From NCBI GenBank assembly GCA_013152085.1, contig JAADHC010000023.1, positions 1-36,690 on the forward strand: a stretch of DNA of 36,690 bases, read 5' to 3'. The position numbers and the translations under genes are program-made. The notes beneath the pieces are model-generated. The model searched no databases and was not told the origin of the DNA. It saw only the letters and a program-made list of their open reading frames with translations. The first letter of the stretch is position 1; every line of letters starts with the position of its first letter. Source of the stretch: Chlorobiota bacterium. GTDB taxonomy: Bacteria > Bacteroidota > Bacteroidia > Bacteroidales > VadinHA17. Shown one piece after another: positions 1 to 36,690 of this stretch.

Positions 1-1780
1 GGCGCTTTCACCGGACTATCCGCCGGAAATTATGATGTGGCCGTCAGAGACAACAACGGATGTATTCAATACGGCAGTACCTTAACCTTAACCGAACCTG
101 CAGCCATCACAATTACCGGAACCTCAAGTACCGACATTACATGTAATGGCGCAAACGACGGAACCATTACCGTTACAGCTTCAGGCGGGACGGGTGTTTT
201 GCAATACACCCTCAACCCGGTAGGGACCATTAATACTACAGGCAACTTCACCAACCTGGCTGCTAATACATACACCGTAGAAGTTACGGATGCTAACAAT
301 TGTGGCCCGGTTACCACAACTAACATTACCATCAATGAGCCGCCGGCAATCTCCATTACCGGAACTTCAAGTTCCGACATTACATGTAATGGTGCAAACG
401 ACGGAACCATTACCGTTACAGCTTCAGGTGGAACCGGTGCGTTACAATACACCCTGAACCCGGGTGGCACCACCAATGGCACAGGAAACTTTACAAACCT
501 CGCTGCCAACACTTACACCGTAGATGTTACGGATGCCAATGGGTGCGGTCCCGTTTCCACAGGGAATATTACTATTAATGAACCTACGGTTATCAGTATC
601 GACTCTGAAACCAAAACCGATGTTACCTGTAACGGTGGAAATGACGGAACGATCACTATTGCCGCCTCGGGGGGATCTCCCCCGTACCGGTATTCCGTTG
701 ACGGGGGCGTTACATTTGTAATCAACGGTGGCGTATTTACCGGTTTAACCGCCGGAATTTATAATGTAGCCGTTGCGGACAATAATGGTTGTACACAAAC
801 CGGAAGCACGTTAACCGTTTCCGAACCCACGGCCGTCAGCATTGATGCCGAAAGCAAAACCGATGTTGCCTGCAACGGCGGAAATGACGGGGCCATTACC
901 ATTTCTGTTTCAGGAGGGACCCCTCCATACAGGTTTTCTATTGATGGCGGGATTACATTTGTAAACAACGGCGGATTATTTACAGGACTGGTTGCCGGAA
1001 GTTATGATATTGCGGTCAGAGACAATTCCGGTTGCATACAAAACGGATCCACGCTCACGATTATTGAACCTGCAGCCATAAGTATTGATTCAGAAACCAA
1101 AACCGATATTTCCTGTAACGGTCTCACTGACGGAACGATTACCATCACAACCTCCGGCGGTACACCTCCATATGAATACTCGGTAGACGGGGGAACAACC
1201 TATACCGGCAATGGAGGACTATTTACAGGACTTGCATCCGGTAATTATGATATAGCGGTAAGGGATACCAACGGTTGTACTCAAAACGGCAGCACACTGA
1301 CCATAACCGAACCTCCGGTATTGTTGGTAGATTCCGTATCCCATGATAATGTTCTTTGTTTTGGCGACAATACGGGAACAATATCCATTTATGCATCAGG
1401 GGGAACCGGCGCCATTGAATACTCTGTCAACGGGGGGATTTCCTTTGCACAAAATGGCGGTGCTTTCACCGGTCTTATTGCAAACAATTACAACACCAGG
1501 GTACGTGATATAAACGGTTGCTTTACTGACGGACCGGTAGTTACCATAACCGAACCTTCAGCCATTTCGGCTACCATTGATACGATCAAAGCTTCCTGCA
1601 GCAGAAACACTTTTGATGGTGAGATCATCCTCACCGCTACAGGTGGAACAAGTCCCTTTTCCTATTCCATAGATGGCGGTACAACATTTACAGACTCTGG
1701 TCATTTTGTTAATCTCGAAGGGGGTATTTACTCAATCGTTGTTTCTGACAGTAATCAATGCCGGTGGACCGGATCAACAG
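1..1780 (+). repeat. Tandem SprB repeat units (one partial plus seven full)
   Basis: Units are bounded by EP linkers, with joins near bases 110, 340, 580, 825, 1065, 1310 and 1555. Two subtypes are visible. Units 2 and 3 end in a FTNLAANTYTVxVTDAN pattern. The first partial unit and units 4-7 end in a FTGLxAGxYDIAVRDN-like pattern. Units 2 and 3 are almost identical at DNA level over their first 80 bases (around 111-190 and 351-430), which points to recent duplication inside the gene. The repeats are coding and have no unique spacers, so they are not CRISPR. Confidence 0.9.
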
Positions 1781-2532
1781 AACTGGAAGGAAAACTTGTT
1801 GTTATTGCCGAAGCAGGAGCGGATACAGCCGTTTGCCCGGGAGAAAGTATTCAGCTTAATGGTTCGGGTGGCACTACCTTCCTTTGGGCTCCTGTATCCT
1901 GGCTCGATGACCCAAATATCCGACAGCCGGTAGCAACACCCGACAGCACCTTATGGTATTATGTAACCGTATCCTCAGGGTTTTGTTTTGATAAGGACTC
2001 TGTTCATGTAACGGTCTATCCTGTTTATGGCCTCGATGCGGGAAAGGATACTACTATTTTCACCGGTTCCGAAATCACCCTGCAGGCAACAGGCAGCGGC
2101 TTCACAGCATACACCTGGACTCCGCCGGACGGTTTGTCATCCACTACCGGGGCAACTGTTCAGGCATCCCCGGATAAAAATATCCTCTATTATGTAATTG
2201 CCGAAACTCCCGAAGGATGTTTTGAAACCGATTCGGTCTTTATCTCCCTGATCCAGGAAGTTATGATTCCTTCAGGATTTACACCAAACGGGGATGGAGT
2301 AAATGATACCTGGCATATCAGCAGCGCCGAATATTATCCGGAAATGATTGTTGAGGTATTCGACAGGTGGGGTCAGCGAATTTTTTATAGCAAAGGCTAC
2401 GGCGGCACTAAAGAATGGGATGGTACGTATAATGGGAAGCAGGTTGCCAGTGGAACCTACTATTTTGTAATCAGACTGTATGATCCTAAAAATACAGCTC
2501 CATTTACCGGGCCGGTAACCATTATCAGATAA
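1..2532 (+). CDS. SprB-repeat surface protein with T9SS type B C-terminal sorting domain (5' end outside window)
   Basis: The frame is open from the first base, so the N terminus and signal peptide lie upstream. About 590 visible residues are tandem SprB-type repeats of 70-80 residues, each with a CNG..DGTI start, an ASGGT.PY centre, a GxY....D.nGC motif and an EP linker. Two Ig/PKD-like domains follow (around residues 595-740; ADTAVCPGESIQLNGSGG and a second copy starting near DAGKDTTIF). The last ~90 residues, from IPSGFTPNGDGVNDTW through VFDRWGQRIF, form a gliding-motility-associated C-terminal domain, the type B sorting signal of the type IX secretion system. The product is therefore expected to be exported and held at the cell surface as an adhesin or filament. 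The stop lies three bases before a PorP/SprF-family gene, the usual partner of such cargo. Family and sorting signal are clear; the ligand is unknown. Confidence 0.93.
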   Translation, partial: GAFTGLSAGNYDVAVRDNNGCIQYGSTLTLTEPAAITITGTSSTDITCNGANDGTITVTASGGTGVLQYTLNPVGTINTTGNFTNLAANTYTVEVTDANNCGPVTTTNITINEPPAISITGTSSSDITCNGANDGTITVTASGGTGALQYTLNPGGTTNGTGNFTNLAANTYTVDVTDANGCGPVSTGNITINEPTVISIDSETKTDVTCNGGNDGTITIAASGGSPPYRYSVDGGVTFVINGGVFTGLTAGIYNVAVADNNGCTQTGSTLTVSEPTAVSIDAESKTDVACNGGNDGAITISVSGGTPPYRFSIDGGITFVNNGGLFTGLVAGSYDIAVRDNSGCIQNGSTLTIIEPAAISIDSETKTDISCNGLTDGTITITTSGGTPPYEYSVDGGTTYTGNGGLFTGLASGNYDIAVRDTNGCTQNGSTLTITEPPVLLVDSVSHDNVLCFGDNTGTISIYASGGTGAIEYSVNGGISFAQNGGAFTGLIANNYNTRVRDINGCFTDGPVVTITEPSAISATIDTIKASCSRNTFDGEIILTATGGTSPFSYSIDGGTTFTDSGHFVNLEGGIYSIVVSDSNQCRWTGSTELEGKLVVIAEAGADTAVCPGESIQLNGSGGTTFLWAPVSWLDDPNIRQPVATPDSTLWYYVTVSSGFCFDKDSVHVTVYPVYGLDAGKDTTIFTGSEITLQATGSGFTAYTWTPPDGLSSTTGATVQASPDKNILYYVIAETPEGCFETDSVFISLIQEVMIPSGFTPNGDGVNDTWHISSAEYYPEMIVEVFDRWGQRIFYSKGYGGTKEWDGTYNGKQVASGTYYFVIRLYDPKNTAPFTGPVTIIR

Positions 2533-2535
2533 ATA

Positions 2536-3441
2536 ATGAAAAGAACAGCATATATTCTTTTTCTTTTGATTCCGATTCTTGCACCGGGAAAGCTGCCGGC
2601 ACAGCAACTCCCCAATTTCAGCCAGTTTATGTTTAATGATTTTGTTTTGAACCCGGCCATTGCAGGAACGAGACCTTATTACGAAATCCGGTCGAACAGC
2701 CGGTTCCAATGGGCCGGTGTGGTGGATGCTCCCCAAACCATGAGCCTGAGCATGTATGGCCCGCACAGCAAAAAAAACATGGGCTTCGGCGGATACTTAT
2801 TTAACGATATTACCGGACCTACAAGCCGTACCGGCCTCTATGGCAGCTACGCTTATAATGTTGAAGTACGCGATGGTATTCGCTTATCCATGGGCCTTTC
2901 AGGCGGAATTCTCCAAAACAAAGTGGATGGAACCCGTATTACCCTTTTTGAACCCAATGATCAGGCATTAAAAGATGCGATATATTCAAATTATTCACCG
3001 GATGCCTCTGTGGGATTGTATGCATACGGAGAAAATTGGTTTGCCGGATTTTCAGCATTCCAGCTTTTTGCCAACTCGCTCAAATATTACGATGTAAAAA
3101 CCGGGTTAAATAAACTTAAAACACACTATTACCTGATGGGCGGATACCGGTATGAGATCAACAGTGATTTTCAGGTCGAAGGGTCAGCCCTGATCAAGAA
3201 AGTGACACCGGTACCCTTCCAGTTTGAATTCAATGTTAAAAGCACCTACATGGATAAATTCTGGCTTGGACTATCTTATCGTAGCAGCGATGCCTTGTCG
3301 GTTTTAATCGGATACATCCACATGGAAAAGTATTATTTCGGATATGCCTATGATATCGGTCTTTCTGATTTCAGAAAATACAATTCGGGATCACACGAAA
3401 TTATGATTGGCGTACGTTTTAACAAGATCAAGAACCAGTAA
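2536..3441 (+). CDS. PorP/SprF family type IX secretion outer-membrane protein
   Basis: The 301-residue product has a signal peptide (residues 1 to about 22, ending ...LPAQ) and the family opening QLPNFSQFMFNDFVLNPAIAG, where PorP/SprF proteins carry a Q(Y/F)MFN...NPAxAG motif. The rest alternates short hydrophobic strands and turns, as in an outer-membrane beta-barrel. It ends in an IMIGVRFNKIKNQ tail typical of a terminal strand. PorP/SprF paralogs act with individual type B cargo proteins, helping them reach or attach to the cell surface. The gene starts three bases after the SprB-repeat gene stop, and the next gene starts three bases after its own stop, so all are probably one transcript. 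The pairing with the upstream adhesin is inferred from adjacency. Confidence 0.93.
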   Translation: MKRTAYILFLLIPILAPGKLPAQQLPNFSQFMFNDFVLNPAIAGTRPYYEIRSNSRFQWAGVVDAPQTMSLSMYGPHSKKNMGFGGYLFNDITGPTSRTGLYGSYAYNVEVRDGIRLSMGLSGGILQNKVDGTRITLFEPNDQALKDAIYSNYSPDASVGLYAYGENWFAGFSAFQLFANSLKYYDVKTGLNKLKTHYYLMGGYRYEINSDFQVEGSALIKKVTPVPFQFEFNVKSTYMDKFWLGLSYRSSDALSVLIGYIHMEKYYFGYAYDIGLSDFRKYNSGSHEIMIGVRFNKIKNQ

Positions 3442-3444
3442 AGT

Positions 3445-4245
3445 ATGAAAAAAATATTGCGGAGGTCATCAGGGATACTGCTCTTGTTAATCCTGATTCC
3501 ATTGGGATGTTCCAGGGAAAGTAAAAAAATCCGGGAAAAAGACATCATCCCTCCCGATGATCTGGTGCCTATCCTGGTAGATTTACATATAGGAAACTCC
3601 ATGTTCTCCTTATCTTCACTACGAAATAAATATCCCGGCTCCGATTCAATTAGTAATTACCAGGAAATTATCGGTCAGCATGGATATACTGTTGAAGATT
3701 TTGAAAAAACGTTAACTTATTACGAAGACCACCTGGAGGATTATCTCTCCATCTATGACAGGGTGTTGAAAAAACTGAACGATATAGAACGTGATGTTCT
3801 CGCAAATGAGGCCCCCAAACATTATGAGCCCGGAACCTACCGCGATACCCTTTGGAATACCCGGACCGAGTGGCATCTGCCCAGGGAAGGCCGGAGAAAT
3901 AAAATCCCGTTTTCAATACCCGTAGAAAAAAAAGGCGTCTATACACTTTCTGCAAGAATCCGGCTTCATCGTGACGATCAGTCAAAACACCCCACCATCA
4001 CTGCTTTTTTCTGGTATGCTAACGGGTCAAAAGATGGCATGCGGATTCCAATGAAAAAGCAAAACCTTGTTAAAGATAACCAGGTACATCTATATATTGT
4101 ATCCGGCACACTGAAGGACAACAAAATTACCCACCTGAAAGGATTTCTTCTTGACCATGAAAACCCGGATACCAATTTTGTCAAGCATGCGGATGTGTTT
4201 GATGTACGTGTTGATTTCAAACCCCTGCAGGGAATACACAAATAA
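3445..4245 (+). CDS. DUF4296 domain lipoprotein with extra C-terminal domain
   Basis: The 266-residue product starts with a lysine/arginine-rich, hydrophobic leader ending IPLGC, so Cys22 is the probable lipidated residue; the lipobox is loose (Pro at -3), which Bacteroidota tolerate. Residues 35-115 match the DUF4296 pattern: IPPDDLVPILVDLHIG, then HGYTVEDFEKTLTYYEDHLE and YDRVLKKL. Known DUF4296 proteins are short lipoproteins of unknown function. Here about 140 further residues (from roughly 125 to the end) form a beta-rich region, with GVYTLSARIRLHRDD and VHLYIVSGTL stretches, that I do not recognise. The gene is three bases from the PorP/SprF gene and 12 bases from the amidohydrolase-like gene. 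A role in cargo handling or envelope assembly is only a guess from position. Confidence 0.82.
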   Translation: MKKILRRSSGILLLLILIPLGCSRESKKIREKDIIPPDDLVPILVDLHIGNSMFSLSSLRNKYPGSDSISNYQEIIGQHGYTVEDFEKTLTYYEDHLEDYLSIYDRVLKKLNDIERDVLANEAPKHYEPGTYRDTLWNTRTEWHLPREGRRNKIPFSIPVEKKGVYTLSARIRLHRDDQSKHPTITAFFWYANGSKDGMRIPMKKQNLVKDNQVHLYIVSGTLKDNKITHLKGFLLDHENPDTNFVKHADVFDVRVDFKPLQGIHK

Positions 4246-4257
4246 GTTGTTTTCATT

Positions 4258-5193
4258 ATGGCTGGTCCTCATAAAATCTCAGCCAACTATATTTTTACCG
4301 GAAACGGGAGATTGCTGAAAAACGGTATTATTGTCCTGGATGAGAACCTTGAAATCAGCGAGGTCATTGATACATCTGGGAACCTTAATGAATCTGCCGG
4401 ACTTGAGTTTTACAACGGGCTTATCATCCCCGGATGGACACCTGTTTTTCATGGCGATACCACTCAGGATAAGCCATGTCCGGTAAAAACGGTTGATCAG
4501 GGAATGCTTGTTTTGTCCGGCTGCCAGACATTGATTTCACTGTACGAAGATGATATCAACATCATTAACCCACCCGAAAATCCGGGACTTTTCCGGGTTA
4601 TATTTCATAAAACACCCATTCCTTTCAACCATGGGAAAAAAGAAAATACCCGGACCGGGAAAATGCCCGTTAAAGCATCACTTTATACGGGAGTTACAGG
4701 GAACATCCTGTTGATCAGTGTTACAGAAGACATGAAAGAAAATGTTTTTCACCGTATATCCGAACTTTCTACTATTTATCGTGCCGGGATTGTATATTCA
4801 GGTAGCCCGGAAACACTGCATCGGATCGCCAAAACAGATATTTTACCCAGGGGATATTTTCTCATCCCCGTTGAAAGCTTGTGCTTTGAAAATAAATATT
4901 CCCTCCTTAATAAAATTCATAAACATCGTATATGTGTGTGTTTCCGGCAAGAATCATTTCCAAAAACCGGGAAACTTACAGAAGGTTTAATGTCCATTCT
5001 GGCCAAGATGCCCGGTCTCTCATTTACGGATATTTTATACTGGTTAACCATAAATCCCGTGCGGGCTTTTCGCATAAAAACAAAAACAGGAATGATTTTC
5101 CCCGGTTATAAACCCGGACTGACCCTGATCCGTCCTTTCGATTTTGCAAAGATGACGATACTGCCGGAAAGCCGGTTTTATAAAATACTTTAA
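4258..5193 (+). CDS. Degenerate amidohydrolase-like protein (metal site lost)
   Basis: The 311-residue product keeps the outline of metal-dependent amidohydrolases of the cytosine deaminase/aminodeoxyfutalosine deaminase type. The N-terminal beta-sandwich reads ISANYIFTGNGRLLKNGIIVLDEN. GLIIPGWTPVFHGD stands where active members have GFVNAHxHxE. The C terminus, DILYWLTINPVRAF followed by GMIFPGYKPGLTLI, matches the usual 'T.N.A..lg....G.i.pGk.AdlvlI' end. The HxH pair is absent, and I find neither the later metal-binding His residues nor an SD motif; the product is also 70-100 residues shorter than active relatives. The reading frame is nonetheless intact, so it is either a recruited non-catalytic protein or an early stage of decay. 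It is last in the T9SS-linked run. Catalysis of the family reaction is unlikely. Confidence 0.75.
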   Translation: MAGPHKISANYIFTGNGRLLKNGIIVLDENLEISEVIDTSGNLNESAGLEFYNGLIIPGWTPVFHGDTTQDKPCPVKTVDQGMLVLSGCQTLISLYEDDINIINPPENPGLFRVIFHKTPIPFNHGKKENTRTGKMPVKASLYTGVTGNILLISVTEDMKENVFHRISELSTIYRAGIVYSGSPETLHRIAKTDILPRGYFLIPVESLCFENKYSLLNKIHKHRICVCFRQESFPKTGKLTEGLMSILAKMPGLSFTDILYWLTINPVRAFRIKTKTGMIFPGYKPGLTLIRPFDFAKMTILPESRFYKIL

Positions 5194-5242
5194 CCTGGAA
5201 ATGAATATTGAACAGATTATTTTATATTGAATTCAGGGTTCT

Positions 5243-5662
5243 TCAGGGAAGTCCTTTTTCTTTCAGGAAACCGGAAACTTCACGGTCATATTGTAAAATA
5301 TGTTCATTAAACCAGTTGATCAGAAAAGCATACATCTCCTCGCAGATAACAGGATCATCAGAAACGTGATTTTGCTGGAATGACTTAATTTTTTCAATAA
5401 ACCGGGAATGTTTTTCCTTATGTTGTGAAAGATTAGGATATTCCAGGTCTTTAAACAATATTTCTTCACGGATCAGATAATGCTCGGCATAATGGATAAG
5501 ACTGTAGAAAACCTCCGTATGTTCATGTAAATAAGACCGGTTATTCATCATTTCCACAAAATGGTTAACCATTTCCACAAATTTGCGATGATTTTCATCG
5601 ATTACCTGAACACCAACCTCGTATTCGGGTTTCCATTCCAGCATTTTAATTTCTTTTCCCAT
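5243..5662 (-). CDS. Bacteriohemerythrin (oxygen-binding hemerythrin domain)
   Basis: The product (about 139 residues from this start) begins with the bacterial hemerythrin opening LEWKPEYEVGVQVIDENHRKF and ends in the WFNEHILQYD motif. Using this start, expected di-iron ligands are His25, Glu66, His81, His85, His121 and Asp126. The second canonical His (four residues before the Glu) is Tyr62 here, with His61 next to it. Such proteins bind O2 reversibly for storage, delivery or sensing, common in microaerophiles and anaerobes. A further in-frame ATG lies upstream at 5683 but is only a few bases from the predicted transcription start; the Met at 5644 would also suit the family. The gene is monocistronic, convergent with the amidohydrolase-like gene. 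Confidence 0.9.
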   Translation of the reverse strand: MGKEIKMLEWKPEYEVGVQVIDENHRKFVEMVNHFVEMMNNRSYLHEHTEVFYSLIHYAEHYLIREEILFKDLEYPNLSQHKEKHSRFIEKIKSFQQNHVSDDPVICEEMYAFLINWFNEHILQYDREVSGFLKEKGLP

Positions 5663-5696
5663 ATTTTTATGTCTGTGCAGCAAAAAATCGGCAAGA

Positions 5697-5726
5697 CAAA
5701 AGTAACTTATCCTGAGAGCGATACAA
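5697..5726 (-). promoter_or_regulatory. Bacteroidota-type promoter of the hemerythrin gene
   Basis: On the minus strand a -7 box TACTTTTG (5704 to 5697) fits TAnnTTTG, and a -33 TTG (5726 to 5724) lies 19 bp upstream, the usual spacing for the Bacteroidota primary sigma factor. Transcription would begin near 5690, favouring a start codon at 5662 or 5644. Confidence 0.6.
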
Positions 5727-5869
5727 TGATAAAAATCAGTAAGGTGTCAAAGATTCCTGTTATACCTGGCCCGGGGTAATGACAAAAAATATTATCAGGG
5801 CAACAGGGCGTATCTTCTGCCATTCTTAAAAATATCCCTGCACACCTTTACAAGCAACCATTCTCTTTT

Positions 5870-5877
5870 TATCTTTG
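5870..5877 (+). promoter_or_regulatory. -7 element upstream of the sugar transferase gene
   Basis: TATCTTTG matches the TAnnTTTG consensus exactly, 38 bases before the start codon. No good -33 TTG is present at 19 bp; the bases there read TTTA. Confidence 0.5.
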
Positions 5878-5915
5878 TCTATGAATAAAGTTGGTACCCC
5901 CGTACGGACGAAAGC

Positions 5916-7475
5916 ATGAAATATTATCTCCGGCAAAATCTTTTCTTTATTTTCCTCGACATTCTTTTTGTTGCGGCAGCGTTTGTTATTATGGTTATCA
6001 TTAAGCCGGGGGGAACGCCTTCTTATTTTCTTAAATACTTTAATGCATTCTTTCTTTTCCTGGGTATATGGTTATTATTTACCCTGTCATTCCGCAAGTT
6101 TGATTTTGCCACAAACCCTTCCTTCTTCTCCATAACAAAAGCCATTATCCTGTGCAATGTGCTCATCCTGCTTACCATTACTTTCCTTATGTATCTTTTC
6201 AGAACCGTATATTTTTCAAGATTTATTGTTTTTGGGACCATCGGAATTACTACGCTCCTTGAACTGCTCAGCGGCGGGATGTTTTCTTTTTTTATCAAAC
6301 CGGAAACCCGCCTGGATGTTCCCGGGCTGGACTATCCCTTTTTGTCCGAAGGATTTTCTTCCGTAAACACCCGGGCATATTCCAAAGTTATTCATTCCCC
6401 TGCCCGTAAAAACGGAAGCCCGGATAAATTTACAAAAGAAATTATCCATCAAAAAGCCGGCAATGAAGTATTTAATTTCTGTGATGACCTTGCAGATTTG
6501 TCAAACCGGAAAAAAACTTTACTCATAGACACTTCCAGTGCATTTAATATTGAATCAGCACATCGTAACAGTTATTCAACCATTATTAATTTCAAAAAGA
6601 TCAATGATACACCCCATATTGACAGTCTCTTCAAGGCTGTGAATACAAAACTGGAAAATGGCGGGATTTTTATCGGTTGTGTTGAGACAAAAAATCAGCG
6701 TAAGGTTCGTATCTTGCGTAAATATCCATGGGGATTTAATTTTCTGTATTATTATTTTATTGACTTCCCGGTCAAACGTGTTTTCCCGAAATTTGAGTTA
6801 ACCCGCTGGATATTCTATATTCTCACCCGTGGCCAAAACAGGGTAATATCTCGTGCCGAGGCACTGGGGCGACTCTCTTCGGCCGGATTCATAGTTGCAG
6901 GTGAAAAATTTACACCGGAGATGTTCTTCTTTGCCGGGATTAAAACCGGAAGTCCCATTCTCAACGGATACAATCCATCCTATGGTTTGTTTATCCGCCT
7001 GGCCCGTGTGGGAAAAGACGGTAAAGAAATCCGTGTGATCAAATTCCGGACCATGCACCCGTATGCAGAGTTTCTTCAGGATTATATTTATGAACATCAT
7101 CATCTCGAAGAAGGGGGAAAATTTAAGAATGATTTTCGTATTTCCACCCAGGGAAAACTCATGAGAAAAATATGGGTTGATGAGTTGCCAATGTTGCTCA
7201 ACTGGATTAAGGGAGACCTTAAAATGGTAGGCGTCAGGCCTTTAAGTAAACATTATTTCAATCTCTATGCCGAAGATCTCAAAAAGAAGCGCATCAAGTA
7301 TAAACCGGGATTGATTCCGCCGTTTTATGCTGATATGCCCAAAACGCTCGAAGAGATACAGAGATCCGAGCGTAACTACCTGATTTCATATGAAAAAAGC
7401 CCGTTTCGAACCGATTGGGTTTACTTTTGGAAAGCTGTTTATAATATTCTTTTTCGCAAAGCCAGAAGCAGGTAA
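5916..7475 (+). CDS. Membrane sugar transferase (polyprenyl-phosphate glycosyl-1-phosphate transferase-like)
   Basis: The 519-residue product has four predicted membrane helices in its first ~125 residues, an unusual middle region (about 150-350) and a C-terminal bacterial sugar transferase domain. The last shows ARVGKDGKEIRVIKFRTMHPYAE (near 358-380), then WVDELPMLLNWIKGDLKMVG.RPL (near 420-442) and the Y..GLIPP segment. These enzymes load the first sugar phosphate of a surface polysaccharide onto undecaprenyl phosphate. The usual KR.FD re-entrant helix before the catalytic core is not recognisable. The middle region contains LENGGIFIGCVETKNQRK and RAEALGRLSSAGF, loosely reminiscent of a methyltransferase fold rather than a CoA-binding domain. 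The Wzi-like gene 110 bases downstream supports a role in capsule or LPS assembly. Confidence 0.82.
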   Translation: MKYYLRQNLFFIFLDILFVAAAFVIMVIIKPGGTPSYFLKYFNAFFLFLGIWLLFTLSFRKFDFATNPSFFSITKAIILCNVLILLTITFLMYLFRTVYFSRFIVFGTIGITTLLELLSGGMFSFFIKPETRLDVPGLDYPFLSEGFSSVNTRAYSKVIHSPARKNGSPDKFTKEIIHQKAGNEVFNFCDDLADLSNRKKTLLIDTSSAFNIESAHRNSYSTIINFKKINDTPHIDSLFKAVNTKLENGGIFIGCVETKNQRKVRILRKYPWGFNFLYYYFIDFPVKRVFPKFELTRWIFYILTRGQNRVISRAEALGRLSSAGFIVAGEKFTPEMFFFAGIKTGSPILNGYNPSYGLFIRLARVGKDGKEIRVIKFRTMHPYAEFLQDYIYEHHHLEEGGKFKNDFRISTQGKLMRKIWVDELPMLLNWIKGDLKMVGVRPLSKHYFNLYAEDLKKKRIKYKPGLIPPFYADMPKTLEEIQRSERNYLISYEKSPFRTDWVYFWKAVYNILFRKARSR

Positions 7476-7584
7476 CATCTATACGGTCACGCTGAAGATT
7501 GTTAAATCCGGGTTCCTGCGTATTTTAAGTTTTATCTTTATCTTTAGGGACGTTAAGTAAATCCCATTTGTTATTGTGGGTTCG

Positions 7585-9243
7585 ATGAACAAAGCATTCG
7601 GGTTTAAGATGAAAAATTTTCTTCATGGAATTAATGAATTAAAAAAACTTTGCAGCCTGAGTCTGTTTTTTGTACTGTTTACCTGCCTGAGTGCACTGTC
7701 CTTGCCCTCTTTTACACAGGAAGTTCCTGTCCACATTTCCAATACTTCCATTTATTCTTTTCTGGAGGAAATGGCCGAAGAACAACTTATCCGGATATCA
7801 ACGGTTACCAAACCATGGTCCAGGTTGTACATTGCCGGGAAACTTGACGAATTACAAAAGGTCCGTGAAGAACTTAATCCCCGTCAGCTAAAAGAACTCG
7901 ATTTCTACTTAAGAGATTATAATAAGGAGTTGCTTCCCGGAAAAAATTATCAGAAAAGGCCTGATCTCTTCTACTACAAAGACAGTTTGTTCACATTCTC
8001 GGTAAATCCCATCGGAGGCATCCGGTACTGGAGTAATGGCAACGGCACGGTACATCATCGCTGGAACGGAGCCGAAGCCTTCGCCTACATTGGAAAGTGG
8101 GGATTTTATGCCAGCCTTCGTGACAATCATGAATCCCAACCAATATCCGGAAAAACCTATATTACACAGCGCATGGGGGGAAATTACAAAGGGGATAACG
8201 ATTACAGTGAAATGCGTGGAGGGATCACGTACGACTGGAAATGGGGAACCCTCGGTTTGGTTAAAGATCATTTTATATGGGGAAATAACGTACACGGAGC
8301 AAATATTTTTTCAGGCCGGACACCTTCCTTTGCACATCTTGATCTGTTTCTGAATCCTGTCCCGTGGTTCGAATTCCATTTTACCGAAGGATGGCTGGTC
8401 TCTGAGGTCGTGGACAGTTCACGCAGCTATTGGGTATCCGGCAGCTATGGTGTGGACTATCGTGAAGTTTATTTTCCCAAACACCTGTCGGCTAATCTGT
8501 TCACTTTCAAACCCTGGCAGCATACATCCTTCTCCTTCGGAAATTCAATTGTCTTTGCTGATGTGGGCCTCAATCCGGGATATCTGATCCCGTTTTTTTT
8601 CTTCAAGTCGGTTGATCATACCTTAAACGCCCACATCGACAATCAAAACTCCCAGATGTTTTTCGATTTCAGCACACGGGTTATCAGGCACACACATTTT
8701 TATGCAACTTTTTTCCTGGACGAAATCGCTACAACCAGGATGTTCGATCCTGACCGTCACTCAAACTTTTTCAGTTATAAGGCGGGAGCCGAAGTGAGTA
8801 ATTTCCCTTTACAAAATGCCGGAATACAGGCTGAATTTACCCGCACCAACCCTCTTGCTTTCCGTCATTATGTTCCCACCCTGACCTTTGCTTCAAACCG
8901 CTATAACCTGGGTAATTACCTTTTGGATAACAGCCGTGAATATTATCTCGCTCTATGGTTCAGGCCGGTTCGCGGATTACTGATCCGTACCGATTATAAT
9001 CTTGCACAAAAAGGTCCGGATTATACAGCGCTCGGAACAGACCGGCTTGGTTTGCCTTTTATGGAAACCGTTGAGTGGGAAAATCGTGAGGCCGGGATCT
9101 TTGTCAGGTATCAGATCATAAACGACGGATTTATTTTTGCAGGATTCAGGTACCGGAAAGTTAGCGGTCCTCCCGAATATACACCGGAAATTTTCAGGGG
9201 GAAAACCTCAACTTTCTCGGGTGGCATTAACTTCGGGTTTTAA
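7585..9243 (+). CDS. Capsule assembly Wzi family outer-membrane beta-barrel protein
   Basis: The roughly 553-residue product has a signal peptide (LCSLSLFFVLFTCLSALSLPSF), a short helical N-terminal part (SNTSIYSFLEEMAEEQLIRI..VTKPWSR, then the ELNPRQLKELDFYLRDY segment) and a long aromatic-rich barrel of repeated beta strands ending in SGGINFGF. This layout is that of the Wzi family in Bacteroidota; E. coli Wzi anchors group 1 capsule to the outer membrane. I took the ATG at 7585; a GTG three codons upstream and an ATG at 7609 are alternatives, and the last gives the most compact leader. It follows the sugar transferase gene on the same strand, so both probably serve surface polysaccharide export. 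Confidence 0.85.
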   Translation: MNKAFGFKMKNFLHGINELKKLCSLSLFFVLFTCLSALSLPSFTQEVPVHISNTSIYSFLEEMAEEQLIRISTVTKPWSRLYIAGKLDELQKVREELNPRQLKELDFYLRDYNKELLPGKNYQKRPDLFYYKDSLFTFSVNPIGGIRYWSNGNGTVHHRWNGAEAFAYIGKWGFYASLRDNHESQPISGKTYITQRMGGNYKGDNDYSEMRGGITYDWKWGTLGLVKDHFIWGNNVHGANIFSGRTPSFAHLDLFLNPVPWFEFHFTEGWLVSEVVDSSRSYWVSGSYGVDYREVYFPKHLSANLFTFKPWQHTSFSFGNSIVFADVGLNPGYLIPFFFFKSVDHTLNAHIDNQNSQMFFDFSTRVIRHTHFYATFFLDEIATTRMFDPDRHSNFFSYKAGAEVSNFPLQNAGIQAEFTRTNPLAFRHYVPTLTFASNRYNLGNYLLDNSREYYLALWFRPVRGLLIRTDYNLAQKGPDYTALGTDRLGLPFMETVEWENREAGIFVRYQIINDGFIFAGFRYRKVSGPPEYTPEIFRGKTSTFSGGINFGF

Positions 9244-9254
9244 GAAAAATACTT

Positions 9255-10286
9255 TCACGATTCCGCTCCAATAATCATTCTTTTATAAAAATCTGCCGTG
9301 TTTTCTATAGCTTCCTTAACTGGAATAAAGCGGTATTTCAAAACATCCCGTATTTTGGATGTTTCATAATATACATTCCTTTGGCTTGCCTGTATGGAAT
9401 AACGTGTCACTTCATGTGGTTTCCGTGTAAGGGCGCTCATCATCCGGTCTGCCCGCCATGCTATTCCCCCCATGAACGGCGAGACACTTACTCCGGGTGG
9501 TTTTTGACCCATGGCTCCGGCCATCAGGGTAAACACTTTCTTAAAAGTCATGTTTTCCGATGAGAGGAGGAACCGTTCTCCGGTAATATTTTTTTCTGCA
9601 AGGCCCATCATAATACCCGACACATCCCGTACATCCACAAAACCTGTCGAGCCGGTGGGATAAAAAGGTATTCCTTTACTGAAACGCCGGAACAAGGTTC
9701 CGCTACCCCTTCGCCAGTCACCCGGACCCAGGATAACCGTTGGATTTACAACGGCTACCGGCAACCCTTCTTCACCGGCACGCCAGACCTCCATTTCGGC
9801 ATAGAATTTCGAAACTGCATAGACCGGCTTATCCCCGGAATTTTTCCACTCTTCAGTCTCAGTTACATAATATCCGCCATCCCTGAACTGTGATCCCAGG
9901 GCAGCCACAGAACTTACAAAACAAAAAAACCTGACATTATTTTCCAGGGCCAGGTTAACCATATTCCTGGTACCATCACGGTTTACGCGCATTATCTGCT
10001 TCCTGTCCCGTGGATTAAAAGAGACGATTGCCGCAGCATGAAAAACCCGGTCGATCCCGGTAAAAGCCTCTTCAAGTGCGTAATAATCGGTGATGTCTGC
10101 ATCTACCCACATGATCCGATCGAAAAATGCTTCTCCCTTTTCAGGTTCGTAAAACTCAAATACTTTTCGTATCCAGCTCAGATCACTTTGTTTCCGTTTC
10201 AACGCCCGTACCTGTCTGCCCGATCTGAGCAGCTCCAGGATTAAATGTGTTCCAACAAGGCCGGTCCCCCCCGTAACCAAATTCAT
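9255..10286 (-). CDS. NAD(P)-dependent epimerase/dehydratase (extended SDR family)
   Basis: The start chosen (10286) gives a 343-residue protein that begins directly with the Rossmann motif: MNLVTGGTGLVGTH (GxxGxxG at residues 6-12). The upstream in-frame extension shows no family similarity. The catalytic YxxxK is Tyr156 and Lys160 (VYAVSK), with Ser125/126 before it, and VDADITD marks the cofactor-binding acidic position. The C-terminal half (PTVILGPGDWRRGSG, FVDVRDVSG) resembles dihydroflavonol-4-reductase-like and 3-beta-HSD-like SDRs rather than sugar-nucleotide epimerases. The substrate cannot be told. It is convergent with the Wzi-like gene and divergent from riboflavin synthase. Confidence 0.85.
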   Translation of the reverse strand: MNLVTGGTGLVGTHLILELLRSGRQVRALKRKQSDLSWIRKVFEFYEPEKGEAFFDRIMWVDADITDYYALEEAFTGIDRVFHAAAIVSFNPRDRKQIMRVNRDGTRNMVNLALENNVRFFCFVSSVAALGSQFRDGGYYVTETEEWKNSGDKPVYAVSKFYAEMEVWRAGEEGLPVAVVNPTVILGPGDWRRGSGTLFRRFSKGIPFYPTGSTGFVDVRDVSGIMMGLAEKNITGERFLLSSENMTFKKVFTLMAGAMGQKPPGVSVSPFMGGIAWRADRMMSALTRKPHEVTRYSIQASQRNVYYETSKIRDVLKYRFIPVKEAIENTADFYKRMIIGAES

Positions 10287-10404
10287 TTGCAATGATTTAT
10301 TATCCGAAACGAAAATACAATAAAAACCTTTCGTCACATCTAAAAAAAAGTTTTTACAGCAATATGACCAGGCGTACAACCCCCTATGCATTTTGAATTG
10401 GTAT

Positions 10405-10435
10405 TTTGGCAATACTTGAATAGTTACTACTTTCG
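10405..10435 (+). promoter_or_regulatory. Promoter of riboflavin synthase gene
   Basis: TTTG (10405-10408), 19 bp, then TACTTTCG (10428-10435), one mismatch to TAnnTTTG. The start codon follows 16 bases later, so the leader is very short and there is no room for an FMN riboswitch. Confidence 0.6.
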
Positions 10436-10450
10436 CAAAAAATCGATACT

Positions 10451-11074
10451 ATGTTTTCAGGAATTGTTGAAGAAACCGGAAAGGTTGTCAGGCTTGAAAA
10501 GGACCGGGAAAACCTCCACATAACGTTGCAATGTTCCTTTGCCCGCCAACTTTCGACAGACCAGAGTGTTGCTCACAACGGTGTCTGCCTTACCGTAGTC
10601 CGGCAGGAAGAGGACACCTATACCGTAACGGCCATCCGCGAAACGCTTGAAAAATCAAATCTCGGTCTTCTCAACGAAGGGGATGAGGTAAACCTTGAGC
10701 GCAGTATGAAAATGGACAGTTTCCTTGACGGACATCTCGTTCAGGGGCATGTTGATCAAACAGCTGAATGTGTCAGGGTGGAAGAAGCCGAAGGAAGCTG
10801 GTATTATACTTTTGCCTACGAACCGGCACAGGAGGATTATATAATTGTCGAAAAAGGATCCATTTCGGTAAACGGAGTCAGCCTTACTGTTGTTAATGCC
10901 CGTGAAAATACATTTCAGGTTGCCATTATTCCCTATACCTGGGAGGTTACAAACTTTCATGCCATCAGGATAGGAACCATGGTAAATCTTGAATTTGATG
11001 TGATCGGCAAATATATCTCAAGGATCGTACGGCAACAACTCGCCGGAATGACAAAAGGACTGAAGGATAAATAA
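10451..11074 (+). CDS. ribE: Riboflavin synthase, alpha subunit
   Basis: The 207-residue product begins with the family signature MFSGIVEETGKV and consists of two similar lumazine-binding barrels. The first has SVAHNGVCLTV and the second GSISVNGVSLTVV. Each half keeps the VNG/HNGVxLTV substrate motif and the GHxVxGHVDQ-type junction (DGHLVQGHVDQ). The enzyme dismutates two molecules of 6,7-dimethyl-8-ribityllumazine to riboflavin and the pyrimidinedione precursor, working with lumazine synthase in the cytoplasm. No other rib gene is adjacent. Its own promoter is visible, and the sensor kinase gene starts 22 bases after its stop, so the two may be co-transcribed. Confidence 0.95.
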   Translation: MFSGIVEETGKVVRLEKDRENLHITLQCSFARQLSTDQSVAHNGVCLTVVRQEEDTYTVTAIRETLEKSNLGLLNEGDEVNLERSMKMDSFLDGHLVQGHVDQTAECVRVEEAEGSWYYTFAYEPAQEDYIIVEKGSISVNGVSLTVVNARENTFQVAIIPYTWEVTNFHAIRIGTMVNLEFDVIGKYISRIVRQQLAGMTKGLKDK

Positions 11075-11096
11075 TCCATTCCGTTAAACCAGCCTG

Positions 11097-12137
11097 ATGT
11101 TTAAAAAATTTTCACCCGGATTTTTTTCTTTTTTTATTACCCTGACCGGATTGGTGCTTTTCGGGATTGCTGTTATTCCTGCGTTTCTTATTACAAACAA
11201 GCTGTTATATCTGGCCTTTTCACTGCCGGTACTGATCATTTTCTTCTTTATTATGGTAAGATACCTGACCAACCGGATAGTGTTTAATAAACTTGAAACA
11301 ATATACAGAACCATTCACCACCAACCGGTTACTACCCGGCAATTTAAAGAAGAATTCTCAGAAAGAGATATGATCGGAAAGATTCAGGAAGATGTTCAGC
11401 ATTGGGCAGAAGAAAAAACACTGGAGATCAGCCAGCTTAAGCAAATGGAAAAATACCGGCGTGAATTTCTCGGTAATGTTTCTCATGAATTAAAAACCCC
11501 GATTTTTAATATCCAGGGATACATCCTGACGCTCCTTGAAGGAGGAATAGACGATTCGAATATTAATAAACTTTATTTGCAACGTGCCGAAAAGAGTATA
11601 AACAGAATGATTTCTATTGTCGAAGACCTGGAATCCATCTCTCGTCTCGAATCCGGAACCTTTAAACTGGATTTTACCCGTTTTGATCTTGTCCGTCTTG
11701 TAGAAGAAGTTTTTGAGAACCTGGAAATGTACGCCAGAAAAAAAAACATATCCCTGCATATCAAAAGATCTTCATTGGGTTCTGCTCTTTGGGTGAAAGC
11801 AGATAAAAAAAGAATCTTCGAAGTCATCTCAAATCTTGTGATCAACAGCATTAATTACGGAAAAGAGAGTGGAAAAACCATTGTGTCTTTCAAAGACGGT
11901 GCTGATCATATTACTGTTTTTGTTACTGATAATGGTATCGGCATTCCGCAAAAGGATATGCCAAGAATTTTTGAGCGTTTTTATCGTGTAGATCAGAGCC
12001 GTTCCCGTAACCTGGGAGGGACCGGCCTGGGGTTGGCCATTGTAAAACATGTTATTGAAGCCCATAACGGGACACTACGGGTAAATAGCCGCTGGCATGA
12101 AGGTTCGGAGTTTTCTTTCACCCTCGAGAAAGGCTGA
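11097..12137 (+). CDS. Sensor histidine kinase, PhoR-like, without periplasmic domain
   Basis: The 346-residue product has two membrane helices back to back (about residues 8-30 and 34-55) with almost no loop, so it has no extracytoplasmic sensor. A short coiled linker (QHWAEEKTLEISQLKQMEKY) leads to the H-box FLGNVSHELKTPI with the phosphorylated His at 130. The HATPase domain shows the N-box (EVISNLVINSINYGK), G1 (DNGIGIP), F-box (IFERFYRVDQSRSR) and G2 (GGTGLGLAIV). It resembles the PhoR/WalK-type kinases of Bacteroidota. No response regulator is adjacent, so the partner is elsewhere. Signals are probably sensed in the membrane or by other proteins. Confidence 0.92.
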   Translation: MFKKFSPGFFSFFITLTGLVLFGIAVIPAFLITNKLLYLAFSLPVLIIFFFIMVRYLTNRIVFNKLETIYRTIHHQPVTTRQFKEEFSERDMIGKIQEDVQHWAEEKTLEISQLKQMEKYRREFLGNVSHELKTPIFNIQGYILTLLEGGIDDSNINKLYLQRAEKSINRMISIVEDLESISRLESGTFKLDFTRFDLVRLVEEVFENLEMYARKKNISLHIKRSSLGSALWVKADKKRIFEVISNLVINSINYGKESGKTIVSFKDGADHITVFVTDNGIGIPQKDMPRIFERFYRVDQSRSRNLGGTGLGLAIVKHVIEAHNGTLRVNSRWHEGSEFSFTLEKG

Positions 12138-12191
12138 TCCGCTTCTGTATCCTCTGTTTATTAACAACGCCGTTTTCTTCCATACAAAGGT

Positions 12192-12222
12192 TTTGATATT
12201 TATATTCAGAAATCTATCTTTG
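12192..12222 (+). promoter_or_regulatory. Promoter of ileS
   Basis: TTTG (12192-12195), exactly 19 bp, then TATCTTTG (12215-12222), a full match to the Bacteroidota consensus. Transcription would start near 12229, leaving a leader of about 40 bases, too short for a T-box. Confidence 0.7.
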
Positions 12223-12267
12223 TGAACTATTTTCGTAAAGTTAATCTCTTGCTAATCAGAAAAAAGA

Positions 12268-15200
12268 ATGAAGGGCAGATTTCCTGAGTATGATAATTTT
12301 GATCTTTCTCAGATCAACAAAGAAGTTCTGGAGAAGTGGAAGAAGGATAAAACATTTGAGAAAAGTCTGGAAAACCGCAAGGGAAGTCCGGATTTTATCT
12401 TTTACGAAGGCCCTCCGTCCGCTAATGGTATGCCGGGTATTCATCATGTTATATCCAGAACCATCAAGGATATTTTCTGCCGTTTCAAAACAATGACAGG
12501 TTTTTACGTGGAACGCAAAGCAGGATGGGACACCCATGGACTTCCGGTTGAATTGAGTGTGGAGAAAAGTCTGGGCATTACCAAAGAAGACATAGGCAGG
12601 AAAATATCCGTTGAAGCATATAATAATGCCTGTCGCAGGGATGTTATGCGTTATACCGACGTATGGGAAGAATTAACCCAGAAAATGGGATACTGGATTA
12701 ATATGGATGATCCTTACATTACCTATGATAACCGGTACATTGAAACGCTTTGGTTCCTGCTGAAAAAACTTTATGAGAAAGGTCTTTTATACAAAGGCTT
12801 TTCGATTCAGCCTTACTCTCCTGCCGCCGGGACAGGTCTGAGCACTCATGAGTTGAATCAGCCCGGGGCATACAGGGATGTGAAAGACACTACATGTGTT
12901 GCCCTGTTTAAAGTAATAAGGAATAAAGAATCCGAATTTCTTTTTAAGCATACGGACACCGATCTCTGTTTTCTGGCCTGGACCACCACGCCATGGACCC
13001 TGCCTTCAAATACGGCTCTTGCTGTGGGCAAAAAAATCGTATACGTAAAAGTGCGTACGTTTAATCCCTATTCGGGAAAACCGGTAACCGTTATTCTTGC
13101 CAGAGACCTTCTTGGCACATATTTCCCCGAACAGCATGCTGATCTCGACTTCAATTCCTATAAACCCGGGGATAAAACAATCCCCTATAAAGTCGCAGGG
13201 GAATACCCCGGAAGCAAACTGACAGGTATCCGGTATGAACAACTCCTGCCCTGGATCAATCCCGGAGGGGATGCTTTCCGGGTAATTTCCGGAGATTTTG
13301 TTACCACTGAAGAAGGAACCGGGATCGTACACATTGCACCTACTTTTGGTGCCGACGATTACCGTGCCGGCTTAGCCAACAACATCCCTCCGCTCACCAT
13401 CGTTGACAGGGACGGAAACCGCCAACCCCTTGTGGACAAAAAAGGTCGCTTTTATGCACTGGAAGACTTGGACCCCGGTTTTGTCACGCAGAACATCAAT
13501 ACTGATTTATATAAACCTTTTGCCGGCAGGTATGTGAAAAATGAATATGACGAAACACTTCCGGCAGACACCGACAGTATCGATGTAGAGATTGCTGTCC
13601 GCCTGAAAAAAGAAGACAAGGTTTTCCGTATTGAAAAATATATCCATAATTATCCGCATTGCTGGCGTACAGATAAGCCGATACTCTATTACCCGCTTGA
13701 TTCCTGGTTTATCAAAACCACAGCATTAAAGGAGCGGATGATTGAATTGAACAATAAGATCAACTGGAAACCTCCGGCCACCGGTTTCGGACGGTTTGGA
13801 AAATGGCTCGAAAATCTTGTCGACTGGAACCTCTCACGATCCAGGTTTTGGGGCACGCCTCTACCTATCTGGGTTTCCGTAGACCGCAAAGAACAGGTCT
13901 GTATCGGTTCCGTCGCCGAAATGAAAAAGGAAATTGATAAATCGGTAACTGCCGGATTTATGAAGGAAAACCCGCTTGCTAACTACCGCGAAGGGGATCT
14001 TTCAAAAGAGAACTACGAACAATTTGACTTACACCGTCCGTTTGTAGATGAAATCATCCTGGTTTCGGAATCGGGGAAAAAGATGTTCCGCGAACCCGGC
14101 CTGATTGATGTATGGTTTGACAGCGGGGCAATGCCGTATGCACAGGTTCATTATCCGTTTGCTATCAAAAACAAAGACTTTCACCATAAATTCCCTGCTG
14201 ATTTTATTGCCGAAGGTGTTGACCAGACACGGGGTTGGTTTTTTACCCTACATGCTTTGGCAGTAATGTTGTTCGATTCTGTTGCCTATAAGAATATTGT
14301 ATCTAACGGCCTGGTATTGGATAAGAACGGCAACAAGATGTCCAAACGCCTTGGAAATGCCGTGGATCCCTTTGAAACCATTGAAAAATTCGGTAGTGAT
14401 CCCCTGCGCTGGTATATGATCACCAATGCACAACCCTGGGACAATCTGAAATTTGACGTCAATGGCCTGGAAGAGGTAAAACGTAAATTTTTCGGGACAC
14501 TTTATAACACATATTCGTTTTTCGCTCTTTATGCCAACATCGACGGCTTTACATTTTCAGATGATGAAATTCCCCTTTCCGAACGGCCTGAAATTGACCG
14601 TTGGATACTCTCTTTGCTGAATACGCTGATAGAGGAGACGACCAAATTTTTTGAAGATTATGAACCGACCCGTGCTGCCCGCCTGATTCAGGACTTTGTC
14701 ATTGAAAACCTGAGTAATTGGTATGTCCGCCTGAACCGGAAAAGATATTGGGGCGGGGAATATTCACCGGATAAAGTGGCTGCTTACCAAACCCTTTATA
14801 CCTGTCTTGAAACCGTTGCTGCATTAATGGCTCCTGTTGCTCCGTTTTTTGCCGACAAACTCTTCACCGACCTGAACAGTATTACCGGCAAACATTCGGA
14901 CACATCGGTACATCTGACCGATTTCCCGAAGCACAAATCCGAATATATTGACAAAGAACTGGAAGAGCGCATGTCCGTTGCCCAGAAAATATCTTCCATG
15001 GTATTGGGTCTGAGGCGTAAAGTGAATATCAAAGTACGTCAACCGCTCAACAGGATCATGATCCCCGTTTTGGACAAATCTTTTGAAACACAGGTTGAAG
15101 CGGTAAAAAGGCTGATCCTTACCGAAGTAAATGTTAAAAAAATTGAATATCTTAAAGACACATCCGGAATCCTGGTGAAAAAAATCAAACCCGATTTCAA

Positions 15201-15714
15201 GGTTCTGGGGCCGAAGTATGGGAAGAAAATGAAGCCCATTGCCGCAGCCATTGCTGCAATGTCACAGGAAGACATCCGTTCCCTTGAAAAAAATAACCGC
15301 TTTATCCTTACCGTCGATGGCAAAGAGACGGTGATTACCACGGATGAAGTGGATCTCCTTTCCGAAGATATTCCGGGCTGGCTGGTGGCCACCGACGGGA
15401 ACCTGACGGTTGCGCTGGACATTACGATCTCCCTGGAACTCAAAGAGGAAGGGATTGCCCGGGAACTGGTTAACAGAATACAAAATATCCGGAAAGAAAG
15501 CGGGTTAAATGTTACCGATAAGATTGCCATTACCATTGAAAAAAATGATGCCATTAACGAAGCTGTGAAACACTTCATGGATTACATCAGTACGCAAACC
15601 CTGGCACGTGACATTTCCCTGGTAGACAAATTGGAGCAGGGAAAAGTTCATAAAATTGAACTGGACGAAACGACAATAACGAATATTGCCATAGATAAAA
15701 TATCAAATGGATAG
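12268..15714 (+). CDS. ileS: Isoleucine--tRNA ligase
   Basis: The 1148-residue product is a full-length class I synthetase. It has the HIGH-equivalent GMPGIHHVI (His59-His60), the WDTHGLPVE motif, an editing domain (TTPWTLPSNTALAV through DDYRAG), a VWFDSGAMPYAQ segment and KMSKR at residues 690-694 within NGNKMSKRLGN. The anticodon-binding domain and a long C-terminal extension follow, as in the IleS type of Bacteroidota. It charges tRNA-Ile with isoleucine and edits valine. A clear promoter lies upstream. The TraR/DksA-like gene and lspA follow on the same strand, an order often seen in this phylum. Confidence 0.97.
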   Translation: MKGRFPEYDNFDLSQINKEVLEKWKKDKTFEKSLENRKGSPDFIFYEGPPSANGMPGIHHVISRTIKDIFCRFKTMTGFYVERKAGWDTHGLPVELSVEKSLGITKEDIGRKISVEAYNNACRRDVMRYTDVWEELTQKMGYWINMDDPYITYDNRYIETLWFLLKKLYEKGLLYKGFSIQPYSPAAGTGLSTHELNQPGAYRDVKDTTCVALFKVIRNKESEFLFKHTDTDLCFLAWTTTPWTLPSNTALAVGKKIVYVKVRTFNPYSGKPVTVILARDLLGTYFPEQHADLDFNSYKPGDKTIPYKVAGEYPGSKLTGIRYEQLLPWINPGGDAFRVISGDFVTTEEGTGIVHIAPTFGADDYRAGLANNIPPLTIVDRDGNRQPLVDKKGRFYALEDLDPGFVTQNINTDLYKPFAGRYVKNEYDETLPADTDSIDVEIAVRLKKEDKVFRIEKYIHNYPHCWRTDKPILYYPLDSWFIKTTALKERMIELNNKINWKPPATGFGRFGKWLENLVDWNLSRSRFWGTPLPIWVSVDRKEQVCIGSVAEMKKEIDKSVTAGFMKENPLANYREGDLSKENYEQFDLHRPFVDEIILVSESGKKMFREPGLIDVWFDSGAMPYAQVHYPFAIKNKDFHHKFPADFIAEGVDQTRGWFFTLHALAVMLFDSVAYKNIVSNGLVLDKNGNKMSKRLGNAVDPFETIEKFGSDPLRWYMITNAQPWDNLKFDVNGLEEVKRKFFGTLYNTYSFFALYANIDGFTFSDDEIPLSERPEIDRWILSLLNTLIEETTKFFEDYEPTRAARLIQDFVIENLSNWYVRLNRKRYWGGEYSPDKVAAYQTLYTCLETVAALMAPVAPFFADKLFTDLNSITGKHSDTSVHLTDFPKHKSEYIDKELEERMSVAQKISSMVLGLRRKVNIKVRQPLNRIMIPVLDKSFETQVEAVKRLILTEVNVKKIEYLKDTSGILVKKIKPDFKVLGPKYGKKMKPIAAAIAAMSQEDIRSLEKNNRFILTVDGKETVITTDEVDLLSEDIPGWLVATDGNLTVALDITISLELKEEGIARELVNRIQNIRKESGLNVTDKIAITIEKNDAINEAVKHFMDYISTQTLARDISLVDKLEQGKVHKIELDETTITNIAIDKISNG

Positions 15715-15720
15715 AAATAT

Positions 15721-15728
15721 TATCTTTG
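15721..15728 (+). promoter_or_regulatory. -7 element upstream of the TraR/DksA-like gene
   Basis: TATCTTTG matches TAnnTTTG exactly and lies just after the ileS stop. No TTG is found at the expected -33 distance, so this may be a weak internal promoter for the downstream pair. Confidence 0.4.
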
Positions 15729-15780
15729 TGCTCTCAGCATTTTAAACAATTTTTCTTATTTTTATAAAAAACTGTGCGTT

Positions 15781-16164
15781 ATGGAAGAGAAAGTGAAGAC
15801 CCGGTATTCTGACGAAGAACTCTCTGAATTCAAAGAGCTTATTCTTCAAAAACTGGAAAAGGCACGGAAAGATTATGCCCTGCTAAGAAACGCCATTACT
15901 CACAAAGAGAGTAATGATACAGAAGATACATCTCCGACTTTCAAGGTTCTGGAAGAAGGCGCTACAACGCTGTCTAAAGAAGAGGCCGGCCGGTTGGCCC
16001 AACGTCAGTATAAATTTATCCAGCATCTCGAAGCCGCTCTGATACGCATTGAAAACAAAACCTATGGCATTTGCCGCGAAACGGGAAAACTGATTTCCAA
16101 AGAACGCCTGCGCGCCGTACCTCATGCCACACTGAGTTACGAAGCCAAAAGCAAACAACGTTAA
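15781..16164 (+). CDS. TraR/DksA family protein with reduced zinc finger
   Basis: The 127-residue product has an N-terminal coiled coil (EELSEFKELILQKLEKARKDY) and a C-terminal TraR/DksA motif, YGICRETGKLISKERLRAVPHAT. Standard members have four cysteines (CxxC...CxxC); only Cys98 remains here, so zinc cannot be bound in the usual way. Homologs in Bacteroidota generally show the same loss, so this is a lineage trait rather than decay. DksA-type proteins insert into the RNA polymerase secondary channel and tune initiation together with ppGpp; whether this form does so is not shown by sequence. It sits between ileS and lspA. Confidence 0.9.
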   Translation: MEEKVKTRYSDEELSEFKELILQKLEKARKDYALLRNAITHKESNDTEDTSPTFKVLEEGATTLSKEEAGRLAQRQYKFIQHLEAALIRIENKTYGICRETGKLISKERLRAVPHATLSYEAKSKQR

Positions 16165-16214
16165 CCTTATTTATACACTGACCGCGACTTCCCCTCCCGG
16201 AGCAAAACCTTTAT

Positions 16215-16826
16215 ATGTCAAAAACTACCAAATCAATATTGGTTATCCTGATCGTATTGCTTATTGACCAGACATTCAAAATCTGGGTAAAAACCCATAT
16301 GGTCATCGGTCAGGAAATTCACGTAGCTGGCAATTGGTTTGTTATTCATTTTATTGAAAACAACGGAATGGCTTTCGGTCTGGAATTTGCCGGGAAAGTC
16401 GGAAAAATCATTTTAAGCCTTTTCCGCATTATAGCTGTGGTTGCCATTGGATGGTATATTGCCTATCTGATCAGGGAGGATGCCCCGACAGGCCTGGTGA
16501 TCGCCGTTTCTTTCATTTTTGCAGGAGCCACAGGAAACATTATCGACAGTGCTTTTTACGGAATGATATTTAATGACAGTTATTTCCAGGTGGCCAGACT
16601 CTTCCCCAAAGGTGGCGGCTATTCATCCTTCCTCCACGGGAAGGTGGTAGACATGTTATATTTTCCGGTGCTAAAAGGGTACTATCCTGACTGGTTCCCG
16701 TTGAGGAGACATCAGGAATTCATATTTTTTCGACCTGTTTTCAACATAGCCGATTCTTCCATTACCGTTGGTGTTTCCCTGATCCTTCTTTTCTACCGTA
16801 AGTTTTTTATCAGGAAGGAAGGGTAG
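16215..16826 (+). CDS. lspA: Lipoprotein signal peptidase (signal peptidase II)
   Basis: The 203-residue membrane protein has four hydrophobic helices and the conserved blocks of the A8 aspartic protease family: LLIDQTFKIWV near the start, IENNGMAFG (about 48-55), GATGNIID with catalytic Asp111, VVDMLYFP and FNIADSSI with catalytic Asp180. It cleaves the signal peptide from diacylglyceryl-modified prolipoproteins in the inner membrane. The length is greater than the ~165 residues of the E. coli enzyme because of an insertion between the two catalytic aspartates (about 120-165), common in Bacteroidota. It closes the ileS-traR-lspA run. Confidence 0.96.
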   Translation: MSKTTKSILVILIVLLIDQTFKIWVKTHMVIGQEIHVAGNWFVIHFIENNGMAFGLEFAGKVGKIILSLFRIIAVVAIGWYIAYLIREDAPTGLVIAVSFIFAGATGNIIDSAFYGMIFNDSYFQVARLFPKGGGYSSFLHGKVVDMLYFPVLKGYYPDWFPLRRHQEFIFFRPVFNIADSSITVGVSLILLFYRKFFIRKEG

Positions 16827-16898
16827 CCTACTTATAAGCTTCCTTTAAATCTTAATCTTTATTTGTCTGCATTACAGGGTGTTGCCACATCCTTCCAG

Positions 16899-16940
16899 AA
16901 GAATTAGGTAATTAATAACCTATTTAAATACCTAATTCTT
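16899..16940. terminator. AT-rich inverted repeat between convergent genes, possible bidirectional terminator
   Basis: AAGAATTAGGTA (16899-16910) and TACCTAATTCTT (16929-16940) form a perfect 12-bp stem with an 18-base loop. A nested TAGGTA...AACCTA pairing is also possible inside. The repeat sits directly at the stop codon of the winged-helix gene and about 70 bases after lspA. The stem is low in GC and lacks a long U tract, so a protein-binding site is an alternative. Confidence 0.45.
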
Positions 16941-17243
16941 TTAAGATTTTCCCGGTTTCAGGTATTTTTCAATTGCTTTGACATATTGTTCAAACTTTAC
17001 CTGTCCCCTTCCGGTGATTCTGCAAAGCGTTTCCGGATAATTTTTTTTAAAACGTTTCCTCACATCGATATAACCTGCGTCTTTTAACTTCTTGATTTGA
17101 ACGCTTAGGTTCCCTGCTGTAGCACCGGTTTTTTCCTTAATAAAAGAAAACCTTGCTTCCTTTACATTCATTAAAAGGGATACTATTGCCAGGCGTAGCT
17201 GGGAATGCAAAACGGGATCAAGGTCCTTATATGTTTTCATCAT
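16941..17243 (-). CDS. Winged-helix transcriptional regulator (small, ArsR/MarR-like)
   Basis: The 100-residue product is essentially one winged helix-turn-helix: LDPVLHSQLRLAIVSLLM, then FSFIKEKTGATAGNLSVQIKKLKDAGYIDVRK with the recognition helix around GNLSVQIKKL, and a wing (YPETLCRITGRGQVKF). It matches the small 'winged helix DNA-binding domain' family in which a lone HTH domain controls an adjacent membrane protein gene. No metal-binding cysteines are arranged as in ArsR sensors. Its start overlaps the end of the upstream membrane-protein gene by 17 bases, so the two are translated from one message, and it probably regulates that operon. Confidence 0.85.
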   Translation of the reverse strand: MMKTYKDLDPVLHSQLRLAIVSLLMNVKEARFSFIKEKTGATAGNLSVQIKKLKDAGYIDVRKRFKKNYPETLCRITGRGQVKFEQYVKAIEKYLKPGKS

Positions 17244-17820
17244 CCTTCTTATTTTTAAGCATATAGCCGGGTATCAGGTAACCACATAACACAGCAAATG
17301 CTTCAACTATCAGTGCATATTCATTGTGAATAAAAAAAGCTGTTATTCCAAGCGTCCACATAAATAAAGCACCAATTATCAGAGGTTTGAATTTAATGAT
17401 AATGCCGGACAGAAGTGTTGCATAGCCCGCAAGCAAAAGAATTACCGGACCTATTAATGTGTAGGCCTTATCGTAAATAATTATAAATATCAGTCCTGCT
17501 ACAACAATTAAGAACCCCAACCAAACCCACATGTATATGTTCCCGGTATAGGTGGTGAATTTTTCCTTTTTCTCTTTCTTATACCCATAAATACCAGAAA
17601 CAATAACTCCAACAAATGTAAGAGACCATAATACTTCTGAATTCATCATATTGGTAAATTTCTCCAGGGAAAAAACACCCAGACTGATTAAAATTATGAG
17701 CCATCCCCAAAAAAGAAAGTAAAAACTCCCTCCCTTGATATTTACTTTTGCCGTAAAGATCATTTTATTAATAATCTCCAGGCTTTCTTCAATATTTGAA
17801 ATATTTTTTTCTGTTTCCAT
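17227..17820 (-). CDS. Integral membrane protein of unknown function paired with a winged-helix regulator
   Basis: The 197-residue product has a short cytosolic N terminus (SNIEESLEIINKMIFTAK) followed by about five or six hydrophobic helices, including FYFLFWGWLIILISLGVFSL, WVWLGFLIVVAGLIFIIIY and IGPVILLLAGYATLLSGIIIKF. I recognise no catalytic motif. The first gene of a two-gene operon, it overlaps the wHTH regulator gene. Such pairs are frequent in Bacteroidota and may act in envelope stress or self-limiting expression, but the function is unknown. A Bacteroidota-type -7 box is placed 26 bases before the start codon. Confidence 0.8.
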   Translation of the reverse strand: METEKNISNIEESLEIINKMIFTAKVNIKGGSFYFLFWGWLIILISLGVFSLEKFTNMMNSEVLWSLTFVGVIVSGIYGYKKEKKEKFTTYTGNIYMWVWLGFLIVVAGLIFIIIYDKAYTLIGPVILLLAGYATLLSGIIIKFKPLIIGALFMWTLGITAFFIHNEYALIVEAFAVLCGYLIPGYMLKNKKDDENI

Positions 17821-17846
17821 GATAATTAATTTATATAAATATATTG

Positions 17847-17854
17847 CAAATATA
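17847..17854 (-). promoter_or_regulatory. -7 element upstream of the membrane protein/wHTH operon
   Basis: TATATTTG on the minus strand fits TAnnTTTG, 26 bases from the start codon. The surrounding DNA is very AT-rich and the -33 region is poor, as expected for a regulated promoter. Confidence 0.45.
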
Positions 17855-17932
17855 AAGTTGTTTATTATATAAACCTAATATTTTTAAAAATATTTTAATC
17901 TCCTGATAATTTTCTAATGTAAAACTGAAAGC

Positions 17933-17958
17933 AAAAAAATCACTGACAAAAAACAGTA
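17933..17958 (-). terminator. Weak intrinsic terminator downstream of the DUF2147 gene
   Basis: On the minus strand TACTG and CAGTG can pair around an 8-base U-rich loop and are followed by ATTTTTTT. The stem has only five pairs, but it lies about 10 bases beyond the stop codon and ends in a U run. Confidence 0.4.
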
Positions 17959-17968
17959 AGGTTCCGTT

Positions 17969-18406
17969 TTATTGAGCTTTTGTCCAGATGGTTTTGCGAC
18001 CTATAAATTTCATCCCCAGCACATATCCCTTGATGTTAAGGGCGTTGGGACTCTCCATCCACATGTAACAATCGTATGTTTTGCCTGACTTCGGATCATA
18101 AATGATGCCGTTGTTCCACTGTTGTTTGTCTCGGTCATACACAAAATTCTGTAACAGTGTAAGTCCCATAATCGGACGATTCTGCAATTTCGGATCGGGA
18201 TTATCATCATCCACCTTTGGTTTGCCGTTTTCGTAAGGTTCTTTCAACCATACGATTTTCCCGTGATATTTATTCCCCTGCTTGTAAATTTCAATAATGG
18301 TTTCTTTGTCATCGGTATACCATTTCCCGACAACTTTGTCTGCAACGCCCTGCGCCCAGACCTGCATTCCCAACAAAAGGAAAAACGTGGCAAAAATGTA
18401 TTTCAT
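17969..18406 (-). CDS. DUF2147 domain secreted protein
   Basis: The 145-residue product has a clear signal peptide (MKYIFATFFLLLGMQVWAQ). The mature part matches DUF2147: VVGKWYTDDKETIIEIYKQGNKYHGKIVWLKEP, then GLTLLQNFVYD, WNNGIIYDPKSGKTYDCYMW and a final GYVLGMKFIGRKTIWTK. The family forms a small lipocalin-like barrel in the periplasm; its biochemical role is not established. The gene stands alone with a weak terminator behind it and about 90 bases between it and the TetR gene upstream. Confidence 0.9.
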   Translation of the reverse strand: MKYIFATFFLLLGMQVWAQGVADKVVGKWYTDDKETIIEIYKQGNKYHGKIVWLKEPYENGKPKVDDDNPDPKLQNRPIMGLTLLQNFVYDRDKQQWNNGIIYDPKSGKTYDCYMWMESPNALNIKGYVLGMKFIGRKTIWTKAQ

Positions 18407-18496
18407 GGTTATTCTGTTTTATAATGAGCAACGGTAAAAATAATAAACTTTGGGAAAATCAAGTAGTAACAGAAACTTTTTCAGGCAATCTTCCGG

Positions 18497-19105
18497 TTAT
18501 TTCCCGGTATCCGGCGTTGGTTGTATGCGGCGTACCAACCCATAGAAGAGAAGATGGATCATATTGTCGACGTGCGTATCGGCAAATGCCTGCTTTTTCT
18601 TCCAGAACAGCGGAATTTCCAATCCTTTCATAGCTGTACATATGGCCGTGGCTGCCAATGATGGATTCCGGACATGAAATACACCTGCCTGCACGCCTTC
18701 TTCGAGGATCTTCCTTATGGTGTTATGTTCTTCCCGGTCATATTTTCTCCGTATTTGCTCTATGAAGTCATAATGGATAAGGTCATCATCATAGATTACA
18801 CTATACCGCCGTGAAATTTCCCGTAAGGTTTCCATGCGACGGATGATATAGTGTCTTAACCGGGATCTCGGATCCTCGTGTTGTTCCAATGTATGTACCA
18901 ATTGATACCTTACTTTGTTTGCTTCATACTCGACAACCCGCTGAAAGATCTCATCCTTACCTCCGAAATAGTAGTATAATGAACTTTTCCGCATATGCAG
19001 CTGTCCGGCAATATCTTCAATCGTGGTTTTCTTATAACCGAAACGTGAAAAAACAAACGAAGCTGCTTCAATGATCTCCTGCTTTCTCCTTGTCTTATCT
19101 TTCAT
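18497..19105 (-). CDS. TetR/AcrR family transcriptional regulator
   Basis: The 202-residue product starts with a TetR-type DNA-binding domain: RRKQEIIEAASFVFSRFGYKKTTIEDIAGQLHMRKSSLYYYFGGKDEIFQRVVEYE, helix 3 being LHMRKSSLYYYF. A helical ligand-binding domain of ordinary length follows. The effector and targets are unknown. The start codon overlaps the rnr stop by four bases (ATGA), so translation is coupled to ribonuclease R. No transport or enzyme gene of the kind usually controlled by TetR regulators is adjacent on this strand. Confidence 0.93.
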   Translation of the reverse strand: MKDKTRRKQEIIEAASFVFSRFGYKKTTIEDIAGQLHMRKSSLYYYFGGKDEIFQRVVEYEANKVRYQLVHTLEQHEDPRSRLRHYIIRRMETLREISRRYSVIYDDDLIHYDFIEQIRRKYDREEHNTIRKILEEGVQAGVFHVRNPSLAATAICTAMKGLEIPLFWKKKQAFADTHVDNMIHLLFYGLVRRIQPTPDTGK

Positions 19106-21282
19106 GATGAACCTCCGGAATTTTCTTCGTCAACCAACAACAAGTCAAGTTGTCTCTTTGGCAGGTTTACACGCCGGACCTCAACCCACACTTTGTCTCC
19201 CAATTGATACTGCTTACGGTGATGACGTCCGGTAATCAGGAAATTTTCTTCATCATATTCGTAAAAATCATCATCGAGATCCCGTACACTTACCATTCCC
19301 TCACATTTATTTTCAGTAATTTCCACATAGAGGCCCCACTCAGTCACCCCGGTAATAATCCCGCCATATATTGTTCCGATCTTGTCAGCGAGAAACTCAA
19401 CCTGTTTGTATTTAATGGAGGCCCGTTCGGCATCTATCGCCCGGCGTTCCATTTCGGAAACATGCATACAATCCGATTCCAGTTGATCTTCCCTGGCAGC
19501 ATTCTTTCCTGCCAGGTAGGCTTCCAGCAAACGGTGGACCATGATATCCGGATAACGGCGAATGGGAGAGGTAAAATGAGTATAAAAATCAAATGCCAGC
19601 CCGTAATGCCCGATATTCTTTGTTGAATACACAGCCTTGGCCATCGCCCGCAGCGCCAGGGTCTCCACCAGATTCTGTTCTGCTTTCCCCTGTACTTCTT
19701 TTAAAAGCCGGTTCAGCGATTGAGTAATTGCTTTTCTTCCCGAAGTGTTCAGCTTGTATCCCAGACGGGCCACGATCCTGCCTGCATTTTCCAGCTTATC
19801 CTGTTTGGGTTTGTCGTGGATACGATAAACAAATGTTTTCGGTTTACGGGTGTTACGCACCGGTTCCGGAAGCTGATTCTTTCCAATCATCTCCGCCACA
19901 GATTTATTGGCCAGGAGCATAAACTCCTCAATAAGCTGGTTTGACGCTTTATTTTCCTTAAAAAACACACCCAGCGGGGTTCCCTTTTCGTCAATATCAA
20001 ATTTCACCTCTATTCTTTCAATATCAAAAGACCCTGTTGCCAGTCGTTCTTTCCGGTATTGCTGTGCCAACTTGTTCAGTTGTATGATTTCTTCGGCATA
20101 TTCTCCCGTGCCGGTTTCAATAATTTCCTGTACCTCTTCGTAAGTAAACCGGCGATCGGAATTAATCACTGTCTTCCCAATCCATCTGGCGGTAATCTCC
20201 CCCATATTATTTATGATCAGCACAACCGAAAAACAGAGCTTGTCTTCATGGGGGTTTAGCGAACAAATACCATTTGAAAGTCTCTCGGGCAGCATAGGCA
20301 CAACACGGTCTACCAGATACACTGAAGTTGCTCTCTCGAATGCTTCCCTGTCGAGTATGGTACCCGGCTTTACATAATGACTAACATCGGCAATGTGTAT
20401 TCCAACTTCGAGCCGGCCATTATCAAGTGCCCTGACAGAAATGGCGTCATCAAAATCTTTGGCATCACACGGATCGATGGTAAATGTCAGAATGTCCCTG
20501 AAATCCCGTCGTTTTTGATATTCTCCTGCAGGGATTTTTTCAGATATTTTTTCAGCATTTTTCTCAACTTTCCCAGGGAACTCATCCGGAAGCTCAAATT
20601 CAGCCAGGATGGCATGCATTTCCACTTCGTGCACACCCGGATCTCCAAGCACACGGATAATTTCACCCATCGGATTTTTCACTTTCTCCGGCCATTCCGT
20701 TATCCGGGCAACTGCTTTTTGTCCGTGTTTTGCCCCTTTGAGTTGTTCCGGGGGAATAAAAATATCATAGGGCATCTGCTTGAATTCCGGAAGAAGGAAA
20801 GCAATGTTTCCGGTTCTCTCGACAATGCCCACGAAAGTTTTCCGGCTTCTTTCGAGGATTTCAACAACCTCGCCTTCCGGTCGTCTGTTTTTGCGACGGG
20901 CAAAAAGATACACCCTTACGGTATCTCCATGCAAAGCATGATGCAGATTATGCTGGGTAACGAAAACATCCTCCCCTGATTCTTCGCTGACAATATAAGC
21001 ACTTCCGTTTGCCGTCATGTCCACCTTCCCGGTAATGTATCCTTCCCGGCTTTTCAACCGGTACTTCCCCTGGATGATCTCCTCAATCCTTTCCTCTTTC
21101 TTTAATCGCAACAATACAGCCTGTATCGTTTTTCGGGTTTCTTTATCCGCCGCAGACAACTGGCCGGCAATTTGTTTGTAGTTAAAACTTCTGGAGGGAA
21201 ACCGGGTAAAAACACCATAAACTTTTTCCCACATCTGATCCGGATTATTTTTCTTTTTCTTCCGGTGAGACTTTGCAACCAT
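19102..21282 (-). CDS. rnr: Ribonuclease R (3'-5' exoribonuclease)
   Basis: The 726-residue product has the RNase II/R layout: an N-terminal basic winged helix (VYGVFTRFPSRSFNYKQIAGQL), two cold-shock domains (GYITGKVDMTANGSAYIV), the RNB catalytic domain (starting near residue 255, with the IDPCDAKDFDDAISV metal-binding aspartates and HYGLAFDFYTHFTSPIRRYPD) and a C-terminal S1 domain (GIITGVTEWGLYVEI). A basic N-terminal stretch (KSHRKKKKNN) is typical of RNase R. It degrades structured RNA, including rRNA and mRNA fragments. The TetR gene overlaps its end by four bases. Confidence 0.96.
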   Translation of the reverse strand: MVAKSHRKKKKNNPDQMWEKVYGVFTRFPSRSFNYKQIAGQLSAADKETRKTIQAVLLRLKKEERIEEIIQGKYRLKSREGYITGKVDMTANGSAYIVSEESGEDVFVTQHNLHHALHGDTVRVYLFARRKNRRPEGEVVEILERSRKTFVGIVERTGNIAFLLPEFKQMPYDIFIPPEQLKGAKHGQKAVARITEWPEKVKNPMGEIIRVLGDPGVHEVEMHAILAEFELPDEFPGKVEKNAEKISEKIPAGEYQKRRDFRDILTFTIDPCDAKDFDDAISVRALDNGRLEVGIHIADVSHYVKPGTILDREAFERATSVYLVDRVVPMLPERLSNGICSLNPHEDKLCFSVVLIINNMGEITARWIGKTVINSDRRFTYEEVQEIIETGTGEYAEEIIQLNKLAQQYRKERLATGSFDIERIEVKFDIDEKGTPLGVFFKENKASNQLIEEFMLLANKSVAEMIGKNQLPEPVRNTRKPKTFVYRIHDKPKQDKLENAGRIVARLGYKLNTSGRKAITQSLNRLLKEVQGKAEQNLVETLALRAMAKAVYSTKNIGHYGLAFDFYTHFTSPIRRYPDIMVHRLLEAYLAGKNAAREDQLESDCMHVSEMERRAIDAERASIKYKQVEFLADKIGTIYGGIITGVTEWGLYVEITENKCEGMVSVRDLDDDFYEYDEENFLITGRHHRKQYQLGDKVWVEVRRVNLPKRQLDLLLVDEENSGGSS

Positions 21283-21376
21283 GAAATGATAAAATTTTTG
21301 TATCTTGATAAAGTCGTGAAGTTAAGGAAAACACCGGACATTCTCCTGAGTAATCAATCACTAAAAAATCACGAAT

Positions 21377-22165
21377 ATGAGCAAATATAATACCGGCCTG
21401 ATTCTTAGTGGTGGCGGGGCACGAGGATTTGCCCACCTGGGTGCGATCAAGGCGCTGGAAGAGCATCAGATTATTCCGGGCATTGTTTCCGGGGTCAGTG
21501 CGGGAGCTATTGTCGGGGCTTTTTATGCCGACGGGTATTCTCCTGAGGAAATCCTGGAAATGTTTGTCGAAAAGAGAATCTTCAGCCTGATCCGGTTTTC
21601 AGTCCCAAGAAACGGATTCCTGAAAATGCCCGGAATCCGGGAGTTAATTCAGCACTATCTTCGGGCAAAAACTTTTAAAGAACTCTCAAAACCCCTTGTA
21701 ATTACGGTCAGCAACCTGAACCTGGGAAAAGTTGAATATCTTACCAGCGGGAAGCTGCAGGATGCCATTATTGCCTCCTCCAGTATACCGGTACTGTTCG
21801 AACCACACAGGATCGGCGAGTATGATTATATTGATGGCGGAGTATTTGATGTACTGCCGGTAAAACCGATACAGGAACAATGCCATAAGCTAATCGGTAT
21901 CAATATCAATCCACACTATGATTACAAGAAAATTTCCGGGATTATCCGTGTGGCCGAATGGTCGTTTTATTTAAGGATTCTGGCCAGTGTGGATGAAAGC
22001 CTGTCGGATTGTGACATGGCCATTGAACCTCGTAAACTTGACGGTTATGGTATTTTTGACGTCGGTAAAGCCCGTGAAATGTTTGACATAGGCTATGAGG
22101 AAACCATAAAAGTGCTGGAAAACCAGCCTGTATTAACATCGACTCTTGTCGCATCCGGAAAGTAA
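21377..22165 (+). CDS. Patatin-like phospholipase
   Basis: The 262-residue product carries the complete patatin motif set: the oxyanion loop SGGGARGFAHLG (Gly12-Gly17), the nucleophile elbow GVSAG with Ser41, and the catalytic aspartate in YIDGG (Asp153). It belongs to the short RssA/YlbK-like group of bacterial patatins, cytosolic or membrane-associated serine hydrolases that act on acyl esters. No signal peptide or transmembrane barrel is present, so it is not a type V-secreted form. It is divergent from rnr and stands before the TonB plug gene. The substrate is unknown. Confidence 0.93.
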   Translation: MSKYNTGLILSGGGARGFAHLGAIKALEEHQIIPGIVSGVSAGAIVGAFYADGYSPEEILEMFVEKRIFSLIRFSVPRNGFLKMPGIRELIQHYLRAKTFKELSKPLVITVSNLNLGKVEYLTSGKLQDAIIASSSIPVLFEPHRIGEYDYIDGGVFDVLPVKPIQEQCHKLIGININPHYDYKKISGIIRVAEWSFYLRILASVDESLSDCDMAIEPRKLDGYGIFDVGKAREMFDIGYEETIKVLENQPVLTSTLVASGK

Positions 22166-22248
22166 TCGTTCCTGATCCGGCCGAGTTGGGTTGTTAGTAC
22201 ATTAACCATGGTATAATTTTTGTGTTACTTAATATAATAAAAATCCTT

Positions 22249-22905
22249 ATGAAGCAATTCCTTATACTATTTACAGGCCTTGTTCTTTCTGTTTCCGTAT
22301 TGGCACAGAATAAGGTTGTCCGCGGGAAACTGACCGTATTCAAAACCTATCCGGTTCAGCACGTATTGGTAACTGCAAAAAAGGCCAAAACTTCTGTAAC
22401 AACCGACTCTCTCGGACAATTTTCTATTGTATGCTTTGATAATGATGTCATTAAAATAAAACCAAAGACCTTTCAACCGGTCAGCAAAAGAGTCGGGCCG
22501 GATACAGACTCACTCACGATCAACCTGATTTTTATAGATAACCCAACAAACAGGAAACGGGCTGTGGGATATGGTTACATCAACAAAGATAACCTGCTCT
22601 ATGCCGTTGATCATCTTGATCAGGAGAATAATGATTTTTGTAACTACACGGACATTTTTGATCTGATCAAAGGACGGTTTTCAGGGGTTATCGTTGCAAG
22701 CGGAAAAGTTTATATCAGGGGGAGTAATTCGTTCAGCGGGCAATCCCAGGCTATCTATATTGTTAACGGAGTGGAAACACAAACGATTGACTGGATCTCT
22801 CCCTGCCAAATCAAAACGATTGATGTCCTGAAAGACAGTAATGCCGCAATTTACGGATCGCGGGGAGGTAATGGCGTGATAATCATACAAACAAAAAAAC
22901 GTTGA
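22249..22905 (+). CDS. Stand-alone TonB receptor plug domain protein (SusC N-terminus-like)
   Basis: From the ATG at 22249 the product is 218 residues, with a signal peptide ending SVLAQ. A carboxypeptidase-regulatory-like beta domain (about 20-105) and a TonB-dependent receptor plug (about 130-218) follow, with DIFDLIKGRFSGVIV, VYIRGSNSF and the SusC-like end DVLKDSNAAIYGSRGGNGVIIIQTKK. The protein stops exactly where the beta-barrel would begin, so it is a plug without a pore. An in-frame GTG at 22222 could extend it but would spoil the leader. Similar barrel-less plugs occur in Bacteroidota, and their role is unclear. The 3' end overlaps an opposing GIY-YIG remnant by 23 bases. Confidence 0.82.
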   Translation: MKQFLILFTGLVLSVSVLAQNKVVRGKLTVFKTYPVQHVLVTAKKAKTSVTTDSLGQFSIVCFDNDVIKIKPKTFQPVSKRVGPDTDSLTINLIFIDNPTNRKRAVGYGYINKDNLLYAVDHLDQENNDFCNYTDIFDLIKGRFSGVIVASGKVYIRGSNSFSGQSQAIYIVNGVETQTIDWISPCQIKTIDVLKDSNAAIYGSRGGNGVIIIQTKKR

Positions 22906-23029
22906 TCCGTTTACTCTTCTCATCAGGAAATTCAACATGCTTCTTCAAACGCAACCGGGGATTCTCCGATGACCCCACATAATAACGACCCGTCTTTAAA
23001 CTCCTGATAACATAGGTGAAACAATTCAT
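22883..23029 (-). pseudogene. Truncated GIY-YIG endonuclease fragment
   Basis: A 48-codon reading frame encodes the first part of a GIY-YIG domain: FTYVIRSLKTGRYYVGSS, then ENPRLRLKKH. The TYV and YVG pair stands for GIY...YIG and Arg27 for the conserved catalytic arginine. Intact single-domain members have 80-100 residues and continue with a helix and an RPWxLV motif; here the frame runs into low-similarity sequence and stops inside the end of the opposing TonB plug gene. It is therefore probably a remnant. Small GIY-YIG genes in Bacteroidota are often found beside tRNA or rRNA genes, and tRNA-Met lies 72 bases upstream. Confidence 0.7.
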
Positions 23030-23101
23030 TGCAGAAGAAAATGCTGCCCGGTAATCATATTAAAAGATCTCCTTGTAGTATCGGGTATATTAACTTCGTT
23101 G

Positions 23102-23175
23102 TGGGCCCAGCAGGGCTCGAACCTGCGACCCCCTGATTATGAGTCAGGTGCTCTAACCAGCTGAGCTATGGGCCC
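23102..23175 (-). tRNA. tRNA-Met (anticodon CAT)
   Basis: The minus strand folds into a full cloverleaf of 74 bases. The acceptor stem is GGGCCCA/TGGGCCC, the D arm GCTC...GAGC, the anticodon stem CCTGA/TCAGG around CTCATAA (anticodon CAT), the T stem GCAGG/CCTGC with TTCGAGC, and the discriminator A. CCA is not encoded. A CAT anticodon could also mark the lysidine-modified minor tRNA-Ile; initiator tRNA is unlikely because the first acceptor pair is a normal G-C. Elongator Met is the default call, minor Ile the alternative. Confidence 0.9.
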
Positions 23176-23398
23176 TGAAAAACTCCAATATATATTGAAA
23201 AGTTCCTTCCCTTTTCTCTTTTTCCTGGCCTGACTCAGTCATGGTCTCTCTGTCCGAACTTGTCGTATGACATGAACAGGAACCGGCTGAGTTCCGAAAT
23301 TGCAGAAATCAAAGATTTCTAAGCAATTTCGAGAATGCTCGAAAAACTAATGAAATCTGAGATTTCATGTTTTTCGGCACTATGGGCCCTGAAAAACT
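23166..23398. repeat. Duplicated tRNA edge with palindromic insert
   Basis: CTATGGGCCCTGAAAAACT occurs at 23166-23184 (10 bases of the tRNA 5' end plus 9 of flank) and again, identical, at 23380-23398. Before the first copy stands AACCAGCTGAG (tRNA D arm, 23155-23165). A 10/11 match, AACCGGCTGAG, stands at 23281-23291 but is separated from the second copy by 88 bases. That insert starts near CCGAAA (23294) and ends near TTTCGG (23377), and holds two long hairpins: 23295-23310 with 23314-23331, and 23340-23357 with 23361-23376. The remainder of 23185-23280 shows no gene. Confidence 0.7.
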
Positions 23399-23440
23399 AT
23401 GCAAAAATAAAATATTTCTTCAATATATGTTCCGATGAAA

Positions 23441-23462
23441 CAGGAGAAGTCTAATTCTCCTG
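23441..23462 (-). terminator. Intrinsic terminator of the mtnA-aldolase-mtnP operon
   Basis: CAGGAGAA (23441-23448) and TTCTCCTG (23455-23462) form a perfect 8-bp stem with a 6-base loop, directly after the mtnP stop; on the minus strand the stem is followed by a short TTT tract. Confidence 0.6.
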
Positions 23463-24212
23463 TCAGATGACCGGAATCGCTTCAAGCAACAGGTTGATGA
23501 CATGGTGAACATTTTCTTCAAAAACCCTGAGCACATCCTTCCACGCAACGGCGTCTTCATCCTCCCGCCAACTGTCATAATCGGTACTCATGGCAACCAC
23601 TGCATACGGAATTCCTGCTTCGTTGGCCAGAGCTGCTTCCGGAGCAATAGACATATTAATAATGTCCGCGCCCCAGTTACGGAACATCTTTGACTCTGCC
23701 CGTGTGGAAAAACGGGGGCCTTCGATGGTTATGATGGTTCCATGATCATGACAGGAAAGGCCCAGTTGCCCCGCTGTTTTAACAAGCATTTCCCGTAGAT
23801 ACCGGTCAAAAGGATCAGCCATGGGAAAATGCTTTAAATCACCGTGTTCAAAATGATCATAAAAAGTGTTCACACGGTGCCGTGTAAAATCAATAAACTG
23901 GTCGGCAATCACCAGGTCACCCCGGTGGATATCCTCCCGGAGACTGCCACAAGCCGTGGTAGCCAGAAGATGAGAACAGCCCATCTCTTTCAGTGCAAAG
24001 ATATTGGCCCGGTTGTTCACCTGTGTAGGTGGAATTTCATGTTGTCTGCCATGGCGCGACAACAAAATAGCCTCAACACCCTTGATCTCCCCGGCCAATA
24101 ATGTCGAACTGGGAAAGCCGTAAGGTGTTTCCAGATATATCTCCTCTTTCCTGTTAAAAAGCTGTGGGTCTTCAAGCCCCGAACCTCCGATAATGCCGAT
24201 TTTTTTCTTCAT
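23463..24212 (-). CDS. mtnP: S-methyl-5'-thioadenosine phosphorylase
   Basis: The 249-residue product fits the MTAP branch of purine nucleoside phosphorylases: IGIIGGSGLEDP at the start, LSRHGRQHEIPPTQVNNRANI (phosphate/ribose site), TACGSLREDI, IEGPRFSTRAES and MSTDYDSWRE, whose aspartate contacts the adenine. The segment MSIAPEAALANEAGIPY replaces the NMT of PNP-like members. It splits methylthioadenosine with phosphate into adenine and 5-methylthioribose-1-phosphate, recycling the by-product of polyamine and related synthesis. It is the last gene of a tight three-gene operon and overlaps the aldolase gene by four bases. An intrinsic terminator follows its stop. Confidence 0.93.
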   Translation of the reverse strand: MKKKIGIIGGSGLEDPQLFNRKEEIYLETPYGFPSSTLLAGEIKGVEAILLSRHGRQHEIPPTQVNNRANIFALKEMGCSHLLATTACGSLREDIHRGDLVIADQFIDFTRHRVNTFYDHFEHGDLKHFPMADPFDRYLREMLVKTAGQLGLSCHDHGTIITIEGPRFSTRAESKMFRNWGADIINMSIAPEAALANEAGIPYAVVAMSTDYDSWREDEDAVAWKDVLRVFEENVHHVINLLLEAIPVI

Positions 24213-24820
24213 AACGATTCGATGTGGTTTATATAAGCCAGCAAAACAGCGCCTGCTTCATCCAAATCCTTACCAAAGGTAATGATCCCGTCGGGATGTC
24301 CCCCCATAACAATCGTCTTTTTTTCATGAACTTCCGTTTCGCGAAATAACCGGAAAATCTCCTCTGCCATTTCAGGCGTCCCGTAGGTAATATCTTCCGC
24401 CGTAGCCGGAACCTGTCCCATCAAAGCCTGCCAATATTTCCGGTGATGAACATGGATCACAGCATGAACATCCGGGTCAGCCTCATATATGGCAGCATGT
24501 GTAAGGGTTTCCGCTGAGGCTTTCACCTGCCCCGAACAGAATACGTTGTTTTCAACAAAGCTATACCCGTCAACCCGTGAAATATGCTTACCTGTAATTT
24601 CCGGAAAAATTCCTGTAGCCGAACCTGTAATATAAAATATTTTCTTCCCCGGCTCTCCGGCAGAAATATTTCCGAATCCGATACCCGAATTATCCGCCCC
24701 GATCAGATCCAGACGGAAACAGACATTTCGCCACTCCACAATTCCCGTCAACAATTTTTCAGGGATCTCCACAGGCAGCTTTGACCACCGGCAATCAAAT
24801 TTTATATATCCTTCCGTCAT
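24209..24820 (-). CDS. Class II aldolase/adducin family protein in methylthioadenosine salvage operon
   Basis: The 203-residue product has the class II aldolase fold: GIGFGNISA, FYITGSATG, ASAETLTHAAIY with catalytic-type Glu104, VIHVHHRKYW with metal ligands His123 and His125, and MGGHPDG with His175 as the probable third ligand. Its position between mtnA and mtnP implies a substrate of methylthioribulose-1-phosphate. Two family members do this: MtnB (dehydratase, classic methionine salvage) and the aldolase of the dihydroxyacetone-phosphate shunt, which gives DHAP and 2-methylthioacetaldehyde. No mtnW, mtnX, mtnC or mtnD is nearby, which leans toward the shunt, but residues alone do not decide. 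It is one base from the mtnA stop and overlaps mtnP by four. Confidence 0.82.
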   Translation of the reverse strand: MTEGYIKFDCRWSKLPVEIPEKLLTGIVEWRNVCFRLDLIGADNSGIGFGNISAGEPGKKIFYITGSATGIFPEITGKHISRVDGYSFVENNVFCSGQVKASAETLTHAAIYEADPDVHAVIHVHHRKYWQALMGQVPATAEDITYGTPEMAEEIFRLFRETEVHEKKTIVMGGHPDGIITFGKDLDEAGAVLLAYINHIESL

Positions 24821-24821
24821 A

Positions 24822-25931
24822 TTACTTCATTAAATCCGGAAAAAGACTTTTCAGTCCCTTCTCCGAAGCTTCACATATTCCCCTTTCTGTAATCAGTCCC
24901 GTAACCAAACGTGCCGGGGTAACATCAAAGCCATAATTTGCTGCACGGGCATTTTCCGGAGCAATCCTTACTGATATATCTTCTTTCCCCGAAAGACCTC
25001 TTATACTCAGCACTTCTTCAGGTGAACGCTCTTCTACCGGAATGTCTTTGATGCCATCGGAAATGTCAAAGTCAATCGTACTGGAAGGCAACGCCACATA
25101 AAAGGGAATCCGGTTATCAAGGGCAGCCAGCGCTTTCAGATAGGTGCCAATTTTATTGGCTACATCACCTGTACGAGTTGTTCGGTCACTTCCCACCAGC
25201 ACCAGGTCCACCATTCCGTGTTGCATCAGATGGCCACCGGTATTGTCGGCAATCAGTGTACAGGGAATTCCGGCCTTTTGCAGTTCCCACATAGTGAGCA
25301 GGGCACCCTGGTTGCGTGGGCGGGTTTCATCGACCCAGACATGAACCGGGATGCCTTTTTCTGCCGCCAGATATACCGGCGCCAGTGCTGTGCCGTAATC
25401 AATACAGGCCAGCCATCCCGCATTACAATGAGTCAGGATATTTACCGACTGTCCCATTTTACCTTCCGCCGCTTTCTGTATGATTGGCAGTCCACTCATT
25501 CCTATGCTCCGGCAGGCTTCCACCTCCTGACCGGAATATATCCGGGCCCCGGTTTTTAACTGCGCTGTAATTTCTCCGGCAGACATGTTTCTGCTTATCC
25601 GGTTTATTTGAAAGGTTAAAGCAAATTTCAGGTTTACAGCTGTTGGCCTTGCTTTGGCAAGATAATCTGCCACCTGCTGCAGTTGCCCTGTCACAGACTT
25701 CCCGGAATTCATTGCCATTGATGCCAGATACAGCCCCCATGCTGCTGCAGCTCCGATCACGGGAGCACCGCGCACGACCATATTTCTTATTGCAAGAAAA
25801 ACATCGTCTGCCGAGGTCAACTCCGTAATCAGAAATGAAAAGGGCAACCGTTGTTGGTCAATCACAAAGATCCTGTCCGGAAAATCCGGGTCAAACCAGA
25901 GCGACCTGTATTCTTTCCCGTTGACTTTCAT
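24822..25931 (-). CDS. mtnA: S-methyl-5-thioribose-1-phosphate isomerase
   Basis: The 369-residue product matches MtnA of the eIF2B-like family: NMVVRGAPVIGAAAAWG at the start, ILTHCNAG with the active-site cysteine, VDETRPRNQGA, the NTGGHLMQHGMVDLVLVGSDR segment with its catalytic aspartate, GDVANKIGTY and NYGFDVTPARLVTGLITERG at the end. It turns 5-methylthioribose-1-phosphate into 5-methylthioribulose-1-phosphate. It is the first gene of the operon with the aldolase and mtnP. The order of reactions is MtnP, MtnA, aldolase, so the cluster is a complete three-step route without a need for MTR kinase. The HAD gene is divergent, 124 bases away. Confidence 0.94.
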   Translation of the reverse strand: MKVNGKEYRSLWFDPDFPDRIFVIDQQRLPFSFLITELTSADDVFLAIRNMVVRGAPVIGAAAAWGLYLASMAMNSGKSVTGQLQQVADYLAKARPTAVNLKFALTFQINRISRNMSAGEITAQLKTGARIYSGQEVEACRSIGMSGLPIIQKAAEGKMGQSVNILTHCNAGWLACIDYGTALAPVYLAAEKGIPVHVWVDETRPRNQGALLTMWELQKAGIPCTLIADNTGGHLMQHGMVDLVLVGSDRTTRTGDVANKIGTYLKALAALDNRIPFYVALPSSTIDFDISDGIKDIPVEERSPEEVLSIRGLSGKEDISVRIAPENARAANYGFDVTPARLVTGLITERGICEASEKGLKSLFPDLMK

Positions 25932-26055
25932 AGATATTTGGTTTCACATCCTTTATTCTATAAAATTAACAACTTTCACTTTATCCCGGAGAATGTGTTT
26001 AAAAATATATTATAACGGAAAGATTCTTTTTCTTTGTAAACTGACAATAATCAAT

Positions 26056-26679
26056 ATGACAGCGTTACCCCGCAATACTAAAGCCATCATTTTTGACCTG
26101 GGTGGCGTTATCATGGACCTGGATATTGACCTGAGCAAAAAAGCGCTCGGTGAACTGGGTTTCAGGGAAAACATGTTTCATTTGCATGATACCGGGAATA
26201 ATGTATTTCTTGAACTGGAAGTGGGAGGTGTCGACACCGACAGGTTTTATGACCGGTTACGTGATCTACTTGGAAAACCTGTTGAAAACCGGCTGCTTGA
26301 AGAGGCCTGGAATAAAATGATCTGTGGTTTCCGGGCAGAGAAGATTGATTTACTCAGGCAGCTAAGCAAAGATTATTCACTCTATCTTCTGAGTAACACC
26401 AATGAAATTCATATCCGGTACTGTAATCATATTTTACAGGAACAATACGGTATCTCCGGCCTGGAAGCATTGTTTACCGTAACATTTTATTCTCATATAC
26501 TCAAATTACGGAAACCCCGGCCGGAAATATTTACCCGGGTTCTTCAACTGATTCCTTTCCCCCCGGAGGAAATCGTTTATTTTGATGATACCCGGGAGCA
26601 TCTTGACGCCGCCGCATCATTTGGGATCAGAGGGATCCTGCATCCCAGAAATGCTCCGCTTCATATCAGACAGGCATAG
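26056..26679 (+). CDS. HAD family hydrolase (IA subfamily, phosphatase-like)
   Basis: From the ATG at 26056 the product is 207 residues and begins with the HAD motif I region KAIIFDLGGVIMDLD (nucleophile Asp14; the second position is Gly, as in the DLGGV subgroup). Motif II is LLSNTNEIH, motif III lies around KLRKPRPEIF and motif IV is YFDDTREHLDAA. An upstream in-frame extension lacks similarity and was not used. Members act on small phosphate esters such as sugar phosphates. It is divergent from mtnA and convergent with ispG. A link to methylthioribose metabolism (an MtnX-like role) is possible but not supported by specific residues. Confidence 0.9.
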   Translation: MTALPRNTKAIIFDLGGVIMDLDIDLSKKALGELGFRENMFHLHDTGNNVFLELEVGGVDTDRFYDRLRDLLGKPVENRLLEEAWNKMICGFRAEKIDLLRQLSKDYSLYLLSNTNEIHIRYCNHILQEQYGISGLEALFTVTFYSHILKLRKPRPEIFTRVLQLIPFPPEEIVYFDDTREHLDAAASFGIRGILHPRNAPLHIRQA

Positions 26680-26689
26680 ACGTTTCAGG

Positions 26690-28543
26690 TTACGGGTCGG
26701 TCCAGTTTCCGTTTTCTTTAATGATGCGTATAAGTTCATCCACAGCCTGATGTGCCGGAATATTACGTTTTACCACTTTCCTGTTTTTGTAGAGTGTGAT
26801 TTTGTGCGTACCGGAACCCACATACCCGTAATCAGCATCGGCCATTTCTCCGGGTCCGTTAACAATACAACCCATGATCCCGATTTTCAGTCCTTTAAGA
26901 TGTGCCGTTCTTTTCCGTATTTCCGCACTGACCTTTTGTATGTCAAACAATGTCCTGCCACAGGAAGGACAGGAGATATATTCAGGTTGTGTAAACCGGA
27001 CACGGCTTGCCTGTAAAATTGAAAAAGCAACTTCAACAGCAGATGAATCTTTCCCTTTGTCCTGCGATTCAATCCACAATCCATCGGCCAAACCATCCAG
27101 GAAAAGCGGACCTGTCAGTGCTGCAACGGAAATCGTCTTTTCTACCGTCATCTCTCCCTGGAGATAACAGCGCAGGATAACCGGAATTTTTGGAAATATG
27201 TTTTCAGTTCTAATGAGAAAAGAACGTATCGCAGCTATACTTTCATTGCCGGTTAGGTTTATCACAAACACATCGCCGGGGCCTGTTGATTTCAGTGTGA
27301 TGTTTGTTTCGTAAGTTCCGTAGGGATCAACTTCCAAAAAACGTAGCGTTGCCTGAGGAAGATCTCTGCCGGAACTGGCATTTCGCCTGAAAAACGGGAA
27401 AACCCGCTGAGGATCCTCCGGGTTCCATGATTCATCATTCACAAGAATTTTCCTTTCCCCGGCAGAAAGGGAAGTCCGGCCCTCTGCATCTGCATACACC
27501 AGGTCAGGCATATTGCCGGTTACAGACGGATCATTATTTGGTTCCTGAAAAGCAGATACAACAATATGGGAAGTACCGAAAATTTCCTTCAGCCGGCCGT
27601 AAACTTCGCGTGTACTGTACGCAAACGGTGAGGGAATCTTTTCCATGGGTGTTGCAGGAACATCACTAAGCCTTAATCCTAAGACAAGAAAACGGGCTAC
27701 AGGAATCTCATTTTCGGGCGGTTCCGTAAGGGAAACCCGGATGGTATCGCCGAAACCGTCTGCCAGTAATGCAACAATTCCTACTGTAGATTTTATTCTG
27801 CCGTATATCCCCTCGCCTGCTTCGGTGATGCCCAGATGAAGCGGATACAAGGCTCCTTCGGCTGCCATCGCTGCAATTAGCAACCGGTAGGCATACACCA
27901 TTACCCGGGTATTACTTGACTTCATGGATAAAACAACCTGATGGAAATCCTCTTCACGACAAATCCTAAGGAATTCCATTGCTGATACGACCATTCCTTT
28001 GGGAGTATCTCCGTATTGTTCAACAATACGACCGGCCAGGGATCCATGGTTAACTCCAATACGCAATGCTGTTTTGTGTTTTTTACAAATCTCAAGCAGG
28101 GGAACCAGCCTTTCCCGGATCCGGTCCTGCACGGCCTGTTCCGAATCAGCTTCATGAAAACGAATAAAATTGCCGGGATTGATCCTGATTTTTTCAACCT
28201 GTGTGGCAGCTACCTCTGCAATGGAAGGGTTAAAATGAACATCCGCAATCAGGGGCGTATCAATCCCCCTTTTTCTGAGCTCACTGCGGATGCGTCCGAG
28301 ATTTTCAGCCTCCCGGAGATTCTGTGCCGTCAGCCGGACAAAATCAGCCCCTGCCTCAATAATACGGATACATTGAGCTACGGAAGCCTCCGTATCCATT
28401 GTCGGAGTAGTCGTCATGGATTGAACACGCACCGGAAAATTCCCACCAAGAGGGACTTCCCCAACATGCACAACCCGCGTTGGTTTACGGCCACCAGTAG
28501 CAAGGATGTTCTTAAATATCTCTACCGTATTTTGATCTTCCAT
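26690..28543 (-). CDS. ispG: 4-hydroxy-3-methylbut-2-enyl-diphosphate synthase
   Basis: The 617-residue product is the long, three-domain form of IspG. It has an N-terminal TIM barrel (VPLGGNFPVRVQSMTTTPTMDT, GADFVRLTAQ, RIGVNHGSL), an inserted A* domain of roughly 250 residues and a C-terminal [4Fe-4S] domain with Cys525, Cys528, Cys559 and Glu566 as cluster ligands (CPSCG and GCIVNGPGE). Bacteroidota, Chlamydiae and plants share this long form. The enzyme carries out the penultimate step of the MEP pathway to isoprenoids, reducing MEcPP to HMBPP. A -7 promoter box lies 32 bases before the start codon. Confidence 0.96.
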   Translation of the reverse strand: MEDQNTVEIFKNILATGGRKPTRVVHVGEVPLGGNFPVRVQSMTTTPTMDTEASVAQCIRIIEAGADFVRLTAQNLREAENLGRIRSELRKRGIDTPLIADVHFNPSIAEVAATQVEKIRINPGNFIRFHEADSEQAVQDRIRERLVPLLEICKKHKTALRIGVNHGSLAGRIVEQYGDTPKGMVVSAMEFLRICREEDFHQVVLSMKSSNTRVMVYAYRLLIAAMAAEGALYPLHLGITEAGEGIYGRIKSTVGIVALLADGFGDTIRVSLTEPPENEIPVARFLVLGLRLSDVPATPMEKIPSPFAYSTREVYGRLKEIFGTSHIVVSAFQEPNNDPSVTGNMPDLVYADAEGRTSLSAGERKILVNDESWNPEDPQRVFPFFRRNASSGRDLPQATLRFLEVDPYGTYETNITLKSTGPGDVFVINLTGNESIAAIRSFLIRTENIFPKIPVILRCYLQGEMTVEKTISVAALTGPLFLDGLADGLWIESQDKGKDSSAVEVAFSILQASRVRFTQPEYISCPSCGRTLFDIQKVSAEIRKRTAHLKGLKIGIMGCIVNGPGEMADADYGYVGSGTHKITLYKNRKVVKRNIPAHQAVDELIRIIKENGNWTDP

Positions 28544-28574
28544 AAAAAGGCAATAACTTGTAAGGTCTTTTTTA

Positions 28575-28582
28575 CAAAGATA
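28575..28582 (-). promoter_or_regulatory. -7 element of ispG promoter
   Basis: TATCTTTG on the minus strand, a full TAnnTTTG match, 31 bases upstream of ispG. A -33 TTG at 19 bp is not evident. Confidence 0.45.
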
Positions 28583-28678
28583 GGGATTTCAGATAAGGCC
28601 TATACCGGATAAAACGGGAGAAAGGAAAAACAGGTATCGATTAATTCGCTATTTTTACAAAACAAAAGGCAGCATATA

Positions 28679-31600
28679 ATGATCATAAAGTCTTTCTTCC
28701 GTAATCATTTTTCCTTTATCCTGATCACGCTGGCTATTTTTTGCAGCTCACATCCAAGAACCTGGAGCCGGAACCTGGATGATATCAAGAAAAGCGGCAA
28801 AATATATATTGCCTTTGAGCATGCTGATGTAAATACCATCAACTATCCCCTGGCTTATGAGTTTGCAAGATATCTGAACCTCGAGGTAGAAGAGGTGATT
28901 ATCGACTGGGATGAAGCATTCAGTCAAAACGGTACCGTTCCTGAAGATATTGAAACGAATCCGAACTATCACTATACGCCCGATGCCCTGAAAAAGGCAG
29001 ATATTGTCTGCAGTACTTTTTCGATCCTGGAGTGGCGCAAAAAGCTTTTTGATTTTGCCGAAACGCTGAAGTCGGCAGAATTACTTGTATTACGATCAGA
29101 TAAACCGATGCCGGGAGATCTGGATGCTCTTTCCGGATTAAAAATCGCCCTGATGGACGGCACAAGCTTCGTCACACACCTGGCTTCAATCAACGATAAA
29201 ATCGGTGGTGGTATTAAAATGATCAAAACAGCCACTACCGATGAATCTAAAAACATGGTGTTGGATGGGAAAGCCGACGGTGTTATCCTTGATGCCGATG
29301 AGGCACTCACTTTCCGGAAAGAACATCCCGGAAAAGTGACCATTGTATTTCCCATCAGCAAGATCACAAATTCAGCATGGGCAGTGGAGAAAGGGAATCC
29401 TCTAAAAAATGAAGTTGAAAATTTCTTCCGTACCATCTCCAACAATGGTATTCTGGATAAAATCTTTTATGAAAAGTTTGCCGAACGTTACTCTGTTTTC
29501 GTAGAAAGTATTAACCCACACACGCCCATACAACCCTATCACCGGGATCTGAATGAAATCCTGAAATCAAAAAAGATCATCGTCGGTTTGCGGGATCGTG
29601 ATTTTGTCTATCATAAAGGGGAGAACAAACAATTTATGCATGCCCTTGCCGAGGAGTTTGCCGATTATCTGGGTGTCGAGATGGAATTTGTCCTGATACC
29701 GGAATTTGGAAAATACTGGGAAGACAGCCAGGGAGAAATTGTGAAGGATAGCGCTTACACCCCGGAGATATTTCACTACTTTGACATTGCCTGTGATATG
29801 ATTTCCCCGCTTCCCTGGCGGGAGAAAAAGGTGAATCTTGTTCCGGTATATTCGACCGATTACTCCGTTCTGGCCCGACCGGAAACCAATATACGCAACA
29901 TCTCCGACCTGAAAAAATACAAAGGGGTTACCGGGCGGGGAACCATCTACGAAGAGATTCTTTTTAAAAACGGGATCGACTCATTCTATTTTGCCCCGGT
30001 AAAAAACTTTATTTCTGATGTTGCGGACGGCAAGGCAGATTATACCCTGCTGGACAATGCTTTTCTTTACCCGCAACTGGAACCTAAAATTGCCCTTGGT
30101 TCGCAGGATGTATGCTGGGCGCTTCGAAAAGATCAACCTCAATTACTTGCCGAGGCACAACAGTTTCTCTCTGAATCTAAAACCAAAGGCCTTCTGAATG
30201 TTTTAAACAGGGCGCAAAGGGGAAATACTTTTCTCAATCCACAGGATTTCCTCCAAAGTTATTACGAACGCTTTCAAACAGGCAATGTCCCATACATTTT
30301 ATTCAGTGTCGAGAACGGGTTGCCGCAGGAAGATGTAACGGCCATCCTGCAGGATCAAAAAGGGTATATGTGGTTTGGTACCAACTCGGGCGTTGTGCGT
30401 TATAATGGCCGCAAAATGGAGATTTTTGACGTAAGCAAAGGCCTCAGCGACAATGCCATTTCTGATATCAAGCAGGATGCCGGCGGATTGATCTATATCG
30501 CTACGTCAAAAGGAGTGTCTGTCATTTTTGAAGATTCCGTAATTTCCCGTATGCTTCAGAACAGGGCTTTTAACCATATCTATATTGCCAATGATCAAAG
30601 CAAATGGTTCTTAAGTAATGCGGGAATATTTATCGTTGATTCCATTGGCAATTTCCGTAAAGCCCAGGATGTTTTCAGCGGATTGCCGGTAAACATTAAT
30701 GATATGGCAGAAGATACTTCCGGAACGGTAAGGTTTTTTGCTTCACACGACGGTTTATATATCCTCCGAAACAATGAAAAGGCAATTCGTGTGCTGAAAG
30801 ATTACTGTTATTCCGTATTTGTTGATCAGACAAACCGCGTTTGGCTTTCCACACCGGAAGGCCTTTTCAGTCAACCTATTAATAATATTGAGCGTGGGAT
30901 CAAGGGATCATCTTTAAATAAACAATTTGATATTCCCCTTACCATTATCAAACGAATCAGCCAGAGTCGTTCCGGATCAATCTGGTTTATGAATGATGCC
31001 CACCTTTACCAACTGGTATCCATGGATCAGAAGGCTGTGGTATATGCAACCGGAGGAGAGCTGATTAACAACACGTTGCTATCCTACTGCGAAGACAATG
31101 AAGGAAACCTGTGGATTGGCTTTTCCGGGGGGTTACAAAGAATCATCAACACCAAAAACCTGCGCAATTTCTTTCCGGACCAGATCAATAACTATATCTA
31201 TTCCATCAGCCAGGATAAAGAGGGCAGAATCTGGATCGGTACCAACGACGGGGTTTATTATTATCAGGACGACCTTATCCCCTTTACATCGCATCTTCCT
31301 GCCTCTGCCGGAAAAACCATTACCGCTTTACTTCCCGACGGCAATATCCTTCTTGCCACTCCGGAAGGGCTTTTTGAGATAAACCGGATAAACCTTCATG
31401 TTGTAAAACAAAATAAAAGCCAGCTCCTTGTAGGACTGGAAAATGTGTATGTTGCAGACGACGGAAAAATATTTATCCTTACCGGGAAAAAGGGTCTGAT
31501 TTACTATTTTCCTGATTTTAGCTCCCGTCCTGAAATTATTCAGGGGCGAGAAACTGCCAGCGTTTACCAGCTATCTTCCTTTAATGGCAGGATCATCGGA

Positions 31601-33313
31601 GGCAGCAATCTCGGCCTGATTGAATTTGACGGGAAGGGTTTTAAACCGTTCCTTCCGATGAATGCCACCGTCTGGTCTTTGTGTGAAAACGAAGGAGCGC
31701 TATGGATAGGTACAGAAAAAGGTCTTGAAATTTACAGGGACAATATCCTCAGTCCTGTTCCGCTGCGTGATAATCACGTAATCATAAAATCAATTATCCC
31801 GGCAAAAAACCGTAATTACCTCTGGATCGGGACGAATATCGGGTTTATGTATTTTAACAAAGAAACAAATAAAGAGGAGTTTCTAATCAACTCGAAAGAA
31901 GGCCTTTCCGGAGACGAAGTAACCAACGGCGGACTATTTCTTGATGCCAACGGGTTGTTATGGATTGGTACCTATCATGGCATTTCCAATTTTAACATTA
32001 AAGTAAAACGTGAAAATGAGTATTCACCCCGTTGTTATCTCGAACGGGTTCTGGTAAACGGAAATGAAATCGATAAAAAACCCGCCCGGAGATTCAGGTT
32101 TAATGAAAATAATTTTGTTTTTGAAGTTTCGGGCTTGTTCTATTCAGATGAACGATCTATAGAGTATGAATTTTACCTGCGCGGACAAAAGCGGAATTTC
32201 GATATGATCCGCCGGGGGAAAGAGTACCGGGCATATTATACCAACCTTGATCCCGGAAAGTATACTTTTGTATACCGTGCCAAGGGTAAAGACAATATAT
32301 GGAGCTATACAGGAAGTTTTCCCTTTGAAATCAGAAAACCTTTCTGGGAAACCTGGTGGTTCAGGCTTCTTGTGGTAATTACTGTTGTCCTGATCATTTA
32401 TGCATTGTATAAATGGCGCGTCAGTGCCATCGAACGACAAAAGGAAATCCTGGAAGAACAGGTGCGTGAACGTACACGCGAACTGGAACAGGCAAATGTC
32501 GAGATACAGGCACAACGGGACCTGGCCCGTGGACAACGGGATATGATTGCCGAACAGAAAAAGGAAATTACCGACAGTATTCTATATGCAGAACGGATAC
32601 AGCGATCGCTTTTGCCTGGAACAGAAAAGATAAAATCCATGATTGACGATTTCTTTGTGCTGTTCAAGCCCAGAGACATTGTAAGCGGTGATTTTTACTG
32701 GACAGCCGAAACCGATCATAAAAGTATTATCGTTGCTGCCGATTGTACCGGTCATGGTGTCCCGGGGGCTTTTATGAGTATGTTGGGAATATCCTTCCTG
32801 AACGAAATTATAAGTGAAAATAAGATCCTGGAGGCATCAGAAATTCTGAACAGATTGCGAAACCAGGTCATTGAAGCATTGCAACAAAAAGGAACCCCGG
32901 GAGAAGCAAAAGACGGAATGGATATTGCCCTTTGTGTCATCGACAAACAGAAAGGAGAAATACAGTTTGCCGGTGCTAATAACCCGGTTTACTATATCCG
33001 CAATGACGAGCTCTTCGAAATAAAGGGAGATAAAATGCCTGTAGCCATTCACGTTAAGATGGACCCGTTTACCAATCATGTTATATCTTATCAGAACGGG
33101 GATGTATTCTATCTTTTCTCAGACGGCTATGCCGACCAGTTTGGCGGACCACTGGGTAAGAAGTTTAAATACCGGTCGCTGAAAGAGTTGCTTATCAGTA
33201 TTCATGGTAAGAAAATGGAAGAACAGAAAACCATCCTTGACAACCGGTTCGAAGAATGGAAAGGGGAAAACGACCAGGTTGATGATGTGGTGATTATCGG
33301 CTTTAGAGTTTAA
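28679..33313 (+). CDS. Fusion sensor: two solute-binding-like domains, beta-propeller, Y_Y_Y domain, membrane helix and SpoIIE/PP2C phosphatase
   Basis: The 1544-residue product is a single-pass sensor. A signal peptide (1 to about 30) is followed by two SBP_bac_3-like halves (about 35-280 and 290-530; LDALSGLKIALMDGTS and ISDLKKYKGVTGRGT). A two-component-regulator propeller (about 538-1114) has repeated G.(L/M)WIGT..G..(Y/F) units such as QKGYMWFGTNSG. A Y_Y_Y domain (about 1145-1225), one membrane helix (WWFRLLVVITVVLIIYALYKW) and a coiled coil (1247-1314) follow. The C-terminal SpoIIE phosphatase (1315-1544) has the metal-site segments SGDFYW, VAADCTGHGVPGAFMSM, KDGMDIALCVID and VFYLFSDGY. 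It probably turns periplasmic solute binding into dephosphorylation of an anti-anti-sigma or other serine phosphoprotein. No kinase or STAS partner is adjacent. Confidence 0.88.
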   Translation: MIIKSFFRNHFSFILITLAIFCSSHPRTWSRNLDDIKKSGKIYIAFEHADVNTINYPLAYEFARYLNLEVEEVIIDWDEAFSQNGTVPEDIETNPNYHYTPDALKKADIVCSTFSILEWRKKLFDFAETLKSAELLVLRSDKPMPGDLDALSGLKIALMDGTSFVTHLASINDKIGGGIKMIKTATTDESKNMVLDGKADGVILDADEALTFRKEHPGKVTIVFPISKITNSAWAVEKGNPLKNEVENFFRTISNNGILDKIFYEKFAERYSVFVESINPHTPIQPYHRDLNEILKSKKIIVGLRDRDFVYHKGENKQFMHALAEEFADYLGVEMEFVLIPEFGKYWEDSQGEIVKDSAYTPEIFHYFDIACDMISPLPWREKKVNLVPVYSTDYSVLARPETNIRNISDLKKYKGVTGRGTIYEEILFKNGIDSFYFAPVKNFISDVADGKADYTLLDNAFLYPQLEPKIALGSQDVCWALRKDQPQLLAEAQQFLSESKTKGLLNVLNRAQRGNTFLNPQDFLQSYYERFQTGNVPYILFSVENGLPQEDVTAILQDQKGYMWFGTNSGVVRYNGRKMEIFDVSKGLSDNAISDIKQDAGGLIYIATSKGVSVIFEDSVISRMLQNRAFNHIYIANDQSKWFLSNAGIFIVDSIGNFRKAQDVFSGLPVNINDMAEDTSGTVRFFASHDGLYILRNNEKAIRVLKDYCYSVFVDQTNRVWLSTPEGLFSQPINNIERGIKGSSLNKQFDIPLTIIKRISQSRSGSIWFMNDAHLYQLVSMDQKAVVYATGGELINNTLLSYCEDNEGNLWIGFSGGLQRIINTKNLRNFFPDQINNYIYSISQDKEGRIWIGTNDGVYYYQDDLIPFTSHLPASAGKTITALLPDGNILLATPEGLFEINRINLHVVKQNKSQLLVGLENVYVADDGKIFILTGKKGLIYYFPDFSSRPEIIQGRETASVYQLSSFNGRIIGGSNLGLIEFDGKGFKPFLPMNATVWSLCENEGALWIGTEKGLEIYRDNILSPVPLRDNHVIIKSIIPAKNRNYLWIGTNIGFMYFNKETNKEEFLINSKEGLSGDEVTNGGLFLDANGLLWIGTYHGISNFNIKVKRENEYSPRCYLERVLVNGNEIDKKPARRFRFNENNFVFEVSGLFYSDERSIEYEFYLRGQKRNFDMIRRGKEYRAYYTNLDPGKYTFVYRAKGKDNIWSYTGSFPFEIRKPFWETWWFRLLVVITVVLIIYALYKWRVSAIERQKEILEEQVRERTRELEQANVEIQAQRDLARGQRDMIAEQKKEITDSILYAERIQRSLLPGTEKIKSMIDDFFVLFKPRDIVSGDFYWTAETDHKSIIVAADCTGHGVPGAFMSMLGISFLNEIISENKILEASEILNRLRNQVIEALQQKGTPGEAKDGMDIALCVIDKQKGEIQFAGANNPVYYIRNDELFEIKGDKMPVAIHVKMDPFTNHVISYQNGDVFYLFSDGYADQFGGPLGKKFKYRSLKELLISIHGKKMEEQKTILDNRFEEWKGENDQVDDVVIIGFRV

Positions 33314-33340
33314 AATCTGACGTCAGGAGAAAATACCAAT

Positions 33341-34810
33341 CTACTTTCTGAAAGACCATTCATAACCATCTTTTACATCCCTGACCTCAATTCCTGCTTT
33401 CAACAAGGCATTACGAATTTGATCGGAAAGTTCAAAGTTCTTGTTTTTCTTGGCTTCAAATCCGGGTATCGAGTAATATTTTAATTAAGGCTGTTGTCAA
33501 CTCCATTCCTGCGGTTTGTCCGGACGGCCGGGTTAATCCGAGGATCTCCTCTGTAAAATCATGGTATGTTTTTTTCAGCAGGTCAAGATTTGCCTGATCA
33601 ATGGTTTCTTTTCCTGATTCCACAGCCCGGACCAATTTTATTCCGTCAAAAAGATGGGCAATGAAAACCGGGGAGTTCATATCATCATCAAGCGCATCGA
33701 GGCCTTTCTGTTTAAAAGCAGCGGCATCAATCGTCCCGGAGGATGAAGGGGCAAGCCGGTCGAGCACAGCCATTCCCTCCCATAATCGTTCCAATCCTTT
33801 TTCCGAAGCCTGTATTGCCTGGTTTGAAAAGTCAAGAGGACTGCGGTAGTGTGCCTGAAGGATAAAAAAACGGACGGACATAGGATCATAAGCCTTTTCA
33901 AGTAATGGATGGCCTCCTGAAAAAATCTAATCTCATTTAATGAAATGGCATTTCCCAGGGACTTACCCATTTTCTGTCCATTAATGGTAATCAGGTTGTT
34001 GTGCATCCAGTATTTTACCGATTCTGTGCCCAGGGCAGCTGTTGACTGCGCAATTTCACACTCATGGTGAGGAAACAGCAGGTCCATTCCGCCTCCATGG
34101 ATATCAAACTTTTCGCCCAGATAACGGGTGCTCATCACCGAACATTCAAGGTGCCATCCGGGATATCCCTCGCTCCACGGTGAAGGCCAGTGCATGATGT
34201 GTCCGGGGGTCATTTTTTTCCATAAGGCAAAATCATAAGGATTCTTCTTCTCTTTTTGCCCTTCCAGTTCCCGAGTATTGGTAATAAGATCTTCCAGTTT
34301 CCGGCCTGAAAGTTTACCGTAATGGTACTTCCTGTTATATTTTTCCACATCAAAATATACCGAGCCATTCATTTCATAGGCATATCCATTCTCCAGGATC
34401 TTTTTGGCAAACTGCTGCTGCTCGATGATATGCCCGGAAGCATGGGGCTCGATATCCGGACTCAACATACCCAGCTGCGCCATATTTGCATGGTAGTGAT
34501 TGGTATACCGCTGAACAATCTCCATAGGTTCTATCTCTTCGAGCCGTGCCCGTTTCCCGATTTTGTCTTCGCCAGCATCGGCATCATTTTCCAGATGTCC
34601 GACATCTGTAATGTTCCGGACATAACGGACTTTATAACCGAGATATTTCAAATAACGGTACAGCAGATCAAAAGTGATCGCAGCCCGGGCATGGCCAAGG
34701 TGGGCATCACCGTATACGGTAGGACCACAGACATACATTCCCACATGTGAGGGATGGATCGGCTCGAAAATCTCCTTTTTCCGGGTGAGGGTATTGTAAA
34801 TGCTTAACAT
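33341..34810 (-). pseudogene. cysS: Cysteine--tRNA ligase with two frameshifts (real decay or sequence error)
   Basis: From 34810 the frame encodes a normal N terminus: [21 protein letters not shown], the zinc and cysteine site ([17 protein letters not shown]) and the KMGKSLGN signature. After SLNEI the frame is lost at a 6-base A run (plus strand 33920-33925); one more base would continue into the expected [20 protein letters not shown]. The second frame runs from there to 33456 ([19 protein letters not shown]). Near 33456-33470 another one-base change moves the C terminus into a third frame, FEAKKNKNFELSDQIRNALL to YEWSFRK and a stop at 33341. The remaining sequence is well conserved, about 490 residues if repaired. 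As CysS is normally essential and single copy, assembly error is a serious possibility. Confidence 0.85.
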
Positions 34811-34966
34811 AGTATCGGTTTCGCAGACATATTCAGGCAGGTAAAATTACAAATAATTCACGGGAATCTCAGCAATGACAATTGACGACTTAAATCCGTA
34901 AAAAAATACTACGTTACAGGTTGATTACTTTTACAACAAAAGAACTTTCCGTAATTTTAATTCTCA

Positions 34967-35124
34967 CAAAGCCGCAGAGGAAAGACATAAAAAACAACTT
35001 TTAACTTATCTGAAACTTACAGGAATAAAACTAGGGTTATTAATAAATTTTAACGAGGCATTGATCAAAAACGGTATAACCAGAATTGTAAATAATCTTT
35101 AATAGTATGTCCTCTGTGGCTTTG
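34967..35124. repeat. Inverted repeat flanking the GxxExxY remnant
   Basis: CAAAGCCGCAGAGG (34967-34980) and CCTCTGTGGCTTTG (35111-35124) are inverted copies with 13 of 14 bases matching. They enclose the remnant reading frame almost exactly. Confidence 0.65.
34986..35102 (+). pseudogene. C-terminal remnant of a GxxExxY (PDDEXK_3) family gene
   Basis: The plus frame from 34986 encodes 38 residues, HKKQLLTYLKLTGIKLGLL then INFNEALIKNGITRIVNNL, and a stop. This is the well-conserved end of the GxxExxY family (H.aQLLtYLkltg.klGLLINF....k.Gi.RivN), proteins of the PD-(D/E)XK superfamily with unknown function. The N-terminal two thirds, including the GxxExxY and nuclease-core motifs, are missing; upstream sequence in the same frame shows no similarity. 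The remnant suggests a deletion that kept the 5' flanking repeat and the 3' end. The remaining sequence in the 34811-34966 gap holds no gene I can recognise. Confidence 0.75.
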
Positions 35125-35144
35125 CGTCTCTGCGAGAAAAACAT

Positions 35145-35260
35145 AAGTTTGACCGGCTGCATTTCTCCTCCCGCTATTCAGCCCTTTTATCATTGTCTGC
35201 TGATTGCTCGTGCAGCTCCGCTACTCTCGCGATCTGGTGCGGGGGGCATCAAATCAACAA
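35145..35260. repeat. Left flanking repeats of the ATPase gene
   Basis: Two modules are present: AAGTTTGACCGGCTGCA at 35145-35161, and a ~70-bp module at 35191-35260 with GATTGCTCGTGCAG, then CTCGCGATC, a G run and a CAACAA end. Both recur in the same orientation beyond the ATPase gene (36670-36686 and 36551-36617), but in the opposite order. Confidence 0.75.
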
Positions 35261-35270
35261 TTATTCAAAA

Positions 35271-36389
35271 TTAACTATTGATTATTTTTTCCTTTATCCA
35301 AAATTCAAACAAAGGATCAGCTAAATAATAATGATCCTTCCCTTTTATCAGGATCCCTGTTCCGGTAAGTCTTTTCAAAGCCCTGCCCAGATTCACTTTT
35401 CTTGTATCAATGTGTGAATACAAAGATTTTCTGTATTTGACCACTGCCATGATGGCCCGGACCTGTTCATTGCTTTTGCTGATATCTTCCCATTGCTTTT
35501 CCAGATAATTATTTTCTATAATCAGCAATTGTTTTAACAAATCTTTCAACGAAAAATCTTCCGTCACCCGCCCCACAGATTTATTCAATAAAAGCTGCTG
35601 TATGATTAGTTTTGTATAATAGGGGTGCCCTTTGGTAAAATCCAGAATCCGGTCAATCTGGTTTTCATGATATGTTATATTATATTCTCTGAAGATACCG
35701 GTTATGTATGTTTTAAAGTCCTGTCTGTCAATATACCCGAGAGGAATTATTCTTGCAAAACGGAAAAACGGGGAATTTTTCTTCACAAACAGGTTCTCCA
35801 TTACTGATTCGTAACTTCCTGAAAAAAAATAAGTTGCATGTTTCTGCATTTGTATCTTCGACCGTATCATTTTAACAATGTGGTCCCCGTCATATTTCCT
35901 GATATCTCCAAATTCATCAAATGCACAAATAATCCTCCGGTCATATTTTGCCGGATAATTGTTTATAAAATCAATACTTTCAGAAAAAAGTTCCCAGATA
36001 TTAGGTTCAGGGGTGCTGTATTTCAAAAGAAACTCAAAACTTTCAATGGTTTGTTTTAATTCAATGTTTCGGAATATTTCTCCGATATCTCCTGAAATCT
36101 TTTTGAAAACCTTACCTAATTTCCTGTTTTGCAAGACTTCTTCAGTAATTTTATGGGATACTGAGGTAAGATCAGGCGAAAGAAAGACATCTATAAAAGC
36201 TGTGTAAAAATCACGTCTTTTCAATCTATCCAGAATTTCAAGAACCAAAGAAGTTTTTCCAAACCTTCTGGGGGCTATAAGCACAACGCTTTGTCCTTGC
36301 AATAAAAGTTCACTGATTGTTAAAATTTCATCTTTTCGCCCAACAAACTGCTTCCCTCTTACCGGTTTCCCAGCCTGGATTTGTTTCAT
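35271..36389 (-). CDS. AAA+ ATPase of the archaeal-ATPase (PF01637-like) family
   Basis: From the Met at 36389 the product is 372 residues. It opens with GKPVRGKQFVGRKDEILTI, then Walker A APRRFGKTS, Walker B IICAFDEFGD, a sensor-like FFSGSYESV, and a C-terminal winged helix (NLGRALKRLTGTGILIKGKDHYYLADPLFEFWIKE). These belong to the STAND-related archaeal ATPase family, multi-copy in some archaea and Bacteroidota; their functions are mostly unknown. The upstream in-frame extension to 36437 would overlap the promoter, so the downstream start was chosen. The gene stands alone with its own promoter, palindromes and flanking direct repeats. Confidence 0.88.
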   Translation of the reverse strand: MKQIQAGKPVRGKQFVGRKDEILTISELLLQGQSVVLIAPRRFGKTSLVLEILDRLKRRDFYTAFIDVFLSPDLTSVSHKITEEVLQNRKLGKVFKKISGDIGEIFRNIELKQTIESFEFLLKYSTPEPNIWELFSESIDFINNYPAKYDRRIICAFDEFGDIRKYDGDHIVKMIRSKIQMQKHATYFFSGSYESVMENLFVKKNSPFFRFARIIPLGYIDRQDFKTYITGIFREYNITYHENQIDRILDFTKGHPYYTKLIIQQLLLNKSVGRVTEDFSLKDLLKQLLIIENNYLEKQWEDISKSNEQVRAIMAVVKYRKSLYSHIDTRKVNLGRALKRLTGTGILIKGKDHYYLADPLFEFWIKEKIINS

Positions 36390-36407
36390 AATTTTCAGTT
36401 TTTTTAA

Positions 36408-36437
36408 CAAAGATAATACAATTCTTGTATGATACAA
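36408..36437 (-). promoter_or_regulatory. Promoter of the ATPase gene
   Basis: On the minus strand TTG (36437 to 36435), 19 bp, then TATCTTTG (36415 to 36408), a full consensus match. It lies 18 bases from the chosen start codon. Confidence 0.7.
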
Positions 36438-36476
36438 TATCTGTATTATAATTATACAACTATTTTCGTATGATAC
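36425..36476. promoter_or_regulatory. Palindromic operator-like sites over the ATPase promoter
   Basis: TTGTATGATACAA (36425-36437) is a perfect palindrome around a central base and covers the -33 element. A second GTATGATAC palindrome lies at 36468-36476, 42 bases further upstream, with the palindrome TATAATTATA between them. The spacing is about four helical turns, as expected for a cooperative repressor or self-binding DNA protein. Confidence 0.5.
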
Positions 36477-36550
36477 AGGTTTTGTATTATTTTCGTTTCA
36501 GCACATTCTTTAGCACGCCTGACCGTTCCGGTTTTTATATTTCATGTTTT

Positions 36551-36686
36551 CATTGTTCCGGATTGCTCGTGCAGTACCTGCACTCGCGATCCGGACGGGG
36601 GGGTCTTAAACCAACAAAGCCATTGCCTCCGGCAACTTCGCCTTTTCTTTTTTCCCGCCTTTGCCAAACAAGTTTGACCGGCTGCA
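36551..36686. repeat. Right flanking repeats of the ATPase gene
   Basis: The module at 36551-36617 repeats the left copy and adds a clean hairpin: CCGGATTGCTCGTGCAG (36558-36574) pairs with CTGCACTCGCGATCCGG (36578-36594) at 14 of 17 positions. AAGTTTGACCGGCTGCA recurs at 36670-36686, identical to the left copy over 17 bases. The rest of 36438-36690 contains no gene I can support. Confidence 0.75.
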
Positions 36687-36690
36687 AAAA

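Follow-up and report, generated by a model that had tools for sequence, protein, structure and literature searches.

One gene of the window (the whole 36,690-nucleotide stretch of DNA analyzed here, which is an entire contig of its Bacteroidales genome) is a single uninterrupted open reading frame, with an ATG start and no internal stop, that encodes a predicted receptor phosphatase (Table 1). Scanned whole against Pfam, the protein matches SBP_bac_3 over two stretches (E value of 5e-15), Reg_prop (1.6e-31), and SpoIIE (4.1e-20, residues 1346 to 1543); Y_Y_Y is also matched (9.1e-06), 0.7 bit short of its cutoff. The original prediction, which placed a double solute-binding region, a propeller, and a SpoIIE phosphatase in one protein, is thus borne out by an intact frame of 1,544 residues and by these Pfam matches. 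It had described the N-terminal region as two solute-binding-like halves; they are instead two complete domains. Scanned separately, residues 33 to 272 and 285 to 534 scored 38.3 and 31.5 bits, respectively, against SBP_bac_3 (cutoff of 26.4), and a two-sequence comparison aligned the segments, each of ∼240 amino acids, at 26% identity (E value of 4e-12). Because each passes the cutoff alone and the two are related to one another, they constitute two whole flytraps in tandem.

The protein has one transmembrane segment and a hydropathy maximum at its N-terminus (12-residue mean of 2.69 at residue 11). Given the hydrophobic N-terminus and the single membrane helix, the flytraps, propeller, and Y_Y_Y domain would face outward from the inner membrane, and the PP2C domain would be cytoplasmic. 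The hydrophobic core of the signal peptide spans residues ∼11 to 22.

Table 1. Coordinates of the receptor-phosphatase gene and its features in the window
Feature	Residues	Position	Strand	Length or basis
Receptor-phosphatase gene, whole		28679..33313	+	1544 aa
N-terminal signal peptide	1-30	28679..28768	+	Hydropathy; called by eye
Flytrap domain 1 (SBP_bac_3)	31-272	28769..29494	+	Pfam, alignment
Flytrap domain 2 (SBP_bac_3)	285-534	29531..30280	+	Pfam, alignment
Reg_prop beta-propeller region	536-1145	30284..32113	+	Pfam, fold match
Y_Y_Y domain	1155-1218	32141..32332	+	Pfam, 25.9 bits vs cutoff of 26.6
Single transmembrane helix	∼1225-1245	32351..32413	+	Hydropathy; basic stretch follows
Charged helical linker, coiled-coil character	∼1246-1310	32414..32608	+	Read from sequence
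SiaA-type PP2C/SpoIIE phosphatase	1318-1544	32630..33310	+	Pfam, structure-sequence match

Two AlphaFold models made with a nine-sequence alignment were of low confidence (mean pLDDT of 58.4 and 62.1), being fair for much of the propeller and for lobe 2 in both flytraps but poor for lobe 1. TM-scores were low and the alignment is too shallow for atomic claims; the models serve for fold class alone. At that level, they point to tandem flytraps and to a propeller ectodomain of the BT4663 kind. In Foldseek searches with the N-terminus, tandem flytraps ranked at the top, with GlnPQ SBD1-SBD2 (PDB entry 6h30), BvgS (4q0c), and EvgS (9ilw) among the first five, and with the whole ectodomain, the propeller ectodomains of BT4663, BT3049, and BT4673 ranked first. 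The size and fold of the propeller region match those of BT4663 and its kin. The solute-binding fold proposed for the first 530 residues was recovered by both Pfam and Foldseek.

The phosphatase domain is of the SiaA type

The PP2C domain matched the PP2C structure of Pseudomonas aeruginosa SiaA (PDB entry 6k4e) with an E value of 1.5e-39, the next PP2C chain following at 0.0021. The NCBIfam SiaA model matched residues 1257 to 1544 (E value of 4.5e-64, 217.1 bits). This match covers model positions 374 to 657 only (284 positions) and does not reach the equivalog cutoff of 700 bits; because only this C-terminal part of the model is matched, the window protein is not SiaA itself. The same model matched all eight of the other SiaA-type phosphatases scanned, from a total of 13 in the genome. 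The genome's one RsbU-like phosphatase (L134), which served as a negative control, was not listed for NCBIfam SiaA and lacks the DCTGHGVPGA motif. The window domain keeps this motif together with the catalytic Asp residues (1338, 1355, 1482, 1535, and 1536), which occupy what we take to be the places of the PP2C metal ligands and are kept in every ortholog covering those positions. Judged by these comparisons, the window phosphatase is SiaA-type, not RsbU-type. As for an RsbU/SpoIIE phosphatase in the strict sense, the domain is not closest to RsbU, and no STAS gene lies on the contig.

Simulation has placed SiaA residues E609, G611, F612, and R618 at the contact with SiaC (PMC7647112). When these proposed contact residues were mapped manually on the 6k4e alignment, only the Gly was kept in the window protein. 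At these positions, PP2Cs linked to siaC in other Bacteroidota likewise depart from SiaA, which weakens the case for the same interface more than that for the same substrate.

Distribution of the architecture

The genome contains 15 SpoIIE genes (16 matches, two of which are pieces of one gene), and 13 genes besides the window's resemble its C-terminus. Six of these 13 carry Reg_prop and Y_Y_Y, one carries Y_Y_Y only, and the remainder carry HAMP, TPR, MASE7, or no further Pfam domain. The original prediction had contrasted the protein with propeller proteins that end in kinase and AraC domains; with six other propeller-Y_Y_Y-PP2C proteins in the same genome, that contrast overstates its oddity. 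The propeller-to-PP2C chassis is ordinary, and the tandem flytraps are the unusual part.

In a phylum sample of 395 genomes, with at most three candidates scored per genome, the tandem-flytrap fusion occurred in the window's own genome only; flytrap matches in 32 other genomes were frames of 296 to 568 amino acids. Nine of the ten short relatives scanned combine SBP_bac_3 with SLT, the make-up of MltF, and the tenth had no Pfam match. Within the order, both flytraps were matched at E values below 1e-60 in 35 of 393 genomes, from 14 families, among the matches listed, which do not include the weakest. This count leaves out one 1,201-residue frame in which only the end of flytrap 2 was matched (G733) and four frames of 758 to 1,007 residues (G536, G755, G757, and G721). 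Of the 35 proteins, 25 were seen whole or nearly so, and the other 10 are known from the match only. In each of the 20 further proteins fetched, a single frame holds all five parts, and in one of these proteins a contig end cuts the frame inside the PP2C domain; because the five parts recur in this way, the domain order is not a product of chance. Among close relatives, 10 of 40 (the window's own genome included) carry the tandem-flytrap receptor.

In a tree of 71 C-terminal halves, a branch with 99% SH-aLRT support, obtained from a quick search, separates 33 flytrap proteins from all other rows, as a single gain of the flytraps would give. The 33 come from 35 aligned flytrap proteins (one was without a C-terminus and one was cut by a contig end), and the 38 remaining rows were sampled from the best matches.

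We considered and rejected the possibility that the architecture is very common: the 395 phylum genomes yielded no second case of the fusion, though 35 of 393 genomes in the order did. The claim that the exact domain order is undescribed has held, as no published account was found among the matches listed from the open-licence literature. The architecture recurs in one order and has not proved to be common and characterized.

SiaB and SiaC homologs as candidate partners

In P. aeruginosa, residue T68 of SiaC (in LLYLNTSSIK) is phosphorylated by SiaB and dephosphorylated by SiaA (PMC7647112), and DUF1987/SiaC has been called widespread in bacteria (PMC8457831). A search of the genome for partners, as the original prediction proposed, found SiaC, SiaB-like, STAS, and HATPase_c_2 proteins. 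There are six SiaC proteins and two DUF6272/SiaB-like proteins, one of the latter encoded directly beside siaC, giving the genome its own siaB-siaC pair. The T68 equivalent lies in NTSS in three of the six SiaC proteins and in NSGS or NSSS in the other three (Thr in three, Ser in three). No siaC gene was found in the window, which is to say on the contig, and no PP2C gene was found within the 8.5 to 9 kb looked at around the six siaC genes. The genome, which is 99% complete in 75 contigs, gave no GGDEF match.

The neighbors of the window gene are ispG (GcpE) and a broken cysS. Conserved neighbors were rejected as a clue to function, as those recurring in close relatives are mainly ispG and other housekeeping-type genes.

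Across Bacteroidota, SiaC was found in 13 of 198 genomes sampled. The SiaA model reached at least 140 bits in exactly these 13, a line drawn after seeing the gap to the next genome (98.7 bits), and SiaB/DUF6272 exceeded its cutoff in exactly the same 13 of the 198. The samples for the three models were drawn alike, and the rows shown agree. For SiaA and SiaC, Fisher's test gave 1e-20, although the test ignores relatedness. At an E value of 0.001, the SiaA model matched 185 of the 198 genomes as well as 12 of 14 controls, often via other stretches of the model, and its 700-bit cutoff was reached in none of them. SiaB was matched at 0.001 in 17 of the 198, four of them below the cutoff and outside the 13. 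Only the window's own genome among the 13 has the flytrap receptor; thus, the co-occurrence speaks for the phosphatase type and not for the receptor as such.

A SiaA-type PP2C gene lies near siaC in 11 of 13 SiaC loci from 12 other genomes; the 13 were picked from 15 such loci after coordinates had shown a PP2C near most, with two G084 loci left out. In two of the 11 (L168 and L172), a propeller-PP2C gene stands in a row with siaB-siaC, and the L168 protein matched both Reg_prop and Y_Y_Y. We also surveyed 21 loci of the tandem-flytrap receptor, from 20 genomes (L022 and L193 share a contig) and with flanks of unequal length. In three of these, siaB-siaC lies upstream of the receptor on the same strand, in the order siaB, siaB, siaC, receptor at L181 and L189 and siaB, siaC, siaB, siaC, TPR-PP2C gene, receptor at L190, where siaC is 2.7 kb away. 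By eye, the T68 equivalent is Thr in all four receptor-linked SiaC proteins. L181 and L189 come from one family, so that only two cases of linkage are independent; the chance of two in 20 falling within 3 kb is 0.02, a rough value that assumes seven siaC genes per 3.5 Mb. All three linked receptors belong to a sister subclade of 13 proteins, not to the window's subclade of 20. No published Bacteroidota SiaABC pathway was found among the matches listed from the open-licence literature.

Ligand of the flytrap domains

Residues R120 and D205 of flytrap 1 align with the ligand-holding Arg and Asp of amino-acid-binding proteins, and R381 and D459 are the equivalent positions of flytrap 2. In the aligned solute-binding proteins, the Arg presumably holds the ligand carboxylate and the Asp the amino group. 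In all 35 proteins aligned, both flytraps carry the Arg, an invariance that favors a carboxylate-bearing ligand. The Asp is kept in 21 of the 35 first flytraps and 8 of the 35 second flytraps (lost in 14 and 27, respectively), and one amino acid ligand for all members is therefore unlikely. The window copy keeps both residues in both flytraps; as far as these positions indicate, its ligand is likely an amino acid or peptide.

The nearest curated family of the window flytraps is MltF (E value of 5.2e-23). MltF is a peptidoglycan-cleaving lytic transglycosylase with a single flytrap and an SLT domain; the window protein had no SLT match in Pfam. According to PDB titles, MltF has been solved with cysteine, valine, isoleucine, a muropeptide, and a tetrapeptide, and engagement of its N-terminal domain by muropeptides is reported to activate the enzyme (PMC10746161). 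Because the nearest curated relative has been solved with wall peptides and is activated by muropeptides, cell wall peptides are, by analogy, a fair candidate for the ligand.

Proposed mechanism and alternatives

Our preferred reading, to which we assign a probability of roughly 0.62, is that the protein is a single-pass receptor phosphatase that couples a carboxylated ligand to a SiaABC-type partner switch by dephosphorylating SiaC. The two periplasmic flytraps would bind a small carboxylate ligand (an amino acid, short peptide, or cell wall stem peptide), and their closure would be relayed by way of the propeller, the Y_Y_Y domain, the membrane helix, and the coiled coil to a SiaA-type PP2C domain that would be dimeric. 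Once active, this domain would remove the phosphate set by SiaB on the Thr or Ser of SiaC that corresponds to T68 in P. aeruginosa. Freed of its phosphate, SiaC would then bind an effector, which in this genome is unlikely to be a diguanylate cyclase.

The route from flytrap closure through the coiled coil to PP2C is proposed because PP2C phosphatases can be switched by a dimerizing coiled coil that links the sensor to the catalytic domain (PMC12143880) and because the flytraps of BvgS are connected to its cytoplasmic part by helices (PMC4352136). SiaC of P. aeruginosa, when unphosphorylated, switches on the diguanylate cyclase SiaD (PMC8457831). Since the window genome has no GGDEF match, a SiaD-like c-di-GMP output was rejected for this host, and SiaC should act on something else. 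The original claim of a direct line from outside solutes to Ser/Thr dephosphorylation is supported by the layout of the protein, in which a solute sensor and a phosphatase are joined, and by the presence of the proposed kinds of partner in the genome; we infer the ligand class, activation through dimerization and the coiled coil, SiaC as the substrate of this copy, and the identity of the output. That the ligand activates rather than inhibits is a guess.

An alternative reading of the substrate is an RsbU-type switch, in which the phosphatase would dephosphorylate a STAS anti-anti-sigma factor, thereby releasing a sigma factor or some other STAS target. SpoIIE-family phosphatases are best known for acting on STAS substrates (PMC11418112), and the genome has four STAS matches over the cutoff along with two HATPase_c_2 matches over the cutoff, one of them a small 131-residue frame at 80.7 bits. 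We nevertheless judge this switch quite improbable here: the window domain is SiaA-type, high-scoring phosphatases of this type co-occur with SiaC and SiaB in the 198 genomes, none of the four STAS genes lies on the window's contig, and the separate RsbU-like phosphatase L134 would fit the STAS set. With SiaC as the substrate, the genome's SiaA-type phosphatases may still be unpaired with particular SiaC proteins, this one adding to a common dephosphorylation. Their number (14, the 13 and the window's) against six SiaC and two SiaB-like proteins suits such a pool, as do the absence of siaC near the window gene and of PP2C genes near the siaC genes; in other genomes, however, receptors and PP2Cs lie with siaBC genes of their own, a sign of dedicated pairing in those genomes at least. 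A shared pool is a possibility that we take seriously but lean against. It is compatible with our preferred reading except for a dedicated partner.

On the sensory side, the flytraps might be scaffolding or protein-binding domains, the propeller being the real sensor, of polymers, as in the Bacteroides hybrid two-component systems. The loss of the Asp in 27 of 35 second and 14 of 35 first flytraps would fit, and the membrane-proximal flytraps of BvgS are described as closed without ligand (PMC4352136). The invariant Arg in both flytraps of all 35 proteins, the Arg and Asp kept in both flytraps of the window copy, and the retention of both domains in all 20 further members checked argue against it, and we consider it unlikely.

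Relation to known systems and implications

The window protein resembles the SiaABC(D) system of P. aeruginosa (PMC7647112 and PMC8457831) in PP2C type, in the presence of SiaB and SiaC homologs, and in the phosphosite motif. It differs in its sensor of tandem flytraps and propeller, with a match to the C-terminal part of the SiaA model alone, in a genome without a GGDEF match, and in most of the proposed SiaC-contact residues. Like the sensor kinases BvgS and EvgS, it has tandem periplasmic flytraps ahead of the membrane, but its output is a phosphatase, a propeller and Y_Y_Y domain stand between flytraps and membrane, and Pfam gave no HisKA or HATPase match. The propeller and Y_Y_Y sensor is shared with the Bacteroides hybrid two-component systems (BT4663, BT3049, and BT4673); unlike these, the protein has no kinase, receiver, or AraC match in Pfam, ends in PP2C, and carries flytraps in front. 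The same chassis is seen in the propeller-Y_Y_Y-SpoIIE phosphatases of Bacteroidota, including the six in this genome; these have no flytraps, and a branch of the tree sets the flytrap proteins apart among them. The receptor is real, conserved, and coherent, with BvgS-like tandem sensing, a Bacteroides-like propeller, and a SiaA-like output.

An outside-sensing SpoIIE phosphatase, such as the original prediction described, already has precedents in print. SpoIIE-like phosphatases with the periplasmic binding domain pfam00532 were reported from Sorangium cellulosum in 2010 (PMC2887360), and dCache_1-SpoIIE proteins have also appeared (PMC9540692). The Sorangium proteins share the fusion of a periplasmic-binding-protein-like domain to a SpoIIE phosphatase; as they are described, the binding domain belongs to another family, apparently without tandem SBP_bac_3, propeller, or Y_Y_Y. 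For Campylobacterota, a PP2C with a periplasmic sensory domain has been proposed to act via a STAS protein on a c-di-GMP enzyme (PMC9239204). Periplasmic-sensor SpoIIE phosphatases and all of the parts are thus known; we found no description of the combination among the open-licence literature listed.

On a broader and more tentative view, which we hold at a little under even odds, some Bacteroidota may run a phosphatase-driven sensory network parallel to their two-component systems. In such a network, numerous receptors that end in SiaA-type PP2C domains (of the tandem-flytrap, propeller, HAMP, TPR, and MASE7 types) would converge on a few SiaB-charged SiaC switches with an output other than c-di-GMP. 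The tandem-flytrap receptor, its flytraps derived from MltF-type wall sensors, would be the branch for amino acids or cell wall peptides.

Three studied modules (BvgS-type tandem flytraps, a Bacteroides-type propeller, and a SiaA-type phosphatase) meet in one receptor for which a partner is indicated. If our reading is correct, the role of SiaC in a bacterium without GGDEF proteins would become testable, as would the routing of a flytrap signal through a propeller to a PP2C domain, and a group of Bacteroidales would read small solutes via dephosphorylation rather than through histidine kinases.

Genes neighboring the receptor and in the remainder of the window

The cysS gene adjoining the receptor gene is not spanned by any single frame. 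By Pfam, its catalytic and DALR domains fall in separate frames, and a related CysS protein, from the tandem-flytrap receptor locus L022, aligns to it as three pieces in different frames. Our guess is that the gene, an essential one, was misassembled.

Elsewhere in the window, the SprB-repeat protein gene is followed by a PorP/SprF gene. The 555-aa frame matches no Pfam family at E values of 1 or below. The TonB-plug protein lacks the barrel, and the downstream frames to 23470 show no continuation.

Features described in this section
Locus	Positions	Strand	Length (aa)	Content
Window	37-3441	+		SprB repeats; CHU_C type IX secretion signal
Window	7576-9243	+	555	
Window	22222-22905	+	227	TonB-receptor plug; weak carboxypeptidase-regulatory match
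Window	33347-34816	-		cysS
L173	528-10340	+		siaB and siaC, 349-aa frame, three consecutive SiaA-type phosphatases
L178	1665-3545	-	627	Receiver, SiaA-type PP2C, SiaB-like (DUF6272) domain
L190	16819-18345	-	508	Two DUF6272 (SiaB-like) stretches; C-terminal SiaC domain

Sia gene rows and fusions at other loci

At L173, a further siaC locus, the three phosphatases in the same-strand row differ in size, and the 349-aa frame preceding them bears another PP2C-like motif. Two other loci carry fusions. At L190, a receptor locus from a sister subclade, a predicted kinase and its substrate share one frame. At L178, the 627-aa fusion frame is directly adjoined by a siaC gene, and the predicted SiaC kinase and SiaC phosphatase are apparently combined in a single chain.
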